Below, piece after piece: positions 1-64,000 of a DNA stretch of 64,000 nt. This DNA comes from Microbacterium murale. Its GTDB lineage: Bacteria; Actinomycetota; Actinomycetes; Actinomycetales; Microbacteriaceae. Below the pieces are notes generated by a model. It saw only the letters and a list, made by a program, of their open reading frames with translations. It did not search any database and was not told the DNA's origin. Both the position numbers and the translations under genes were made by a program. The stretch covers positions 3,472,001-3,536,000 of the forward strand of contig NZ_JAUSXK010000001.1 in the NCBI RefSeq assembly GCF_030815955.1, written 5' to 3'. Numbering within the stretch: the stretch's first letter is position 1; every line of letters starts with the position of its first letter.

Positions 1-185
1 CGGACGAGGGACGTGCGCTCAACCACTTCAACAAGAAGGCCAAGGGCGAACTCGTGCGAGCGCTGGCCCTGGAACGCGCCAGCGTGCGTTCTCTTTCGAC
101 GCTGCGGGATTGGGCATCCGCTCGATCGATTACGATGCGACGGGGCGAACAGGCCGGCGTCCTCGAACTCGTGACAGGGGCCTGA
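1..185 (+). CDS. yaaA: C-terminal end of a YaaA-family (DUF328/UPF0246) peroxide stress protein, 5' partial
   Basis: Only the last 60 codons are in the window, read from base 3 to the TGA at 183-185. The segment contains NHFNKKAKGELVRAL, which resembles the conserved 'N..(A)KkaKG.laR.l' region near the C-terminus of YaaA/UPF0246 proteins, followed by a short tail ending ELVTGA. Members of the family limit free iron during peroxide stress and bind DNA in E. coli. The upstream part lies outside the window, so the assignment rests on one motif and on the tail length being right for the family. Another basic C-terminal domain is possible. Confidence 0.55.
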   Translation, partial: DEGRALNHFNKKAKGELVRALALERASVRSLSTLRDWASARSITMRRGEQAGVLELVTGA

Positions 186-329
186 GAACCGAGCAGGCAC
201 ATGACGATATCGGTGCGCGTGTCGTTGCCAGTGGGCGGATGACCCCGCTACCATGGCCAATGCGCGAAGCGAAGGCTTCGTACTCGGGGGGCGAGGTCCG
301 CTTCCTCTGTCAAAAGGAATGTGAGTCTC

Positions 330-1163
330 ATGTATTCCGCCTATTCTGACTACTCCGACGTTGGCGCCTATGCCGGCATCTGGGCCGCATTCATCGGCCT
401 CTATTTCGTGTTCGCCATTGTCTTCTACGTCCTGGGCTCGCTCTTCTACATGAAGCTGTTCGAAAAGGCCGGCGTGCAGGGCAAGTGGCGCGCGTGGGTG
501 CCCGTGTACAACAACATGATCTTCGTGAAGCTGGGCGATCTGAGCCCTTGGTTGGTGCTGTACGGCATCGGCGCTTCGCTCCTGCTCGGCTGGATTCCTT
601 TCCTCGGACAGCTCGTGATCCTGGCGGTCGCCGTGATCATGGTCCTCGCGGCATACCGTGTCGGTCAGAAGCTGCAGAAGGAGGGCGCATGGGTCGTCCT
701 CTACATCTTCCTGTCCCTCGTCTGGCTCGGCATCATGGCCTTCGACAAGTCGCGCTGGAACCCCCAGATCCCGCCCGCCCCGTGGGCTGGCAACGCCTTC
801 TTCGGCGACCGCACCACATGGGACGGCATCCCCGCCCAGCCTTCGGCACAGGCCGCACCCGGCGCCACGCCCGGATACGGTGCAGCGCCACAGGGGTACG
901 CGCCGCCGCAGGGCTACCAGCAGCCTGCACCCGGCTACCAGCCGCCGGCTGCTCCCGGCTACCAGCAGCCCGCGGCTCCCGGCTACCAGCCGCCTGCCAC
1001 GCCTCCTGCCGCTCCGGCATCTCCGGTGACGCCGCCGCCTGCTGCGCCGTCCACGCCGCCTGCTGCGCCGAGCACGCCGCCCGCAGCCCCGACGACGCCG
1101 CCTGCGGCTCCGCCGGCACCGCCCGCGGGTCCGCCGGTGCCCCCGACGCAGCCACCGGCCTGA
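330..1163 (+). CDS. DUF5684-type membrane protein with long Pro/Ala-rich C-terminal tail
   Basis: A 277-residue protein. The first half holds about three or four hydrophobic segments and the DUF5684-like signature EKAGVQGKWRAWVPVYNN followed by a Gly/Leu-rich helix. The second half is a repetitive tail with PGYQQP/PGYQPP units and then APSTPP/APTTPP units, probably an unstructured cytosolic or wall-spanning extension. AAGGA at 314-318 lies 11 nt before the ATG at 330 but only 2 nt before an in-frame GTG at 321, so ATG is preferred. Function unknown; DUF5684 proteins are often annotated as signal-peptidase-like without proof. A terminator hairpin follows directly. Confidence 0.8.
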   Translation: MYSAYSDYSDVGAYAGIWAAFIGLYFVFAIVFYVLGSLFYMKLFEKAGVQGKWRAWVPVYNNMIFVKLGDLSPWLVLYGIGASLLLGWIPFLGQLVILAVAVIMVLAAYRVGQKLQKEGAWVVLYIFLSLVWLGIMAFDKSRWNPQIPPAPWAGNAFFGDRTTWDGIPAQPSAQAAPGATPGYGAAPQGYAPPQGYQQPAPGYQPPAAPGYQQPAAPGYQPPATPPAAPASPVTPPPAAPSTPPAAPSTPPAAPTTPPAAPPAPPAGPPVPPTQPPA

Positions 1164-1174
1164 TGCGTTGAATG

Positions 1175-1204
1175 AAGGACCCTCGATCTCGATCGGGGGT
1201 CCTT
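1175..1204 (+). terminator. Hairpin terminator after the DUF5684 gene
   Basis: AAGGACCC at 1175-1182 pairs with GGGGTCCTT at 1196-1204 around a short loop, 11 bases after the stop codon. There is no long T-run, which is common in GC-rich actinobacterial terminators. Confidence 0.7.
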
Positions 1205-1228
1205 CGTCGTAGTCGGACGAGATTCCGA

Positions 1229-1240
1229 TAGCGTGGACAC
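1229..1240 (+). promoter_or_regulatory. Leaderless-type -10 element for the aldo/keto reductase
   Basis: TAGCGT at 1229-1234 followed by exactly 6 nt and then ATG at 1241. There is no ribosome binding site. The spacing places the transcription start at the A of the start codon. Confidence 0.6.
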
Positions 1241-2224
1241 ATGGTCATGTCGCAGCGTCGGGTCGGAGCATCCGGTCTTCTCGTTTCGTCGACCGGTCTC
1301 GGATGCAACAACTTCGGCCGCGCGGGCACGGCGACCGAGACGCTCGACGGTACCCGAGCGGTCATCGACGCAGCCATCGCGAATGGCGTCACCTTCTTCG
1401 ACACGGCCGATATGTACGGCAAGGATCCTGGGCTCAGCGAGTCGCTGATGGGCGAGGCATTGCAGGGGCGGCGTGATCGCATCGTGCTGGCCACGAAGTT
1501 CGGTCAGGAGCGCGATATGGGGTACGACTTCCCGGCGGGGCGGGGCTCGCGCAGGTACATCCGCCGCGCGGTCGAAGAATCTCTTCGTCGTCTGCGGACC
1601 GATTGGATCGATCTGTACCAGCTGCACCTCCCAGACCCGGAGACTCCGATCGCCGAGACGACGGATGCTCTTGATGAACTCGTCCGCGAAGGCAAGATCC
1701 GCTATTACGGTCACTCCAACTTCCCCGGTTGGCAGGTCGCCGAGGCGGAGCTCACTTCGCGGCTTCGCTCGACCGGACGATTCGTATCGGCGCAGAACCA
1801 CTACTCGCTGCTGGCCAGGGCGGCGGAACGCGAGCTGCTTCCGGCGGTCGAACGCTATGGGCTCGGATTCTTCCCCTATTTCCCGCTGCAGAACGGCCTG
1901 CTCACTGGGAAGTTCTCACGCGCTGGAGGACCAGAGGGGAGTCGCATCATGTCCAACAAGCGGCACCTGTGGGAGAACGCGCCATGGGACGCTTTGGACG
2001 AGTATGCGGCTTTCTGCGCCGATCGAGGGATCACGATGCTCGAGGCGACGTTCGGATGGCTCCTCGCGCAGCCGACGGTTTCCAGCGTCATTGCCGGGGC
2101 GACGTCGGCCGCCCAGATCGAATCCAACGCGAAGGCCGCGACCGCCTGGACGCCGACTAGGGATGACCTCGCCGCCATCGACGAGTTCTTCCCGCTGCCC
2201 GCCGACCCAGGCGCGCAGGCGTGA
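1241..2224 (+). CDS. Aldo/keto reductase
   Basis: A 327-residue TIM-barrel oxidoreductase expected to reduce aldehydes or ketones with NADPH. The catalytic tetrad is visible: Asp and Tyr in FFDTADMYG, Lys in LATKFG and His in YQLHLPD. The conserved YYGHSNF and the C-terminal cofactor region (VIAGATSAAQIESNAKA) are also present. Length matches the AKR family, closest in look to the YajO/PdxI-like general aldo/keto reductases. The natural substrate cannot be read from sequence. It stands alone on its own leaderless-type promoter, downstream of a terminator. Confidence 0.9.
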   Translation: MVMSQRRVGASGLLVSSTGLGCNNFGRAGTATETLDGTRAVIDAAIANGVTFFDTADMYGKDPGLSESLMGEALQGRRDRIVLATKFGQERDMGYDFPAGRGSRRYIRRAVEESLRRLRTDWIDLYQLHLPDPETPIAETTDALDELVREGKIRYYGHSNFPGWQVAEAELTSRLRSTGRFVSAQNHYSLLARAAERELLPAVERYGLGFFPYFPLQNGLLTGKFSRAGGPEGSRIMSNKRHLWENAPWDALDEYAAFCADRGITMLEATFGWLLAQPTVSSVIAGATSAAQIESNAKAATAWTPTRDDLAAIDEFFPLPADPGAQA

Positions 2225-2294
2225 CGCAGTTCCACTACGATGTGTGAGAATCTTGCGGCCGCGCGTATCGCCGCATCCAACCCGGAGGAACCCT

Positions 2295-3137
2295 TTGTCT
2301 GAGACGTCCACGCAGACCCATCGCGTCTCGGCCCCGGACGGTGGCGAGATCGTTCTGACCTGGGCCGGAGTGACGGATACGGGGCTTCGCCGCGACAACA
2401 ATCAGGATGCGTTTCTGGCGCAGTACCCGCTGTTCGTGGTCGCAGACGGCATGGGTGGTCATGCGGGCGGCGAGATCGCGAGTCAGAGCACGATCGCTCG
2501 CCTGCAGGAAGTCGTCGACTCCGGCGACGTGGGCACCGCGGCCATTGAGAATGCTCTCACCCAGGCAGTGAGCGACATCGCTTCGCACCCCGAGACCACC
2601 GACGAGGGCACCGGAACGACGCTCACGGGTGTGTTCTTCGATATGACGGAGGACGAACCCCGGTGGATCTCCCTGAACATCGGCGATTCCCGGGTGTACC
2701 TGCTGCGTGACGAACGACTTGTCCAGGTCACCACGGATCACTCCGTCGTTCAGGAGCTGATCAGTTCGGGGCGGCTCAGCCCGGAGGAGGCGGAGAGCCA
2801 TCCGTACAGCAACGTGATCACGCGTGCAGTCGGTGCGAGTGAGCTCACCCCGCCGGACTATCTCGGGATCGAGGTGCTCGACGGCGACAGGTTTGTGATC
2901 TGCTCTGATGGGTTGACCAAGGAGCTCACCGACTACGGCATCCAGCACTTCCTGCGGGAACAGGCCGATCCTGCAGTGGCAGCGGACGCGATGCTGGCGG
3001 CTGCGCTGGAGAACGGTGGGCGCGACAACGTCACCGTCGTCATCGTGCAGGTGGAACGTGCGGGCCAGACTCTGCCTTCGGACGACGAGGCCACAACGAC
3101 TGAGTCTTCCTCCACACCGGAGCAGACCGCCGAATAG
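2295..3137 (+). CDS. PP2C-family Ser/Thr protein phosphatase
   Basis: A 280-residue soluble phosphatase. PP2C/PPM motifs occur in order: RRDNNQDAF, VADGMGGHAGGE (metal-binding Asp and Gly-Gly), GTTLTGVF, NIGDSRVYLLR, TTDHSVVQEL, ICSDGLTKEL and GRDNVTVVIV. It should dephosphorylate Ser/Thr-phosphorylated proteins with Mn/Mg ions. Unlike mycobacterial PstP it has no transmembrane helix or extracellular domain, only a short acidic Thr/Ser-rich tail. The start is TTG at 2295, chosen because GGAGGAA (2284-2290) lies 4 nt upstream and the PP2C fold begins soon after; the reading frame is open much further 5' without family similarity. No partner kinase is seen; the FtsK-like gene follows at 57 bp. 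Confidence 0.92.
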   Translation: MSETSTQTHRVSAPDGGEIVLTWAGVTDTGLRRDNNQDAFLAQYPLFVVADGMGGHAGGEIASQSTIARLQEVVDSGDVGTAAIENALTQAVSDIASHPETTDEGTGTTLTGVFFDMTEDEPRWISLNIGDSRVYLLRDERLVQVTTDHSVVQELISSGRLSPEEAESHPYSNVITRAVGASELTPPDYLGIEVLDGDRFVICSDGLTKELTDYGIQHFLREQADPAVAADAMLAAALENGGRDNVTVVIVQVERAGQTLPSDDEATTTESSSTPEQTAE

Positions 3138-3182
3138 CCCGACAGGGGTGTGGACAACGGCATCCGCTGTCTGCAGATGCCG

Positions 3183-3194
3183 TGCAATGAGGTC
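3183..3194 (+). promoter_or_regulatory. Weak leaderless-type hexamer before the FtsK-like gene
   Basis: TGCAAT at 3183-3188 then 6 nt then ATG at 3195. The hexamer is a poor -10 match, but the spacing is the same as in the other leaderless starts of this window. Confidence 0.3.
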
Positions 3195-6002
3195 ATGGAC
3201 CTCGAACCTCTCGCTCTTCCCGCTGCTGCCGCGGAGCCGCGTCGTCAGTCGGTCCCGGTGCTCGCCGCCGTCGTGCCGATCGCGGCCGGAGTCGTCCTGT
3301 GGCTGGTGACCGGATCGATATTCTCGCTGTGCTTCGCGGCTCTCGGTCCGCTGATGATCGGTGCGTCGCTGCTGGACGGCGTGCGCATCCGTCGTCGGGA
3401 ACGTCGAACGGCCGTGGATGACGAGACAGTCGCTTGGCGCCGTGCCGAGCAGGACCTGCTCCGGCGCCACGACAGTGAACGCCGCGAGCTGCGGCGAACT
3501 CACCCCGATGCTGCCGCATGCCTCCAAGACGCTCCGCTCAGGGATCTTCAGGCGATCGATGAGGCGACGACGGTCGTCATCGGCTCCGGCTCCAGACGAA
3601 GCGCGCTTCGAGTGACCGGAGACGACGGCGAACGCGCGCGCGGATTCCGAAAGCGCGCGGCGCACGTGAAAGACGTTCCCATCACCGTCGCCATGGGGCG
3701 TGGCATCTGCCTACGGGGGCCTGCGCCCATCGTCGCCGCTGCTGCCAGGGCGCTCGTGGTTCAGCTGTGCCTGCGTCACACGCCAGGGCAGCTCGCGCTG
3801 GTCGGCGGGGGACTGGAGACACTGGGGCTGGACGGATTTCCGCACGCAGGCAGGACTCGTCGCGGCGCGTGGCGTCTCGCAGTCGTGGTGGGCGACGAAG
3901 AATGCGCGGATTCAGCGGCTCAGCTGCGAGTCTGCGGGTCGGACGACGAAGTTCCGGAGGGCGTGACGACGCTCATCGATTGCACTGGTCCGAACAGCGC
4001 GCGCGTGCGGACGCCGGCCGGTGACGAGGAGGTCACGCTGGAATGCCTCTCGCGCGCTCAGGCCATGGCGATCGCAGACGACAGCGTCGAGCGGGAAAGA
4101 CATGCGGCGCAGTTGCCCGACACCGTCGCTCTCGGGGAGCTTGTGCTGGCAATGGAAGCAGGGGACACCGGACTCCCCGCGGTGATCGGGCGCACCGAGA
4201 GCGCGGACGTTGTACTCGACCTCGTCGAGGACGGTCCGCACGCGATAGTGACCGGGATGACCGGCGCAGGGAAGAGCGAACTGCTCGTGACCTGGGTCGC
4301 CTCGATGGCACGCTCGCACCGGCCGGACGAGGTGACGTTCGTGCTGGCGGACTTCAAGGGCGGAACGGCGTTCGATCCGCTGCGGGAGCTTCCACATGTC
4401 GCGGCTGTGATGACCGACCTGGATGCGGAAGACGCACGTCGAGGTGTCGAGAGCCTGACGGCAGAGCTTCGTCGCCGTGAGGCGGTGCTGGCAGAGGTCG
4501 GGGCGAGGAACATCGCGGAGGCGGGTGGGCGACTGGGGCGCCTCGTGATCGTCGTCGATGAATTCGCTGCTCTGCTGCAGGAACATCCTGACCTCGGTGC
4601 TGTGTTCACTGACGTCGCTGCTCGTGGCCGGGCGCTCGGCATGCACCTCATCCTCGGTACTCAACGTGCAGCCGGCGTCATCCGCGACGGGCTCGCCGCG
4701 AACTGTCCCCTGCGGGTGAGCCTGCGCGTGACGGAGGCTGCGGACAGCCGACTCGTCATCGGATCGGATGACGCAGCCGGCCTGCCGGGCGGCGCCGCCT
4801 CGCGCGGTCTCGCCTTCATCCGGCGGCCACAGGATGTGGCGGCCGCGGCGGTACGTGTCGCGCTCACGAGCGCGGGGGACCTCCGGGGGATCGGTGCACG
4901 CTGGCCGGACGCCGAGGCTCCAGTGAGCCCCTGGCTTCCTCCGTTGCCGCTGAGGCTCGAGCTCGGTGACCTGACTGCTCGGCATGCGTCCGGGGTGGGG
5001 TTGCTGATCGGACTCACGGACGAACCCGAACGACAGCGTCAGACGCCCTTGCTGCTGCGACCAGGCGTCGACCGCGGACTCGCCGTGATCGGAGGCAGCG
5101 CTTCGGGGAGAACGTCGCTGCTGCGGGTCTTGGCGGAGCAGTGCGAGCGTTCGTTGTTGCTGGCGCCCGATCCGGAGCATGCGTGGGATGCGTTGGCGGA
5201 TCTTCTCGAAGGCGACGCCGTCCCACCGCAGCTCGTGCTGTGCGACGACCTCGACCAGATCGTCGCGTCGTTCCCCGTCGAATACGGGCAGGTGTTCCTC
5301 GAGCGCATGGAGAAGCTGGTGCGCTCAGCCGCGGCACGTGGATGCACGGTGGTCATCACGACCGGTCGAGCATCAGGCCAGACATCCCGCGTGATCGAGG
5401 CGCTGCCGTCGCGGATGCTGCTGCGAATGGGCAGCAGGATGGAGCATCTCGCAGCGGGCGGGGACGCCGTCGGCTACCGCGGCGATCGTCCGGCGGGCCG
5501 CGGCAGAGTCGGCGAGCACGAAGTGCAGGTCGCCTGGACGGATGCATCTGCTCATGCGGAGACCACGCCTGGACCCGTGGAACGTTGGACGCCAGCCGCA
5601 CCGGTCGTCGGCGTGATCGCCCTCGGGGTTCGACGTGTCGTGGAACGGCTGCAAGGCGCCTATCCGGACCATGTCGTTTCGCCGGTCACCTCCGTGCAGG
5701 GTGCGGCGACGTCGGCGCCCCTCACCAGCGCATCGGGGGGTACACCTGCCTTCGACACGTCGCCGACGATCCTGGTCGGCGACGCGGAGAGCTGGCAGCG
5801 ACAATGGCCGCTATGGCAGCGGATTCGACTCGAAGGAGAGATGCTTTTCCTCGCCGAGTGCGCTGGCGAGTTGCGTTCTTTCGCGGGGTATCGTGAGTTG
5901 CCGCCCTATGCGGAACCGCACGTGGGGCGGGCATGGACCATCCGCGACGGTCTCGCCCCAAGGCGGGTGATCATCCCGGAGCTCGATGCATCGGGACGCT
6001 GA
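3195..6002 (+). CDS. FtsK/SpoIIIE-domain (EccC/EssC-like) membrane ATPase
   Basis: A 935-residue protein. Two hydrophobic segments near residues 20-60 anchor it, an FtsK/SpoIIIE ATPase follows with Walker A GMTGAGKS at 354-361 and Walker B LVIVVDEF, and a degenerate second ATPase has GGSASGRTS at 633-641, where Arg replaces the Walker A Lys, with Walker B LVLCDDLD. The order (two N-terminal helices, active then degenerate ATPase) recalls EccC/EssC motors of type VII secretion. No WXG100, EccB/D/E or mycosin gene is nearby, so substrate and role are unknown. The start at ATG 3195 (MDLEPLALP) is preferred over GTG 3150 because the hydrophobic region follows at normal distance. The upstream PP2C may be a functional partner (inference). 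Confidence 0.85.
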   Translation: MDLEPLALPAAAAEPRRQSVPVLAAVVPIAAGVVLWLVTGSIFSLCFAALGPLMIGASLLDGVRIRRRERRTAVDDETVAWRRAEQDLLRRHDSERRELRRTHPDAAACLQDAPLRDLQAIDEATTVVIGSGSRRSALRVTGDDGERARGFRKRAAHVKDVPITVAMGRGICLRGPAPIVAAAARALVVQLCLRHTPGQLALVGGGLETLGLDGFPHAGRTRRGAWRLAVVVGDEECADSAAQLRVCGSDDEVPEGVTTLIDCTGPNSARVRTPAGDEEVTLECLSRAQAMAIADDSVERERHAAQLPDTVALGELVLAMEAGDTGLPAVIGRTESADVVLDLVEDGPHAIVTGMTGAGKSELLVTWVASMARSHRPDEVTFVLADFKGGTAFDPLRELPHVAAVMTDLDAEDARRGVESLTAELRRREAVLAEVGARNIAEAGGRLGRLVIVVDEFAALLQEHPDLGAVFTDVAARGRALGMHLILGTQRAAGVIRDGLAANCPLRVSLRVTEAADSRLVIGSDDAAGLPGGAASRGLAFIRRPQDVAAAAVRVALTSAGDLRGIGARWPDAEAPVSPWLPPLPLRLELGDLTARHASGVGLLIGLTDEPERQRQTPLLLRPGVDRGLAVIGGSASGRTSLLRVLAEQCERSLLLAPDPEHAWDALADLLEGDAVPPQLVLCDDLDQIVASFPVEYGQVFLERMEKLVRSAAARGCTVVITTGRASGQTSRVIEALPSRMLLRMGSRMEHLAAGGDAVGYRGDRPAGRGRVGEHEVQVAWTDASAHAETTPGPVERWTPAAPVVGVIALGVRRVVERLQGAYPDHVVSPVTSVQGAATSAPLTSASGGTPAFDTSPTILVGDAESWQRQWPLWQRIRLEGEMLFLAECAGELRSFAGYRELPPYAEPHVGRAWTIRDGLAPRRVIIPELDASGR

Positions 6003-6017
6003 GCGCGCACCGCGGTT

Positions 6018-7130
6018 TCACATCACGGATGCGATCGCGCTGGCCTGCAAGCCGTGCGCCACCGCGACACCGTCGTTGATCACTGCCCCCTTCGCAATGT
6101 TGAGACCGCTGGCCAGTGCCGCATCGGCGTTCAGCGCGTCCCTCCACCCTCGGCCGGCGATCTGACGCACATATGGCAGTGTCGCGTTCGTGAGCGCGGA
6201 CGTCGACGTGTTCGGCACCGCTCCGGGCATGTTCGCAACGCAGTAGAAGACGGTGTCGTGCACGGGGAACGTCGGATCGTCGTGCGTGGTCGGATGCGTG
6301 TCCTCGAAGCAGCCGCCCTGGTCGACGGCGATGTCGACGAGCACACTGCCTGGTCGCATCTCCGCCACCATCTCGTTGGTGACGAGCTTCGGCGCGCGTG
6401 CTCCAGGAATCAGCACGGAGCCGATGACCAGATCAGAGCTGATCACGGCGCGGCGTAGATCCAGCGGATTGGAGGCCGCCGTCTTCACCCGCCCGCCGAA
6501 ATGATCGTCCAGCATCCGCAGGCGGGGGATGTTGGTGTCGAAGACAGTGACGTCCGCGCCCATCCCGCTCGCGATGACCGCCGCGTTCGCGCCGGCGACG
6601 CCGCCGCCTATGACGGTCACTGTCGCTGGCCTCGTTCCTGGCACACCCGACATGAGCAGTCCCAGCCCGCCGTTCGAGCGCATCAGCGTGTTCGCGCCGA
6701 CGAGGGGGGCCAGTCGTCCGGCCACCTCGCTCATGGGTGCGAGAAGGGGGAGGCCCCCGCCGGGCAGCTGCACGGTCTCGTAGGCGATAGCCGTGACGCC
6801 GTCTGCGAGAAGCCTTTCGGTCAGCGGCCGATCGGCCGCCAGATGCAGGTACGTGAACAGGGTGAGGTCGTCGCGGAAGAAGTCGTATTCGCTGGCGACA
6901 GGCTCCTTGACCTTGAGCAGCAGCTCGGCGCTGGACCACACCTCCGCCGCATCGTCCAGCAACGTGGCACCCGCCTCGACATACTCGGCATCCGGCATCG
7001 ACGAACCCACGCCGGCCCCGGACTGCACGAACACCTCGTGCCCGGCGTGCACCAGATCGTGCACTCCCGCTGGCGTCAGAGCGACGCGGTACTCATTGTT
7101 CTTGACCTCGGTGGGGACGCTGATCCTCAT
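6018..7130 (-). CDS. ald: Alanine dehydrogenase
   Basis: A 370-residue enzyme for reversible NAD-dependent deamination of L-alanine to pyruvate and ammonia. It begins MRISVPTEVKNNEYRVALTP, the standard N-terminus of the family. LLKVKEP carries the substrate-binding Lys, THLHLAAD-type sequence (YLHLAADRP) the catalytic His, and GGGVAGANAA the NAD-binding Rossmann loop. A purine-rich ribosome binding stretch (GAGGGAGGAGAGGAG) precedes the ATG. The asparaginase-like gene lies 53 bp upstream on the same strand, so the two may be co-transcribed and together release ammonia from amino acids. It converges on the FtsK-like gene with only 15 bp between stops. Confidence 0.96.
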   Translation of the reverse strand: MRISVPTEVKNNEYRVALTPAGVHDLVHAGHEVFVQSGAGVGSSMPDAEYVEAGATLLDDAAEVWSSAELLLKVKEPVASEYDFFRDDLTLFTYLHLAADRPLTERLLADGVTAIAYETVQLPGGGLPLLAPMSEVAGRLAPLVGANTLMRSNGGLGLLMSGVPGTRPATVTVIGGGVAGANAAVIASGMGADVTVFDTNIPRLRMLDDHFGGRVKTAASNPLDLRRAVISSDLVIGSVLIPGARAPKLVTNEMVAEMRPGSVLVDIAVDQGGCFEDTHPTTHDDPTFPVHDTVFYCVANMPGAVPNTSTSALTNATLPYVRQIAGRGWRDALNADAALASGLNIAKGAVINDGVAVAHGLQASAIASVM

Positions 7131-7183
7131 CGTGGCTCCTCTCCTCCCTCAACGCTGAGGGCATACTGCCCCTGGTCAGGGCA

Positions 7184-8179
7184 TCAGATGGCGGCGCCGG
7201 GACGGATCATCCCGACGTCGCTCCCTCCGCCGAGGACGGCGAGGGGAAGTGCGTTGGCGAGCGTCGCCAGATCGGCTTCGCTCAGAGCGCCTGCATGGGC
7301 GAGCAGTGTCGCCGCCACGATCGTGAGGGCTCGTGCGCTGCCATCGAGCATCTTGAGCGCGACGGTGGTTCCGTCCGGGGCGACCATCACCATGATCCCC
7401 TCAGCGCCGCTCTTCGCGAACACTCCGAGCGTCTCGATCGCGATCGTGTCCGGCCGGCCTGGCCCCTCGATCGTCCACGGGTTCTCCTTGACTGCGCGCA
7501 CCAGAGTGCCGGCGACGCGGTGCAGTGCGAAGGGGGAGCGCTCGGAGGCGGAGCCGATGCGATGGATGGCGCGGCCGAGCCCGGCGAGGGTGATCGCGTG
7601 AATCGGAGCACCGCATCCGTCCACGGATGTGTGTGCGATCTTCTCGCCTGTGAGTCGCTCGACCACTTCACGGATATGCAGTTGCAGCGGATGGGTCGGG
7701 TGGAGGTATCCGTCGGTCGGCCAGCCGGTCGCGACGCACGCGCGCAGCATCGCGGCGTGCTTTCCCGAGCAGTCCATCCGGATGCGCGCCTGCTGTCCGT
7801 GCTCCCGAACGAGGTGGTCACGGGCGGCAGTATCTCGAGGCCACGCCGCAGGGCAACCGAGGTGGTCTTCTGTGAGGCCACCCGCCGTCAGTATCTCGCG
7901 GACGAGGTCGGCGTGGCGGTCCGTCCCCACGTGACTTGCCGTCGAGATGGCGAGCTGCTCGCCCGCCAGATCCGCTCCCGCAGTGACGCAGGCGACGGCT
8001 TGAAGCGGTTTCAGGCTCGAGCGGGGAAGGATCAGGGCGTCCGGGTTCCCCAGCCGTCTGACGACATCTCCGTCCGGCGAGAGCACGATCGCTGCTCCGG
8101 CGTGACGGGATTCGACGAATCCACTGCGTTCGACAACGGCGAGTTCGACAGCATCCGCGATAGTGAAAGTCTCCAGCAC
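7184..8179 (-). CDS. Asparaginase of the Rhizobium-type (PF06089) family
   Basis: A 331-residue protein of the asparaginase family first known from Rhizobium etli, unrelated to the E. coli AnsA/AnsB fold. Visible signatures are RSSLKPLQA (Ser-x-x-Lys nucleophile region), STASHVG, MDCSGKHAAML (conserved Cys and Lys), VDGCGAPIHAI and the C-terminal AVLGGGSDVGMIRPG. It should hydrolyse L-asparagine to aspartate and ammonia in the cytosol, as there is no signal peptide. It starts with GTG at 8179 behind a leaderless-type promoter, and precedes ald on the same strand. The exact substrate range is not shown by the sequence. Confidence 0.88.
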   Translation of the reverse strand: MLETFTIADAVELAVVERSGFVESRHAGAAIVLSPDGDVVRRLGNPDALILPRSSLKPLQAVACVTAGADLAGEQLAISTASHVGTDRHADLVREILTAGGLTEDHLGCPAAWPRDTAARDHLVREHGQQARIRMDCSGKHAAMLRACVATGWPTDGYLHPTHPLQLHIREVVERLTGEKIAHTSVDGCGAPIHAITLAGLGRAIHRIGSASERSPFALHRVAGTLVRAVKENPWTIEGPGRPDTIAIETLGVFAKSGAEGIMVMVAPDGTTVALKMLDGSARALTIVAATLLAHAGALSEADLATLANALPLAVLGGGSDVGMIRPGAAI

Positions 8180-8191
8180 CAGACCAGCCTA
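8180..8191 (-). promoter_or_regulatory. Leaderless-type -10 element for the asparaginase gene
   Basis: On the minus strand TAGGCT (8186-8191) is followed by 6 nt (GGTCTG) and the GTG start at 8179. No ribosome binding site is present. Confidence 0.6.
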
Positions 8192-8228
8192 TCGCCGAGG
8201 TCTCCACCGGCACCGAGCCGCACCGTGT

Positions 8229-8240
8229 CAGACTGACCTC
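8229..8240 (+). promoter_or_regulatory. Leaderless-type -10 element for the OsmC-family gene
   Basis: CAGACT at 8229-8234, a one-base variant of TAGACT, then 6 nt and ATG at 8241. It is divergent from the asparaginase promoter 38 bp away. Confidence 0.5.
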
Positions 8241-8732
8241 ATGAGCCTCAGCGAACATCACTACGCTCTCACCGCCACCTGGCACGGTAACCGGGGCACC
8301 GGGACGAGCGGGTATCGGGATTACTCCAGGGATGTCACGATCGAGATCCAGGGCAAGCCCGAGATGCTCGCCTCGGCTGACAAGCCGTTCCGAGGTGACG
8401 CTGCACGCTGGAATCCCGAAGACATGCTGATCGCCGCTCTGTCCGAGTGCCATCTGCTGTCGTATCTGCATGCGTGCGTCGGCGCAGGCGTCGTCGTCGT
8501 GTCGTACCGCGATCGCGCGAGCGGCGTCATGCGCGAAGACGGCAGAGGCGGCGGTGCTTTCACCGACGTGCTGCTGCGGCCGGAAGTGGTCGTGGCGGAT
8601 GCCTCGATGATCGCTGCGGCCGAAAGCGCGCACGATGACGCGCACCGGATGTGCTTCATCGCGAACTCGGTGAACTTCCCGGTCCGCCATGAAGCGAGCG
8701 TCAGCGCCGCTCGTGCGGAAGAGCCTGCTTGA
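8241..8732 (+). CDS. OsmC/Ohr-family peroxide reductase-like protein
   Basis: A 163-residue protein. The family's two redox cysteines are visible in ALSECHLL and HRMCFIANSVNFPV, with the preceding WNPEDMLIAALSEC helix typical of OsmC proteins. Members reduce organic or fatty acid hydroperoxides with thiol donors in the cytosol. The start at ATG 8241 (MSLSEHHY) fits both family length and the 6-nt spaced promoter hexamer. Its last 32 bases overlap the end of the convergent plsC-type gene on the opposite strand. Confidence 0.9.
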   Translation: MSLSEHHYALTATWHGNRGTGTSGYRDYSRDVTIEIQGKPEMLASADKPFRGDAARWNPEDMLIAALSECHLLSYLHACVGAGVVVVSYRDRASGVMREDGRGGGAFTDVLLRPEVVVADASMIAAAESAHDDAHRMCFIANSVNFPVRHEASVSAARAEEPA

Positions 8733-9504
8733 TCTTCTCGATCGGTCCCTGAGCGGGCGGCTCGTTGTAGACGCCTGCCAGTTCCTGACCGCTCAACGCG
8801 TGGATCGCCGTCATTATCTGGTCGGTCGCGAGCCGCCTCGCCTTGCCGCTGGTAGCGGCACCATGCACTGTCACGTCGATGGGATCACCGAAACGCACGG
8901 TGATGCGCTCCTTCAGCGACGGCATCTTCGCGCCTTTGGGCATGGCCTTGTCCGTGCCGATGAGTCCGACCGGCACCACGGGGGCCCCGGTCTGCAGGGC
9001 GAGGAAGGCTGCACCTGTGCGGCCCTTGTACAGGCGTCCGTCCGTGGAACGGGTGCCTTCGGGGTAGAGCGCGACGGCCAATCCCTCATCGAGCAGCTGG
9101 CGCTGCTGATCAAGAGCGTCAAGAGCAGCCTGACCGGCCCCGCGGCGCACCGGAATCGCGCCGATGGACTGGAAGAAGGTCCGCATGACCCCACCCTTGA
9201 ACCCGGTGCCCTCGAAGTACGTCGACTTGGCGAGGAAATGCACGGGACGGGGCGCGGCGACCGGAATCGCGATCGAGTCGATGAACGACAGATGATTGCT
9301 GGCGAAGATCACCGGGCCTTGGAGCGGGACGCGGTCGCGACCCTCGACGTGCGGCCGGTAGATGAGTCGCGCCAAGGAACCGATCACGGCTCGCCCGAGC
9401 GCATACGTGGCTCCGGCGCGACGAGGTGCAACGGCTTCCTCTGTCGTCTGCTCCTGATCCGATTCCACGGTCGGCTCGGGAACGGCAGACTGCTCAGAGG
9501 TCAT
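8701..9504 (-). CDS. plsC: 1-acyl-sn-glycerol-3-phosphate acyltransferase (PlsC family)
   Basis: A 267-residue acyltransferase. Motif I is SNHLSFIDS (His-x4-Asp), followed by FLAKSTYFEG, GAIPVRRGAG (motif II), LYPEGTRSTDG (motif III with the Glu-Gly-Thr-Arg core) and VPVGLIGTD (motif IV). It is expected to acylate lysophosphatidate to phosphatidate at the membrane. An N-terminal Thr/Glu-rich extension of about 30 residues precedes the domain. Several such enzymes usually exist in actinobacteria, so the acceptor may differ. The 3' end overlaps the osmC-type gene by 32 bp, antisense. Confidence 0.9.
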   Translation of the reverse strand: MTSEQSAVPEPTVESDQEQTTEEAVAPRRAGATYALGRAVIGSLARLIYRPHVEGRDRVPLQGPVIFASNHLSFIDSIAIPVAAPRPVHFLAKSTYFEGTGFKGGVMRTFFQSIGAIPVRRGAGQAALDALDQQRQLLDEGLAVALYPEGTRSTDGRLYKGRTGAAFLALQTGAPVVPVGLIGTDKAMPKGAKMPSLKERITVRFGDPIDVTVHGAATSGKARRLATDQIMTAIHALSGQELAGVYNEPPAQGPIEKIKQALPHERR

Positions 9505-9516
9505 CAGATCAGGCTA
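9505..9516 (-). promoter_or_regulatory. Leaderless-type -10 element for the PlsC-family gene
   Basis: Minus-strand TAGCCT (9511-9516), 6 nt (GATCTG), then ATG at 9504. Confidence 0.6.
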
Positions 9517-9649
9517 CTCCGCGATCCATGCCATCCGTGGAATGCGACCTGCACGGCGCTGCGGGGCATCGGGTGCGACTGCTCTCAGCGAGGGCAAAGG
9601 CGAATACGACAGTATGGAGTGTCCCTCCCCACGATCATGAGGTTTCACT

Positions 9650-10597
9650 GTGCGCAATCGCTCGCTCATCGCTCTGTCCACCATCGCCGTCGCGACCATG
9701 TTGCTCGCCGGATGCGCTGGCACAGAGGGCACGACAGGGGATGACGCCGAAACCCCGGCTGCCGACCTCTGCTCGGCAGCGGTCGAATCGGGTGACGCCT
9801 CTGACGGTGTGACCGTCGAGGGTGATTTCGGGACAGCATCTGAGGCGACGTTCGAGCTCGGCGCTCAGGTCGACGCAGCCGAGCGCACCGTGATCAGTGA
9901 GGGCGACGGCGACACGATCGCTGACGGTGACTACGTGCGCTACGCGCTGAGCGCCTTCGACGGAGACACGGGTGAACGCCTCGGCGACGCCGGCTACACG
10001 GATGGCGAGCTTCTTCCGGCCGCGCTGACGGCAGATGCACCGCTCGGCCAGCTCATCGGCTGTGCGAGCGTAGGCTCGCGACTCTCCATCGTGTTCCCGA
10101 CGACAGAGGACGCGGCAGCGCAGTACTACATCCTCGATGTGCTCGACATCGTTCCCACCGCTGCGTGGGGCGAGGAGCAGGCTCCCGTCGATGGAATGCC
10201 GGCCGTCACACTCGACGACGACGGGGCACCGACCGTCGAGATTCCGGATTCTGCAGCACCCACTGAGGTCCAGATCTCGGTGCTGAAGCAGGGCGACGGC
10301 ATCGCGGTGGGCGACGGCGACACCACGCTTCTCCAGTACCACGGTGTGGGCTGGGAGAACGGGGAGACGTTCGATTCCTCGTGGGCCAACGGTGCGCCGA
10401 TCACCAGCGAAGGCAACGGCTACGTCCCCGGGTTCGTACAGGCGCTCGCAGGGCAGAAGGTCGGCTCGCAGGTGCTGGTCGTCATCCCGCCGGCGGCCGG
10501 ATACGGCGAGGGCGAGATCAACGATGAAGATCTCAAGGGGCAGACGCTGGTCTTCGTGATCGACATCCTCGCCACGATGCACCCGGCAGCCGCCTGA
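9650..10597 (+). CDS. Secreted FKBP-type peptidyl-prolyl isomerase lipoprotein
   Basis: A 315-residue lipoprotein. The N-terminus (MRNRSLIALSTIAVATMLLAGC) is a type II signal peptide with the lipobox LLAGC, so Cys22 should be lipidated. Residues of about 190-310 form an FKBP domain (LLQYHGVGWENGETFDSSW, YVPGFVQALAGQKVGSQVLVVIPP, YGEG, LVFVIDIL). Residues of about 40-165 look like a second, degenerate FKBP-like half. It probably assists folding of exported proteins outside the membrane. The start is GTG at 9650 with GAGG at 9639-9642 as a ribosome binding site. A second, cytosolic FKBP lies at 57775-58143. Confidence 0.92.
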   Translation: MRNRSLIALSTIAVATMLLAGCAGTEGTTGDDAETPAADLCSAAVESGDASDGVTVEGDFGTASEATFELGAQVDAAERTVISEGDGDTIADGDYVRYALSAFDGDTGERLGDAGYTDGELLPAALTADAPLGQLIGCASVGSRLSIVFPTTEDAAAQYYILDVLDIVPTAAWGEEQAPVDGMPAVTLDDDGAPTVEIPDSAAPTEVQISVLKQGDGIAVGDGDTTLLQYHGVGWENGETFDSSWANGAPITSEGNGYVPGFVQALAGQKVGSQVLVVIPPAAGYGEGEINDEDLKGQTLVFVIDILATMHPAAA

Positions 10598-10636
10598 CCG
10601 ATCTCCTACCTCACCGCGTAGATCGCTGCCGCGCAA

Positions 10637-10648
10637 TAGGCTGACGGT
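10637..10648 (+). promoter_or_regulatory. Leaderless-type -10 element for dxr
   Basis: TAGGCT at 10637-10642, 6 nt (GACGGT), then ATG at 10649. Confidence 0.6.
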
Positions 10649-11731
10649 ATGCGTCGCATCATCGTCCTCGGCTCCACCGGCTCAATCGGCACGCAGGCAT
10701 TGGATGTGATCCGCGCCAATCCTCGTCGTTTCGAGCTGGTCGGGCTCGCTGCAGGCAGCGACGCCGAGTTGCTCGGCCAGCAGGCAGAGCAGTTCCAGGT
10801 CGAAGACACTGCTCTCGGCGCTGAGCAGGCCGAGCAGCTGGTCCGCGACGTCGATGCGGATGTCGTGCTCAACGCGATCACCGGATCGATCGGGCTGGGA
10901 TCCACGCTCGCGGCGCTCAAGGCCGGGCGCACGCTGGCTCTCGCCAACAAGGAGTCGTTGATCGTCGGCGGAGAACTGGTGAAGTCCTTGGCGGCAGAGG
11001 GACAGATCGTACCCGTCGACTCCGAGCACTCCGCGCTCGCGCAGGCATTGCGATCCGGGACGCACGATGAGATCAGGCGGCTCGTGGTCACGGCATCCGG
11101 CGGTCCCTTCCGCGGGCGCACACGCGATCAGATGGTGGCCGTCACACCGGCTGAGGCCCTCGCGCACCCGACCTGGGCGATGGGGCGCGTCGTCACGACC
11201 AACTCCGCCACGCTGGTGAACAAGGGCCTCGAGGTCATTGAGGCGCACCTGCTCTTCGATGTCGACTACGAGGACATCCAGGTGGTCGTGCATCCGCAGT
11301 CGATCGTCCACTCGATGGTCGAGTTCATCGACGGCTCCACGATTGCTCAGGCGTCACCGCCCGACATGAAATTGCCGATATCGCTGGCCCTCGACTGGCC
11401 GCACCGGATCGGAGGCGTCGGGCGTCCACTCGACTGGACTCAGGCGACCAGCTGGGACTTCGAGCCACTCGATGACTCGGCATTCCCGTCCGTCGGGCTC
11501 GCGAAGAGCGTGGGGCGCGCCGGACGCACGTTTCCCGCGGTCTTCAACGCCGCGAACGAGCAAGCCGTGGATGCGTTCCATGAAGGACGGTTGTCGTTCC
11601 TGGGAATCGTCGACACCATCGCCCGCGTCGTGGACGCTCATGAGGCGCCCGACCAGCTCACGATCGAGTCGCTCTCAGAAGCCGAGACCTGGGCACGCGC
11701 GACAGCGGATCGTCTGATCGCTGCATCCTGA
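10649..11731 (+). CDS. dxr: 1-deoxy-D-xylulose 5-phosphate reductoisomerase
   Basis: A 360-residue enzyme of the non-mevalonate (MEP) isoprenoid pathway that turns DXP into 2-C-methyl-D-erythritol 4-phosphate with NADPH. Motifs seen: [14 protein letters not shown] (NADPH loop), [21 protein letters not shown] (metal-binding Asp and Glu), [38 protein letters not shown] and [10 protein letters not shown]. Length is slightly short of the usual 380-400 because the C-terminus is trimmed. It belongs with ispG at 20148. In many actinobacteria dxr, the site-2 protease and ispG are adjacent; here other genes separate them. Confidence 0.97.
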
Positions 11732-11755
11732 GCGCGACGCCCTTCTCAGCGCGGC

Positions 11756-13372
11756 TCAGTCGGGGTACGGCACCGGCCAGTGCGGCTCCGGCACCGGCCA
11801 GCCGGCATCGCGCAGCGCCCTGCGGGCGAGCTCGCGCGCGGAGTACGGCGTGCGAACGCCACGGATGTCCCGGTAGTCCTGGTGGCCGGGACCGGCCCAC
11901 AGGATCGCGTCGCCGTCACCGACGAGGCCGACCGCAGCGATGATCGCCTTCTCCGGTGGGGAGTACTCGTGGATCTCGGCATCCGGTCGCGCCATCCGCG
12001 CGCCCTCGATGAGCGTCGCGCGGATCGATTCCGGATCCTCGAACCGAGGGTGGTGGTCGGTGATGACGAGGATGTCGCTGCCCTCTACGGCCGTGCGTCC
12101 CATGTCGTGACGCTTGGTGGCATCACGGTCGCCGTCGGCGCCGAAGAGCATCAGCGTGCGTCCCGGTGTGACACGGCGGATTGCTGCCAGGGTCTTCTCG
12201 AAGGCGTCCGGTGAGTGGCCGAAGTCGACGAAGACGGCTGGGCCTCTCTCGCCGGACACGAGTTCGGTGCGTCCTGGCAGGTACGCATCGATGCGTCCGT
12301 CACGCTCGAGAGCGGCGGTGATGCGCTCCCATTCGTACCCGCCTTCGAGCAGCATGACGATAGCGAGCGCGGCGTTCGCCGCCATGTGCGGACCGATCAC
12401 GGGCACGACCGTGGTGAGGGTGCGTCCCTCGGGGCCGGACATCGTGAAGCGTGTGCCGCGCTGGCGTTCTTCGTCGATCGTCACCACCCAGTCGGCGCCT
12501 GCCGCAACGGATGCGTCCGCGGCGATCGCGGGGGTGCCGACGGTGACGACCGGGATCTCGGCGGCGGCGACGACATCCACGCCGGAGGCGGAGTCGAGGC
12601 AGATCACTGCGCGCCTGGCTCGGTCCGGCTTGAACAGAGGGAGCTTCGCGGCGAAGTACTCCTCCATGTCCGCATAGTCGTCCAGGTGGTCGTGGCTGAG
12701 GTTCGTGAAGCCGGCGACGTCGAACACGAGCCCGTCGACGCGCTTGCGCGACAGCGCCTGGGCGCTCACCTCAACGGCCACGGCCTCGACGTCTCGCTCG
12801 CGCATGAGCGCGAGGAGTGCATGCATCTCGGATGCTTCCGGTGTCGTCAGGCGGGAGATGATGACCTCACCGGCGATGTGCCGTTCGGCAGTCGACGACA
12901 GCCCGGTTATGACGCCGAGCTGGTCGAGGATCCCCTCCAGCAGATGCGACACGCTCGTCTTGCCGTTCGTTCCCGTCGTGGCGAAGAGCAGCGGCAGATC
13001 GTCCTCGGCACCGGTGCCGTACACCCAGGCGCTGAGCGCGCCGAGGACGCCACGGGGGTCATCCACGATCACTATGGGCAGGCCGATGTTGCCTGCGATG
13101 TCTGCGCCGGCCTCATCGGTGATGACGGCGACGGCGCCCTTCTCGGCGGCAGCGGCGGCGAACATCGCACCGTGCTGATTGACCCCCTGGATGGCGACGA
13201 AAGCCTCTCCGGCACGCAGATCAGCGGTCGCGAGAGTGATTCCGGTCAGGGTGACATTGCTGATCTCACCGCGGGTGGCGGTGGCGAATCGGGCGGCGAG
13301 ATCCGTCAGATTCCGCTGTGGCGGAGCTTCTGGACGGAGCACGGGAGGAAGGCTGGGCTGTGTGGTCGACAT
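11756..13372 (-). CDS. murE: MurE-type Mur ligase (UDP-MurNAc-tripeptide synthetase)
   Basis: A 538-residue Mur ligase with the ATP loop GTNGKTSVSHLLEG, the carbamylated-Lys region DYMEEYFAAKLPLF-like (ADMEEYFAAK), and C-terminal HSPDAFEKTLAAI and FGADGDRDATKR. The family adds the third residue, a diamino acid, to UDP-MurNAc-Ala-Glu during peptidoglycan synthesis. At the substrate-selecting position, where DAP-specific enzymes read DNPR, this protein has HHPR (residues 440-443). Microbacteriaceae commonly use lysine, ornithine or diaminobutyrate rather than DAP, so a different substrate is plausible (inference). It is away from any division/cell-wall cluster and convergent with dxr. Confidence 0.88.
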   Translation of the reverse strand: MSTTQPSLPPVLRPEAPPQRNLTDLAARFATATRGEISNVTLTGITLATADLRAGEAFVAIQGVNQHGAMFAAAAAEKGAVAVITDEAGADIAGNIGLPIVIVDDPRGVLGALSAWVYGTGAEDDLPLLFATTGTNGKTSVSHLLEGILDQLGVITGLSSTAERHIAGEVIISRLTTPEASEMHALLALMRERDVEAVAVEVSAQALSRKRVDGLVFDVAGFTNLSHDHLDDYADMEEYFAAKLPLFKPDRARRAVICLDSASGVDVVAAAEIPVVTVGTPAIAADASVAAGADWVVTIDEERQRGTRFTMSGPEGRTLTTVVPVIGPHMAANAALAIVMLLEGGYEWERITAALERDGRIDAYLPGRTELVSGERGPAVFVDFGHSPDAFEKTLAAIRRVTPGRTLMLFGADGDRDATKRHDMGRTAVEGSDILVITDHHPRFEDPESIRATLIEGARMARPDAEIHEYSPPEKAIIAAVGLVGDGDAILWAGPGHQDYRDIRGVRTPYSARELARRALRDAGWPVPEPHWPVPYPD

Positions 13373-13384
13373 GGCATCACAATG
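13373..13384 (-). promoter_or_regulatory. Possible leaderless-type hexamer for the MurE-type gene
   Basis: Minus-strand CATTGT (13379-13384), 6 nt (GATGCC), then ATG at 13372. The hexamer is a weaker match but the spacing is standard for the window. Confidence 0.4.
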
Positions 13385-13395
13385 ATCTCACGAGA

Positions 13396-13433
13396 GGCCG
13401 CCCGGAGCGCGCTCAGGCACACCACGGGCGGCC
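13396..13433 (-). terminator. Inverted repeat after the YcnI-like gene
   Basis: GGCCGCCCG (13396-13404) pairs perfectly with CGGGCGGCC (13425-13433) across a 20-nt loop, just past the stop of the ycnI-type gene. It probably separates that gene from the downstream MurE-type gene. Confidence 0.5.
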
Positions 13434-13444
13434 GCTCACAAGGG

Positions 13445-14098
13445 TCAGGCCGAGCGGCGGTAGGCGAGTACGGCGACGACGAGCGCGGCGATGCCTGCCA
13501 GCAGGCCTGCACCGCCGAGGATGACGCTCGCGGGGGACGCTTCCGACGTCTCCTGCTGTGCGTCCGAATGTGCCGCGTGAGCGGAATCCGTCGCGCTGTC
13601 GCCGTCGGCGGCCACGGTCACGACCGGTGCAGGCGAGTCGAGGTCGTGCGGGTCGGAGCCTTCCTCTGCGAGCTCCACCCACTCATTCACGCCGCTCTCG
13701 CACTGCTGCTCCACGGGGAACGCCAGCGATTCCGGCGCATCCTCGCCGAGCTGCACCGCCATGCTCGCGGTTCCCTGCAGGCCGCTGGGGATCGGGGCGA
13801 CGGCCGTGTACGTCACGGCGGAGACGAGACCGTTGTCCGCGCGCTCGACGGCGATGTCCCAGTTGCTGTCGACTGTGGGGGCGACGGATGCCAGGCCTTC
13901 CGGCATCGTGATCCGCAATGCGGTCGTGGGGGACTCCTCACAACCATGAGTGAATGCGAAGGTCAGCACGGTGGAGCCGCCGGGTTCGAGGGCATCGGGG
14001 CTGACACCGACGTGTGCCTGGGCAGCGGCGGGCGCGGCCAGGACGATGCCTGCAGCGAGGGCGGCGACGAGCGCGCCGCGACGGGTGATTCGAGACAT
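13445..14098 (-). CDS. YcnI-family (DUF1775) secreted copper-binding protein
   Basis: A 217-residue exported protein. A signal peptide with twin Arg (RITRRGALVAALAAG...AAQA) is followed immediately by HVGVSPDALEPGG. A His directly after the cleavage site is the copper-binding 'histidine brace' residue known from Bacillus YcnI. The DUF1775 domain continues with TLRITMPEG-like (ALRITMPEG) and W-containing NWDIAVER. A C-terminal segment (ILGGAGLLAGIAALVVAVLAYRR) anchors it to the membrane. It likely binds or passes copper outside the cell. Ribosome binding site AGGAG lies 8 nt before the ATG. The upstream membrane gene (14207-14776) is on the same strand with a 108-bp gap. Confidence 0.88.
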   Translation of the reverse strand: MSRITRRGALVAALAAGIVLAAPAAAQAHVGVSPDALEPGGSTVLTFAFTHGCEESPTTALRITMPEGLASVAPTVDSNWDIAVERADNGLVSAVTYTAVAPIPSGLQGTASMAVQLGEDAPESLAFPVEQQCESGVNEWVELAEEGSDPHDLDSPAPVVTVAADGDSATDSAHAAHSDAQQETSEASPASVILGGAGLLAGIAALVVAVLAYRRSA

Positions 14099-14206
14099 GA
14101 GAGTTCTCCTGTGTTCGGGTGCAGAGCAGATTCTGCGTGCGGGCGCGCGGATGGCGCGCTGAACCGCGAAGGATGCCGTGTCACGGCAGTGAACATGTGC
14201 GACTGG

Positions 14207-14776
14207 TCAGCCGCGGGAGAAGACCGGAGGCCCGCGCCGGGATATGTCTCCGGTGAGCAGGCTGGTGATCGCGTTGCGCGCGGTGATCGCGAAGGATGCC
14301 GGCACGGGCCAGTCGGCGTGCAGTCGTGGCATCCGCGTCCGCAGCAGAGCATGCACCCATCGCGCGATGATGCGCATCAACTGCTCGCCGCGCCAGAGCA
14401 ACGCGATAGTGAGGGCGGCGGCCACGACGTGCGCGCCGAGCATCCCGGCATCCGGTGTGACGGTCGAGGTCAGTGGATCCAGCGTCATCACGTGATGATG
14501 GCCCGCACTGACAGTGGGTGCCGCGGTCGCACCGAGCACGACGAAGAGCACATGGAAGACGGTCTGCGAGACCACCACGGCAGCGCTCAAACGTGCCATT
14601 CCTGGTGTGCGCCCGACCAGCAGTGCTGCGAGCGGGGAGAGGAAGACACTGAGCGCGATGACCAGCAATGGATGCGGAGGCGCACCACCGCCGATCGTGT
14701 GCGAGACGGCGGCGATGATCGTCGCGATCGACGATGCAGCTGCTCCGCGGAGGAGTCGCAGCTGCCGAGAGGTCAC
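14207..14776 (-). CDS. Polytopic membrane protein next to ycnI, possible copper-related
   Basis: A 189-residue protein with about five hydrophobic segments and a His cluster in an outward-looking loop (SAGHHHVMTLDP). I do not recognise a named domain. Proteins of this kind often sit beside DUF1775/YcnI genes in actinobacteria, and the HHH loop would fit metal binding, but that is inference. The C-terminal third is basic (RIIARWVHALLRTRMPRLHAD). Start GTG at 14776 fits a promoter hexamer 6 nt upstream; it is back-to-back with the divergent rseP-type gene. Confidence 0.7.
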   Translation of the reverse strand: MTSRQLRLLRGAAASSIATIIAAVSHTIGGGAPPHPLLVIALSVFLSPLAALLVGRTPGMARLSAAVVVSQTVFHVLFVVLGATAAPTVSAGHHHVMTLDPLTSTVTPDAGMLGAHVVAAALTIALLWRGEQLMRIIARWVHALLRTRMPRLHADWPVPASFAITARNAITSLLTGDISRRGPPVFSRG

Positions 14777-14788
14777 GGTTCCAGCCTA
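14777..14788 (-). promoter_or_regulatory. Leaderless-type -10 element for the 14207-14776 membrane gene
   Basis: Minus-strand TAGGCT (14783-14788), 6 nt (GGAACC), then GTG at 14776. Confidence 0.6.
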
Positions 14789-14815
14789 TGCGGCGGATTC
14801 CTAGTTCGCGCGCAG

Positions 14816-14827
14816 TAGCGTTGGGAC
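14816..14827 (+). promoter_or_regulatory. Leaderless-type -10 element for the rseP-like gene
   Basis: TAGCGT at 14816-14821, 6 nt (TGGGAC), then GTG at 14828. Confidence 0.6.
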
Positions 14828-16138
14828 GTGGAAATCCTGTTGTACGTCGCCGGCATCCTGTTCATGCTGGTCGGGCTCGGTCTATCGATCGGTCTGCACG
14901 AGGTGGGCCATCTCGTGCCGGCGAAGCTGTTCGGCGTGCGCGTGGGGCAGTACATGATCGGCTTCGGTCCACGTCTCTGGTCGAAGAAGATCGGCGAGAC
15001 CGAGTACGGATTCAAGGTTCTTCCCCTCGGCGGATTCATCTCGATGTCGGGTATGTATCCAGCATCCGAGGGCAAGCCGGTGCGCGGTCTTTTCCGCACC
15101 CTCGTGCAGGATGCGAGATCGGCGAACGACGAGACCATCGCGGAGGGCGCTGAAGAGCGCGTCTTCTACAAGCTGCCGGTATGGAAGCGCATCGTCGTGA
15201 TGCTCGGCGGCCCGATCATGAACCTGATCCTTGCCATCATCATCTTCACCGTGCTGGCATCCGGAATCGGTCTCCAGCAGGGCACGACGACCATCGCAGG
15301 CGTCAACGAGTGCGTGCTCCCCGCAGGCACGTCGCAGACCGAGTGCGAGCCGGGCGATCCTGCGACGCCGGCGGCTGAGGCGGGGGTGCTGCCTGGGGAT
15401 GTACTGGTCTCGGTGGACGGAACTCCGGTTTCGACGTTCGCCGAAGCGACGGAGATCGTGCAGGCTGCTCCTGGGCAGCAGCTCGATATGGTCGTGCTGC
15501 GCGACGGCGAGAACGTGGATCTGACGATCACACCCATTGCCGCGGAACGTGAACTCACGGATGCCTCGGGGCAGCCATTGCTCGACGACGACGGCACGCA
15601 GGTCGTCGCTGAGGTGGGCTACGTGGGCATGCTCTCGCAGATGGGTTACGTGCCGCAGCCGATCGGTACCGGGGCCGAGCTCGCGGGCGAGAACGTCGGG
15701 CGCGTGGTGGGCCTGATCGCGACGCTGCCGGTCAAGCTGTGGGGCGTCGGGGTGTCGCTGTTCACGGGCGCCGACCGCGACCCGAGCGGGCCGTTGAGCG
15801 TGGTCGGGGTCGGCCGTCTCGCGGGCGAGGTCGCCGCGACGGACGCTCCGGTGCTGAACCGGTTCGTCGTGCTGCTCAACCTGCTCGGATCACTCAACAT
15901 CGCCCTGTTCGTCTTCAACCTGATCCCGCTGCTGCCCCTGGACGGCGGGCACGTGGTCGTCGCTCTGTGGGACGGCATCCGGCGCGCCTGGGCAAAGTTG
16001 TTCCGTCGTCCGCCGCCCGCACCGGTGGACGCGACGCGGCTGGTGCCGCTGACGGTGATCGTGGCGGTGCTGCTGATCGGAATGGGCGCGCTGCTGATGA
16101 TCGCGGATCTCGTGAACCCGGTCGACCTGCTCGGCTAG
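14828..16138 (+). CDS. rseP: Site-2 protease, M50 family (RseP/Rip1-like)
   Basis: A 436-residue intramembrane zinc protease. HEVGH at residues 24-28 in the first transmembrane helix is the HExxH zinc site; the second ligand lies in NLIPLLPLDGGH near residue 365. A PDZ-like domain sits between (PGDVLVSVDGTPVSTFAEATE). The enzyme cleaves single-pass membrane proteins such as anti-sigma factors in the bilayer. In mycobacteria the homologue Rip1 lies between dxr and ispG; here the same three genes are in this order but are separated. GTG start at 14828 fits both the promoter spacing and the first helix. Confidence 0.94.
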   Translation: MEILLYVAGILFMLVGLGLSIGLHEVGHLVPAKLFGVRVGQYMIGFGPRLWSKKIGETEYGFKVLPLGGFISMSGMYPASEGKPVRGLFRTLVQDARSANDETIAEGAEERVFYKLPVWKRIVVMLGGPIMNLILAIIIFTVLASGIGLQQGTTTIAGVNECVLPAGTSQTECEPGDPATPAAEAGVLPGDVLVSVDGTPVSTFAEATEIVQAAPGQQLDMVVLRDGENVDLTITPIAAERELTDASGQPLLDDDGTQVVAEVGYVGMLSQMGYVPQPIGTGAELAGENVGRVVGLIATLPVKLWGVGVSLFTGADRDPSGPLSVVGVGRLAGEVAATDAPVLNRFVVLLNLLGSLNIALFVFNLIPLLPLDGGHVVVALWDGIRRAWAKLFRRPPPAPVDATRLVPLTVIVAVLLIGMGALLMIADLVNPVDLLG

Positions 16139-16200
16139 GCGCTCCACGTTGCTCGGTACGCGCCGCCACTCTTCCTCCACAAGTGCGCGTTCTTGGGTGG

Positions 16201-16209
16201 TTATCCACG
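16201..16209 (+). other. Single DnaA-box-like nonamer upstream of the DUF222/HNH gene
   Basis: TTATCCACG matches eight of nine bases of the TTATCCACA consensus. It lies in the 131-bp gap before the HNH gene. One isolated box does not make an origin; it may be chance or part of a sequence carried with this gene family. Confidence 0.25.
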
Positions 16210-16257
16210 GGTGGTGAATGTGGTCTGATCTGGGGTTTGAATGTCGGTGGCCCTGGG

Positions 16258-16269
16258 TTGAATGGGGGT
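16258..16269 (+). promoter_or_regulatory. Possible leaderless-type hexamer for the HNH gene
   Basis: TTGAAT at 16258-16263, then 6 nt (GGGGGT), then ATG at 16270. The hexamer is atypical; the spacing is the standard one. Confidence 0.35.
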
Positions 16270-17967
16270 ATGGCATCAGTTGTGGAGGAGTTGGAGAGCA
16301 TCGATCGGTTGTTGGCCGATGCGGTGGGTTCTTCCTGTGCGGGTGGCGGTGCAGATGGCGGGGTACGCTTCGCGAACGACACCGAACTGTTGGATGTGAT
16401 GCAGGTGTTGGGGCGTGTGCAGCGACGCCTGGATGGTGCGATCGTCGCGGTGACAGACCAGGTCGTGGAGCGGGATCAGGTGGAGCGTGATGCACGTTTC
16501 TCGACCAGGGCGGGATGCCGTGATGCGGCAGAAGTGCTGCGACGCACGCTGCTCGTGGATGGTCCTGCCGCACGCCGGTATGTGGCCGCGGCCGGGGCGG
16601 TGCGTCGGGAGCAGGACATCACCTCGGGTGCGTTGTTGCCAGGGAAGTTCCCCGAGCTGGCGGCGGCACTGGCGGACGGATATCTGTCTGTGGGTGGGTT
16701 TTTGGCGTGCACGGTCCCGTTGCTGAAAGCGGCCCGGATCGGGGTGGCGGATCGGCTGGCGTCGGATGCGGTGCTGGCACGCTTCGCGTCCGGGCTGCCG
16801 GTGGACGGCACGGATCCGGGAGACGGTGAGCGTGGGCCGTTGCCGACGACGGATGAGCTCGCCGCCCTGGTCGCGCATATCGTGGCCCGGTTGGATCCGG
16901 ATGGCGCCGAGCCATCGGATCGGGCGGGCAAGCGGCGCCGGCATTTCACGATCGGGAAGCTCCGCGACGGGTCCGTGCCGGTGCGGGGAGAGTTGCTGCC
17001 GGAGGTCGCGGCACAGTTGCAGAAACTCATCGATAGCCTCCTGAATCCGAAAGCGGGCGACGAGGGCTCCGGCAGTACGGTGCGATTCCGGCCCTCGGAC
17101 GATGATGGCGACGGTGAGCGCCGTGACGACGGCACCAGCGAACGCGATGACGGCACCGGCGACGACGACCGTGACGGCACCGGTGATGCGGGGTTCGCGG
17201 CGAAGTACGCCTCCAGCAGCACCGAGTACGGGGCCGGGGAACATTCGGATCGTGCGGACGGGCTCGAGCCCCACAAGGCGGCCTCTCCGCCCGCAGGCGG
17301 GGCGGACCTGCGCACGCACGCCCAGAAGCGTCACGACGCGTTCGCGACCGTACTGATGGTCGCTGCCGCATCCGGAGGCATGCCCATGTTGGGTGGGGCT
17401 GCACCGACGCTGGTCGTCTCCGTCACCGCAGAAGACTTCGCCCACCGCACCGGACGCGCCAAAGTCGAAGGCGCCGGATACGACGTCCCGCTCGGCGCCG
17501 CCGACCACGCCGGGTGTGCGGGCGGCGTCCAACGTGTCCTGTTCGATGACAAGGGTGCGATCGTCGGAATCAGCACCAGCGCACGCCTGTTCAACGCGAC
17601 CCAACGACGGGCGATCGTGCTCCGCGACCGCGAATGCCTCATCCCCGGCTGCCACATCCCCGCCGAATGGTGCGAGATCCACCACGTCCAAGAACACGCC
17701 CAAGACGGACCCACCCACACCAGCAACGGTGTGCCCCTGTGCTGGCACCACCACCGCACCCTCGACGACGGCACCTGGAGAATCCGCATCCACCACGGAC
17801 TCCCCGAAATCCGAGGACCCGGCTGGTGGGACCCCTACGCCAAATGGCGATCACCCCACCTCGACTACACCGCGGTCGACAACGCCCTCAACACCGAACG
17901 CGCACGAGAACCCGCACGAGAACTAGAACCCGCACCAGAACGAGAACCCGCATGGAACACCTGGTGA
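16270..17967 (+). CDS. DUF222 / HNH endonuclease-signature protein (13E12 family)
   Basis: A 565-residue protein. An N-terminal DUF222 region (about residues 30-330) holds VQRRLDGAIVAVTDQVV and AAEVLRRTLLVD. A linker rich in Asp, Gly and Arg (about 275-310) is low complexity, and the C-terminal HNH nuclease domain reads RDRECLIPGC..WCEIHHV...NGVPLCWHHHRTLDDG (about 455-500). The last 25 residues repeat Glu-Arg/Pro units. This family is multicopy in actinobacteria (REP13E12 in M. tuberculosis) and behaves like an accessory element; its biological role is not established. The coding strand is G/T-rich in the first two thirds and abruptly C/A-rich from about 17430, unlike neighbouring genes. Confidence 0.9.
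   Translation: MASVVEELESIDRLLADAVGSSCAGGGADGGVRFANDTELLDVMQVLGRVQRRLDGAIVAVTDQVVERDQVERDARFSTRAGCRDAAEVLRRTLLVDGPAARRYVAAAGAVRREQDITSGALLPGKFPELAAALADGYLSVGGFLACTVPLLKAARIGVADRLASDAVLARFASGLPVDGTDPGDGERGPLPTTDELAALVAHIVARLDPDGAEPSDRAGKRRRHFTIGKLRDGSVPVRGELLPEVAAQLQKLIDSLLNPKAGDEGSGSTVRFRPSDDDGDGERRDDGTSERDDGTGDDDRDGTGDAGFAAKYASSSTEYGAGEHSDRADGLEPHKAASPPAGGADLRTHAQKRHDAFATVLMVAAASGGMPMLGGAAPTLVVSVTAEDFAHRTGRAKVEGAGYDVPLGAADHAGCAGGVQRVLFDDKGAIVGISTSARLFNATQRRAIVLRDRECLIPGCHIPAEWCEIHHVQEHAQDGPTHTSNGVPLCWHHHRTLDDGTWRIRIHHGLPEIRGPGWWDPYAKWRSPHLDYTAVDNALNTERAREPARELEPAPEREPAWNTW
17913..17958 (+). repeat. Short imperfect GAACCCGCA repeats at the end of the HNH gene
   Basis: Iterated CGAGAACCCGCA-like units with small variations encode the Arg-Glu-Pro-Ala tail. 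The array is only about 45 bp long and looks like replication slippage inside a tolerant C-terminal tail. Confidence 0.5.
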
Positions 17968-17985
17968 CTGACCGCTAGCCGATCA

Positions 17986-19911
17986 TCAGGCGAGTGCGTC
18001 GCTGATCAGGCGCTCAAGCGTGCGGATGCCGTCGCGAGACAGGATCGATTCGAGGTGCCCCTGCACCGACGCGAACGAGGGTCCACGTAGGGCGTAGACG
18101 TCGCCGGTTGTGGCGTCGGCAGACACTTCGGCGGCACCCGCAACGGTCGTGCCGGGGGAGACCCGGGCCGTGAACGTGTTGTAGAACCCGATCGAGGCAT
18201 CCTCGCCGAACATCGGCACGATCTTCTGCAAGCCCTGGTGCGGTGCCGTGAGCGGTGCGAGTTCGATGCCGAACCGGTCGGCCAGGATCTGGTGGCTGAG
18301 GCACACTGCGAGCAGAGGCGCGCCGGCATCCAGGCGACGGGCGACGACCTCGCGCATGCGCGCGACGCGCGTGATGCTCGCATCACGAGGATCCCCGGGG
18401 CCGGGTCCGGCGACCAGCAGCTCAGCACCGTCGACATCCGCATCCGTGACGTCGCTCCACGGCACGATCCTGGCGTCGAGGCCGAGGTGGCGCAGCTGGT
18501 GGGCCAGCATCGTCGTGAAGCGGTCTTCGGCATCGACCACGAGCGCACGGCGCCCGGCGAACGGCCCGGCAGTGCCGTCCTCCTGCGGGTTCAGCCAGAA
18601 CTCGGCCAGCCGTGAGTTGCGTGAGGCGAGCAGCTCAGCGACCTCCGGGTCATCTGCGAGCGAAGTCTCGGCGGCGGGAGCATCCGGGTCGATCTTGGTC
18701 TCGGCGACGACGTCGCGAGGGATCGCACCGATGGCGCCGAGCACACCGGCGGCTTTTCCATGGGTTTCGCTCACCTCTCCGTACGGGTCGGAGTGGCGCA
18801 CGAGCGTCGCCCCTACAGGCACACGGAGCTGACCGTTCTCCAGATACACGGTGCGGATCAGGATGGGTGCATCCACGTCGTGGCCGCCGTCGCCGTTCGG
18901 TGTGAAGAGCGCTGCGACACCGGAGTAGTAGCCGCGCGGCTTCATCTCATGGCGTCGGATGACGGCACAGGCGTTCTGCATGGGAGAACCGGTCACCGTC
19001 GGGGCGAACATGGTCTCGCGGAGGATGTCGCGCGGGTCGAGCCGGCTGCGCCCGCGCAGCATGTACTCGGTGTGGGTGAGACGTGACATCTGCTTCAGGT
19101 GCGGGCCGGTGATCCGGCCGCCGTCCGAGCACACAGCGCTCATCATCTTCAGTTCTTCGTCCACGACCATGAAGAGCTCTTCGGTCTCCTTGGTGGATGA
19201 GAGGAACTCGACGAGCGTCTCCTTCGTCGCGCCACCCGCGGGGTGGCGGAACGTGCCGGAGATGGGGTTCATGGTGACGATGCCGTCACGTGCGACGACA
19301 TGCGCTTCTGGACTTGCGCCGACCGCGATGTGCCCCGGCGTGATGACAGCGAAGGTCCAATAGGCACCCCGTTCATGCGTCAGCAGAGCTCGGAACCACG
19401 TGAGAGCCGCCGTTCGTTCGGCGCGCACCCGGTCGTCGGCGCCGAGATCGTCGGTTCCGAGGCCGACGGTGGCGGTGTAGTCGCGGCGGATGACGAAGTT
19501 CGCGCCTTCGCCACGCCCGATCTCATCGGCGATCACACGGGTCACGACCTGGGCGTAGTCCTCATCACTGATGTCGAAGCCGGCATCTTTCAGCGGCACA
19601 GAATCCTGAGGCAGTGCTTCCACGACCTCGCGGAGCGGAAGGTGCTCATGCTCGTCGACGAGCAGACACCGCAGCGGTGTGCCGTCATCCTGCGCCTCGA
19701 AACCGCGCTCGCGCACCTGGCGGTAAGGCACCATCGCGAAGACCTCGCGAGCAGCACCGTCGACCGTGAGCGGGATGTCGGCGAGCAGATCGACGTCTTC
19801 GACGTCTCCGGTGAGCAGCTCTACGCTCTGGGCGCCGTCGCGGGCGATCAGCACGAAAGACGCCTCCGGGTCCCGCACGAGTGCGGCGAGCAGGGCTGCG
19901 GTATCGGTCAT
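17986..19911 (-). CDS. trpE: Fused anthranilate synthase, TrpE-TrpG (PhzE-like architecture)
   Basis: A 641-residue fusion. Residues of about 1-430 are a chorismate-binding synthase domain (GTFRHPAGG, SAVCSDGGRITGP, FAPTVTGSPMQNA), and 460-641 a class I glutamine amidotransferase with catalytic Cys537 (AVCLSHQ) and the His619-x-Glu621 pair (GHLESI). It should turn chorismate and glutamine into anthranilate, or aminodeoxyisochorismate if it is a true PhzE. The Trp leader peptide and attenuator just upstream argue for tryptophan biosynthesis. Start ATG 19911 has AGGAG 8 nt before it; the frame stays open upstream through the leader but in the wrong context. No other trp gene is in the window. 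It converges on the HNH gene (18 bp between stops). Confidence 0.9.
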   Translation of the reverse strand: MTDTAALLAALVRDPEASFVLIARDGAQSVELLTGDVEDVDLLADIPLTVDGAAREVFAMVPYRQVRERGFEAQDDGTPLRCLLVDEHEHLPLREVVEALPQDSVPLKDAGFDISDEDYAQVVTRVIADEIGRGEGANFVIRRDYTATVGLGTDDLGADDRVRAERTAALTWFRALLTHERGAYWTFAVITPGHIAVGASPEAHVVARDGIVTMNPISGTFRHPAGGATKETLVEFLSSTKETEELFMVVDEELKMMSAVCSDGGRITGPHLKQMSRLTHTEYMLRGRSRLDPRDILRETMFAPTVTGSPMQNACAVIRRHEMKPRGYYSGVAALFTPNGDGGHDVDAPILIRTVYLENGQLRVPVGATLVRHSDPYGEVSETHGKAAGVLGAIGAIPRDVVAETKIDPDAPAAETSLADDPEVAELLASRNSRLAEFWLNPQEDGTAGPFAGRRALVVDAEDRFTTMLAHQLRHLGLDARIVPWSDVTDADVDGAELLVAGPGPGDPRDASITRVARMREVVARRLDAGAPLLAVCLSHQILADRFGIELAPLTAPHQGLQKIVPMFGEDASIGFYNTFTARVSPGTTVAGAAEVSADATTGDVYALRGPSFASVQGHLESILSRDGIRTLERLISDALA

Positions 19912-19951
19912 CGAGATCTCCTGTGCAGGGCTCCGGCTCGGCTCAACGAAA

Positions 19952-20010
19952 AGACCGCCCCGGAGGCGGTCTGGATTCGTGGGAACGCGAACACACCGCC
20001 TAGGAGGCGG
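19952..20010 (-). promoter_or_regulatory. Trp attenuator: overlapping alternative hairpins upstream of trpE-trpG
   Basis: On the minus strand, CCGCC (20006-20010) and GGCGG (19996-20000) form an early hairpin overlapping the end of the leader peptide. AGACCGCC (19965-19972) and GGCGGTCT (19952-19959) form a terminator stem followed by a T-tract. GGCGGT (19995-20000) can instead pair with ACCGCC of the terminator's first arm, so the second and third segments compete with termination. This is the arrangement of ribosome-mediated attenuation: stalling on the two Trp codons should free the antiterminator and let trpE be transcribed. Confidence 0.85.
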
Positions 20011-20035
20011 GCCACCAGGTGAAGTTCGCGAGCAT
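20000..20035 (-). CDS. trpL: Trp leader peptide (11 residues, MLANFTWWPAS)
   Basis: A 12-codon open frame with two consecutive Trp codons (20012-20017) and a TAG stop inside the first attenuator hairpin. There is no ribosome binding site; TAGTTT ends 6 nt before the ATG, so the leader peptide itself is predicted to be translated from a leaderless mRNA. It is too short for ordinary gene finding. Its job is to sense charged tRNA-Trp and set the choice between terminator and antiterminator ahead of the TrpE-TrpG gene. Confidence comes from the combination of WW codons, stop position and competing hairpins. Confidence 0.88.
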   Translation of the reverse strand: MLANFTWWPAS

Positions 20036-20047
20036 GGGCCGAAACTA
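20036..20047 (-). promoter_or_regulatory. Leaderless-type -10 element for the Trp leader peptide
   Basis: Minus-strand TAGTTT (20042-20047), 6 nt (CGGCCC), then ATG at 20035. The bases before it read TGTGATAGT, an extended -10-like context. Confidence 0.6.
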
Positions 20048-20135
20048 TCACAATGCGACGACCGGCTCAGACCCGTCAGCATCCGAAACCGGTGTGCATG
20101 GAGCCGGGTTCCAGCCTCCGGCCACCGCGGCGGCG

Positions 20136-20147
20136 TAACCTGGGTAC
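20136..20147 (+). promoter_or_regulatory. Leaderless-type -10 element for ispG
   Basis: TAACCT at 20136-20141, 6 nt (GGGTAC), then GTG at 20148. Confidence 0.6.
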
Positions 20148-21299
20148 GTGCCTGCAGTGAATCTTGGGATGCCGCGCGTCCCCGAAGTCCTGAGTCCTCG
20201 TCGCAAGTCCCGACAGATCAGTGTCGGAAAGGTGCTCGTCGGTGGCGATGCGCCCGTGAGCGTCCAGTCGATGACGACGACGAAGACGACCGACATCAAT
20301 GCCACGCTTCAGCAGATCGCCGAGCTCACCGCCTCCGGCTGCGAGATCGTGCGCGTCGCGGTGCCGCATCAGGACGACGCGGATGCACTGAAGATCATCG
20401 CGATGAAGAGCCAGATCCCGGTGATCGCCGACATCCATTTCCAGCCGCGTTACATCTACACCGCGATCGACGCGGGCTGCGGAGCCGTGCGCGTGAACCC
20501 AGGGAACATCCGCGAGTTCGACGGGAACGTCGGCAAGATCGCCGAAGCCGCGAAGGCTGCGGGCGTCTCGCTCCGCATCGGCGTGAATGCCGGCTCGCTC
20601 GACAAGCGCATCCTGCAGAAGCACGGCAAGGCCACGGCAGAGGCGCTCGTGGAGAGCGCCGTATGGGAGGCATCGCTGTTCGAGGAGCACGACTTCCACG
20701 ACTTCAAGATCTCGGTCAAGCACAATGATCCGGTCGTCATGGTGAAGGCCTACCGCCTACTGGCTGAGCGGGGCGATTGGCCCCTGCACCTCGGCGTGAC
20801 CGAAGCCGGCCCCGCGTTCCAGGGCACGATCAAGTCGGCGACCGCGTTCGGAATCCTGCTGTCGGAAGGTATCGGCGACACCATCCGCGTCTCGCTGTCC
20901 GCCCCGCCCGCGGAAGAGGTCAAGGTCGGCCACCAGATCCTGCAGTCGCTGAATCTACGAGAGCGCAAGCTCGAGATCGTCTCGTGCCCGTCGTGCGGAC
21001 GTGCGCAGGTCGATGTCTACACGCTTGCCGACAACGTCACTGAGGGCCTGAAGGACATGACGGTGCCGTTGCGCGTCGCGGTGATGGGGTGCGTCGTGAA
21101 CGGCCCCGGCGAGGCACGCGAAGCCGACCTCGGCGTGGCCTCCGGCAACGGCAAGGGTCAGATCTTCGTCAAGGGCGAGGTCATCAAGACCGTGCCCGAG
21201 GCCGACATCGTCGCGACGCTGATCGAGGAAGCGAATCGCATCGCCGCCGAGATGGGCCCGGACGCCAAGCCCGGCACCGCGCAGGTCGTCACGGCATGA
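20148..21299 (+). CDS. ispG: 4-hydroxy-3-methylbut-2-enyl diphosphate synthase (GcpE)
   Basis: A 383-residue iron-sulfur enzyme of the MEP pathway that converts MEcPP to HMBPP. It has the TIM-barrel start ([45 protein letters not shown]) and the [4Fe-4S] cysteines in CPSCGR and [10 protein letters not shown]. Length is usual for the family. It starts with GTG at 20148 on a leaderless-type promoter and is followed after 7 bp by the SIMPL gene, so the following small genes up to 23124 may be one transcript. It acts in the same pathway as dxr at 10649. Confidence 0.97.
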
Positions 21300-21306
21300 T
21301 CCGATC

Positions 21307-21915
21307 ATGACGGTGATCACGGTCGATGGTCTCGGTGAGAGGCACCTCGCCGCGGAACGGGCGACGCTGACGGCTCACGTCGCGGTCGCACATCGTGATC
21401 GTTCCGAGTCGATTGCTGAGGGCACCGCCGTGCACGCGCGGATAGCGCTGGAAGCAACGCAGCTGCGCGACTCCGGCGCGGCGACGTGGCATTCCGTCGA
21501 TCCTCTTGCCACGAACGTGCGCACATGGACCGACAAGGACGGCAGGAAGCACCAGGATCATGTCACGAGCGGCACCGTACGGATCAAGCTCGCTCAGCTC
21601 GCACGCGTCGCTGATGCGGTCGCGGAGTTGAGCACGCTCGGCGCCACGGTCTCGGCTTCGTGGGCGTTGACTGAGGCGACGAAGCTCCGCGTCACCAAGG
21701 AGCTGCGCGCTGCCGCAGTGCGGGATGCGAGCGCCAAAGCGGACGATTTCGCGTCGGCGCTCGGGACGACGGTCGCCGAGGTCGTGCGGGTGACGGAGAC
21801 GGGCGGTTATACACCCCCAGGGGCGCGTGGTGCAGCCGGCGGTCAGAAAGAAGAGCTCACGATCCCGGAGATCACCGTGCGCGTGGGCATCACGGGCGAA
21901 TACGAGACCAACTGA
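21307..21915 (+). CDS. SIMPL (DUF541) domain protein
   Basis: A 202-residue protein that opens with ITVDGLGERHLAAERATL, the usual 'v.G.G....pD...' start of SIMPL/DUF541 domains, and ends with EITVRVGITGEYE. Characteristic middle features are the VSGTVRIKLAQ-like strand (TSGTVRIKLAQL) and the ASAKADDFASALG helix. Unlike many family members it has no signal peptide, so it is predicted to be cytosolic. The molecular role of SIMPL proteins is poorly defined. It follows ispG by 7 bp and precedes an NTF2-like gene by 10 bp. Confidence 0.8.
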   Translation: MTVITVDGLGERHLAAERATLTAHVAVAHRDRSESIAEGTAVHARIALEATQLRDSGAATWHSVDPLATNVRTWTDKDGRKHQDHVTSGTVRIKLAQLARVADAVAELSTLGATVSASWALTEATKLRVTKELRAAAVRDASAKADDFASALGTTVAEVVRVTETGGYTPPGARGAAGGQKEELTIPEITVRVGITGEYETN

Positions 21916-21925
21916 CAAGGACATG

Positions 21926-22258
21926 ATGACTGAGATCACCCTTCCCGCGCCGGTGCAGGCGCTCGTCGAATCGATCAACAACGCCGACACCGAAGCGTTC
22001 GTCGCTGCGTTCACACCCGAAGGTTTCGTGAGCGACTGGGGAACGGTAAAGGCCGGGCCGGAGGGCGTGCGCGGCTGGGCGGAGAGCGACGCGATCGGGG
22101 CCGGCGCGAAGATGACAGTTCTGTCCGCGGACACGTCGGGTGACACCACTCGCATTCGATTCGGTTGGTCCAGCCGCGTGTTCAACGGGGAGTCCGACGG
22201 CATCTTCGTCGTCGACGGAGACAAACTGGCGAGCTTCACGATTCCGCCGGCTCACTGA
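21926..22258 (+). CDS. NTF2-like/SnoaL-type small protein
   Basis: A 110-residue protein with the pattern of the nuclear transport factor 2 fold: VQALVESINNADTEAFVAAFTPEGFVSDWG, then GPEGVRGWAESD, and a strand-rich end (IRFGWSSRVFNGESDGIFVVDGDKLASFTIP). Such proteins are small cone-shaped binding or catalytic domains with very diverse ligands; no catalytic set is clear. Of two adjacent ATGs the second (21926) is preferred, because AAGGA ends at 21921. Its stop overlaps the next start (TGATG), indicating translational coupling with the AlaX-like gene. Confidence 0.78.
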   Translation: MTEITLPAPVQALVESINNADTEAFVAAFTPEGFVSDWGTVKAGPEGVRGWAESDAIGAGAKMTVLSADTSGDTTRIRFGWSSRVFNGESDGIFVVDGDKLASFTIPPAH

Positions 22259-23124
22259 TGCAGGCGACGAACGTCACGTTCGCGTCCGGTGCCGTGAGCG
22301 GCGAAGGCGTGGTCTTGCACGTAGAGCGGATGCCCGCTGGCACCGTGGTCGTCGTTGATGAGACACCATTCCATCCGGTGGATCACACGTGGCCGGATCA
22401 GCCGGGGGATGCCGGTGTGTTGAGCTCTGACGGTGAGCGCGTCGCTGTCGCCGAGGCAGTGATGGCAGCTGTCAGCGATGCGGGTGAGTTCGCCGTCGGC
22501 GCCGACATCCCCGTCAAGCGCGGCGCCGAGGGCTGGACCTGGCTCGTCGGCCACCGCCTGGACGGCGAAGCGCCCGCGTGGTTGGTCGATGGTTCCGGTG
22601 TGCGCCTCGACGTGGATGCTGTGCGTCGGGTCGGGCTGAGCCGAGGACACACGGCGTGCCACCTCGCGTCGCTGGCGCTGGATCTCTCCGTCGCAGACCT
22701 CTGGCGCAAGGATCCCGGGACGGATGCACTGGGTTCACCTGACTTCGAGGCCCGAGCGAATCAGTCCAGCCGCATTCATGAAGACGGCAGCGTCGACGAG
22801 TACCGACTGGGTAAGAGCCTCCGCAAGGCCGGATTCGACACCGAGACGTTCGCCGCGACTCTTTCAGAGCGCGAGGATGCCATCAACGAGAAACTTGCGG
22901 AGTGGGTTGCGTCAGGCGCCGCCAGTCGGGTCGAGACTGATGGGCCCAGCATCATCGATCGTCGCCGCTGGCGGTGCGAACTGCCCGAAGGCGAGGCCGT
23001 GATCCTGTGCGGTGGCACGCACGTCGACGCTCTGTCGGCGTTCTCGCGCGTCCAGGTGGCACTCGATCTGTCCGATCCGCAACTGCTGGTCATGACGACG
23101 AAGGTGATCCCCGCTGCGGCGTGA
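22258..23124 (+). CDS. AlaX-like alanyl-tRNA editing / metal-dependent hydrolase
   Basis: A 288-residue free-standing relative of the editing domain of alanyl-tRNA synthetase. The zinc-site signatures are present: His131 and His135 in GHTACHLASL, and Cys251 and His255 in LCGGTHVDALS. The N-terminal half (ETPFHPVDHTWPDQPGD, EWTWLVGHRLDG-like) resembles the AlaX beta-barrel. AlaX proteins clear Ser or Gly wrongly attached to tRNA-Ala. The start overlaps the stop of the NTF2-like gene, so the two are coupled. A divergent or additional hydrolase activity cannot be excluded. Confidence 0.85.
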   Translation: MQATNVTFASGAVSGEGVVLHVERMPAGTVVVVDETPFHPVDHTWPDQPGDAGVLSSDGERVAVAEAVMAAVSDAGEFAVGADIPVKRGAEGWTWLVGHRLDGEAPAWLVDGSGVRLDVDAVRRVGLSRGHTACHLASLALDLSVADLWRKDPGTDALGSPDFEARANQSSRIHEDGSVDEYRLGKSLRKAGFDTETFAATLSEREDAINEKLAEWVASGAASRVETDGPSIIDRRRWRCELPEGEAVILCGGTHVDALSAFSRVQVALDLSDPQLLVMTTKVIPAAA

Positions 23125-23135
23125 CGCGAACAGTG

Positions 23136-23594
23136 TCACAGCGCGCGAGTCATGAAGACCGACAGCGGATCCTCGGCATAGTCAGCGAAAGGTCCGCACT
23201 CGACGAAGCCTTCGCTGACGTAGAGCGCGCGTGCGGGGGCGAACTCGTTCTCGGTTCCGGTCTCGAGCGATAGCGAGGCGAGTCCCTCGGTGCGTGCGTG
23301 GTTCACGACGTGCTGGAGTAGCGCGCGCCCGGCGCCGCGTCCGCGCGCCGCTGCGGTGGTGCGCATCGACTTGAGCTCGCCGTGACGCGTGTCCAGCCGC
23401 TGCAGTGCGGCCATACCGCCGAGAACCGTGCCGTTCCAGGCCGTGAACATCGTCAGGCCGGGCTTCCGCATCGCCGTGAGGTCGAGTGCGTGGACGCTCT
23501 CCGCCGGAGACAGACTGTGCATGTGTGACAGATGTTCCGCCACGAGCGCACGGATCGCTTCACCGGTGAGATCGTCAGGACGGATGTGCCACAT
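23136..23594 (-). CDS. GNAT-family N-acetyltransferase
   Basis: A 152-residue acetyltransferase. The acetyl-CoA binding segment ELKSMRTTAAARGRGAGRALLQHV carries the Arg-x-x-Gly-x-Gly/Ala pattern of GNAT motif A, and ARALYVSEGFVECGPFADY matches the C-terminal motif B. The profile is that of small single-domain GNATs acting on amines or amino acid derivatives; the acceptor is not predictable. It converges on the AlaX-like gene with 11 bp between stops. A GACGAT hexamer lies 6 nt before the ATG. Confidence 0.87.
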   Translation of the reverse strand: MWHIRPDDLTGEAIRALVAEHLSHMHSLSPAESVHALDLTAMRKPGLTMFTAWNGTVLGGMAALQRLDTRHGELKSMRTTAAARGRGAGRALLQHVVNHARTEGLASLSLETGTENEFAPARALYVSEGFVECGPFADYAEDPLSVFMTRAL

Positions 23595-23663
23595 GGATTC
23601 ATCGTCTCAGTACCGTGTTTCGAGGACGTTGCGTCACGTCCGCGATGACACGGTCGACCCAGC

Positions 23664-24518
23664 TCAGAACGCCGCCAGCGCGTCTGCCAGCATGCGATGC
23701 CCCTCCGCCTCGAACGCCTCGTCGCCGACCTGGTAGGCCCAGCAGGCGGTGCCGATCGCCTCGCGCAGCTCGTGGAGACGCCAGCGCTCCTGGTCGCGGG
23801 GGTCCTCACCATATCCGTCGAGGAACGCGTGTTCGAGGTCTGGCCGTCCGCGCCACTGCTTCGCCGCCAGTCGGACGAGATCCGTCGCCGCGGGACGGAA
23901 CGCGAAGCGACCGAAATCGATCACGCGCACGGTGCCCTCATCGATCAGCCAGTTCCGTGGCTGCCAATCACCGTGAGTCGGCACGACCGACACCATCGGT
24001 GCCGAATCCGCTTCCAGGATGCGGCGTGCCTCCCGCTCGGCATCCGCGTCGAGTCGGTGCGGTCGGTCGAACCAGGACAGCGCCCGAGCCGTCGTCCTCT
24101 CCTCGTACTCGTCGTCTTCGCGGCTCGTCTGCGTGTGCAGCCTGCGCAGCAGCGAACCAGCCTGAGCGTATGCATCAGGCTGGAGCTCTGCGTCAGTCCC
24201 CTCGAGGAGGTGGCCCGGCAGATAGTCCAGCAGCATCACGCGCTGCTCGGGGAAGGCGTCGAGCATCCTCGCCGCATGGCCCGTCGAGGTCAGCGGCTGC
24301 GTGTACGTCGGGTGCGCAGCGATCTCGCGGTCGATGTGATGGTTGGTGGAATCTCCGGCCTTGACCACCACCTCGTCTCCGCTTGACGTGCGCAATCGGA
24401 GCACGATCGATTCGATGAGATTCCAGGACATGTCGCTCACCAATCGGGGTTCACGAAGCCTCGCCTCAACCCACGCCACCTGGGCGGGGTTGAGGCGATC
24501 GAGATGCCAGCCGCTCAT
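23664..24518 (-). CDS. Aminoglycoside-phosphotransferase-family kinase
   Basis: A 284-residue kinase-like protein. The catalytic loop is THGDWQPRNWL and the metal-binding IDFGR follows, both standard for APH/choline kinase-like folds; the small N-terminal lobe has VVKAGDSTNHHIDREI. Such proteins phosphorylate antibiotics, choline, homoserine or other small molecules; nothing here marks a resistance enzyme. Start is taken at ATG 24518 (MSGWHLDRL), with TTCGAT 6 nt upstream; an in-frame TTG at 24545 would add nine residues. The RNB gene ends 59 bp upstream on the same strand. Confidence 0.82.
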   Translation of the reverse strand: MSGWHLDRLNPAQVAWVEARLREPRLVSDMSWNLIESIVLRLRTSSGDEVVVKAGDSTNHHIDREIAAHPTYTQPLTSTGHAARMLDAFPEQRVMLLDYLPGHLLEGTDAELQPDAYAQAGSLLRRLHTQTSREDDEYEERTTARALSWFDRPHRLDADAEREARRILEADSAPMVSVVPTHGDWQPRNWLIDEGTVRVIDFGRFAFRPAATDLVRLAAKQWRGRPDLEHAFLDGYGEDPRDQERWRLHELREAIGTACWAYQVGDEAFEAEGHRMLADALAAF

Positions 24519-24577
24519 GTCAGGATCGAATTCCGGCGGCGTCAAGGCGTGGGATCTGTCGCATGCTCCTCATCGTC

Positions 24578-26002
24578 CTACTGCCGGGCTTCGGCGAACT
24601 CCACCTCGCCCTTGCCGATGTCCGCGCGCACAAGACGAACCGACACCGTGTCGCCCGGTTTCGCGCTCGCAGGCAGGGGAGCGGATGCCGTCACTGCAGG
24701 GTCCGCGATCTGGATCGTCGCGCGATCTTCTCTCACCTCGATGACGGTCGCCTCGATGAGGGAACCGACCAGCGGCGTGAGCAGGGCCGCTTCGACGCGG
24801 TTGACGGTGTCGGCATTGAGCCGAGAGGCTCGCTGGCCTGATTGCTGCATGAGGGCGGGAAGCTCGGTGAGCGACTCGCGTGCCCAATCGGGAATCTCCT
24901 CATCTCGGGACACCGCGAGACAGATCGCCAGTGCCCAACGATCGACCAGCCTGCGAAGGGGAGCAGTGGCGTGGGCATACGGTGCCGCGATGGCCGCCTG
25001 CTCGATGTCGGCGGGAACCGACCCGTCGAACGTCACGTAACCCGCTCCACGGAACAGCGACGCCGCGGCCTCAAGGACCGGCTGCGTGAGTGGATCGTCG
25101 CGATCCAGCGAGCGGAGATACTCCCCGTACTCGCCGTCCTTCCATGGTCGCCCCAATGCCTTGGTCTGTCGACGGAACGCGTCGAATGCCTTCGCATCCG
25201 GCTCTGGCATCGTGCGCAGCACTCCCACCTTGGCGTCGATCATCAGCGATGCCGCGGCCATGCCCGTCATGAGCGACAACTGTGCGTTCCACGCCTCAAG
25301 CGGCAGCGGATGCTGGCGGTCGATGTCGTACGTGCCGTCTTCACGTTGCACTACCTCTGAGTCGGGAAGGTTCAGGCTGGCGCCTCCGCGTTGCGCCTCG
25401 AGTTCCTGCCGCAGTCCGCCGATCACGGGAAGCAGCGCCAGAGGCGACTCCTCGCCGCGGTCGAGCGCGTGCTGCGCACTCACGTAGTCGAGCTGTGCGC
25501 GCGATCGGATGAGTGCGCGCTCCAACCGGAACTCCGACACGACCCCGGTGCCATCCAGATCGAACGTCCACACGAGGGCGGGCCGGTCCTGCTCCGGCAG
25601 CAGGGAGGCCCGATCCTCGCTGAGAACCCTCGGGTGCAACGGGATCGAACCGTCCGCCGCATACAGCGTCTGACCGCGCTCACGGGCTGCGGCATCCACC
25701 GCCCCGCCCGGCGTGACGAACGCGGGAACGTCCGCGATCGCATAACGCACCTCGAAACCTGAACCGCGGCGAGCGAGATGCATCGCCTGATCAAGATCTT
25801 TGGCGCCCAGCGGGTCGAGTGTGACGAACGGCACGTCGCGCAGATTCAGATCGGGCTCCGGCGCGGTGGCGGCCTCGGCTTCGACCATGGCCTCCGGTGA
25901 GAACTCGGTGGGTGTGTCCAGGTCCTCGCGGAGCGCGGCGAGCGCGTCGGCGAGTTCGCTCTCGACGGCGGACGGGGCGATGTGTGATCGACGCTGAGGC
26001 AT
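24578..26002 (-). CDS. RNB-domain exoribonuclease (RNase II/R-like, short form)
   Basis: A 474-residue 3'-5' exoribonuclease-like protein. The metal site is LDPLGAKDLDQA with Asp63, Asp69 and Asp71; the fourth position, Asp in E. coli RNase II/R, is Gln72. Further RNB signatures are YAIADVPAFV, SLLPEQDRPAL, AYAHATAPLRRLVDR and QQSGQRASRLN. The N-terminal cold-shock domains and a full S1 domain of E. coli RNase R are missing, leaving RNB plus a short beta-rich tail. Actinobacterial homologues commonly share this short form. It starts at ATG 26002 on a leaderless-type promoter, divergent from the next gene. Confidence 0.9.
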   Translation of the reverse strand: MPQRRSHIAPSAVESELADALAALREDLDTPTEFSPEAMVEAEAATAPEPDLNLRDVPFVTLDPLGAKDLDQAMHLARRGSGFEVRYAIADVPAFVTPGGAVDAAARERGQTLYAADGSIPLHPRVLSEDRASLLPEQDRPALVWTFDLDGTGVVSEFRLERALIRSRAQLDYVSAQHALDRGEESPLALLPVIGGLRQELEAQRGGASLNLPDSEVVQREDGTYDIDRQHPLPLEAWNAQLSLMTGMAAASLMIDAKVGVLRTMPEPDAKAFDAFRRQTKALGRPWKDGEYGEYLRSLDRDDPLTQPVLEAAASLFRGAGYVTFDGSVPADIEQAAIAAPYAHATAPLRRLVDRWALAICLAVSRDEEIPDWARESLTELPALMQQSGQRASRLNADTVNRVEAALLTPLVGSLIEATVIEVREDRATIQIADPAVTASAPLPASAKPGDTVSVRLVRADIGKGEVEFAEARQ

Positions 26003-26014
26003 GACTTCACCCTA
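26003..26014 (-). promoter_or_regulatory. Leaderless-type -10 element for the RNB nuclease
   Basis: Minus-strand TAGGGT (26009-26014), 6 nt (GAAGTC), then ATG at 26002. Confidence 0.6.
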
Positions 26015-26042
26015 AGCCGACCCGAGGTTGCATCCACGGCAT

Positions 26043-26054
26043 TAGCGTGGAGAC
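26043..26054 (+). promoter_or_regulatory. Leaderless-type -10 element for the isocitrate lyase/PEP mutase-like gene
   Basis: TAGCGT at 26043-26048, 6 nt (GGAGAC), then ATG at 26055. Confidence 0.6.
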
Positions 26055-26825
26055 ATGACCGCTGCAGAGAAGGCTCAGAGCCTCATCGCCCTTTACCACG
26101 CACCGGAGATCCTCCGCGTCGTCAACGTGTGGGATGTGATCTCGGCGAAAGCGATCGCCGATGTTTCGCAGACCACTGCCCTCGCCACCGCCGGCCACTC
26201 CATCGCCGCGACCTTCGGATACGCCGACGGCCAGATCCCGCGCGACCTCATGATCGACATGGTCGGTCGGATCGCGGCATCCACGGAGTTGCCCGTCTCC
26301 GCTGATCTCGATGACGGCTATGACGACGCGGGGGAGACCACTCGCCTTGCGATCGCCGCCGGCATCGTCGGCGCGAACGTCGAAGACCGCCTGAAGCCTC
26401 TTGCGGAATCCGTCGCAGTCATGGAGGCGATCGTGAAGGCCGGTGAGGCGGAGGGTGTGCCGTTCGCGCTCAACGCCCGCACCGACGCCTTCGTGCGCGG
26501 TGGCGATCGTCCCGTCGAGGCGAGCATCGCGGATGCCATCGAGCGCGGCCGCGCGTTCCTCGACGTGGGCGCGACCAGCGTGTTCATCCCCGGCATCCTC
26601 GACGCCGATGTCACTCGCCAGCTCGTCGAAGGGATCGGCGAGCGCAAGATCAGCGTCATCGGTCTCCCCGGCGCCCTGACCGCCGCCGAGTACGAAGCAC
26701 TGGGAGTGGCACGCATCTCCTACGGTCCGATGATCCAGCGTGTCGCGCTCACCGCGGTGCAGGACGTCGCAGTGAGTCTGTACGCAGACGGCGTCATCCC
26801 CGCCAGCACCCGTGCGCTGAACTGA
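26055..26825 (+). CDS. Isocitrate lyase / PEP mutase-family protein
   Basis: A 256-residue TIM-barrel protein. LRVVNVWDVISAKAI, ATAGHSIAATFGYADG, PVSADLDDGYDD (metal-binding Asp pair) and FALNARTDAFVRG are typical of the isocitrate lyase/phosphoenolpyruvate mutase superfamily, the branch often called 'carboxyvinyl-carboxyphosphonate phosphorylmutase-like'. The KKCGH catalytic motif of true isocitrate lyases is absent, so it is probably a C-C or P-C lyase of unknown substrate, such as an oxaloacetate- or methylisocitrate-like acid. It is followed by proS on its own promoter. Confidence 0.88.
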   Translation: MTAAEKAQSLIALYHAPEILRVVNVWDVISAKAIADVSQTTALATAGHSIAATFGYADGQIPRDLMIDMVGRIAASTELPVSADLDDGYDDAGETTRLAIAAGIVGANVEDRLKPLAESVAVMEAIVKAGEAEGVPFALNARTDAFVRGGDRPVEASIADAIERGRAFLDVGATSVFIPGILDADVTRQLVEGIGERKISVIGLPGALTAAEYEALGVARISYGPMIQRVALTAVQDVAVSLYADGVIPASTRALN

Positions 26826-26856
26826 CGCGCGTCGGAGAACGGGTGACCACGGTCAC

Positions 26857-26868
26857 TAGACTTGACGC
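26857..26868 (+). promoter_or_regulatory. Leaderless-type -10 element for proS
   Basis: TAGACT at 26857-26862, 6 nt (TGACGC), then GTG at 26869. Confidence 0.6.
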
Positions 26869-28623
26869 GTGGTCACTCGTCTCTCGAAATTCTTCCTCCG
26901 CACGCTCCGTGAAGACCCCGCCGAAGCGGAGGTCATCGGTCACAAACTGCTGCTCCGCGCCGGCTACATCCGTCGCCAGGCGGCAGGCATCTTCGCGTGG
27001 CTCCCACTGGGCCTGAAGGTCAAGGCGAAGATCGAGACCATCGTCCGTGAGGAGATGGCGAACGCCGGTGCGCAGGAGGTGCATTTTCCCGCCCTCATGC
27101 CGCGCGAGCCCTACCAGGCCACCGGACGCTGGGATGAGTACGGCGACCTGCTGTTCCGATTGCAGGATCGCAAGGAAGCCGATTACCTGCTCGCCCCCAC
27201 GCACGAAGAGGCGTTCACGTTGCTCGTGAAGGACCTGTACTCGTCGTACAAGGATCTGCCGCTCACGCTCTATCAGATCCAGGACAAGTACCGCGATGAG
27301 GCCCGCCCTCGGGCCGGGCTGCTGCGCGGCCGCGAGTTCACCATGAAGGACGCCTATTCGTTCGACGCCTCGGACGAGGGACTCGACGTCAGCTACATGG
27401 CACAGCGCGATGCCTACGAGCGCATCTTCCAGCGTCTCGGCCTCGAGTACGTCATCGTGCAGGCGGATGCCGGCGCCATGGGCGGATCGCGCAGCGAGGA
27501 GTTCCTGCACCCGACTCCCGTCGGTGAAGACACGTTCGTGCGCAGCGAAGGCGGCTACGCCGCCAACGTCGAGGCATTCACCACCGCAGTTCCTGACGCC
27601 GTCCCGTTCGATGACGCTCCCGCCGCGACGATCTTCGACTCCCCGAACACGCCCACGATCGAGACGCTCGTCGCGCACTCGAATGCGGTGCTCGACGGCG
27701 AGTACACGGCGGCCGACACTCTCAAGAACGTCGTGCTCGCCCTGACTCACCTCGATGGCACGCGCGAGCTCGTCATCGTCGGGCTCCCCGGCGACCGCGA
27801 GATCGATGAGAAGCGCGCTGAGGTCGCCTTCGCCCCTGCCGAGGTCTCCACCGCGACAGAAGACGACTTCGAGAACAACCCGCTCCTCGTGAAGGGCTAC
27901 ATCGGCCCGTGGTCGCCGACCGGCGCCGTACTGGGCGAAGAATCCGCCACCGATATCCGCTACCTCGTCGACCCTCGCGTCTCCGAGGGCACCCGCTGGA
28001 TCACTGGGGCCAACATCGACCAGAAGCACGCGTACTCGGTTGTCGCGGGTCGCGACTTCGAAGCCGACGGAATCGTCGAGATCGCCAACGTCCGCGACGG
28101 CGACCCTGCACCCGACGGCTCAGGTCCCGTGTCACTCGCACGCGGCATGGAGATCGGCCACGTCTTCCAGCTCGGCCGCAAGTACGCCGAGGCCCTGGGG
28201 CTCAAGGTTCTCAACGAGAACGGCAAGCTCGTCACCGTGACGATGGGCTCCTACGGCATCGGCATCACCCGCATCCTCGCGATCATCGCCGAACTCCACA
28301 ACGACGACAAGGGCCTCATCTGGCCCGCATCGGTCGCGCCGTTCGACGTGCACGTCGTGGCGGCCGGTCGCGACCAGATCGCGTACGAGGTCGCAGAGAA
28401 GGCCTCAGCCACGCTGGAGGCTGCCGGTCTCGACGTGCTCTACGACGATCGTCCGAAGGTGTCGCCCGGTGTGAAGTTCGGCGATGCCGAGCTCGTCGGC
28501 GTCCCGCGTGTGCTCGTCATCGGACGTGGTGCCGCCGAGGGCCAGGTGGAACTCTGGGACCGCCGCACGGGGGAGCGCGACGAGCTCTCGTTGGACGAAG
28601 CGATCGAGCGGCTGAGTCGCTGA
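26869..28623 (+). CDS. proS: Prolyl-tRNA synthetase, bacterial type
   Basis: A 584-residue class II aminoacyl-tRNA synthetase that charges tRNA-Pro. It has the bacterial-type start ([21 protein letters not shown]), motif 2 ([26 protein letters not shown]), the inserted cis-editing domain between motifs 2 and 3 (about residues 225-380, with [12 protein letters not shown] and REIDEKRAE) and motif 3 ([12 protein letters not shown]), then the anticodon-binding domain. Length and order are complete. GTG start agrees with the 6-nt spaced promoter. The LOG-like gene begins 1 bp after the stop, so the two are co-transcribed. Confidence 0.97.
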
Positions 28624-28624
28624 C

Positions 28625-29656
28625 ATGAACGACGTGCAGCCCGACGAACTGACCGCCGCGGTCGATGAGATCATGGCTGACGCGGGGATCACGACCAACC
28701 GGGCGCTGATCCGCAGAATGCTCAGCACGAGTATTCTTCTCGGTCAGGAAGACACGGAGCGGCTCGATCTGAAGATCGCATCGGCGGCCCTTGTAGAGAT
28801 GCGCGACGCGTTCCGTCTCTTCCAGCCGTATGCGGGTGTGCCGAAGGTCACCGTGTTCGGCTCGGCACGAACGCGGCAGGATGACCCGCTCTACGTGCAG
28901 GCGCGCTCGGTGGCATCCGTGCTCGCAGAACGCGGGTGGATGGTCGTGACCGGTGCCGGTCCCGGCATCATGCAGGCGGCGGCCGAAGGCGCGGGCGAGA
29001 AGATGGCGCTCGGCGTCTCGATCCGTCTTCCGTTCGAGGAGAAGCCGGATGCCGTCGTCGCCGACGACACGCACCGCGTGGAGATGAAGTACTTCTTCAC
29101 ACGGAAGCTCATGCTCGTCAAGGAGTCGACCGGATTCATCTGTCTGCCCGGGGGCTTCGGCACCTTGGACGAGATGTTCGAGCTGTTGACGCTGCAGCAG
29201 ACCGGCAAGGCGGAGCCCATGCCGATCGTGCTGCTCGACCAACCAGGGGGCACCTTCTGGAAGGGGCTCGAACGGTTCATCGTCGAGAGCCTGATTCCGG
29301 CCGGAGTCATCTCGGCTGACGATTTCGACCGCGTGCTGGTGACGGACTCGGCGGAAGAAGCCGTCGCCGAGATCACCGGATTCTGGCGCAACTACGACTC
29401 GTTGCGCTGGATCGATGATCTGCTTGTGCTTCGGCTGAAGAACGCGCCGACGGATGCCGAGATCGAGATGCTGAACACCGAGTTCGCTTCACTCCTGGTG
29501 GAGGGCCGGATCGCACTGAGCACCGCACTCCCGATCGAAGTCGCCGACCGCGACCGCGTGGATCTGCCGCGATTGTCGCTGCATCTGCGCCAGCGCGAGG
29601 TCGGCGGGCTCTACCGCCTCATCGACGCGATCAACGCGCTCGATTCCGCGGGCTGA
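28625..29656 (+). CDS. LOG-family / TIGR00730 Rossmann-fold protein
   Basis: A 343-residue protein with the nucleotide-binding core KVTVFGSARTRQDDP, VVTGAGPGIMQAAAEGAGE and the signature ICLPGGFGTLDEMFELLT. LOG proteins hydrolyse nucleoside monophosphates such as cytokinin ribotides or AMP; this longer form has an extra N-terminal helical region (about 70 residues) and a C-terminal domain (about 90) of unknown role. It starts 1 bp after proS and is presumably translationally coupled. It ends at a strong bidirectional hairpin. Confidence 0.87.
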   Translation: MNDVQPDELTAAVDEIMADAGITTNRALIRRMLSTSILLGQEDTERLDLKIASAALVEMRDAFRLFQPYAGVPKVTVFGSARTRQDDPLYVQARSVASVLAERGWMVVTGAGPGIMQAAAEGAGEKMALGVSIRLPFEEKPDAVVADDTHRVEMKYFFTRKLMLVKESTGFICLPGGFGTLDEMFELLTLQQTGKAEPMPIVLLDQPGGTFWKGLERFIVESLIPAGVISADDFDRVLVTDSAEEAVAEITGFWRNYDSLRWIDDLLVLRLKNAPTDAEIEMLNTEFASLLVEGRIALSTALPIEVADRDRVDLPRLSLHLRQREVGGLYRLIDAINALDSAG

Positions 29657-29666
29657 AGCCGGTACG

Positions 29667-29705
29667 ACGATCGCCTGCCCCGCCGAATGGGGAGCAGGCG
29701 ATCGT
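29667..29705. terminator. Bidirectional terminator between the LOG gene and the metallophosphoesterase
   Basis: ACGATCGCCTGC (29667-29678) pairs perfectly over 12 bp with GCAGGCGATCGT (29694-29705). It lies between convergent stop codons at 29656 and 29728. Confidence 0.75.
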
Positions 29706-29727
29706 GATCGTGTGCGTCTTCAGTCGG

Positions 29728-32271
29728 TCAGTCGCGTGTACGACGACGTGCACGGAAAGCGACCGTCGCGCCGACCGCCAGCAATGCACCGCCCAACGCG
29801 AGCAACGACATCAGAAGGCTCTGATCGAGTCCGGTGGCAGGCAGCGCGCCTTCAGCCGTGCCGCCGGTGCCGCCTCCGGGTTCCGAACCCGATCCACCGC
29901 CTTCTCCTGGTGCGGTCGGGGTGGGCGACGGCGTCGGTTCGGAGGCCGCGGCGATCGAGAACTGCGCCGCCACCGGATCCGACGTACGTGCACCCAAGGA
30001 TTGGACGACCTGCGCGTCGTACGACCCGGCGGAGAGTCCGGTCAGAGCGAGCGTCCAGCGACCATCAGCGTCCACGATCGCAGCCGCCGAGGAAGCGGCG
30101 GATGGCGTCGACGCGGCAGCGGCCACGGCATCGCCCGCTGCCGGATCCGACGTGGTGACGAGAACGTCGGCACCCGGCAGACCCATGCCGCTGAACGTCA
30201 CGGTCTCTGTACCGGCGGGCAGCATTCCGGTGGGTGCGGAGGAGACCTGCAGTCCGCTCAGATCAGCGCGCTGCGTCAGCCAATCAGCCGGTGTCGTGGC
30301 GCGGTCGATGATGCGCGTCTCGCCGATGCATCCGTGCCAACCGTTGCGCGCGGCGTCATCGACCCAGTCCGCCCCGAGGATCCACGGCATGCCGTCATTC
30401 CATGTCATGCCGACGGTGTCGACGGCGTTGCGGAGAACGGGGGCGCCGTCGACGTACATCGTCGTGGTCCGCGTGTCAGGGTCGTTCACGATCGCGACGT
30501 GAGACCAGCTCCCGGTCATGATCTCGCCCGACCAGTTGACGCGGTCGCCCTTGGAGGCTTCCGCGGAGAGGCTGGAGTACTGGAACTCGCGCAGGTTCGA
30601 GATGCCCAGTGCCGTCGGCGACGCGGTGTAGTCCCACTGGCTGGGCGGCATCTCGGTCCAGGAGCGGTTGCCAGTGCGCACCAGAGCCTTGGACCAGCCG
30701 TTCTGCGCTGCGGTCCAGTCGGCATCCAGTTTCACGAATGTCTCGATCGTGTAGCCCTCCGAGAGGTCGACATCGTTGATCGCGGCATCGGCAGCGGTCG
30801 TCAGGTAGCTGTAACGGGTCGCGGAGGAGTCGGCGAAGCACACAGCCGCACCATCGGACGAGAAGCCGTGCACGTCGGTGCTCTCGACCGTGACGTCACC
30901 CCACTCGGCTCCGACCGCGTTGGTCGAGGCTGGGTCCACTCGCCGCAGGTCGTTGTCGCCGGCGACGTCCTCGATGACCGTGTCGGCGTCTACCACGCCG
31001 TCGAGGCCGTTGAATCGCCAGTGAGCGACCGTGCCTTCTGCTTCGACGAAGTCGCGCTCATCACCGGGAAGCTCGGTGTCGATCGGATCAGGACCGTCGA
31101 ACCCGTCCAGGAGGATGTCTCTGGCGCGCTGCGTCAGCGAAGGCTCATCGGGCGTGGAGCCCTCGCCGAATGTCGGGTCGAATCCGGCGAAGCGCGCCGC
31201 GAAGTCTATGTCGATGCCGTACTGCTGCTGTGCGCCCTCGAGGAACGGCTGGTCGTAGCTGGTGAGGGTCTCCTGTGGCTTCGACACCACCCAGGGCGAA
31301 GCCGTCTGGGCGGTGATCCGTCCGTTCGTCAGATCGAACTCGAACAGGCCGAGGTAGCCGTTTCCGCCCTCGTACGCCATCTGATAGTCGATCAGCACTT
31401 CGTGCACCTCGTGGCCGAAGTCGTTGATCTTCGTCAGGCGCGACGCGCCGTGGAAGTGACCGTTGAACGTGAGGAAGATCTGGTCGTTGCCCGCGATGAG
31501 CTTGTCCCAGAGCATCAGTCCGTAGTCGGTCTCGCGCGGAGTCTCGCCGTCGGCCTCGATGTTGAGCACCTCGTGGCTGGTGAGGATCACCGGCAATGTC
31601 GGATGCTCTGCCATCACGGAGTCCGCCCAGGCGAGGGTGGCATCCGAGACCCGCCAGGGGAGTGTCAGCACCATGAACTGCTGACCCTCGGCTTCGAAGA
31701 TGTGGTACCGACTGAATCCGGTCGGATCACTGCCCTGATAGGAGGGATCGCTCGCAGCACGATCGGTCCCGAACCATTTCAGGAACGGCTCGGCCGTCAG
31801 ATCGTAGTCCGTGTCGACCAGGGTGTCACTGCTGTCGAGCACATCATGGTTGCCGGTGAGTATCGAGTACGACTGACCGGCCTCCTCCAGAATGCTGATG
31901 GCGTCGTCTGCGGCTTGCCACTCGGCCGCGACATTGGCGCGGTCGACGACGTCACCGACGTGAGCAGTGAAAGGGATGTGCAGCGTTTCTGCGTTGTCCG
32001 CGATCCATTGAGTCTGGGTGGCGAACGGATCCGTGCCGTACCGGGGCTGGAATTGCTCGGCGGAGTACCGCGAATAGAACTGGGTGTCCGGCAGGACGGC
32101 GAAGGTGAAACGTGACGCCAGGTCAGCGCCGTCGTCGGTCGTGGATTGCGCTGAGGCCGGCGGCGCCGCAGCCAGGAGCAGGCTCGCGGCGACGCCAACG
32201 GTGAGAGCGCCGGCTGTACATCGAGCCGCGAGCCGGGTGCGGCGGATGGGAAGTGATCGTGCTGATCGCAA
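29728..32271 (-). CDS. Secreted, wall-anchored metallophosphoesterase with LamG domain (LPXTG)
   Basis: An 847-residue surface phosphatase. In order: signal peptide ending ...APPASAQS (1-40); calcineurin-like phosphoesterase (about 50-320) with FAVLPDTQFYS, HVGDVVDR, LTGNHDVLD, LTSHEVLN and FNGHFHG; a LamG/concanavalin-like domain (about 400-640) with VAHWRFNGLDG and YVDGAPVLRN; an Ig-like segment; a Pro/Gly spacer; and LPATG about residue 810 with hydrophobic helix and RARRRTRD tail for sortase anchoring. The first motif has Gln instead of His (D-x-Q). TTG at 32271 with GAAGGA 8 nt upstream gives a normal signal peptide. It is divergent from phoX across Pho-box-like repeats, suggesting organic phosphate scavenging. 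Confidence 0.88.
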   Translation of the reverse strand: MRSARSLPIRRTRLAARCTAGALTVGVAASLLLAAAPPASAQSTTDDGADLASRFTFAVLPDTQFYSRYSAEQFQPRYGTDPFATQTQWIADNAETLHIPFTAHVGDVVDRANVAAEWQAADDAISILEEAGQSYSILTGNHDVLDSSDTLVDTDYDLTAEPFLKWFGTDRAASDPSYQGSDPTGFSRYHIFEAEGQQFMVLTLPWRVSDATLAWADSVMAEHPTLPVILTSHEVLNIEADGETPRETDYGLMLWDKLIAGNDQIFLTFNGHFHGASRLTKINDFGHEVHEVLIDYQMAYEGGNGYLGLFEFDLTNGRITAQTASPWVVSKPQETLTSYDQPFLEGAQQQYGIDIDFAARFAGFDPTFGEGSTPDEPSLTQRARDILLDGFDGPDPIDTELPGDERDFVEAEGTVAHWRFNGLDGVVDADTVIEDVAGDNDLRRVDPASTNAVGAEWGDVTVESTDVHGFSSDGAAVCFADSSATRYSYLTTAADAAINDVDLSEGYTIETFVKLDADWTAAQNGWSKALVRTGNRSWTEMPPSQWDYTASPTALGISNLREFQYSSLSAEASKGDRVNWSGEIMTGSWSHVAIVNDPDTRTTTMYVDGAPVLRNAVDTVGMTWNDGMPWILGADWVDDAARNGWHGCIGETRIIDRATTPADWLTQRADLSGLQVSSAPTGMLPAGTETVTFSGMGLPGADVLVTTSDPAAGDAVAAAASTPSAASSAAAIVDADGRWTLALTGLSAGSYDAQVVQSLGARTSDPVAAQFSIAAASEPTPSPTPTAPGEGGGSGSEPGGGTGGTAEGALPATGLDQSLLMSLLALGGALLAVGATVAFRARRRTRD

Positions 32272-32340
32272 GGGGTGGATCCTTCGAGTGGGAGGAGTGG
32301 GAGACGGCGACCAGCCGTTGTTACTGAGCCGGGATCGCCT

Positions 32341-32357
32341 GGGTGACCTGGTCACCC
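32341..32357. repeat. Perfect 8-1-8 palindrome in the phosphatase intergenic region
   Basis: GGGTGACC (32341-32348), one T, GGTCACCC (32350-32357). It lies 70 bp upstream of the metallophosphoesterase start and contains a GGTCACC core similar to the Pho heptamers nearby. It may be an operator. Confidence 0.5.
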
Positions 32358-32368
32358 TCGTGCGCCGG

Positions 32369-32386
32369 GGTTGCCGACTGGTTGCC
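32369..32386 (+). promoter_or_regulatory. Second Pho-box-like pair of direct repeats
   Basis: GGTTGCC at 32369-32375 and again at 32380-32386, 11 bp apart. The phasing equals the Pho-box period, though the heptamer is less like GTTCACC than that at 32468. Confidence 0.35.
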
Positions 32387-32467
32387 ATTGCGTCGACACG
32401 GAGTGGCTCGATGGCGACGAAGTCGGTGCGGAGGGGAACTGCGCTGCGCCGATGCGTACTCGGAACG

Positions 32468-32496
32468 GTTCAGCGGCCGTTCACTCATCGGTCACC
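32468..32496 (+). promoter_or_regulatory. Pho-box-like triple repeat upstream of phoX
   Basis: GTTCAGC (32468), GTTCACT (32479) and GGTCACC (32490) recur with an 11-bp period. This matches the actinobacterial PhoP box, which is direct repeats of GTTCACC plus 4 bp. It lies 44 bp before the phoX start, within the divergent gap shared with the metallophosphoesterase. Confidence 0.75.
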
Positions 32497-32539
32497 TGAC
32501 GCGAGGATGCTGACCGGATCACCCGACGAGGAGGATTCG

Positions 32540-34594
32540 ATGACCATTGCAGACAACATCCGCCGGCCGCTTCCGATGGCCGACCATGTGCGCGGCAAGC
32601 GTTCCGCTGTCACCTGTGAACTGAAGTGCGCGAATGCGTGTCTCGGACCGGAATGCAACACCTCGGCGAACCAGGACTTCCGCTCCATCGCCTCGGCGGT
32701 GTTCTCTCGACGAGCGCTGTTCGGCCTCGGCGCTGCGGCTGCGGTGGCGATCGCGGTCGGTGTCGACCGCACCGCACCTGTATCGACCCCGGGAGCTGGC
32801 GGGGTCGGGGGTCTCGGCGTGTCCAGCGGCAAGCCGGGCACCGCCGGGCTCTCCTTCGGCCCGATCGCCTCGGTGCCTGCAGAGGTCGACGCCTTCACAG
32901 TGCCCGAGGGATACACCTGGCGGCCGTTGATCCGCTGGGGCGACCCGCTGTTCTCCCGGACTCCCGCCTTCGACATCCTCGGGCAGACGGCTGAGGCACA
33001 GGAGGGACAGTTCGGGTACAACTGCGACTACCTCGACATCATCCCGGACCCGAGCGGCAAGACAGGCGTATTGGTGAACAACCATGAATACGTCAACCCG
33101 AACCTCATGTTCCCGGCCACGGCCGACGTCGCAGAGCTGCAGCGCCGCGGCGAGATCTACAAGGCCGCTCAGGGAATGTCGGTCGTCGACATCGCGCGCC
33201 GCAAGGTCGGCGAACCATGGGCGTACGTGGTGGACGGCCGCCGCAACCGTCGGATAACGGTCGAGACAGTGTTCGAGCTCACCGGTCCTGCTGCCGGCTC
33301 CGACCTCGTCAAGACCGCGGCGGACCCTGAGGGGCGCTGGGTTCTCGGCACACTCGGCAACTGCGCCGGCGGTACGACACCGTGGGGCACGGTCCTCTCT
33401 GGCGAGGAGAACTTCAACGGATACTTCGCCTGGGCCGCGGACACGGCAGAGCAGAAGCGCTATTCGAGTTCGAGCACGACGTCCACATCGACGGGCTGGG
33501 AGACGTATGACCCGCGGTTCGACGCGCACCACCCCGGCTACGTCAACGAACCGAACCGCTTCGGCTACATCGTCGAGATCGATCCGCAAGACCCGACCTC
33601 CACCCCGCGCAAGCACACCGCCATGGGCCGACTCAAGCACGAGGGTGCGAACGTGCACGTGGCGGAGGATGGCCGCGTGGTCGCGTACATGGGCGACGAC
33701 GAGCGCGGTGACTACCTCTACAAGTTCGTCTCGAAGAACCGCATGTCCGGGTCTCGCAAGAAGAATCTGAACCTGCTGAGCGAGGGTGACCTGTACGTCG
33801 CAACCTTCAGCGGTAACTCGCCGCTCGCCGAGATCACCGGCAGCGGCGCGCTTCCCTCCGACGGTGCCTTCGACGGCACCGGCGCCTGGGTGCCCCTGAC
33901 ACAGGGCGGCAAGAGCGTCGTGCCGGGATTCAGCACCGAGCAGGTGCTGGTTTACACCCGTCTTGCCGCAGACGCGGTGGGCGCCACCAAGATGGATCGG
34001 CCCGAGGATGTCGAGCCGAACCCGCTCACCGGCAAGGTCTATGTCGCACTCACGAACAACTCGCGCCGCAGCGAACTCGACGAAGCGAACCCCGTCACCG
34101 GAAACCGCTACGGTCACGTGATCGAGCTCACCGAGACGGCCGGACAGGCCGGCACGACGTTCGGCTGGAGCATCCTGCTCCTGTGCGGTGACCCGGCCAC
34201 CTTCGAGGGCGCGTACTTCGCCGGTTTCCCGAAGGAGCTCGTCTCGCCCATCTCCTGCCCCGACAACGTCGCTTTCGACTCGGAGGGCAATCTGTGGATC
34301 TCGACCGACGGTGCCCCGAGCACGATCGGGCGGGCTGATGGTCTGTTCAAAGTGCCGCTCACCGGGACAGAGCGCGGCAACGTTCAGCAGTTCCTCGCAG
34401 TGCCGCGGGATGCCGAGACCTGCGGTCCGGTCATCCACGACAAGGAGGGACTGGTCTTCGTCGCCGTGCAGCACCCCGGTGAAGACGGCACGTTCGAGAC
34501 TCCGAACTCCCTCTTCCCCGACTACGGGTCGAGCGCACCCGGTGACGTGCCGAACGCACCGCGACCGGCCGTCGTGCAGTCCTACCGCGCATGA
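32540..34594 (+). CDS. phoX: PhoX-family (DUF839) secreted alkaline phosphatase
   Basis: A 684-residue protein. A Cys-rich N-terminal patch (CELKCANACLGPEC, about residues 26-40) precedes a twin-arginine type region, FSRRALFGLGAAAAVAIAVG, and then a beta-propeller. The PhoX active-site segment is visible as GNCAGGTTPWGTVLSGEENFNGYF (Cys and Glu ligands of the Fe/Ca cluster), with later RPEDVEPNPLTGKVYVALTNN and CPDNVAFDSEGNLWISTDG. It should release phosphate from esters outside the cell. GAGGAGGA at 32528-32535 fixes the ATG at 32540. A Pho-box-like repeat and the divergent phosphatase support phosphate-starvation control. Confidence 0.92.
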   Translation: MTIADNIRRPLPMADHVRGKRSAVTCELKCANACLGPECNTSANQDFRSIASAVFSRRALFGLGAAAAVAIAVGVDRTAPVSTPGAGGVGGLGVSSGKPGTAGLSFGPIASVPAEVDAFTVPEGYTWRPLIRWGDPLFSRTPAFDILGQTAEAQEGQFGYNCDYLDIIPDPSGKTGVLVNNHEYVNPNLMFPATADVAELQRRGEIYKAAQGMSVVDIARRKVGEPWAYVVDGRRNRRITVETVFELTGPAAGSDLVKTAADPEGRWVLGTLGNCAGGTTPWGTVLSGEENFNGYFAWAADTAEQKRYSSSSTTSTSTGWETYDPRFDAHHPGYVNEPNRFGYIVEIDPQDPTSTPRKHTAMGRLKHEGANVHVAEDGRVVAYMGDDERGDYLYKFVSKNRMSGSRKKNLNLLSEGDLYVATFSGNSPLAEITGSGALPSDGAFDGTGAWVPLTQGGKSVVPGFSTEQVLVYTRLAADAVGATKMDRPEDVEPNPLTGKVYVALTNNSRRSELDEANPVTGNRYGHVIELTETAGQAGTTFGWSILLLCGDPATFEGAYFAGFPKELVSPISCPDNVAFDSEGNLWISTDGAPSTIGRADGLFKVPLTGTERGNVQQFLAVPRDAETCGPVIHDKEGLVFVAVQHPGEDGTFETPNSLFPDYGSSAPGDVPNAPRPAVVQSYRA

Positions 34595-34600
34595 GATGAG

Positions 34601-34642
34601 GCGAGAGGCGGTCGCTCGTGACTCGCGGCGACCGCCTCTCGC
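34601..34642 (+). terminator. Strong hairpin after phoX
   Basis: GCGAGAGGCGGTCGC (34601-34615) pairs perfectly over 15 bp with GCGACCGCCTCTCGC (34628-34642). No T-run follows. It isolates phoX from nusA. Confidence 0.75.
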
Positions 34643-34730
34643 GTGCGGACTGCTCTGGACCTCCTCTCCGCTATGGCCCCGCGCTGTGCCGACGCGCCTG
34701 TTGTCGTGGCACTGACCTGCGCACACGGGG

Positions 34731-34736
34731 TATCGT
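34731..34736 (+). promoter_or_regulatory. Possible -10 element for nusA
   Basis: TATCGT at 34731-34736, 57 bp before the nusA ATG. Seven bases later an ATG opens a 4-codon mini-ORF (ATG at 34744 to TGA at 34758), which would be leaderless. No clear -35 is seen. Confidence 0.35.
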
Positions 34737-34792
34737 TGTACGGATGTCGCGCGTGTGAACCTGCGCGACGAGAGCTGAATAGGGAGGCCGTA

Positions 34793-35776
34793 ATGGACAT
34801 CGAACTGGGGCTGCTGCGCGGGATCGAGAAGGAGAAGGCGATTCCCTTCGACGAACTCGTCGCGATCATCGAGCAGGCCGTTCTGACGGCATACGGCAAG
34901 CACGTCTCGGAAGAGGGCAACATCCCTGAGGGTGTTCGCGTCGAACTGGACCGCAAGACCGGTCACGTCGCCGTGCTTCAGCCGGTCAAAGACGAAGACG
35001 GCGCCATCATCGGCGAAGAGGATGCCACCCCCGACGACTTCGGCCGCATCGGCGCGTTCGCGGCCAAGCAGGTCATCAGCCAGCGCCTGCGCGACATCGC
35101 CGACGAAGCCGTCCTCGGCGAGTTCAAGGGCAAAGAAGGCGACATCGTCGCCGGCGTCATCCAGCAGGGGCCGAACCCGCGCATGATCCACGTCGATCTC
35201 GGCAGCGTAGAGGCGATCCTTCCGCCTGAGGAGCAGGTGCCGGGTGAGGATTACGCCCATGGCTCCCGTCTGCGCGTGTACGTGACCGCGGTCTCGAAGG
35301 GACTCAAAGGCCCCCAGATCACGGTCTCCCGCACGCACCCCGGTCTCGTGCGCAAGTTGTTCGCTCTGGAGGTTCCCGAGATCGCGGCCGGACTCGTCGA
35401 GATCATCTCGCTCGCCCGTGAAGCCGGACACCGCACCAAGATCGCCGTCAAGGCCAACGACCCGTCGATCAACGCCAAGGGCGCCTGCATCGGCGAACTC
35501 GGTCGTCGAGTGCGCGCCGTGACGGAAGAATTGGCGGGGGAGAAGATCGACATCGTCGACCACGACGTCGATCTCGCAACCTTCGTCGCCCACGCTCTCT
35601 CGCCGGCCAAGGTCACGAGTTCCTTCGTGCTCGATGCCAACACCAAGGCCGTGCGCGCTCTTGTGCCTGACTACCAGCTGTCGCTCGCGATCGGTAAAGA
35701 GGGCCAGAACGCCCGACTCGCGGCCAAGCTGACCGGCGCGAAGATCGACATCCAGCCCGACAGCATCCTCGACTGA
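34793..35776 (+). CDS. nusA: Transcription termination/antitermination factor NusA
   Basis: A 327-residue NusA with the N-terminal RNA-polymerase-binding domain (MDIELGLLRGIEKEKAIPFDEL), an S1 domain (about 115-185; GDIVAGVIQQGPNPRMIHVDLG) and two KH domains (SRTHPGLVRKLFALEVPEI; LSLAIGKEGQNARLAAKLTG). It lacks the acidic C-terminal repeats of E. coli, as in other actinobacteria. GGGAGG at 34782-34787 is the ribosome binding site. It heads nusA-ylxR-infB-rbfA; the usual upstream rimP is absent, replaced by phoX and a terminator. Confidence 0.96.
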   Translation: MDIELGLLRGIEKEKAIPFDELVAIIEQAVLTAYGKHVSEEGNIPEGVRVELDRKTGHVAVLQPVKDEDGAIIGEEDATPDDFGRIGAFAAKQVISQRLRDIADEAVLGEFKGKEGDIVAGVIQQGPNPRMIHVDLGSVEAILPPEEQVPGEDYAHGSRLRVYVTAVSKGLKGPQITVSRTHPGLVRKLFALEVPEIAAGLVEIISLAREAGHRTKIAVKANDPSINAKGACIGELGRRVRAVTEELAGEKIDIVDHDVDLATFVAHALSPAKVTSSFVLDANTKAVRALVPDYQLSLAIGKEGQNARLAAKLTGAKIDIQPDSILD

Positions 35777-35817
35777 CCGGCAGGTCGCGGAGTTGCCACC
35801 CAGCGGCGCGGTGTAAG

Positions 35818-36090
35818 ATGGATGCTGTACGAACATGCGTCGGTTGTCGCATGCGTGCTTCCCGATCCGCTCTTCTCAGAGTGGTGGCTCATGACGACGT
35901 CCTCATCATCGATGAGCGTGCCGTGATGACCGGGAGGGGCGCCTGGCTGCATCCGACGCAGGAATGCATGGAAGCCGCTCTGCGGCGCCGCGCTTTCGCA
36001 CGAGCCCTCCGTGTGTCCGATCCGTTGGACACGCAGACCATCGAGAAACGGCTGAATGGCTATGGAAACAAAGTGAACGGCTCGAAATGA
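35818..36090 (+). CDS. ylxR: YlxR-family (DUF448) small nucleic-acid-binding protein
   Basis: A 90-residue protein with the YlxR signature RTCVGCRMRASRSALLRVV, the GRGAWLHPTQEC turn and the ALRRRAFARALR helix. Members bind RNA or the RNase P RNA and sit between nusA and infB in many Gram-positives, exactly as here. The two Cys in CVGC and a later Cys could hold a metal, but this is not established. ATG at 35818 gives the family's normal N-terminus. Confidence 0.93.
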   Translation: MDAVRTCVGCRMRASRSALLRVVAHDDVLIIDERAVMTGRGAWLHPTQECMEAALRRRAFARALRVSDPLDTQTIEKRLNGYGNKVNGSK

Positions 36091-36149
36091 GACCCGTCCG
36101 CAACTAGTGGTCTGCCCTGCCTGGGTAGACCGACCCAGACAGGAGAATT

Positions 36150-38894
36150 GTGGCTGCCAAACCACGCGTACACGAGATTGCCGCTGAGCTCGGCGTCGAC
36201 AGTAAGTTCGCACTCGCAAAGCTGAAGGAGCTCGGCGAGTTCGTCAAGAGCCCTTCGTCGACCATCGAGCCCCCAGTTGCTCGCAAGCTCCGTGCGGCCA
36301 TCGAGGCCGACAGTGCTGCCAAACCCAAGGCAGACGAGAAGCCGGCGGCGGCGAAGCCCGCTGCTGCCAAGTCCGGCCCTGCCAAGCCAGGGCCGAAGGC
36401 TCCGACACCAGGGCCGAAGCCCGGCCCGAAGCCGGCACCCGAGCCGAAGGTCGAAGAGGCCCCGGTTGCAGAAGCTCCTGCAGCACCGGAAACGCCGACC
36501 GCGCCTGAAGGCGACCAGCTCGCTGCACCCGCAGCTGACTCGGGCGCACCGAAGCCCGGCGCTCCGCGCCCCGGCAACAACCCCTTCTCTTCCGCTCAGG
36601 GCATGGGCCAGCGTCCTGCCGGCCCCCGTCCTGGCAACAACCCCTTCGCGTCCGCTCAGGGCATGGGCCAGCGCCCGACTCCGGGAAACATCCCGCGTCC
36701 GCAGGCTCCGCGCCCCGGAGCGCCGCGCCCTGGCGCTCCGCGTCCGGGATCTCCCCGTCCCGGTGCCCCGCGCACCGGCGGCCCCGGTCGTCCTGGTGGC
36801 GCACCGTTCCAGCAGCGCTCGGGCGGCCCAGGTCGTCCCGGCGGTGCCGGTGGTGCACCGGGCGGCGGTCCCGGCGCACGTCCGGGTGGCGGCTTCGCCG
36901 GCCGTCCAGGCGGCGGCGGTGGCCGTGGTCGTGGACCCGGCGGTGGAACCGCAGGTGCCTTCGGAAAGGGAGGCGGCAAGTCCAAGCAGCGCAAGTCCCG
37001 TAGGGCGAAGCGGCAGGAATTCGAAATGCGGTCGGCTCCGGTCGTCGGTGGCGTCAACGTCACCCGCGGCAACGGAGAGATCATCCGCATGCGCCGCGGC
37101 GCATCGATCGCCGACTTCGCTGACAAGATCGAGACGCTGACCGGCTACACCGTTCAGCCGGGAACCCTTGTCACCATCCTCTTCAACCTCGGCGAGATGG
37201 CCACGGCCACCGAGTCGCTGGACGAGGCGACCTTCGAGGTCCTCGGTGAGGAGCTCGGCTACAAGATCCAGATGGTCTCGCCCGAGGATGAGGACAAAGA
37301 GCTCCTCGAGGGCTTCGGTCTCGATCTCGCCAAGGAGCTGGAGGAGGAGAGCGAGGACGACCTCGAGATCCGTCCGCCGGTCGTCACCGTCATGGGTCAC
37401 GTCGACCACGGTAAGACCCGTCTCCTCGACGCGATCCGCCAGACCAACGTCATCGAGGGTGAGGCCGGAGGCATCACCCAGCACATCGGTGCATACCAGG
37501 TCTGGACCGAGCACGAGGGCCACGAGCGCGCCATTACCTTCATCGACACACCTGGTCACGAGGCGTTCACCGCCATGCGTGCCCGTGGTGCGCAGGTCAC
37601 CGACCTCGCGATCCTGGTGGTCGCGGCCGACGACGGCATCATGCCGCAGACGGTCGAGGCGCTCAACCACGCCCAGGCGGCGAACGTGCCGATCGTGGTC
37701 GCGGTGAACAAGGTCGACAAGCCGGATGCCAACCCGGCGAAGGTTCGTCAGCAGCTGACCGAGTACGGCCTTGTCGCCGAGGAGTACGGCGGAGACGTCA
37801 TGTTCGTCGATGTCTCGGCACGTGCCGGCACCGGCATCCAGGAACTCCTGGACGCCGTGCTGCTCGCCGCTGACGCAGGCCTCGACCTCACGGCGAACCC
37901 GAACAAGTCCGCACGCGGCGTCGCCATCGAGGCGAAGCTCGACAAGGGCCGTGGTTCGATCGCGACAGTGCTGATCCAGTCCGGAACGCTGCGTGTCGGC
38001 GATTCGATCGTCGCAGGCACCGCTTACGGCCGTGTCCGCGCGATGCTCGACGAGAACGGCGACGCCGTCGAAGAGGCAGCACCGTCACGTCCGGTGCAGG
38101 TGCAGGGACTCAACTCGGTCCCGCGCGCCGGCGACGTCTTCATCGTCACCGAAGAAGACCGCATGGCACGTCAGATCGCTGAGAAGCGTGAGGCTGTCGA
38201 GCGCAACGCACTGCTGGCCAAGGCCCGCAAGCGCATCTCGCTCGAGGACTTCACCCGTGCGCTCGAAGAGGGCAAGGTCGAGACGCTCAACCTCATCATC
38301 AAGGGTGACGTCTCCGGTGCCGTCGAGGCACTGGAGGAGTCGCTGCTCAAGATCGAGGTCGACGACACGGTGCAGCTGCGCATCATCCACCGCGGTGTGG
38401 GCGCTGTCACCGAGTCGGATGTGAACCTGGCGACGATCGACAACGCGATCATCGTGGGTTTCAACGTCCGCCCCGACCCCAAGGCCCGTGAGGCCGCGGC
38501 TCGTGAGGGCGTGGATGTCCGGTTCTACTCGGTCATCTACTCCGCGATCGACGAGATCGAGAGCTCCCTCAAGGGCATGCTCAAGCCGGAGTTCGAAGAG
38601 ATCCAGTCCGGTGTCGCCGAGATCCGCGAGGTGTTCCGCTCCTCGAAGTTCGGCAACATCGCCGGTGTCATCGTGCGATCGGGAACGATCACACGCAATG
38701 CCAAGGCTCGTATCATCCGCGACGGCGTCGTGCTCGCCGATGGCCTCGCCATCGAGTCGCTGCGCCGCTTCAAGGATGACGTCACCGAGGTCCGCACGGA
38801 CTACGAGGCCGGTATCGGGCTCGGCAAGTTCAACGACATCCAGATCGGCGACGAGATCGAGACCACCGAGCTCGTCGAGAAGCCTCGCGGCTGA
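36150..38894 (+). CDS. infB: Translation initiation factor IF-2
   Basis: A 914-residue GTPase that loads initiator tRNA on the 30S subunit. The N-terminal IF2_N domain ([16 protein letters not shown]) is followed by a long Ala/Pro/Gly-rich linker (about 50-290), then the G domain with GHVDHGKT (416-423), DTPGHEAF and NKVDK, and the beta-barrel and C-terminal tRNA-binding domains ([28 protein letters not shown]). AGGAG precedes the GTG at 36150. The linker contains a 60-bp tandem repeat. A perfect hairpin lies between this gene and rbfA. Confidence 0.97.
36567..36686 (+). repeat. 60-bp tandem repeat in the IF-2 linker
   Basis: Two nearly identical 60-bp units encode [19 protein letters not shown] twice. 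The period is exactly 20 codons, so the frame is kept. The rest of the linker has shorter RPGAP and RPGG repeats. Confidence 0.7.
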
Positions 38895-38904
38895 TTTGAT
38901 CACA

Positions 38905-38932
38905 ATGAGGGGCGCCTGCGGGCGCCCCTCAT
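38905..38932 (+). terminator. Perfect hairpin between infB and rbfA
   Basis: ATGAGGGGCGCC (38905-38916), loop TGCG, GGCGCCCCTCAT (38921-38932): a 12-bp perfect stem followed by TTCG. It lies in the 59-bp gap inside the operon. Confidence 0.75.
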
Positions 38933-38953
38933 TCGTCACAGGGGAGAAGAACA

Positions 38954-39385
38954 ATGGCTGGAGAACGACAGGCACGCCTGGCGGACCGTATTCGCGTCAT
39001 CCTGGCTGAGCGTCTCGAGAAGGGGCTGCGTGACCCGCGCCTCGGATTCGTCACCATCACCGATGTCCGCGTCTCCGGCGACCTGCAGCACGCGTCCGCC
39101 TTCTACACGGTGCTGGGCACAGACGAAGAGCGGGTGTCGAGCGCTGCCGCGCTCGCATCGGCGACCGGCATGCTGCGCAGCGAGGTCGGCAAGCAGCTCA
39201 GCACCCGTCTGGTGCCGACGCTGGAGTTCATCCCGGACGCGCTTCCGGAGAATGCCGACAACATCACAGCGCTGCTCCGGCAGGCACAGGAGCGAGACGC
39301 CGAAGTGGCCAAACTCGCCTCTTCCGCCACGCACGCCGGCGAGGCCGATCCCTACGTGCGCGCCGATGAGGACGATCAGCAGTAG
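38954..39385 (+). CDS. rbfA: Ribosome-binding factor A
   Basis: A 143-residue 30S maturation factor that binds 16S rRNA during cold-sensitive late assembly. It starts MAGERQARLADRIRVILAERLEKGLRDPRLGFVTITDVRVSGDLQHA, the typical RbfA N-terminus, and contains LRSEVGKQLSTRLVPTLEFIPD. The C-terminal 20 residues are acidic. GGGAGAAG precedes the ATG. It ends 11 bp from the convergent mutY gene. A strong hairpin upstream could reduce its transcription relative to infB. Confidence 0.96.
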   Translation: MAGERQARLADRIRVILAERLEKGLRDPRLGFVTITDVRVSGDLQHASAFYTVLGTDEERVSSAAALASATGMLRSEVGKQLSTRLVPTLEFIPDALPENADNITALLRQAQERDAEVAKLASSATHAGEADPYVRADEDDQQ

Positions 39386-39396
39386 TCCACTGCTGC

Positions 39397-40296
39397 TCAG
39401 CGGGGCAGCCGAAGCATCTGCTCGGACGCCTCGGCGAGCCCGTCCGCGATGAGGGAATCGATCGCACGGTCTCGCTGCGCGAGATCCGTCCAGTCGTGAA
39501 TCACCGCGTCGAGCGGTACCGCACCCGCATCCGATTCGCGCAGAGCCTTCAACACCGCGCCGCGAGCCTGGCGGTCGGAGCCCTCATATCGCGCTTGCTT
39601 GCGGCGATCATCGCCAGTGTCCGGGCGACCGGATGACAGCCATGCGCACTGCGCCGCGATGGGGCACCGTTCGCATTTGGGCGCTCGCGACGTGCACACC
39701 GTGGCTCCGAGCTCCATCATGGCTGCGTTGAAGACGGCGGACTCGTCATCCGCATCAGGAAGCAACGCTTTCATCGTCACCAGATCTCGCCGCGAGGCAG
39801 GACCTGGTTGAGACCGGCCTTCGAGCGCGCGCGCCATCACTCTGCGAGTGTTGGTGTCGACGACGGGATGCCGGTCACCGAAGGCGAATGCCGCCACAGC
39901 TCGTGCGGTGTAGTCGCCGATGCCAGACAGCGCGAGCAGGGCCTCGACATTCCGCGGAACGTCGCCGCCGTGTCGCGCGGTGATCTCGATCGCCGCGCGG
40001 TGCAGCCAGAGCGCACGCCGGGGGTAACCGAGATTCGCCCACTGCTGCACGACCTCAGCCGGCGTGGCGCTCGACATGGCCGTAGGCGTCGGCCAGCGCT
40101 CCAGCCAGGCCTCGAGGCGCGGTATCACACGGGTCACCGGCGTCTGCTGCAGCATGAACTCGCTGACGAGCGTGCCCCACGCACCGAACCGCGCATGGAA
40201 CGCTTTTCGTCGCCACGGCAGATCTCTCGCCTCCGAGTGGTACCAGTCCGCGAGTATCGAAGACAGGTCCGGTGAGGGGGTCGAGATCACAGGCAC
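39397..40296 (-). CDS. mutY: A/G-specific adenine DNA glycosylase MutY
   Basis: A 299-residue base-excision enzyme that removes adenine paired with 8-oxoguanine. EFMLQQTPVTRV holds the catalytic Glu region, LSGIGDYTARAVAAFAFG the helix-hairpin-helix, VVDTNTRRV the catalytic Asp, and CTSRAPKCERCPIAAQC the [4Fe-4S] cysteines. The C-terminal NUDIX-like domain that recognises 8-oxoG in E. coli MutY is missing and replaced by a short helical tail, as in many actinobacteria. Start GTG at 40296 fits the 6-nt spaced promoter. It is antisense to the ribosome-assembly genes on either side. Confidence 0.92.
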   Translation of the reverse strand: MPVISTPSPDLSSILADWYHSEARDLPWRRKAFHARFGAWGTLVSEFMLQQTPVTRVIPRLEAWLERWPTPTAMSSATPAEVVQQWANLGYPRRALWLHRAAIEITARHGGDVPRNVEALLALSGIGDYTARAVAAFAFGDRHPVVDTNTRRVMARALEGRSQPGPASRRDLVTMKALLPDADDESAVFNAAMMELGATVCTSRAPKCERCPIAAQCAWLSSGRPDTGDDRRKQARYEGSDRQARGAVLKALRESDAGAVPLDAVIHDWTDLAQRDRAIDSLIADGLAEASEQMLRLPR

Positions 40297-40308
40297 CCCG
40301 ACAGCCTA
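40297..40308 (-). promoter_or_regulatory. Leaderless-type -10 element for mutY
   Basis: Minus-strand TAGGCT (40303-40308), 6 nt (GTCGGG), then GTG at 40296. Confidence 0.6.
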
Positions 40309-40369
40309 TGCGCAGTCTCACAGCCAGGAGGCCCGGTAGTCGGCGGACGAGCATGCGCGTCGCCATCGA

Positions 40370-40381
40370 TAGGCTGGGGAG
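40370..40381 (+). promoter_or_regulatory. Leaderless-type -10 element for truB
   Basis: TAGGCT at 40370-40375, 6 nt (GGGGAG), then ATG at 40382. Confidence 0.6.
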
Positions 40382-41275
40382 ATGGTCGCACCCGGCATCC
40401 TCCTCGTTGACAAGCCCGGCGGGCTGACCAGCCACGATGTGGTCGCCCGAACACGGAAGGCGTTCGGAACGCGCAAGGTCGGACACGCCGGCACGCTCGA
40501 CCCGATGGCGACAGGTCTGCTGGTGATCGGCATCGAGGGCGCGACGCGGCTGCTCACGTATGTGGTCGGCGCCGACAAGACCTACTTGGCGACTATCCGG
40601 CTCGGACAGTCGACGGGCACGGACGATGCAGAGGGCGAGGTCGTCCGCGCTGCGGATGCCGCCGTCGTGGATGCAGTGACGAGCGAGCAGATCGAGACAG
40701 GGATCGTGGCGCTCACCGGGGAGATATCCCAGGTACCCAGCGCCGTCTCCGCGATCAAGGTCGACGGACGTCGCGCATACGACCTCGTGCGGGCAGGCGA
40801 GCAGGTGGAGCTCAAGGCGAGAGCGGTCACGGTGTCCCGGTTCGACGTCGTCGAAGAGCGCCGTGGAGATGGCGTCCTCGATCTCGATGTCGTTGTGGAC
40901 TGCTCGTCCGGTACTTATATCCGTGCACTCGCCCGCGACCTGGGAGATGCCCTGGGGGTAGGCGGACACCTCACCGCCCTCCGGCGCACGAGGATCGGCC
41001 CGTTCGACGTCGCGGATGGAGTCGAGCTCGACGCCCTCGCGGATGCGAAGACACTGACGCCGGCGATCGCGGCGTCCGAGATCTTGCAGCCGCTCGATGT
41101 CACAGAGGACGAGGCACGCGACCTGCGGCACGGCAAGCGCCTCACGAACCAGGCTTCACGACTCGACGGCGCTCTCGCCGCGGCGATCGACCCCGACGGT
41201 GCACTGGTCGGGATCGTCGAGAAGCGCGGAAGCGATCTCAAGAGCGCCATGAACATGCCGGAGGCTGCCCGATGA
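40382..41275 (+). CDS. truB: tRNA pseudouridine-55 synthase TruB
   Basis: A 297-residue enzyme making pseudouridine 55 in the T-loop of tRNAs. The conserved start (GILLVDKPGGLTSHDVVARTRKAFGTRKVGHAGTLDPMATGLL) contains the catalytic Asp in GTLDPMATG. YEAL-like and VDCSSGTYIRALARDLG motifs follow, with a PUA-type C-terminal part. It begins the truB-ribF cluster; its stop overlaps the next start by 4 bp (ATGA). Confidence 0.96.
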   Translation: MVAPGILLVDKPGGLTSHDVVARTRKAFGTRKVGHAGTLDPMATGLLVIGIEGATRLLTYVVGADKTYLATIRLGQSTGTDDAEGEVVRAADAAVVDAVTSEQIETGIVALTGEISQVPSAVSAIKVDGRRAYDLVRAGEQVELKARAVTVSRFDVVEERRGDGVLDLDVVVDCSSGTYIRALARDLGDALGVGGHLTALRRTRIGPFDVADGVELDALADAKTLTPAIAASEILQPLDVTEDEARDLRHGKRLTNQASRLDGALAAAIDPDGALVGIVEKRGSDLKSAMNMPEAAR

Positions 41276-41640
41276 TCCTCTGGTTCACGACTCTCCAGAT
41301 CGTCGTCGCCATCGCCGCCGGCGTGTTCTGCGGGGTTGCAGGGCTGGCGGGCCGGCGTCCGAGTGACTTCTCGGTCGGTGCGCTCGCGCTCGTCGAACTG
41401 CTGCTCATCGTGCAGGTCATCATGGCGATCATCGCGCCTTTCGCCGGCAACCCGCCCTCGGGCGATCCGCTGGAGTTCTGGGTCTATCTCATCTCTGCCG
41501 CGCTGCTGCCGATCGGCGGCGTGATCTGGGCTCTCCTGGAACGCAGCCGGTGGAGTACCGTCATCCTCGGCGTCGTCGCACTCGCGGTCGCGATCATGCT
41601 CTGGCGGATGCAGGTGATCTGGACCGTTCAGGTCGGCTGA
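41272..41640 (+). CDS. Small four-helix membrane protein between truB and ribF
   Basis: A 122-residue protein made of about four transmembrane segments separated by short loops (GNPPSGDPLEFW; ERSRWST). I recognise no named domain. The ATG overlaps the truB stop, so it is translated with truB. Homologues of this kind are common beside truB/ribF in Microbacteriaceae (recollection, not checked). Role unknown. Confidence 0.75.
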   Translation: MILWFTTLQIVVAIAAGVFCGVAGLAGRRPSDFSVGALALVELLLIVQVIMAIIAPFAGNPPSGDPLEFWVYLISAALLPIGGVIWALLERSRWSTVILGVVALAVAIMLWRMQVIWTVQVG

Positions 41641-41671
41641 GCGTGCGGCGATCGAGCATGGCTCGCGCGCT

Positions 41672-41677
41672 TAGAAT
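41672..41677 (+). promoter_or_regulatory. -10 element for the 41688 membrane gene
   Basis: TAGAAT at 41672-41677 is 10 nt before ATG 41688, with GGAGGA between them. This could give a transcript with a very short leader. Confidence 0.45.
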
Positions 41678-41687
41678 GGAGGATGCT

Positions 41688-42125
41688 ATGAGCATCACCG
41701 CCCCCCGTACTCGGATGGCCGGCATCGGCCGCGTCCTCGTCATCATCTATGCCGTGATGGCCTTGGCTGCCACGGGCCGCAGTTTCGTGCAGATCGTCCG
41801 AAAGTTCGACGAGGCGCCGCTCGCCTACACGCTCTCAGCCATCGCCGCCGGCGTGTACATCCTCGCGACGTTGGCATTGGTGCTCGCCGGACGAAGAGGC
41901 TGGTACACGGTCGCCTGGGTCGCGATCGTCTTCGAACTGATCGGCGTCATCGTGGTCGGAGTCCTGAGTCTCGCCGTTCCTGAGCTCTTCCAGCACGATT
42001 CGGTATGGTCGGTGTTCGGTCGCGGCTATCTGTTCATTCCGCTGGTGCTCCCGATCTTCGGCATCTGGTGGCTGCGCACGCACCGACCGGTCGAGGCGCG
42101 CCACGCCGCGGAGGTCCCGGCGTGA
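41688..42125 (+). CDS. Four-helix membrane protein upstream of ribF
   Basis: A 145-residue integral membrane protein with about four helices (VLVIIYAVMALAATGRS; YILATLALVLAGRRGW; AIVFELIGVIVVGVLS; YLFIPLVLPIFGIWWLR) and a His-containing C-tail. No domain recognised. Start ATG 41688 is set by GGAGGA 4 nt upstream; the frame is open further 5' without signals. Its stop overlaps the GTG of ribF (GTGA), so the two are coupled, which may point to a link with flavin metabolism or only to operon packing. Confidence 0.75.
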   Translation: MSITAPRTRMAGIGRVLVIIYAVMALAATGRSFVQIVRKFDEAPLAYTLSAIAAGVYILATLALVLAGRRGWYTVAWVAIVFELIGVIVVGVLSLAVPELFQHDSVWSVFGRGYLFIPLVLPIFGIWWLRTHRPVEARHAAEVPA

Positions 42126-43078
42126 TCGTCTTCCGCGACCCGAGCGAGGTGCCGGCGGATTTCGGCTCATCGGCTGTGGCGATCGGCAAGTTCGACGGCG
42201 TGCACGCCGGACATCGTGCGGTCATCGAACGCCTCAAAGCGGATGCTGAGGCATCCGACGCACGCGCAGTGGCGGTGACCTTCGACCGCAACCCGCTCGC
42301 GCTGCTGCGCCCGGAGATCTGCCCCGAGAACGTGGTCTCGGTGGATCGCAAGCTCGATCTGCTCGGCGAGCTGGGGCTCGACGCGACCTTGCTGCTGACG
42401 TTCGATCGCGAACTCGCCTCGCGCACGCCGGTCGAGTTCGTCGAGAAGATCCTGGTCGACGCACTGCATGTGTCGACGGTGCTGGTCGGGCGTGACTTCC
42501 GGTTCGGGCACAAGGGGGCCGGCACGCCGGACCTGCTGCGTGAGCTCGGCCCGCGCTACGGTTTCACCGTCGATGTGGTCGAGGACGTGTATGTCGAGGG
42601 TTCCGAGCGCCGCGTCTCATCCAGTTGGATCCGCGAACTGCTCGCAGAAGGCGACGTGAAGACGGCCGAAGCCGTCCTCGGACGTCCGGTCGACGTGCGT
42701 GGCGAGGTCGTGCACGGACTCAAACGCGGTCGGGAGCTGGGATTTCCGACGGCGAACCTGTCGGCGAGCGTCGACGCGCTCGTTCCTGCGGACGGCGTGT
42801 ACGCGGGCTGGCTCGTCGATCACGACACGGGCGTGCGATACCCGGCGGCTATCTCCGTCGGAACGAACCCGACGTTCGACGATGTCCTCGTGCGTCAGGT
42901 CGAGGCTCACGTGCTCGACGAGGACTCGCTCGACCTGTACGGTCACGATGTCACGGTCGAGTTCGCCGAGCGTCTGCGCGGTATGGTCGCGTTCGAGGGT
43001 ATCGAGGCGCTCATGGCGCAGATGTCAGCAGACGTGGTGGCAGCACGTGCACTTCTGACAGGCGAAGTGCGCGCGTAG
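42122..43078 (+). CDS. ribF: Bifunctional riboflavin kinase / FAD synthetase
   Basis: A 318-residue enzyme making FMN and FAD. The N-terminal adenylyltransferase has AIGKFDGVHAGHRAVI and VTFDRNPL, then LLLTFDRELASRTPVEFVE and VGRDFRFGHKGAG. The C-terminal kinase has GFPTANLSASVDALVPADGVYAGW (Gly-Phe-Pro-Thr-Ala-Asn) and ISVGTNPTFDD, with YGHDVTVEFAERLRGM at the end. SSSWIRELLAEGDV links the two. GTG start at 42122 overlaps the preceding stop. Confidence 0.96.
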   Translation: MIVFRDPSEVPADFGSSAVAIGKFDGVHAGHRAVIERLKADAEASDARAVAVTFDRNPLALLRPEICPENVVSVDRKLDLLGELGLDATLLLTFDRELASRTPVEFVEKILVDALHVSTVLVGRDFRFGHKGAGTPDLLRELGPRYGFTVDVVEDVYVEGSERRVSSSWIRELLAEGDVKTAEAVLGRPVDVRGEVVHGLKRGRELGFPTANLSASVDALVPADGVYAGWLVDHDTGVRYPAAISVGTNPTFDDVLVRQVEAHVLDEDSLDLYGHDVTVEFAERLRGMVAFEGIEALMAQMSADVVAARALLTGEVRA

Positions 43079-43114
43079 CCCACGTAGAGCATTCCGTTCC
43101 GACGCCGTCGGCGC

Positions 43115-43126
43115 TACGCTTGCGCC
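43115..43126 (+). promoter_or_regulatory. Leaderless-type -10 element for the 43127 membrane gene
   Basis: TACGCT at 43115-43120, 6 nt (TGCGCC), then GTG at 43127. Confidence 0.55.
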
Positions 43127-43498
43127 GTGAGTCCTTGGGAGATCATGCTCGCGGTCACGGAAACGCCTAAGGCGCCGAACCTTTGGGGTGCCCTGGGTTG
43201 CGCCATGGCCTACGCGGCAGCGCTGCTGGCCGCGCTCGACGCGTTTGCCGACATGCTGCTGGCCCGTGCCGGAGTGGCATCGGCATTCGGTCCAGCGCAC
43301 GGCCTGAAGTTCGGTGGCAAGCTCGTCGCCGCCGGCGTCACGGTCGTCTCGGCCGGAATGGTGCTGGCCCTCGACTCCAATTGGTTCGCGTTCACCGCAT
43401 TGTCGGTCGTATTCGTCGTCGTGGTCTCATCCGCAGTGCTGATAATGCGCCGGACGTCGAAAGGCCCGCGAGTGCAAGTGGAGAACGCCCCGCAATGA
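43127..43498 (+). CDS. Small membrane protein with two to three helices
   Basis: A 123-residue protein with hydrophobic stretches GCAMAYAAALLAALDAFADMLL, KLVAAGVTVVSAGMVLALDS and TALSVVFVVVVSSAVLIM and a basic C-terminal tail. No family recognised. It sits on its own leaderless-type promoter between ribF and the SNF2 helicase, with no shared operon evidence. Confidence 0.65.
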   Translation: MSPWEIMLAVTETPKAPNLWGALGCAMAYAAALLAALDAFADMLLARAGVASAFGPAHGLKFGGKLVAAGVTVVSAGMVLALDSNWFAFTALSVVFVVVVSSAVLIMRRTSKGPRVQVENAPQ

Positions 43499-43500
43499 CG

Positions 43501-43506
43501 TAAACT
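43501..43506 (+). promoter_or_regulatory. Possible -10 element for the SNF2 helicase gene
   Basis: TAAACT at 43501-43506, about 150 bp before the helicase start, which would imply a leader RNA of about 145 nt. A nearer promoter cannot be excluded. Confidence 0.35.
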
Positions 43507-43656
43507 GTCAGCAGGTCTTCTTCAGCGGAGCGCCATATCGGTGCCACGACGATGACCGAACAACGTTCGCACGGTCCTGGCTGGCGCCACACGCGGACGA
43601 CTCGTACGTCACGAATCGCCCTTGACGGTGATTCGGTACTCACGCTCAGGAGGAGC

Positions 43657-45792
43657 ATGCCGACTACGGCAACCGCCGCCACGCGGCGCAAGAAGACGTC
43701 TCGTCGTGACGACGAGGCCCCGCTGATCCCGATCCTCGCGCGCAAGGTGCGAGAGATCGAGGCAAAGGCTCAGCGTGGCAAGCTCGGACCCACCAACCGG
43801 GTGAAGTTCCAGGTGATCGCCTTCCTGGTGCGCGAGGAGCGCGCCAGGGTGAAGACGGACACCGCGTTCAGCGATTCGGTGCGAGCAGAACTGCTAAAGC
43901 GGCTCGACGGCGTGGCCACCATCCTGGCCAAGACCGCCGCGCGCGACACCTCTCTCATCCAGCTGTTGGAGGCCGACTCCGCCACCAGTCCGGTGGCGAA
44001 GCGCATGCGTCGTGACTGGCTGCTCGAATCCGGCGCCGAGCTCGCTCCGGAAGAGCTCATCATCACGGATATCGCCCCGATTCAGGCGCCGGTCGTTCCG
44101 GCCGCGCTTGCCGAACGTCAGGTGACACCACCTTCAGTGGAGTCCAGGCAGCTCGCCAATCCGTTCCTCGCGCCGGACCTCACGCCTCGACAGCCGACCG
44201 CGCCCCGGCGCAGGCTGGATGACTGGGAACTGATGGGCCCTCTCTACAAGGCGTTCGAGACCGGCGCAGGCGGATCCTCCGCGAGCATGGATCTCCCGCC
44301 GACACCGGAGTACGACCACATCTCGCCCAAGGGCCTCGAGGTCATGGTGCACCAGTCGCGGTTCCTCGAAGCAGTGCGCGACGGACATCGCAGCTTCCTG
44401 CTCGCCGACGAGCCCGGCCTCGGCAAGACCGCGCAATCCGTTCTCGCAGCGTCCATCGCCGACGCCTACCCGCTTCTCGTCGTCGTCCCGAACGTCGTGA
44501 AGATGAACTGGGCCCGCGAGGTCGAGCGGTGGACACCACAGCGACGAGCGACCGTCATCCAGGGTGACGGCACTGACATCGATGCGTTCGCCGACGTCTT
44601 CATCGTGAACTACGAGATCCTCGACCGGCACCTGTCATGGCTCGGCTCTATCGGTCTCAAGGGCATGGTCGTCGATGAGGCGCACTTCATCAAGAATCTC
44701 TCCTCGCAGCGTTCGCAGAACGTTCTCGCCCTCGCATCGCGCATCCGTGAACGCACCCGCGACCCGCTCCTGATGGCGCTCACCGGTACGCCGCTGATCA
44801 ACGATGTCGAGGACTTCGACGCGATCTGGCGTTTCCTCGGCTGGACCACTGGCGACAAGCCCGGTGCCGAGTTGATGCGGAAGCTGGACGACACCGGGCT
44901 CACCCCCGCGGACAAGTCGTTCTACGCCGAAGCGCGCGACGCCGTGATCTCGATGGGCATCGTCCGCCGTAAGAAGAAGGACGTCGCAGCTGACCTTCCG
45001 GACAAGCTCGTCGCCGACCTTCCCGTGCAGTTGGATGACGAGTTCGGTCGTGGCATCCGCCAGGCCGAGCGTGAGCTGGGGGAGCGGCTCGCCGCCAAGT
45101 ACCGGCGTATCGTCCAGGCACGCGGCGATCGCGGTCTCGAGCCCGGCGAGATCGACGAGGACATCGTGCGCCTGGTCGCCCATAACGAGCTGGAGGAGTC
45201 GAAGGCCGCCGGCACGGGTGGGGACAATGTCTTCACGATGGTGCGCAAGATCGGTCAGGCGAAGGCACAGCTCGCCGCCGATTATGCGGCGCAGCTGCAG
45301 CGCTCGGTCGGCAAGGTCGTCTTCTTCGCCAAGCACATCGACGTCATGGATCAGGCTGAGGCGCACTTCAGAGCATCCGGCATCCGCTACGTCTCGATAC
45401 GCGGCGACCAGACGACTCCCGCGCGCCAACAGGCGATCGACGACTTCAACGGCGACGAGAGCGTGGGCATCGCTGTATGTTCGCTCACGGCTGCCGGCGT
45501 CGGTCTGAATCTGCAGGCGGCGTCCAACGTCGTACTGGCGGAGTTGAGCTGGACCGCGGCCGAGCAGACGCAGGCCATCGACCGTGTGCACCGCATCGGT
45601 CAGGACGAGCCGGTCACGGCGTGGCGGATCATCGCCGCTCACACCATCGACACGAAGATCGCCGAGCTCATCGACCAGAAGCAGGGCCTCGCGGCTCGTG
45701 CGCTGGACGGCGAGGTCGTGGAGGCGTCGGCGAGCGAGTCCGTGCAGATGTCGGCACTCATGCACCTGCTGAGGCAGGCGCTCAGCGACTGA
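43657..45792 (+). CDS. SNF2-family DEAD/DEAH-box helicase/ATPase
   Basis: A 711-residue protein. A basic N-terminal region (about 1-200) of unknown fold precedes the Snf2 ATPase: motif I ADEPGLGKTAQSV, motif II VVDEAHFIKN, motif III MALTGTPLIN, and in the second lobe TAAGVGLNLQAASNVVL and motif VI QTQAIDRVHRIGQDEPV. Such motors translocate along double-stranded DNA and remodel protein-DNA complexes. No DISARM, Zorya or restriction-modification genes are next to it, so a defence role is not supported. AGGAGGAG at 43648-43655 fixes the ATG 43657. A long inverted repeat follows the stop. Confidence 0.9.
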   Translation: MPTTATAATRRKKTSRRDDEAPLIPILARKVREIEAKAQRGKLGPTNRVKFQVIAFLVREERARVKTDTAFSDSVRAELLKRLDGVATILAKTAARDTSLIQLLEADSATSPVAKRMRRDWLLESGAELAPEELIITDIAPIQAPVVPAALAERQVTPPSVESRQLANPFLAPDLTPRQPTAPRRRLDDWELMGPLYKAFETGAGGSSASMDLPPTPEYDHISPKGLEVMVHQSRFLEAVRDGHRSFLLADEPGLGKTAQSVLAASIADAYPLLVVVPNVVKMNWAREVERWTPQRRATVIQGDGTDIDAFADVFIVNYEILDRHLSWLGSIGLKGMVVDEAHFIKNLSSQRSQNVLALASRIRERTRDPLLMALTGTPLINDVEDFDAIWRFLGWTTGDKPGAELMRKLDDTGLTPADKSFYAEARDAVISMGIVRRKKKDVAADLPDKLVADLPVQLDDEFGRGIRQAERELGERLAAKYRRIVQARGDRGLEPGEIDEDIVRLVAHNELEESKAAGTGGDNVFTMVRKIGQAKAQLAADYAAQLQRSVGKVVFFAKHIDVMDQAEAHFRASGIRYVSIRGDQTTPARQQAIDDFNGDESVGIAVCSLTAAGVGLNLQAASNVVLAELSWTAAEQTQAIDRVHRIGQDEPVTAWRIIAAHTIDTKIAELIDQKQGLAARALDGEVVEASASESVQMSALMHLLRQALSD

Positions 45793-45801
45793 CTGTCATC
45801 G

Positions 45802-45845
45802 CTGGAATCGTCGTCAAGAATCGCGTTTCTTGACGACGATTCCAG
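45802..45845. repeat. 19-bp perfect inverted repeat downstream of the SNF2 helicase
   Basis: CTGGAATCGTCGTCAAGAA (45802-45820) and its exact complement (45827-45845) with a 6-nt loop. The stem is longer than needed for termination and has no T-run. It may be a terminator, a repetitive palindromic element or a binding site. The following 150 bases to pfkA hold no ORF. Confidence 0.65.
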
Positions 45846-45949
45846 GGTGAATTCACGACGATCGCGGAAGAACGCCGAATCGGTGGATACGGGTGCGCAA
45901 GATCGTTGATTTTCGCGTCCGCCGAATGGCATCCACTCGTGATGCCCAC

Positions 45950-45955
45950 TAGGGT
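45950..45955 (+). promoter_or_regulatory. Possible -10 element for pfkA
   Basis: TAGGGT at 45950-45955, 53 bp before the pfkA ATG, giving a transcript leader of about 47 nt. Confidence 0.4.
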
Positions 45956-46008
45956 CGAGAGCAGGCAGCGTCGCCCGTCCCCCTCCCGAAACGTCTGAAG
46001 GCACCAGC

Positions 46009-47037
46009 ATGAAGATCGGCATCCTCACCAGCGGCGGCGACTGCCCCGGCCTCAACGCGGTCATCCGCGGCATCGTGCTGAAGGGCACGACCTCGTACGA
46101 CCTCGAATTCGTCGGTATCCGCGATGGATGGCGGGGGGTCGTCGAAGGCGATTTCATGCCGCTCACTCGTCACGAGGTCAAGGGGCTCTCGAAGGTCGGC
46201 GGGACGATTCTGGGAACCAGCCGCACCAACCCGTATGAGGGCGAACGCGGCGGCGCCGACAACATCGCGAAGACCCTCTACGGCCACAAGATCGACGGCA
46301 TCGTCGCGATCGGCGGCGAGGGAACGCTGGCGGCCGCCGATCGGCTCGCAAAAGACGGCCTGAATGTCCTGGGTGTGCCCAAGACCATCGACAACGACCT
46401 GCGCGCCACCGACTACTCCTTCGGGTTCGACACCGCCGTGAACATCGCAACTGACGCGATGGACCGCCTGCGCACCACCGGCGACTCGCACCAGCGGTGC
46501 ATGGTCGCCGAGGTCATGGGGCGCCATGTCGGCTGGATCGCGCTGCACGCCGGCATGGCTGCCGGCGCCCACGTCATCTGCATCCCTGAGGTACCGATGT
46601 CGATCGATGAGATCGCCGAACTGGTCACCAGTGCCCACGACCGCGGCCGCGCACCCCTCGTCGTGGTCTCGGAGGGGTTCAAGCTCGAAGGCATGGAGGA
46701 GGCGTTCAGCGACAAGGGAATGGATGCGTTCAACCGTCCTCGGCTGGGGGGCATCGGCGATCAGCTCGCACCCGCGATCGAGCGGATCACGGGTATCGAG
46801 ACACGAGCGACGATTCTCGGACACATCCAGCGAGGCGGTTCGCCGTCCGGCTTCGATCGCGTGCTCGCCACTCGCCTCGGCCTGCATGCCGCAGACGCCA
46901 TCGTCGAAGGGGCCTGGGGGCAGATGGTGGCCATGAAGGGCACCGACATCGTTCGTGTGCCGTTCGAAGAGGCGCTCGGCGAACTCAACACCGTTCCGCG
47001 CTATCGCTATGACGAGGCCGCCGCGCTCTTCGGCTGA
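46009..47037 (+). CDS. pfkA: 6-phosphofructokinase
   Basis: A 342-residue glycolytic enzyme phosphorylating fructose 6-phosphate. Motifs: GILTSGGDCPGLNAVIR, AIGGEGTLAAA (Gly105), VPKTIDND (Lys125, catalytic Asp nearby), MGRHVGWIALHAG and ILGHIQRGGSPS. Gly105 is the residue found in ATP-dependent enzymes; Lys125 is shared with PPi-type and actinobacterial group III enzymes. The mix suggests an actinobacterial ATP-dependent group III PFK, without the usual allosteric site being certain. There is a 51-nt leader after the -10; the start ATG is immediately before KIGILTSGG. Confidence 0.95.
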   Translation: MKIGILTSGGDCPGLNAVIRGIVLKGTTSYDLEFVGIRDGWRGVVEGDFMPLTRHEVKGLSKVGGTILGTSRTNPYEGERGGADNIAKTLYGHKIDGIVAIGGEGTLAAADRLAKDGLNVLGVPKTIDNDLRATDYSFGFDTAVNIATDAMDRLRTTGDSHQRCMVAEVMGRHVGWIALHAGMAAGAHVICIPEVPMSIDEIAELVTSAHDRGRAPLVVVSEGFKLEGMEEAFSDKGMDAFNRPRLGGIGDQLAPAIERITGIETRATILGHIQRGGSPSGFDRVLATRLGLHAADAIVEGAWGQMVAMKGTDIVRVPFEEALGELNTVPRYRYDEAAALFG

Positions 47038-47097
47038 CAGTCGCCGCCGTCCAGCGCGTGCACAGCCGACCCACAGGCGGTGCGACAACTGACGGCC

Positions 47098-47110
47098 TAT
47101 CGTCGATTCG
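47098..47110 (+). promoter_or_regulatory. Leaderless-type -10 element for the glycosyltransferase
   Basis: TATCGT at 47098-47103, 7 nt, then ATG at 47111. Confidence 0.5.
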
Positions 47111-48604
47111 ATGATGCGCGCAGATTCACGTCTTCCACATGGCAGACATTTCGCCCTGACCTGGGGGATCGGCGACCGCTATGGCGGGATGACGAATGCC
47201 ATGCTGCGGCGGTCGAGATCGTTCAAGCGCATCGGCGGCGTCGACGTCGACATCCTCACGCTCGATGACCGACCGGATTACCCGGAACTCGCCTCGCGTC
47301 TACGCGCGTCGGGTGAGCTCATCGACGGTCTCAGGCTTCGGAATCTCTGGGATGATCTGCGCCGCCGCCCGTCTCGACCGAAAGGCTCGGCTCCCGATCC
47401 TGTCGAGCCGCTCACTCCCCGCGACGATGACATCGTCTCCGAATGGGACGGTGTCGTCCTGTCGAGACAGCGCTCCAGAGCGGATGGCGGCCCGATCGCA
47501 GTGGATCGTTTCCGTCGCGACGGCAGCATCCTTGCCACCGAGCGCGCAGATTCTCCGTCTCACCGCATCGTGCTGTACGCGGAGGACGGCACACCCATCC
47601 GCGCGTGGAAATCGAGCTGGAGCCTCTACCGATGGTGGTTCGATCGCCTGACGTCGGGCAAGACGAGCTTCCTGCTGGTGGATTCGAAGACCGCTGCTCG
47701 TTCCGTCGCAGGCTACCGACGAGAGAATGTGACGACGGTCCACATCGTGCATGCCTCGCACCGGCTGCGCGGACGCGCAGGAACCCTGCGAGCATCACGC
47801 GCGACCGTGCTGCGTCGCGCCGGCGACTTCGATGACATCGTGGTGCTCACGGCGAGGCAGAGGGCCGATCTCATCGATGATCTCGCTTCGGTGGGCGTCA
47901 CTGCCAGGATCCGCGCGATCCCGAACGAGGCGGAGTTCCTGCCGCCCTCCAGGCGTCCGCGCACGGATGACCTCGGCGTAGTCGTCGCCTCCCTCGAGGC
48001 GCGTAAACGGCTGAAGCACGTAGTGGACGCCATCGCCCAGGCAAGGGCGGTCGACCAGAGGATCAGCCTCGACCTGTTCGGTGAGGGTCCGCGTGAGAGC
48101 GAGATCCGGAGACGTGCCAGGTCTCTCGCGGTCGAAGAGCACGTTCGACTCCGTGGCTTCGATCCAGACGCACGCACGGCGTTCCAGAGCGCGGGCTTCA
48201 GCCTCTTGACGTCTACATCAGAGGGCTTGCCGCTCGTGCTCATCGAGAGCATGGCGGCGGGCTGCATCCCGATCGCCTATGACATCCGGTACGGCCCGGC
48301 GGACATGATCCATGACGGGCTCGACGGCTTCCTCGTCGCCGAGGGAGACATCCGGATGATGGCTCAGCGAATCGTGGAGCTGCGGTCCATGCCGGCAGCC
48401 AGGGTCGAGATGATGAGGAAACGCGCGATGGCTAGGGCCGCCGAGTTCTCCGATGTGGCAGTGACCCGCCAATGGGCCCGCGAGCTGCGCTCCGCGTTCG
48501 ACGCGAAGAGGATCGCATCAGCGAAGGACCAGCCTCTACCGGTGCGGCTGCGCCGGCGTGCAGGGGTCGTGCGTCGGCGGATCCAGTGGGCGACCGGACG
48601 CTGA
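47111..48604 (+). CDS. GT-B fold glycosyltransferase (group 1), possible wall-glycopolymer type
   Basis: A 497-residue glycosyltransferase. The N-terminal half (ALTWGIGDRYGGMTNAMLRRSRSF) resembles TarM/TagE-like alpha-glycosyltransferases acting on wall teichoic acids. The C-terminal half is a glycosyl transfer group 1 domain with SLEARKRLKHVVDAI, LDLFGEGPRESEI and the Glu-x7-Glu region STSEGLPLVLIESMAAG. Donor and acceptor are not determined. The acyltransferase on the opposite strand just downstream may modify the same surface polymer (inference). Confidence 0.85.
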   Translation: MMRADSRLPHGRHFALTWGIGDRYGGMTNAMLRRSRSFKRIGGVDVDILTLDDRPDYPELASRLRASGELIDGLRLRNLWDDLRRRPSRPKGSAPDPVEPLTPRDDDIVSEWDGVVLSRQRSRADGGPIAVDRFRRDGSILATERADSPSHRIVLYAEDGTPIRAWKSSWSLYRWWFDRLTSGKTSFLLVDSKTAARSVAGYRRENVTTVHIVHASHRLRGRAGTLRASRATVLRRAGDFDDIVVLTARQRADLIDDLASVGVTARIRAIPNEAEFLPPSRRPRTDDLGVVVASLEARKRLKHVVDAIAQARAVDQRISLDLFGEGPRESEIRRRARSLAVEEHVRLRGFDPDARTAFQSAGFSLLTSTSEGLPLVLIESMAAGCIPIAYDIRYGPADMIHDGLDGFLVAEGDIRMMAQRIVELRSMPAARVEMMRKRAMARAAEFSDVAVTRQWARELRSAFDAKRIASAKDQPLPVRLRRRAGVVRRRIQWATGR

Positions 48605-48669
48605 TCAGCACGAGCGGGTCGACCGACCAACCTCAGGCGGAGTGGGCGGAGCTGATCGGGCGGAGCGGA

Positions 48670-49785
48670 TCAGGCGGAGCGTGCCTGCAGACGCTGTGTG
48701 ACATAGCCGCCGACCCTGCGTGCCGCAAGGTGCGAGGGGCGCTCGATCCACCGGTAGAAGAGCATCGAGGCCCCGAGTGACACCGGCAGGCCGATCAGAC
48801 ACACCAGCCACCAACGCTCCTGCCCCAGCAGATAGCCCAGCGTGCCGAGGACGGGGGCGTGCACGAGGTACAGGCTGAATGACAGCTTGCCCAGCCAGAG
48901 AGCTGTCGGGCGTTCGCACGCGCGGCGCAGGACCGGCCACACGATCACGAGCAGAACGATGAGCGTCGCCCCCACACCGGCGAGTCCCCAGAGCGCATCG
49001 GCCGCCAGTTCTGAACTGCTGTCGACGAAGGGGCGTGCCAGCCAGCTGGCGATGAGCAGGGTCGCCGAGAGCACCGCCACGGCCGGCCACAGCATCCGGG
49101 TGCGCACGCGCTGCCCGAATGCACGGATGCCGTCGAGGTTGATCGCGATGATCGTTCCGAGGAGGAACACCGGGAAGTACACGAGCGCATCGATCTCGAA
49201 AATCCGACCGGCCACAGTGGCCGAAGCGGCGATGACCGCGAGGTAGGGGCTCGCGCGCCGGAAGCGGATGGCCAGCCATACGAACAGGGGGAGCAGCAGC
49301 GAGAAGAAGAGCTCCCAGCGCAACGACCACAGTACGTTGTCGATGTCGAACGACGACGGCAGGAGGGACGCCTCCGCGAGAAACGAGATCGGCGTCACCG
49401 ACGTCGCCTGAGCATCGCGCAGCCAAGTTTCGCTGGGCATGGATAAGGCGTCCCGCGGAATGGCGATGATCAGGATGCTCGCGAAGATCAACGCGCCGAA
49501 CACTGGCAGGTACAGCCGCATCAGCCGCGAAGGGTAGTACCGGGTCCATTCGAAGTCGGGGCGCAGAGCGGGCAGGGCGACGACCAAACCGGACAGCGCG
49601 AAGAAGACGAGCACCGATTCGGTGCCGGGAAACAGCAGCTTGAGCGGGCTCTGCGTCAGCCAGGCCCACGTCGCCTCACTCAGCCCGGGTCTGGCGATGA
49701 GGGAGAGGTGATACAGGACGACGGCAAGCGAGGCGAAGCCTCTCAGCCCGTCCAGACCTGTGATCCTGGATGAGGTGTCGGACAT
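48670..49785 (-). CDS. Acyltransferase-3 (OafA/YrhL-like) membrane protein
   Basis: A 371-residue integral membrane acyltransferase with about ten hydrophobic segments. It starts ITGLDGLRGFASLAVVLYHLSLI with the conserved Arg and His of family 3; later it has LWSLRWELFFSL and KLSFSLYLVHAP. Members O-acetylate sugars, lipids or wall polymers. There is no SGNH domain. It converges on the glycosyltransferase, with 65 bp between stops; no hairpin is obvious there. Confidence 0.88.
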   Translation of the reverse strand: MSDTSSRITGLDGLRGFASLAVVLYHLSLIARPGLSEATWAWLTQSPLKLLFPGTESVLVFFALSGLVVALPALRPDFEWTRYYPSRLMRLYLPVFGALIFASILIIAIPRDALSMPSETWLRDAQATSVTPISFLAEASLLPSSFDIDNVLWSLRWELFFSLLLPLFVWLAIRFRRASPYLAVIAASATVAGRIFEIDALVYFPVFLLGTIIAINLDGIRAFGQRVRTRMLWPAVAVLSATLLIASWLARPFVDSSSELAADALWGLAGVGATLIVLLVIVWPVLRRACERPTALWLGKLSFSLYLVHAPVLGTLGYLLGQERWWLVCLIGLPVSLGASMLFYRWIERPSHLAARRVGGYVTQRLQARSA

Positions 49786-49799
49786 CCCGCGCCATGTTA
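49786..49799 (-). promoter_or_regulatory. -10 element for the acyltransferase
   Basis: Minus-strand TAACAT (49794-49799), 8 nt (GGCGCGGG), then ATG at 49785. Slightly wider spacing than the standard 6. Confidence 0.4.
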
Positions 49800-49842
49800 G
49801 ACGCCCGATCTGCGAAGCGGCTGATCAGCCGGCGAGCTCCTT

Positions 49843-51936
49843 CTACTCGAGCCCGAGGGTGTCGAGCATCCAGGCGAGTTCGAACGCGCGTTCCTTCCAG
49901 GCGTTGTACCGGCCGCTCACGCCACCGTGCCCGGCAGCCATCTCGCACTTCAGCAGCACGTCGTCCGCGCCGGCCTCACGAAGGCGCGCGACCCACTTCG
50001 CGGGCTCCACGTAGAGGACCCGGGTGTCATTGAGCGAGGTCATCGCGAGGATGCGCGGATAGGCGACGTCGTCCTGCACGTTCTCATACGGCGTGTACGA
50101 CTTCATGTAGGCGTAGACGTCGGCATTGTGCAGCGGGTCGCCCCACTCGTCCCACTCGATCACGGTGAGAGGGAGGGACGGATCGAGGATGCTGGTGAGG
50201 GCATCGACGAACGGGACCGATGCGAGGATGCCCGCGAAGCTCGTCGGAGCCAGGTTCGCGACCGCACCCATCAGAAGACCGCCGGCGCTGCCGCCTTCGG
50301 CGACCATCTGCTGGGGCATCGTCACGCCGCTGCGCACGAGGTGTTCGGCGCATGCCACGAAGTCGGTGAAGGTGTTGCGCTTGTTCAGCAGCTTGCCATC
50401 CTCGTACCAGTTGCGCCCCAGCTCGCCACCGCCGCGCACGTGGGCTACCGCGAAGACCACGCCACGATCGAGCTCGGACAAGCGCGCGACCGAGAACCCG
50501 GGGTCGATCGAGTGCTCATAAGAGCCGTATCCGTACAGATGCACGGGACGGATCTCATCTCCTGGCGCGCCGAACGACTTCTTCCAGACGAGCGAGATCG
50601 GCACCCGCGTGCCGTCCTTCGCCGTCGCCCAGGCACGCTCCTGGCCATACTCATCCGCGGAATAGCCCCCGAGCACCGGCTGGCGTTTGCGCAGAATCAG
50701 CTCCCGCGTCTTCAGATCGAGGTCGTACACCGTACTCGGGGTGACGAACGACGTGTAGCCCAGCCGCAGGAACGGAGAGTGCCATTCGGGATTGCCGGAC
50801 GGCCAGGCGGAGAACAACGCCTCATCGAAGACGAGCTCCTCGATGCGGTCGTCGGCATAGTCCAGCATGCCGATCCGCTCCAGTCCTTCGCTCCGATAAC
50901 CGACGACTGCGAAGTCGCGGAAGCAGTCGACGCCGAGGATGCGACGTCCCGCCTCATGCGCCATGACGACGCGTCGCGCGCCTTGGGGGGCGTCGGCTGA
51001 GACCGAGACGAGTTCGAAGTCGAGAGCGCGCTCGTTGTGGAGGATGAGCAGACGATCCTCTCCATCGATGATCGCGTGCTCCAGCGAGTATTCGACGCCT
51101 TCTGCGCGCGGCCACACGAGCCTCGGCTCTGCGGTGATATCGCCCTCGAGGTCGACGAGGTACTCCTCGCTCGTGATGCTGGAGCCGACTCCGATCACGA
51201 GATATCTCCGGCTGCGCGTGATTCCGGCGCCCAACCAGAATCTCTCATCGTCCTCATGGAACAGCTTCACGTCGTCTTCGACTGCTGTACCGAGGCGATG
51301 CAGCCACAGAGTATCGGGTCGCCAGGCATCGTCACGGGTCGTGTAGATGATGCCTGTGCCGTCCGGAGTGAAGAACCCGCCACCGGTCTTGGGGATCTCA
51401 TCGGCGAGCGTCTCGCCCGTGACGAGGTCGCGAACCTTGATCGTGTACAGCTCATCGCCCTCGTAGTCCGGCGCCCAGAGCATTCTGGTCGCGTCGTCCG
51501 ACGTGTCGAAGGATCCGAGCGAGAAGAACTCGTGGCCTTCGGCCTCGACGTTCCCGTCCAGAAGGATCTGCTCGCCAGGGACGGGCACACTCGGCTCGAG
51601 CATCGGGGGAGTCCAGTCGCCGGGTTCGGCCGCGGCACGGCATTGGATGCCGTATTGGGAGCCTTCTTCACTGCGGCTGTAGTACCACCAGTCGCCCTTG
51701 CGGGTCGGCACGGAAAGATCGGTCTCCTGCACGCGACCCTTGATCTCCTGGAACAGCGTCTCGCGGAGCTCTTCGAGATGCGCGGTCTCGCCGTCGGTGT
51801 ACGCGTTCTCTGCTTCGAGATGCGCGATGACTTCGGGGGAGTCCTTCTCCCGCAACCACTCGTACGGGTCCTCGAAGGTGTCACCGTGATGTTCGCGGAT
51901 GTGGGAGCGGCGGGCTGCGATGGGGGCGTTGGTCAC
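49843..51936 (-). CDS. ptrB: S9-family oligopeptidase B
   Basis: A 697-residue prolyl-oligopeptidase-type serine peptidase. An N-terminal seven-bladed propeller (about 70-400) precedes the alpha/beta hydrolase with the nucleophile in AEGGSAGGLLMG, Asp in SLNDTRVLYVEP and His in AGHGGVSGRYNAWKE. VYLYGYGSYEHSIDP-like (LYGYGSYEHS) and HVRGGGELGRNWYEDGK are typical of oligopeptidase B, which cuts after basic residues. It has no signal peptide and is cytosolic. GTG start at 51936 (MTNAPIAARRSH) fits a 6-nt promoter spacing. Confidence 0.94.
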   Translation of the reverse strand: MTNAPIAARRSHIREHHGDTFEDPYEWLREKDSPEVIAHLEAENAYTDGETAHLEELRETLFQEIKGRVQETDLSVPTRKGDWWYYSRSEEGSQYGIQCRAAAEPGDWTPPMLEPSVPVPGEQILLDGNVEAEGHEFFSLGSFDTSDDATRMLWAPDYEGDELYTIKVRDLVTGETLADEIPKTGGGFFTPDGTGIIYTTRDDAWRPDTLWLHRLGTAVEDDVKLFHEDDERFWLGAGITRSRRYLVIGVGSSITSEEYLVDLEGDITAEPRLVWPRAEGVEYSLEHAIIDGEDRLLILHNERALDFELVSVSADAPQGARRVVMAHEAGRRILGVDCFRDFAVVGYRSEGLERIGMLDYADDRIEELVFDEALFSAWPSGNPEWHSPFLRLGYTSFVTPSTVYDLDLKTRELILRKRQPVLGGYSADEYGQERAWATAKDGTRVPISLVWKKSFGAPGDEIRPVHLYGYGSYEHSIDPGFSVARLSELDRGVVFAVAHVRGGGELGRNWYEDGKLLNKRNTFTDFVACAEHLVRSGVTMPQQMVAEGGSAGGLLMGAVANLAPTSFAGILASVPFVDALTSILDPSLPLTVIEWDEWGDPLHNADVYAYMKSYTPYENVQDDVAYPRILAMTSLNDTRVLYVEPAKWVARLREAGADDVLLKCEMAAGHGGVSGRYNAWKERAFELAWMLDTLGLE

Positions 51937-51948
51937 CGTTCCACGCTA
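51937..51948 (-). promoter_or_regulatory. Leaderless-type -10 element for ptrB
   Basis: Minus-strand TAGCGT (51943-51948), 6 nt (GGAACG), then GTG at 51936. Confidence 0.6.
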
Positions 51949-52000
51949 GTCCAGGTCGAGTTGACCGGAGCCGAGCAGGGTGCGAGGATTTATCGGGGCC

Positions 52001-52029
52001 GGTTAACGGAAGTAAAACCCACGGTGAAC
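52001..52029 (-). promoter_or_regulatory. Pho-box-like triple repeat upstream of the PiT transporter
   Basis: Read on the minus strand GTTCACC (52023-52029), GTTTTAC (52012-52018) and GTTAACC (52001-52007) recur every 11 bp. A further plus-strand GTTCACC at 52035-52041 makes a 7-5-7 inverted repeat with the first. The site is 62 bp before the PiT start. Confidence 0.65.
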
Positions 52030-52090
52030 TCTTCGTTCACCACGTCGATCACGTCGGCATCGCTCTTCCTTCACACCAACCCGAAAGCGA

Positions 52091-53383
52091 ATGGTGGAAA
52101 CCGCAGCCCTCATCGTCGTGCTGGTCATCGTGCTGGCGCTCTTCTTCGACTTCACCAACGGCTTCCACGACACCGCGAATGCGATGGCTACGCCCATCGC
52201 CACGGGTGCTCTGAAGCCGAAGACCGCCGTGCTGCTGGCCGCCGGACTCAATCTCGTCGGAGCGTTCCTGTCCACCGAAGTCTCCAAGACGGTGTCGCAC
52301 GGCATCATCAATGAAGACGCGATCAGAGACTCGGGCGCAGAACTGTTCCTGTCCGTGATCTTCGCCGGTCTCATCGGCGCCATCACATGGAACATGCTCA
52401 CCTGGCTTCTCGGACTGCCGTCGAGTTCCTCGCACGCGCTGTTCGGCGGACTCATCGGCGCGACCCTCGTCGGTGTCGGTCTCGGTGGCATCGACTTCGG
52501 AATGGTGCTCTCGAAGATCGTCCTTCCGGCTCTCATCGCGCCGATCACAGCAGGCATCATCGCCTTCATCGCCACGAAGATCGCCTATTCGATCACGCGC
52601 CGTTACGACAACAAGCCCGACGGTCGTGACGGCTTCCGCTGGGGGCAGATATTCACGTCATCGCTCGTCGCGCTCGCCCACGGAACGAATGACGCGCAGA
52701 AGACGATGGGCGTCATCACGCTCGCACTCATCACCGTCGGCTGGCAGAGCTCCGAACAGTCGGACCCGTACTTCTGGGTCATCTTCGCCTGCGCTTTCAC
52801 GATCGCGCTCGGCACCTATCTCGGCGGCTGGCGCATCATCCGGACGCTCGGCAAGGGGCTCACAGATGTGAAGCCTGCTCAGGGATTCGCGGCGGAGAGC
52901 TCCACAGCAGCGACGATCCTCGCATCCAGCGCGCTCGGGTTCGCGCTCTCGACAACGCAGGTCGCATCCGGATCGGTGATCGGATCCGGCCTCGGTCGTC
53001 GCGGCTCGACAGTACGCTGGCGGACCGCCGGACGGATCGGCATCGGCTGGCTGTTGACGCTGCCGGCGGCCGCCGCGGTCGGCGCGGTGGCCGCGCTGCT
53101 CGTCGTCTGGCTGGGCACCTGGGGCGTGGCCATCGATGCGGTTCTCGCTCTCGTGATCATCATCGGGCTGTTCCTGCGTTCGCGCCGCAATGCGGTGACG
53201 GCGGAGAACGCCATGAGTGATGTCGCCGAGTCCGGACACGTCGTCGAACTCCCCGACATGCCGCCTCCCACGAGACGTCAGCAGCGGATCGAACAGGCGT
53301 TGGCCGAGGCCAAAGCGCGCGCGAAGGCGAAAGCCGATGCCAAGGCGACGACCAAAGCTGCGAAGAAGGGGGCTGGGGAATGA
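52091..53383 (+). CDS. Inorganic phosphate transporter, PiT family
   Basis: A 430-residue, about ten-helix, proton- or metal-phosphate symporter. Both copies of the PiT signature are visible: FDFTNGFHDTANAMATPIATGAL near residue 20 and ALAHGTNDAQKTMGVITLAL near residue 195. A long basic Lys/Ala-rich cytosolic tail (about 400-430) ends it. A strong ribosome binding site is not seen before ATG 52091. The stop overlaps the next gene (ATGA). Pho-box-like repeats upstream suggest phosphate-dependent control; if so it belongs with phoX and the wall phosphatase. Confidence 0.94.
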   Translation: MVETAALIVVLVIVLALFFDFTNGFHDTANAMATPIATGALKPKTAVLLAAGLNLVGAFLSTEVSKTVSHGIINEDAIRDSGAELFLSVIFAGLIGAITWNMLTWLLGLPSSSSHALFGGLIGATLVGVGLGGIDFGMVLSKIVLPALIAPITAGIIAFIATKIAYSITRRYDNKPDGRDGFRWGQIFTSSLVALAHGTNDAQKTMGVITLALITVGWQSSEQSDPYFWVIFACAFTIALGTYLGGWRIIRTLGKGLTDVKPAQGFAAESSTAATILASSALGFALSTTQVASGSVIGSGLGRRGSTVRWRTAGRIGIGWLLTLPAAAAVGAVAALLVVWLGTWGVAIDAVLALVIIIGLFLRSRRNAVTAENAMSDVAESGHVVELPDMPPPTRRQQRIEQALAEAKARAKAKADAKATTKAAKKGAGE

Positions 53384-53715
53384 GCGTCACGATCGACTGG
53401 TTCGCATTCATACAGGTCTTCGCGGCCGCTCTCATCGGCGCGACCGCCATCGTCACCTTCTACGCACTCGGATTGCGGTTGCTCGTTCGGTCGGGGCACG
53501 CACCCGTGGTGAGCCCGGCGGAATTCACGGATGCGATCACTGTGATCACCGAGAAGGAAGCGCGGCGCGCCGCGAAGCAGGCCGCCAAAGCGGCGAAGAA
53601 GAATCCCCTCACCGACGCGCAGAAGCGCATCTCCCTGGTCGGTGCCTATGGCTGCTTCGCTGTCTGCGCCGTCGCCGTGATCGGCGGGATCCTGGTGATC
53701 GTCGTCGGGCACTGA
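53380..53715 (+). CDS. Small two-helix membrane protein coupled to the PiT transporter
   Basis: A 111-residue protein with one N-terminal helix (FAFIQVFAAALIGATAIVTFYALGLRLL) and one C-terminal helix (YGCFAVCAVAVIGGILVIVV), joined by a charged, Lys/Ala-rich cytosolic segment (EKEARRAAKQAAKAAKK). The start overlaps the PiT stop by 4 bp, so it is translated with it and may be a regulatory or stabilising partner, like the PiT-associated small proteins of other bacteria (inference). No domain recognised. Confidence 0.78.
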   Translation: MSVTIDWFAFIQVFAAALIGATAIVTFYALGLRLLVRSGHAPVVSPAEFTDAITVITEKEARRAAKQAAKAAKKNPLTDAQKRISLVGAYGCFAVCAVAVIGGILVIVVGH

Positions 53716-53765
53716 CGTATCGACCGAGCGGTGTCCGGAGACCCCGGCCCGGGACGTCGGCGGCA

Positions 53766-53771
53766 TAGACT
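53766..53771 (+). promoter_or_regulatory. -10 element for aspA
   Basis: TAGACT at 53766-53771. The transcript would carry a leader of about 42 nt, with AAGGA at 53809-53813 as ribosome binding site. Confidence 0.5.
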
Positions 53772-53819
53772 GGACGCATCCCCCGTTTCCCGATCCGCCA
53801 CGACCCACAAGGATGTGAC

Positions 53820-55280
53820 ATGGCTTCTGCCGCGCCCTCTCTTACCCGCACCGAGACCGATTCGCTCGGGAGCATGGAGATCCCCGTCGACGCGTACTGG
53901 GGCATCCACACTGCCCGCGCCGATGCGAATTTCCCGATCACGAAGCGGCCGATCTCGGTGTATCCGGATCTCATCCGTGCTCTCGCGATGGTCAAGCAGG
54001 CGAGTGCTCGCGCGAACAAGGAGATCGGAGCGCTCGACGCGATGAGGGCCGACCTCATCGACGCGGCCGCGCAGCGGGTGATCGATGGCGAGTTCCACGA
54101 TCAGTTCACGGTGGGAGTCATTCAGGGCGGGGCGGGCACCTCGACGAACATGAATGCGAACGAGGTCATCACCAACATCGCTCTGGAGGCTGCAGGGCAC
54201 GATAAGGGCGACTACGCGTTCCTGTCTCCGATCGACCACACCAACCGCAGCCAGTCCACCAATGACGTGTACCCGACGGCCGTCAAGATCGGATTGTCGC
54301 TGACGTTGCGCGCCCTGCTGGAGGAGCTCGATCTCCTCCGCAGATCCTTCCTGGGCAAGGCCGTCGACTTCCACGACATCCTGAAGGTCGGACGTACCCA
54401 GCTCCAGGATGCCGTGCCGATGACGCTCGGGCAGGAGTTCCACGGCTTCGCGACGACTCTCGGCGAAGATCACAGCCGCCTGACCGAGAACGCCTCGCTG
54501 ATGTTCGAGATCAACATGGGCGCCACCGCCATCGGCACCGGCATCACCACCCACGCCGACTACGCGCCGGCAGTGCTGAAGCATCTGCGCGAGATCACCG
54601 CACTCGACCTCGAGACGGCGACCGACCTGGTCGAATCCACCAGCGACACCGGCGCTTTCATGTCGTTCTCGTCGTCGCTCAAGCGCAATGCCATCAAGCT
54701 CTCGAAGATCTGCAACGATCTGCGACTGCTCTCGTCCGGCCCTCAGGCCGGTCTCGGTGAGATCAACCTTCCAGCCAAGCAGGCAGGATCCAGCATCATG
54801 CCCGGCAAGGTCAACCCGGTGATCCCCGAGGTCGTGAACCAGGTGGCATTCGCGGTGGTCGGCGCTGATATGACCGTCACGATGGCCGTGGAGGCAGGTC
54901 AGCTGCAGCTCAACGCCTTCGAGCCGGTCATCGCGCACTCGATCTTCCAGTCGATCACCTGGATGCGTCAGGCGATGTGGACCCTGCGCGTGAACTGCGT
55001 CGACGGCATCACGGCGAACACCGATCGCCTCGGAGCGATGGTCGGCGCCTCGGTCGGCGTCATCACGGCGCTCACACCCTTCATCGGCTACGCCGCTGCG
55101 GCCGCTCTCGCGAAGACTGCGCTGCTGACCAATCGCAACGTGGCGGACCTCGTGGTCGAGGCGGGCCTGATGTCACGCGAAGAGGTCATGAAGCAGCTCT
55201 CTCCGGCACGACTGTCCGGACTGGAGGCGGTCACCGCCGCGATCCGTGTCATTCCGCCGGAGGGCCTGATCGAGATCTGA
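53820..55280 (+). CDS. aspA: Aspartate ammonia-lyase
   Basis: A 486-residue fumarase/aspartase-superfamily enzyme that splits L-aspartate into fumarate and ammonia. It has SMEIPVDAYWGIHTARADANFPI near the N-terminus, GGAGTSTNMNANEVI, the HTNRSQSTNDVYPTA segment and the family signature GSSIMPGKVNPVIPE. The N-terminal AYWGIHTARA-NFPI pattern is typical of aspartases rather than fumarases. AAGGATG lies before ATG 53820. It could follow the asparaginase at 7184 in nitrogen recovery. A bidirectional hairpin ends the gene. Confidence 0.94.
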   Translation: MASAAPSLTRTETDSLGSMEIPVDAYWGIHTARADANFPITKRPISVYPDLIRALAMVKQASARANKEIGALDAMRADLIDAAAQRVIDGEFHDQFTVGVIQGGAGTSTNMNANEVITNIALEAAGHDKGDYAFLSPIDHTNRSQSTNDVYPTAVKIGLSLTLRALLEELDLLRRSFLGKAVDFHDILKVGRTQLQDAVPMTLGQEFHGFATTLGEDHSRLTENASLMFEINMGATAIGTGITTHADYAPAVLKHLREITALDLETATDLVESTSDTGAFMSFSSSLKRNAIKLSKICNDLRLLSSGPQAGLGEINLPAKQAGSSIMPGKVNPVIPEVVNQVAFAVVGADMTVTMAVEAGQLQLNAFEPVIAHSIFQSITWMRQAMWTLRVNCVDGITANTDRLGAMVGASVGVITALTPFIGYAAAAALAKTALLTNRNVADLVVEAGLMSREEVMKQLSPARLSGLEAVTAAIRVIPPEGLIEI

Positions 55281-55287
55281 CTCCCCG

Positions 55288-55328
55288 ACGACTGAGTCCC
55301 GGTCCGTCGGGGCCAGGGACTCAGTCGT
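55288..55328. terminator. Bidirectional terminator between aspA and the FAH-family gene
   Basis: ACGACTGAGTCCC (55288-55300) pairs perfectly with GGGACTCAGTCGT (55316-55328). The second arm overlaps the stop codon of the convergent FAH-family gene. Confidence 0.75.
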
Positions 55329-56190
55329 GGATGCGGCAGTGCGTGGTGAGTTCGCCGATGCCGTCGATGCCGACGGTGACGGTCGAGCGGTCGCGCAGGA
55401 AGATCTGCGGTTCGCGCGAGTATCCTGCACCACCGGGGCTGCCGGTGGAGATCAGCGTGCCAGGCTGCAGGGTGCTCGACTGCGACAGATGAGCTATGAG
55501 CGTCGCGACGGACCTGACCATCTGGCCTGTCGTGGCGTCCTGCACGATGTGGCCGTCCACGACGGTCCAGATGTGCAGGTCCTGGGGATCGGTGATCTCA
55601 TCCGCCGTGACGGCGTACGGGCCGGTCGGAGTGAACCCGTCGAATGATTTGCAGCGGGACCACTGCGCCTCTGAGAACTGGATGTCGCGGGCGGTGATGT
55701 CGTTGACGACCGTGTATCCCCAGACATGGTCGAGCGCGTCCGCCTCGGTCACGTTCTTCGCCGGTCGACCGATCAGCACGCCGAGTTCGGCTTCGTAGTC
55801 GACAGACTCGCTCAGAGTGCGCGGCCACTCCGTCGTCGCCTCGTGCGCAGTGAGCGAATTCGGCCATAGCGTGAAGACGGTCGGTGCGGTGTCGGTCTTC
55901 AAGCCGAGTTCGCTGGAGTGGGCGGCATAGTTCAGCCCGATCGCGAGGATCACGGGAGGGTTCAGCACCGCGGATGCGAAATCGAACTCTGTGAGGGGAT
56001 GCCGCGGTGCAGCGCGCTCGTCGAGTGCGGAACGCAGTGCATCGAGGGCTTCGTCACCACCGTCGATGAGCTGCTGAAGGGTGAGCGGGGCCGGGTCGAT
56101 CAGATCGGAGACCAGAACGGCCTCGGCATCCTGGATCACCGCGAGGTGGGGGGCGGAGGAGTCCGGCCGACGTAGATGGGCGAAACGCAT
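55321..56190 (-). CDS. Fumarylacetoacetate hydrolase-family protein
   Basis: A 289-residue enzyme of the FAH superfamily, which cleaves C-C bonds of beta-keto acids or acts as oxaloacetate/acylpyruvate hydrolase. Metal ligands are in DYEAELGVLIG (Glu-x-Glu type) and TVVNDITARDIQFSE; RCKSFDGFTPTGPYAVTADEI is the conserved substrate loop and GTLISTGSPGG the C-terminal motif. The natural substrate is unknown. The start ATG 56190 (MRFAHLRRP) has TAGCGT 7 nt upstream plus AGAGGA, so the longer frame to 56211 is not used. Confidence 0.9.
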   Translation of the reverse strand: MRFAHLRRPDSSAPHLAVIQDAEAVLVSDLIDPAPLTLQQLIDGGDEALDALRSALDERAAPRHPLTEFDFASAVLNPPVILAIGLNYAAHSSELGLKTDTAPTVFTLWPNSLTAHEATTEWPRTLSESVDYEAELGVLIGRPAKNVTEADALDHVWGYTVVNDITARDIQFSEAQWSRCKSFDGFTPTGPYAVTADEITDPQDLHIWTVVDGHIVQDATTGQMVRSVATLIAHLSQSSTLQPGTLISTGSPGGAGYSREPQIFLRDRSTVTVGIDGIGELTTHCRIHD

Positions 56191-56203
56191 GTCCTCTACG
56201 CTA
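56191..56203 (-). promoter_or_regulatory. Leaderless-type -10 element for the FAH-family gene
   Basis: Minus-strand TAGCGT (56198-56203), 7 nt (AGAGGAC), then ATG at 56190. The spacer itself contains a Shine-Dalgarno-like AGAGGA. Confidence 0.5.
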
Positions 56204-56214
56204 CCGCCCACGCG

Positions 56215-56250
56215 TTGGGAGCGATGTGAGGGTACCTCTAGGCTTTGGCT
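56215..56250 (+). promoter_or_regulatory. Promoter of the PrsW gene (-35 and leaderless -10)
   Basis: TTGGGA (56215-56220), 18 bp, TAGGCT (56239-56244), 6 nt (TTGGCT), then ATG at 56251. Confidence 0.65.
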
Positions 56251-57531
56251 ATGTCATTCGGAGGACCGTCAGAGCCGCAGTACACGCCGCCCCCCGCTCA
56301 GCAGCCCCAGTACTCGCAGCAGCAGTACGCGCAGTCGCCTTACACGCCGCCGCAGTTCAGCCAGCAGCCGGTGTACGCCTCGGCGCTGGCGCAGCCGACG
56401 CCGTACTCGCCACCCGCACCCGCAGCGCCAGCCCCGGCCGGTGCGCTGCCGATGCTTCCCGTGCCGTCGAAGAAGGGCAGGACCGTGTCGATCTGGCTGT
56501 TCGGAGTCCTGGGCTTCGCACTGGTCGCACTGATCGGCTACTTCGTATGGGCGCTGGGAGCGGTGGCATCAGGCATGGGGCTCGTCCTCGCGCTCATCCC
56601 GCTCGCGATCGTGTTCCTCGGCGTCTACATCATCGATCGCTGGGAGCCGGAGCCGAAACTGCTCATCGTCTTCGCGATCGCCTGGGGCGGGGTCGCAGCG
56701 GTCGGATTGACGCTGCTCGTCGACATCGGCATCACGCTCATGGTCGGCCTGCGTTCCGAGGTGTTCAGCGCAGTGATCCAGGCGCCGATCATCGAGGAGC
56801 TCGCCAAGGGCCTGGGTATCTTCATCATCTTCCTGATCGGCAGACGCGCCTTCGACGGGCCGATCGACGGCATCGTCTACGGAGCCCTGATCGGCGGTGG
56901 ATTCGCCTTCACCGAGAACATCCAGTACTTCGCGATCAGTCTGATCGAGGGCGGTGGCGAACAGCTCACCGCCACCTTCGTGATGCGCGGGCTGCTCTCG
57001 CCGTTCGCGCATGCCATGTTCACCGCGCTCACCGGCTTCGCCATGGGGCTTGCGGCACGCCGAACCTCCTCGAAGGGAGCGGTTCTGGGTGCTGGGCTGC
57101 TGGGTCTGCTCGGCGCCATGATCCTGCACGGATTCTGGAACGGTTCGGCGATGTTCGCCGACTTCTTCGCGCTCTACATCACCCTCCAGGTGCCATTGTT
57201 CATCGGGTTCATCCTCGCCATAGTCGCGTTACGCAAAGAAGAGGCCCGCATCACCAGAGAACGACTGGGTGACTACGCGGCCGCCGGATGGTTCACCCCG
57301 GAGGAGATCACGATGCTGGCGACTCCCGCCGGACGCAAGGTCGGACTCAGGTGGGCGGCGAGCCTGCGGGGTGATCGCAGGCCGCTGATGAAGACCTTCA
57401 TCAAGGATGCCGCTGCTCTCGCCGCCGTACGCCAGCGCGCGATCGCCGGTCGTGACCCTCTCGCAGCCGACGACGAGCGGGCTCTGCTGACTCGCACGCG
57501 CGCGACGCGTGCGGCCCTTCTGGCGTACTGA
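56251..57531 (+). CDS. PrsW-family intramembrane metalloprotease
   Basis: A 426-residue membrane protein. The first 65 residues are Pro/Gln/Tyr-rich and cytosolic; about eight helices follow. PrsW motifs are seen in IIEELAKGLGIF (Glu-Glu-x-x-Lys), FTENIQYF and HAMFTALTGFAMG, plus LHGFWN. In Bacillus subtilis PrsW cleaves an anti-sigma factor (RsiW); the substrate here is unknown. Because the TAGGCT hexamer lies 6 nt upstream, ATG 56251 is chosen over the TTG two codons before. A long-loop inverted repeat lies downstream. Confidence 0.92.
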   Translation: MSFGGPSEPQYTPPPAQQPQYSQQQYAQSPYTPPQFSQQPVYASALAQPTPYSPPAPAAPAPAGALPMLPVPSKKGRTVSIWLFGVLGFALVALIGYFVWALGAVASGMGLVLALIPLAIVFLGVYIIDRWEPEPKLLIVFAIAWGGVAAVGLTLLVDIGITLMVGLRSEVFSAVIQAPIIEELAKGLGIFIIFLIGRRAFDGPIDGIVYGALIGGGFAFTENIQYFAISLIEGGGEQLTATFVMRGLLSPFAHAMFTALTGFAMGLAARRTSSKGAVLGAGLLGLLGAMILHGFWNGSAMFADFFALYITLQVPLFIGFILAIVALRKEEARITRERLGDYAAAGWFTPEEITMLATPAGRKVGLRWAASLRGDRRPLMKTFIKDAAALAAVRQRAIAGRDPLAADDERALLTRTRATRAALLAY

Positions 57532-57582
57532 GAACCGGGAGGTTTCGACGGATCCGGCTTCGCGGCCGCGTTCCGGACCAAG

Positions 57583-57633
57583 ACTCAGCGCCCGGTGCTG
57601 CGGCGATGCCTGCATGTCTACCGGGCGCTGAGT
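57583..57633 (+). terminator. 14-bp inverted repeat downstream of the PrsW gene
   Basis: ACTCAGCGCCCGGT (57583-57596) and ACCGGGCGCTGAGT (57620-57633) form a perfect stem with a 23-nt loop, followed by TGATCTG. A GGGTGCACCC palindrome follows at 57647-57656. The remaining bases up to the FKBP promoter show no ORF. Confidence 0.5.
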
Positions 57634-57739
57634 TGATCTGTAATTAGGGTGCACCCGGGTCTGCGTGATGTCAATACCCTTCGCGTGGGTGCCGAGCGCC
57701 GAGCACGATAAGTGTTCGCTGTGGGCAGGTGCCCTCGCA

Positions 57740-57774
57740 TTGACCCGGTCCTGAGCCTCCGGTTGTATGGAGTC
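57740..57774 (+). promoter_or_regulatory. Promoter of the cytosolic FKBP gene, leaderless type
   Basis: TTGACC (57740-57745), 17 bp, TTGTAT (57763-57768), 6 nt (GGAGTC), then ATG at 57775. It has the best -35/-10 pair of the window. Confidence 0.7.
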
Positions 57775-58143
57775 ATGACTGATCGCACAAAGCCCGAGTT
57801 CGACGCCCCCACCGCTCCCGCTCCTGCAGAGCTCGTCACCAGAGACATCATCGAAGGTGACGGTGCCGCGGCCAAGCCCGGCGACACCGTGACCGTCCAC
57901 TACGCGGGCGTCGAGTACGACTCCGGCGAAGAGTTCGACTCCTCCTGGGGTCGCGGCGAGACGATCCAGTTCCCGCTGCGCGGACTCATCCAGGGCTGGC
58001 AGGACGGCATCCCCGGCATGAAGATCGGCGGGCGTCGCGAGCTGATCGTCCCCCCTCACCTCGCATATGGTCCCGCCGGATCCGGTCATTTCCTGTCGGG
58101 GAAGACCCTCATCTTCATCATCGATCTGGTCGCCGTAGGCTGA
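57775..58143 (+). CDS. FKBP-type peptidyl-prolyl cis-trans isomerase, cytosolic
   Basis: A 122-residue single-domain FKBP. The fold's landmarks are in order: GDTVTVHYAGVEYDSGEEFDSSWGRGE, FPLRGLIQGWQDGIPGMKIGGRRELIVPP, AYGPAG and LIFIIDLVAVG. The aromatic active-site residues typical of FKBP12 (Tyr, Phe, Trp in QGWQDG) are present. No signal peptide, so it is cytosolic and would speed proline isomerisation during folding. A terminator hairpin follows. Confidence 0.95.
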   Translation: MTDRTKPEFDAPTAPAPAELVTRDIIEGDGAAAKPGDTVTVHYAGVEYDSGEEFDSSWGRGETIQFPLRGLIQGWQDGIPGMKIGGRRELIVPPHLAYGPAGSGHFLSGKTLIFIIDLVAVG

Positions 58144-58160
58144 CCGCGGTCGTAGCGCAC

Positions 58161-58193
58161 AGAGCCCTCGTCCCACATCGGGACGGGGGCTCT
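58161..58193 (+). terminator. Terminator after the cytosolic FKBP gene
   Basis: AGAGCCCTCGTCCC (58161-58174) pairs with GGGACGGGGGCTCT (58180-58193), one G-T wobble, loop ACATC, followed by TCG. Confidence 0.8.
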
Positions 58194-58290
58194 TCGTATT
58201 GTTCGAGAATCCCGGAATACATTCACGCGCATATGAGTTGGAACCACGTGAACGCCATGAGACGGCCCAATCCTTGAGGAGAGAACCCAC

Positions 58291-58845
58291 ATGACCACTA
58301 TCGACATTCCCGGCTACCGCGCAGGCACCTGGATCCTGGACCCCGCACACAGTGAGGTCACGTTCAGCGTCCGCCACATGATGATCTCGAAGGTGCGCGG
58401 CACATTCGGCATGAAGAGCGCCACGCTGGTCGCCCCCGAGAACCCCCTCGAGGCGAGGGTCGAGGCGAGCGTCGATGTCACGTCCATCGACACCAACGAC
58501 GAGGGTCGCGACGGCCACCTCCGTTCGGCCGACTTCTTCGACACGGAGAACTTCCCGACCATGGAGTTCGTCTCCACCGCTGCGCGTGCGGAGGCCGACG
58601 AGTTCTTCATCGACGGTGACTTGACCATCCGCGGCGTGACCAAGCCGGTGAGCTTCAAGTTCGACTTCGGCGGCTTCGGCACCGACCCGTACGGCAACTA
58701 CAAGGCCGGCGCATCTGCGACGACGATCGTCAACCGTGAGGACTTCGGTCTCACTTGGAACGCGGCATTGGAGACCGGCGGAGTGCTCGTCGGCAAGGAC
58801 ATCACGATCAACCTCGACCTTCAGGGCGCGCTGCAGCAGGACTGA
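58291..58845 (+). CDS. YceI-family protein
   Basis: A 184-residue lipocalin-like protein. It begins GTWILDPAHSEVTFSVRHMMISKVRGTF, the standard YceI start, with LRSADFFDTENFPTMEFVS and LTIRGVTKPVSFKFDF. YceI proteins bind long isoprenoid quinone-like lipids in a barrel; this one has no signal peptide, so it is likely cytosolic, unlike the periplasmic E. coli protein. GGAGAGA lies before ATG 58291. Confidence 0.94.
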   Translation: MTTIDIPGYRAGTWILDPAHSEVTFSVRHMMISKVRGTFGMKSATLVAPENPLEARVEASVDVTSIDTNDEGRDGHLRSADFFDTENFPTMEFVSTAARAEADEFFIDGDLTIRGVTKPVSFKFDFGGFGTDPYGNYKAGASATTIVNREDFGLTWNAALETGGVLVGKDITINLDLQGALQQD

Positions 58846-58855
58846 TCTGCGTCAG

Positions 58856-58890
58856 GAGAACCCCGGGCCCGTTCAGGGCTCGGGGTTCTC
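58856..58890. terminator. Bidirectional terminator between yceI and the MFS gene
   Basis: GAGAACCCCGGGCCC (58856-58870) pairs with GGGCTCGGGGTTCTC (58876-58890), 15 bp with one wobble, loop GTTCA. The 3' arm overlaps the MFS stop codon. Confidence 0.8.
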
Positions 58891-60156
58891 TGCGTCATAC
58901 ATGCGGAATCTCGGGGTGAAGCGGACCAGCACCCCGACGAGCGCGATCACGAGCAGTCCACCGAGCAATGGCGGGAACCAGAGCGCGGTGAATGTCGCGA
59001 GCGCGCCGGCGTAAAGGGCACCGAGACGCGGTCCACCGGCGACGACGATGATGAAGATGCCCTGCAGCCGGCCGCGGATGGCATCCGGCACCGACGCCTG
59101 CATCATGGTGTTGCGGTAGATCGAGCTGATGTTGTCTGCGGCGCCGGAGAGCGCCAACGCCACGCAGGCGGCGACGATGAGGCCGATGTTCGCGTGGGTC
59201 TCGCTCGCCCCGGGCATCCAGACACCGAGCAGGAGCACTGCACCGAACAGTGCTATCGCCGCCCCGTACGCCTGGACGGCGCGTTCGATTCCGCGGCCGT
59301 GCCAGCGGTAGCGGACGACGCGGCCGGAGAACAGACTGGAGAGGAACGTGCCGGCGGCCACCGCTGCGGTCAGTGCGCCCGTCGTCACCGCGCCGCCGCC
59401 GAGGAGCACGGTGCCCAGCGCGGGAAACAGTGCCAGTGGTTGCCCGAACGTCATCGCGACGATGTCGACCAGGTACTGCATCCGGATATTGGCCGCGCGC
59501 TTGAGGAAACGCCAGCCGTCGACCAGGGACTCCAATCCCGGGCGCACGATGTTCCCCTCGGGGCGGAGGGCGGGAAGCGACCACAGCCCGAGGAACATCG
59601 CGAGCATGAGCATGACGTCGATGGTGTACGTCCAGCCGTAGCCGGTGACTGCCACGAGGATGCCGGCGAGGGCTGGGCCGACCATCACCATCACGCCGAT
59701 CGTGATGCCGTTCAGCGCGGATGCCGCGGCGAGGAGGTCGCGGGGGATGAGACGCGGAACGATCGCCGTGCGCGTGGCCATGCCTACCGAGTTCGCAGCG
59801 GAGTTGATCATGCTCAACGCGTACAGCCACCAGATCGTCTCGAGCTGGCCCCAGGTGAGCACCGCGAGCAGCAGAGTCGAGACGAACGTGATGATCGCAG
59901 CGATGAGGGCGACCTTGCGTCGATCGAACGCGTCGGCGAGCATCCCGCCATACAGGCCTGCGAGGATCATCGGGATGAGGCCGGCCACGGCGACCATGGA
60001 GACGGCGAACGTGCTCGCGGTGAGTTCGAACACGTGCAGCATCACGGTGACGATGGTGAGCTGGCCACCGAGACCGGCCAGCGTCGAACCGATCCACATT
60101 CGCGTGAACGCCCGACTCGCGCGAAACGGACGCAGGTCGATGAAATTGCCGCTCAC
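58873..60156 (-). CDS. Major facilitator superfamily transporter
   Basis: A 427-residue membrane transporter with about twelve helices. The N-terminus (SRAFTRMWIGSTLAGLGGQLTIVTVMLHVFELT) and the loop GMLADAFDRRKVALI (MFS motif A) point to the DHA3/enterobactin-exporter-like (EntS) branch. Substrate unknown; the branch often exports siderophores or macrolides, but no biosynthetic or resistance gene is nearby. GTG start 60156 fits a 6-nt promoter spacing. Confidence 0.9.
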   Translation of the reverse strand: MSGNFIDLRPFRASRAFTRMWIGSTLAGLGGQLTIVTVMLHVFELTASTFAVSMVAVAGLIPMILAGLYGGMLADAFDRRKVALIAAIITFVSTLLLAVLTWGQLETIWWLYALSMINSAANSVGMATRTAIVPRLIPRDLLAAASALNGITIGVMVMVGPALAGILVAVTGYGWTYTIDVMLMLAMFLGLWSLPALRPEGNIVRPGLESLVDGWRFLKRAANIRMQYLVDIVAMTFGQPLALFPALGTVLLGGGAVTTGALTAAVAAGTFLSSLFSGRVVRYRWHGRGIERAVQAYGAAIALFGAVLLLGVWMPGASETHANIGLIVAACVALALSGAADNISSIYRNTMMQASVPDAIRGRLQGIFIIVVAGGPRLGALYAGALATFTALWFPPLLGGLLVIALVGVLVRFTPRFRMYDAENPEP

Positions 60157-60168
60157 TCGATGAGGCTA
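60157..60168 (-). promoter_or_regulatory. Leaderless-type -10 element for the MFS gene
   Basis: Minus-strand TAGCCT (60163-60168), 6 nt (CATCGA), then GTG at 60156. Confidence 0.6.
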
Positions 60169-60223
60169 TCGGGTTCGTCAGGTGCCCCGGCGCACGCAGG
60201 TCTCGGGCCCGGGCGAACGCTGG

Positions 60224-60229
60224 TAGACT
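60224..60229 (+). promoter_or_regulatory. -10 element for rpsO
   Basis: TAGACT at 60224-60229; the transcript would have a leader of about 85 nt before the rpsO ATG. Such a leader could carry S15 autoregulation, but I could not draw a convincing pseudoknot by eye. Confidence 0.5.
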
Positions 60230-60320
60230 CTACAGGTTGCCGTTTGATCGGCCGCGGATAAAGAGAGCTCACGCATCAGGTGTTGGGCGCCGCGCAACGA
60301 ACTGAAAGGGGATCCCATCT

Positions 60321-60590
60321 ATGCCACTCGAGTCTGACGCCAAGAAGGCGATCATGGAAGAGTACGCGACGCACCCCGGTGACACCGGATCCCCCGAGGT
60401 GCAGGTCGCGATGCTGACGCAGCGCATCAAGGACCTCACCGAACACCTCAAGGATCACAAGCACGACCACCACTCGCGTCGTGGCTTGTTCCTCATGGTG
60501 GGTCAGCGCCGTCGTCTGCTCGGCTACCTCCAGGACATCGACATCGCGCGTTACCGCACGCTGATCGAGAAGCTTGGACTGCGCCGCTAA
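60321..60590 (+). CDS. rpsO: 30S ribosomal protein S15
   Basis: An 89-residue ribosomal protein binding 16S rRNA helices 20-22. It has the typical sequence [39 protein letters not shown] and ends [20 protein letters not shown] precedes the ATG. Polynucleotide phosphorylase, often downstream of rpsO, is not here: a terminator and the opposite-strand oxygenase gene follow. Confidence 0.98.
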
Positions 60591-60620
60591 GTCGCACCCA
60601 GCGTAATATCGCACTTCTTC

Positions 60621-60652
60621 CGAAGGCCGTCCCAGGTGTGGGGCGGCCTTCG
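60621..60652 (+). terminator. Terminator after rpsO
   Basis: CGAAGGCCGTCCCA (60621-60634), loop GGTG, TGGGGCGGCCTTCG (60639-60652): a 14-bp stem with one wobble. Confidence 0.85.
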
Positions 60653-60709
60653 TCGTTCCTCGGTGCGTCCGACGTTCGCTTCCCGATGGCACGGGCTGCC
60701 GCGGCGGAC

Positions 60710-61714
60710 TCAGGCTGAGGCGGCGACCAGATCGGTGTGGTGAATGGCGGCGACATCGGGATGCGCGCGCAGCCGCGACTTCAATGCGTTCTCGCCGTAC
60801 AGGCTGTGGATGGGGTTCGTCGGGTCATCTGTCACGCCACGCGCCTCGGCGGCGAGCTCGGCCGGCAGATCGATGATCGGCAACTTGGCGTCGAGCGCCG
60901 GGTTGAAGAAGAACGGCACCGAGATGCGCTCACCTGGAGCCTTCGGCGAGATCACACGGTGATTGGTGGCCTTGAGATATCCGCCGGTCGCGTATTCGAG
61001 CATCTCGCCGATGTTGACGACGAATGCGTCGGCCACCGGGGGAGCGTCGACCCAGGTACCGTCTCGCTCGACCTGCAGGCCGCCCTTCCCTGGCTCGACC
61101 CAGAGCAGCGTCAGCACGCCGGAATCCTTGTGCGCGCCGACTCCCTGCTGCGGTTCCGGCTCATTCGTGCCCGGGTAGCGGACGATCTTGATCAGGGTCG
61201 ACGGGTCGCCGAAGTTCGACTCGAAGTGCGACTCGTCTGCACCCAGGGAGAGGGCCCAGGCCCGCAGGAGCTTGCGTGCGACCCCACTGAGGTGCGCGTG
61301 CCATTCGGCGACGACTTCGCGCAACTCGGGCTGAGCGGCTGGCCAGAGGTTCGGTCCGATCAGGCGGTTGAAGGCGGGGCCACCGGCCACTGCATCCCGT
61401 TCCGGTCCGATGTCGATCTGCTCGCGCCAGTCGACCTTGCCCTGCGTCCGCTCGCCGCCGATCCGGGTGTAACCGCGGAAGTGCGGGCTCTTCACGTTCT
61501 CGATCGAGAGCTTGTCGGCGTCGGGGAGTGCGAAGAAGTCGAGCGCAGCCTGATGCAGGCGAGCAGAGAGATCGGCCGTGACCCCGGTGCCGGTGAGGTA
61601 GAAGAATCCGACGTCGTGCGTCGCAGCACGCAGATCGTCGCGGAACTGCGCGGCGGACTCCGGACCGGCGTCGAGCTGGGAGAGGTCGAGGATGGGAAGG
61701 TTCAGATCAGCCAT
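60710..61714 (-). CDS. Isopenicillin N synthase-like 2-oxoglutarate/Fe(II) oxygenase
   Basis: A 334-residue non-heme iron enzyme. The N-terminal DIOX_N part (LPILDLSQLDAG, GFFYLTGTGV) and the jelly-roll core with GVGAHKDSGVLTLLW (His-x-Asp), NHRVISP (distal His) and RISVPFFF (Arg-x-Ser) are visible. These are the iron facial triad and 2-oxoglutarate-binding residues. Bacterial homologues act on amino acids, gibberellin-like molecules or antibiotics; substrate unknown. It has its own leaderless-type promoter and faces rpsO. Confidence 0.9.
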   Translation of the reverse strand: MADLNLPILDLSQLDAGPESAAQFRDDLRAATHDVGFFYLTGTGVTADLSARLHQAALDFFALPDADKLSIENVKSPHFRGYTRIGGERTQGKVDWREQIDIGPERDAVAGGPAFNRLIGPNLWPAAQPELREVVAEWHAHLSGVARKLLRAWALSLGADESHFESNFGDPSTLIKIVRYPGTNEPEPQQGVGAHKDSGVLTLLWVEPGKGGLQVERDGTWVDAPPVADAFVVNIGEMLEYATGGYLKATNHRVISPKAPGERISVPFFFNPALDAKLPIIDLPAELAAEARGVTDDPTNPIHSLYGENALKSRLRAHPDVAAIHHTDLVAASA

Positions 61715-61726
61715 GTCCTGAGGCTA
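61715..61726 (-). promoter_or_regulatory. Leaderless-type -10 element for the 2OG-Fe(II) oxygenase
   Basis: Minus-strand TAGCCT (61721-61726), 6 nt (CAGGAC), then ATG at 61714. Confidence 0.6.
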
Positions 61727-61839
61727 AGACGATTTCTCCCGTCACGCGATGAGTGTTGCGTCTCGTTACCGCGGACCGCGCGCAGAGGTGTCTCGAGCGC
61801 TGATCCGCAACGGCTGATCGATGAGACGTCCGAAGGTGC

Positions 61840-61845
61840 TAATGT
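61840..61845 (+). promoter_or_regulatory. Possible -10 element for efeUO
   Basis: TAATGT at 61840-61845. The predicted start falls at about 61852, next to the DtxR-like box, so repressor binding would block initiation. Confidence 0.45.
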
Positions 61846-61852
61846 CATCCTG

Positions 61853-61871
61853 TAAGGCGTGCCTTACCTAA
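61853..61871. promoter_or_regulatory. DtxR/IdeR-like iron box upstream of efeU
   Basis: TAAGGCGTGCCTTACCTAA agrees with the DtxR/IdeR 19-mer TTAGGTTAGGCTAACCTAA at 13 of 19 positions and contains the inverted half-sites AAGGC and GCCTT. It lies 28 bp before the efeU start. Confidence 0.75.
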
Positions 61872-61899
61872 TCTACCGGCTGCAGAAAGTTCACCATCC

Positions 61900-62862
61900 G
61901 TGCTCGCCACTTTCCTCATCGGCCTTCGTGAAGGGCTGGAAGCCGCGCTCGTCGTCGGTATCCTCGTCGCCTATCTCGGCCGGCTCGGTCGCCGTGACGT
62001 GCTGCCGCGGATGTGGATCGGAATCGGGCTCGCGATCGCGCTGGCTCTCGGCATCGGCGCTGTGCTCACCTTCGGTGCATACTCGCTGACGTTCGAGGCG
62101 CAGGAGATCATCGGCGGCACGCTCTCCCTGCTCGCCGTCGGCATGGTCACCTGGATGATCTTCTGGATGCAGAAGGCCGGCCGCACCATGAAGAAGACGC
62201 TCGAAGGCGGTGTCGACCTCGCGTTGGCGCACGGCGGGCTCTGGGCGCTCGTCGCAATCGGATTCATCTCCGTCGCGCGGGAGGGCATCGAGACCACGCT
62301 GTTGCTGTGGTCGATGGTTCAGTCCTTCGGCGATGCGCCGGCAGCGTTGAGCGGGGCGCTGCTGGGGCTCGCCTGTGCCGTCCTGATCGGAACAATGCTC
62401 GCGCGCGGCGCGGTGAAGCTGGATCTCCGGCGCTTCTTCGCCTGGACCGGTGGCTTTCTCGTGATCGTCGCAGCCGGCGTTCTCGCATACGCGGTGATGG
62501 ATCTGCAGGAGGCCGGGGTGCTGCCAGGACCGTTCTCCGCCGGCGCGCCGTTGGACCCGATCACCGGCGCCGTTGCGATCGGATGGGGCGCCTTCCCATT
62601 CGGCTGGGCCTTCGACGTCAGCACTGTCCTCGCGCCAGGCAGCGCTCTCGCCGCGATCCTTCAGGCGACAGTGGGATTGATGCCCGTCATGACCTGGCTT
62701 CAAGTACTGGCATGGGGTCTTTACATCCTCGTCGTCGGCTCATTCTTCGTGCGCGGAATCCTGTCGACGCGCTCACCTTCTTCCACAGCCTCGAGGAGCA
62801 CCTCGACGCGCACCGACCTCTCTGATCCGCCGAGGGTCATCGAAACCCAAGGAGCAAAATGA
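61900..62862 (+). CDS. efeU: FTR1-family ferrous iron permease EfeU
   Basis: A 320-residue, seven-helix iron permease. The two conserved Arg-Glu-Gly-x-Glu motifs are seen as GLREGLEAAL near residue 10 and VAREGIETTLLL near residue 125. A Ser/Thr-rich cytosolic tail follows the last helix. With EfeO it takes up Fe2+ (or oxidised iron) under iron limitation. The GTG start 61900 gives the standard MLATFLIGLREGLE N-terminus. Its stop overlaps the efeO start (ATGA). A DtxR-like box upstream indicates repression when iron is plentiful. Confidence 0.95.
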   Translation: MLATFLIGLREGLEAALVVGILVAYLGRLGRRDVLPRMWIGIGLAIALALGIGAVLTFGAYSLTFEAQEIIGGTLSLLAVGMVTWMIFWMQKAGRTMKKTLEGGVDLALAHGGLWALVAIGFISVAREGIETTLLLWSMVQSFGDAPAALSGALLGLACAVLIGTMLARGAVKLDLRRFFAWTGGFLVIVAAGVLAYAVMDLQEAGVLPGPFSAGAPLDPITGAVAIGWGAFPFGWAFDVSTVLAPGSALAAILQATVGLMPVMTWLQVLAWGLYILVVGSFFVRGILSTRSPSSTASRSTSTRTDLSDPPRVIETQGAK

Positions 62863-64000
62863 CCACGCCCACTCGACTGCTCGGAGCCCTGGCCGCCACC
62901 GGAGCCGTGGCGCTCGTCCTCTCCGGCTGCGTCGCGAAGGCCGACGTGGCGGATGCCGCGGCGCTGGCAGTGTCATCCACGGATGCTGACTGCGCTGTGT
63001 CGGATTCGACGGCGAGGAGCGGAACGCTGACCTTCGAGGTGAAGAACGAGTCCAGCCAGGTGAGCGAGTTCTACCTTCTGGCGTCCGACGGACTGCGGAT
63101 CGTGGGCGAGGTCGAGAACATCGCGCCGTCGGCCTCGCGTACGTTGACAGTCGTCGCACAGCCGGGTGAGTACTTCACCGTCTGCAAGCCGGGAATGATC
63201 GGCGACGGTGTCGGCAGGGCCGCGTTCACCGTCTCCGGTGACACGGTGGCGATCGACGGCGAGGACGCTGACCAGAAGCAGCAGGCAGTCGACCTCTATG
63301 CGGCGTTCGTGAAGGACCAGGTCGGGCAGCTGGTTCCCGCCCTCGATGAATTCGTCGCGGCGTACGAGTCCGGTGACGATGGCACCGCTCGTGAGATGTT
63401 CCCGCAGGTGCGCGCGTATTACGAACGCATCGAGCCGGTCGCAGAGTCTCTCGGCGACCTCGATCCACGTATCGATTACCGCGAGGTGGATGCTGTCGCC
63501 GAGGGACTGGATTGGACAGGGTTCCATCGCATCGAGAAGGACCTCTGGATTCCCGCTGAGGACGCTTTGAACGCCGACGCCGAAACCCCCGCATGGCAGG
63601 ATTGGGCGCCTTCTACCGTCGAGCAGCGGGGTGAGTTCGGCGACCAGCTCGTCGCGGATGTGCAGGAGCTCTACGAATACGTGCATTCGGACGTCTTCGT
63701 CGACGCGTTGAATGAACAGGGCATCGGCGGTATCTCCAACGGTGCGATCGCTCTGCTGGACGAGGTCGCCACGGGAAAGATCAGCGGCGAAGAGGACTGG
63801 TGGTCAGGTACCGATCTCTGGGATTTCGCGGCCAACGTCGAGGGATCGAAGATGGCGTTCTCGCTCGTCCGTGACTTCGCAGATGCCCAGGGTGACGACG
63901 GTGCTGCGCTGGTCGAGGACATCGATGCGGGATATGCAGCTCTGGAAGAGGCTCTCGCCGAACGCGGCTCGCTGGAGTCCGGATTCATCGGGTACACCGC
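62859..64000 (+). CDS. efeO: EfeO-type iron-uptake lipoprotein (M75 domain), 3' partial
   Basis: The first 380 residues are present and the frame is open at the window end. A signal peptide with lipobox LSGC (Cys24) anchors it outside the membrane. A cupredoxin-like domain (about 30-130; SGTLTFEVKNESSQVSEFYLL) and the M75/imelysin domain (about 150 on) follow, with the iron-binding HxxE motif at His223-Glu226 (FHRIEKDLW). It should bind iron for EfeU. Ribosome binding site AAGGAG precedes the ATG, which overlaps the efeU stop. EfeB, the DyP-type peroxidase of the system, would be expected beyond 64000. Confidence 0.93.
   Translation, partial: MTTPTRLLGALAATGAVALVLSGCVAKADVADAAALAVSSTDADCAVSDSTARSGTLTFEVKNESSQVSEFYLLASDGLRIVGEVENIAPSASRTLTVVAQPGEYFTVCKPGMIGDGVGRAAFTVSGDTVAIDGEDADQKQQAVDLYAAFVKDQVGQLVPALDEFVAAYESGDDGTAREMFPQVRAYYERIEPVAESLGDLDPRIDYREVDAVAEGLDWTGFHRIEKDLWIPAEDALNADAETPAWQDWAPSTVEQRGEFGDQLVADVQELYEYVHSDVFVDALNEQGIGGISNGAIALLDEVATGKISGEEDWWSGTDLWDFAANVEGSKMAFSLVRDFADAQGDDGAALVEDIDAGYAALEEALAERGSLESGFIGYT

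Follow-up and report, generated by a model that had tools for sequence, protein, structure and literature searches.

A predicted leaderless tryptophan attenuator ahead of a PhzE-type trpEG fusion in Microbacterium murale and its counterparts in the Actinomycetes

Upstream of a 641-codon gene for a fused anthranilate synthase-like protein (trpEG), on the minus strand of a 64,000-nucleotide stretch of the Microbacterium murale genome (the whole of which we call the window), lies an element of about 87 nt, very probably a transcription attenuator of the ribosome-mediated type whose sensor peptide is leaderless, its leader ATG standing 124 nt 5' of the ATG of the gene. As sequence the element is real and very well supported. 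Its kind is already known from Streptomyces and Sinorhizobium, and the window offers a clear case; what we add here is how widely the leaderless design occurs, together with a conserved basal helix, beginning at the AUG or just after it, by which the leader ORF is closed, and the apparent replacement of trpE by the fusion.

Layout of the leader and its proposed switch

All features of the element lie on the minus strand, where leader nucleotide k is window position 20036-k. An extended -10 promoter element, TGA-TAGTTT (20042-20050; hexamer TAGTTT at 20047-20042), is separated by six bases from the ATG at 20035, which opens a predicted leaderless ORF, trpL (20000-20035), read from the sequence and its relatives; it encodes the 11 residues MLANFTWWPAS and ends in a TAG stop codon at 20002-20000. 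The tandem Trp sensor codons, TGGTGG (20012-20017), are invariant in the alignment of 49 sequences described below. Arm 1, CCGCCT (20005-20010), recognized by folding, alignment and hairpin energies relative to shuffles, forms a first hairpin, CCGCCT/AGGCGG (20010-20005 with 20001-19996), with arm 2, AGGCGGT (19995-20001), which overlaps the stop codon, so that part of the stop lies inside the hairpin. Arm 2 can pair instead with arm 3, ACCGCCT (19964-19970), the antiterminator partner and at the same time part of the 5' strand of the intrinsic terminator hairpin 3:4 (19949-19972; terminator scan, covariation), in which AGACCGCC...GGCGGTCT (19972-19952) is followed by TTTT (19952-19949; -14.8 kcal/mol). 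Since arm 1 (20010-20003) and arm 3 (19969-19962) both contain CCGCCTCC, the two arms compete for arm 2. A basal helix, P0, pairs CGCGAAC (20030-20024) with GTTCGCG (19992-19986) and in folding encloses the ORF from nucleotide 6; both strands were assigned by folding and by the own-partner test given below. A Shine-Dalgarno sequence, AGGAG (19918-19922, read from the sequence), then precedes trpEG itself (17986-19911), which has an ispG-like and an HNH-type ORF as neighbours (both named by eye). The end of the HNH-type ORF, which converges on trpEG, carries imperfect repeats of the type GCGGGTTCTCGT (17880-17970, by eye).

Much of the original prediction could thus be read directly from the sequence: the 11-residue WW leader, the -10 hexamer ending 6 nt before its ATG, the stop codon within the first hairpin, and a terminator mutually exclusive with an alternative fold, which is present both in the sequence and in its folds. 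The Rfam model RF00513 (Trp_leader) matches 20023-19945 over model positions 1 to 100 (E = 6.9e-5), yet its 31.2 bits fall below the gathering score of 41 bits, which no match in the window reached.

In the switch that we propose, RNA polymerase would start on the A of the leader ATG (20035), give or take one base, and the 5'-terminal AUG would be loaded directly by a ribosome. With charged tRNA-Trp in ample supply, the ribosome would pass the WW codons to the stop and cover arm 2, and the 3:4 terminator would stop transcription at about 19949; with charged tRNA-Trp in short supply, a ribosome stalled at WW would cover arm 1, arm 2 would pair with arm 3, and trpEG would be transcribed past the blocked terminator. 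Were no ribosome to load, the leader ORF would fold into a long 1:2 hairpin (P0 plus the stop-codon stem) and the terminator would form, which would make off the default state. In folding, the antiterminator was obtained with Trp7 in the A site and the RNA free from 11-13 nt on (-22.0 to -20.6 kcal/mol), and by minimum free energy the terminator prevailed when, with Trp7, the free RNA began 14 nt on, when Trp8 occupied the A site (11-14 nt) and when the ribosome stood at the stop codon. The two folds are near balance, so the switch would depend on the order of folding. Classical attenuators likewise depend on folding order.

Conservation of the leader in relatives

A scan of species genomes with the downstream protein gave at least 587 relatives, of which the best 80 were kept. 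These 80 loci are mostly from Microbacterium, and Agromyces, Jiangella, Blastococcus, Embleya, Yinghuangia, Kutzneria and others are also represented. A short ORF with WW stands before the gene in all 78 loci having enough upstream DNA (L048 and L049, with too little, were left out of this count). Conservation of the WW codons in relatives, a comparison set beforehand, was in this way borne out.

The promoter spacing is nearly as constant. With starts picked by peptide length only, 77 of 79 leaders (the window and 78 relatives) have TANNNT ahead of the start, at 6 nt in 46 and at 7 nt in 31, an arrangement that shuffled upstream DNA gives in 0.95% per locus; in the two misses, L085 and L089, TANNNT precedes an earlier in-frame start, by 6 and 7 nt respectively (by eye). 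A TG stands one base ahead of the hexamer in 63 of the 77, and conservation upstream of the leaders consists of the block TGTGRTAGNTT, every column before it carrying at most 0.61 bits. Shine-Dalgarno-like 4-mers occurred in none of the 79 leaders in the region tested, as expected of a sensor peptide said to have no ribosome binding site, and a Shine-Dalgarno-like match was found before 43 of the 78 downstream genes, whose starts were assigned only roughly. Spacing so nearly constant is the pattern to be expected of a fixed leaderless start, and from it we predict a 5' end at 20035.

The stems were compared across the same leaders. Hairpin 1:2 folds at -5 kcal/mol or below in 79 of 79 (mean -10.4 versus -4.8 for shuffled sequence; L044 and L082 do not improve on the shuffled mean), and the terminator scan found a hairpin in 77, with none in L079 and L085 and poor-looking ones in L083 and L090. 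Dropping L079, L082, L083, L084, L085 and L090 and removing identical rows left a list of 66, from which 48 sequences were chosen and aligned with the window; because these loci are related, the shuffle counts given here are not probabilities. In this alignment of 49 sequences 94.7% of terminator cells are paired and four of nine pairs show changes on both sides, a number reached by 19 of 500 shuffles; the covariation score (0.191 versus 0.101) was reached by none of the 500 and exceeds that of every slid version. For the antiterminator 2:3, with 87.6% of cells paired and both-side changes in three of seven pairs, covariation evidence is weak: its score of 0.060 was reached by four of 500 shuffles, in further pair types it did not rise above shuffles (454 of 500), and a shift of the partner by +2 or +3 gave higher scores (0.098 and 0.107) with fewer cells paired. 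Stem 1:2 (81.3% paired) showed no excess covariation in fixed alignment columns, probably owing to a register that differs from clade to clade. With arm 2 bound to match both arms 1 and 3, and arm 3 to match arm 4 as well, little free covariation would be expected in the shared core. The compensatory stem changes that had been anticipated were seen in the terminator, weakly in the antiterminator and not in stem 1:2.

Breadth of the leaderless design and the basal helix

A covariance model was built from the 49 aligned sequences. It places the element in 20 of 150 family genomes, and the TrpEG gene occurs in 20 of the 150; 19 genomes have both, with the element directly before the gene on the same strand. 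All 19 family elements other than that of the window have TANNNT 6 or 7 nt before an in-frame start (any in-frame start being allowed). An element in G136 (G136:C5:30817-30907; L126 / L116), considered as a possible orphan, proved to be a leaderless-type WW element before trpB (named by NCBIfam), with the leader MSRNAMQSWWAA; neither TrpE nor TrpEG was found in that genome at E <= 1e-60. In G027 (1.4 Mb), TrpEG lies beside an ispG-like start (by eye; L125, C15 upstream of 24627) and no leader was seen before it; a plausible ATG of this TrpEG gene has TANNNT 7 nt ahead of it. The next match in the source genome (E = 0.0045, 28.3 bits) was rejected as a second element and taken as chance, no trp gene being recognized by eye among the ORFs of its 3.1-kb locus, and a weak opposite-strand match (L117) overlapping L107 was not counted.

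In the class sample the element was found in 121 of 394 genomes. The class search gave 140 places, 16 in the same family and 124 outside it (hand count), and the analysis covered 107 of these 124 (L232 is truncated at the end of its contig). Among the 107, 42 precede a PhzE-type TrpEG, 37 trpS, 24 a fused TrpE-clade3-type gene and three trpD, each typed by its best tblastn match to six reference proteins from loci of this analysis, with an NCBIfam check of one example each of TrpE-clade3, trpD and trpS; one place (L172) has no gene. Outside the family, then, 106 of 107 elements precede a gene of Trp biosynthesis or charging. Of the 106 class elements, 98 have TANNNT at a distance of 6 or 7 nt upstream of an in-frame start (any such start allowed; 1.1 expected), and 93 have it when the start is chosen by peptide length alone; two of the eight exceptions have TANNNT at 8 nt, and a Shine-Dalgarno-like match was seen in two of the 106. 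At the trpS loci (L153, L155, L206 and 34 others) the gene is preceded by a WW leader, whose spacing is of the leaderless type in most cases. For S. lividans, the accessible text of PMC8079986 prints the trpS leader with a single Trp (LWRAA), and relatives such as L206 read LWWAA.

Comparable elements have been described, in papers cited here from their accessible sections unless a whole-text count is given. Streptomyces lividans has TrpL1 (MFAHSTRNWWWTAHPAAH) before trpE and TrpL2 before trpS, both transcribed leaderless (with RNA-seq for trpL1), and trpL1-trpE resembles the window in its leaderless start, two hairpins and U-rich stretch before a monocistronic trpE (PMC8079986); trpL1 encodes 18 residues with three Trp, whereas the window leader has 11 residues with two. 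Leaders near-identical to trpL1 stand before PhzE-type TrpEG in genus g117 (e.g. MFAHSTQNWWWTAHPAAH, L244), so S. lividans trpL1 is probably an orthologous element. In Sinorhizobium meliloti, an alphaproteobacterium with a 14-residue peptide, the RNA rnTrpL begins with the ATG of trpL and precedes a fused, Trp-attenuated trpE(G) (PMC7298713). The novelty implied by the original prediction accordingly falls away, leaderless Trp leaders before trpE or fused trpE(G) having been published in S. lividans (PMC8079986) and S. meliloti (PMC7298713). Trp attenuators were also predicted in Corynebacterium and Streptomyces, with reference to experiments in C. glutamicum and S. venezuelae (PMC1262725; Seliverstov et al., 2005); they share with the window double or triple UGG codons, a GC-rich terminator with poly-U and a competing antiterminator, and the word 'leaderless' occurs 0 times in that paper. 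Mycobacterial cysteine-rich uORFs are likewise leaderless ORFs rich in the relevant amino acid before an operon (PMC4633059), but the amino acid there is cysteine, and no conserved terminator hairpin was found for the cys leaders (PMC1262725); a leaderless ilvB leader is known in C. diphtheriae (PMC5784534). We found no paper joining Microbacterium with tryptophan leader-peptide attenuation, and the accessible literature gave no earlier account of the basal helix or of class-wide leaderless spacing, in searches that did not target the helix itself. Canestrari 2020 is said to concern the leaderless cysteine-rich uORFs of mycobacteria, and Ashenafi et al. 2015 reportedly concerns the fused anthranilate synthase of S. 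venezuelae.

The basal helix is longer with its own partner than with partners from dissimilar loci in 53 of 66 distinct loci (L082 and L084 left out, identical pairs merged), with mean lengths of 6.17 for own partners, 4.97 for dissimilar and 4.43 for shuffled ones (Wilcoxon p = 2.4e-9, on rows that are non-independent). Taken locus by locus, p <= 0.05 was reached in only 28 of 76 loci (L082, L084 and L085 of the 79 left out). The sequence of P0 varies by clade with pairing kept (GTACGCGA:TCGCGTAC in Jiangella, CGTCGAA:TTCGACG in Agromyces; 45 different 5' strands in all), so RNA pairing seems to constrain the N-terminal codons no less than the peptide does. The best P0 helix begins at nt 1-2 in 13 of the 66 loci and at nt 3 in nine, the other 44 having it from nt 5 or further on; part of the AUG would fall within P0 in a fifth of the loci. 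We raise tentatively, and with more doubt than conviction, the idea that the switch makes functional use of its leaderless start, the design being a Trp sensor that is standard in Actinomycetes for trpEG, fused trpE, trpS, trpD and trpB. If this were true, a P0 that starts at the AUG or just past it (nt 6 in the window leader) and closes the ORF would demand that a ribosome load before about 50 nt had been made, or else the leader would shut and the terminator form; the element would then gauge two things, charged tRNA-Trp and how many ribosomes are available that can initiate on leaderless mRNA.

Two other readings of the leader concern its 5' end and its product. The mRNA might have a 5' UTR from a promoter farther upstream, with the leader still sensing Trp and ribosomes loading without a Shine-Dalgarno sequence or by another signal. 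The start site is after all a prediction, the 112 bp between the leader ATG and a divergent start codon at 20148 leave room for another promoter, and eight of the 106 class elements depart from the usual spacing; yet conservation is confined to the TGTGRTAGNTT block, with nothing upstream of it above 0.61 bits, and a 6/7-nt spacing so nearly fixed, together with Shine-Dalgarno-like matches in 0 of 79 leaders, makes a 5' UTR very improbable in our view. We also consider it unlikely that, in addition to action in cis, the terminated RNA of about 87 nt and its peptide act in trans in the manner of Sinorhizobium rnTrpL and peTrpL: the attenuated product would indeed match their design as a small leaderless mRNA (PMC7298713), but apart from its start and WW the peptide differs between clades, and P0 pairing accounts for much of the conservation of the N-terminal codons.

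The fused enzyme and its pathway

The 641-aa protein contains Pfam domains Chorismate_bind and GATase, and PhzE is by far its closest solved structure (506 bits, the best chain named anthranilate synthase scoring 64). It is nearest PhzE over both domains and so belongs to the PhzE/ADIC synthase sequence family, lying far below the cut-off for fused TrpE-clade3 (133 versus 739 bits). The S. meliloti trpE(G) enzyme is presumably of that other fused type, TrpE-clade3.

The source genome (4.11 Mb, one contig, completeness estimate 100%) encodes four chorismate-binding proteins: pabB-like (only its C-terminal frame was scanned), a pabA-pabB-like fusion, isochorismate-synthase-like, and the window fusion. 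None of the four reached the TrpE cut-off among the 25 best models listed for each. The pabB-like gene (L001; G000:C1, about 4094700-4096000) is seemingly split over two frames, by sequencing error or a real disruption. The genes trpB, trpC and trpD are present, as is trpA by eye. At G000:C1:3767500-3774500 (L095) the order is hisG-hisF-hisI-membrane protein-trpC-trpB-trpA (several names, those of the his genes and trpA, by eye); trpE is absent between hisI and trpC of this his-trp cluster, and trpD lies elsewhere in the genome. The attenuated window fusion may have replaced the trpE of the cluster, and is the only anthranilate-synthase candidate found in the genome. A sole candidate in a genome that has trpA, trpB, trpC and trpD makes a tryptophan role well supported.

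The enzyme could instead make 2-amino-2-deoxyisochorismate for some product other than tryptophan. Its closeness to PhzE, by far the nearest solved structure, and its 133 versus 739 bits for fused TrpE-clade3 would fit this, as would the conventional TrpE found beside it in 12 of the 20 family genomes with the gene (10 over the model cut-off, two just below), and protein sequence gives no sign of which enzymes proceed to anthranilate and which do not (PMC5958127, accessible text); catalytic residues were for this reason set aside as a test, the query and PhzE aligning closely there. But the gene is the sole candidate in a genome with trp genes and with trpE missing from its his-trp cluster, a WW attenuator stands in front of it, and conventional TrpE was not found in the other eight of the 20 genomes, so that we regard the alternative as improbable. 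A search for PF03284 as a check on phenazine synthesis gave no match in the genome, yet also none in 14 control genomes, and so counts neither way. Most likely, then, on genome content and regulation, the window fusion makes anthranilate for tryptophan, and in other genera it exists beside TrpE; the proposal of a tryptophan rather than a phenazine role is favoured by the sole candidacy of the gene, the trp genes present and the WW attenuator in front.

These results indicate that a single compact Trp attenuator of leaderless type serves several trp genes widely across the Actinomycetes, and suggest a way in which this genome, with no trpE in its his-trp cluster, controls tryptophan synthesis. 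The PhzE-like proteins of the clade gain a testable role as anthranilate synthases, and the element, being short and natural, lends itself to studies of how initiation on leaderless mRNA keeps up with RNA polymerase.
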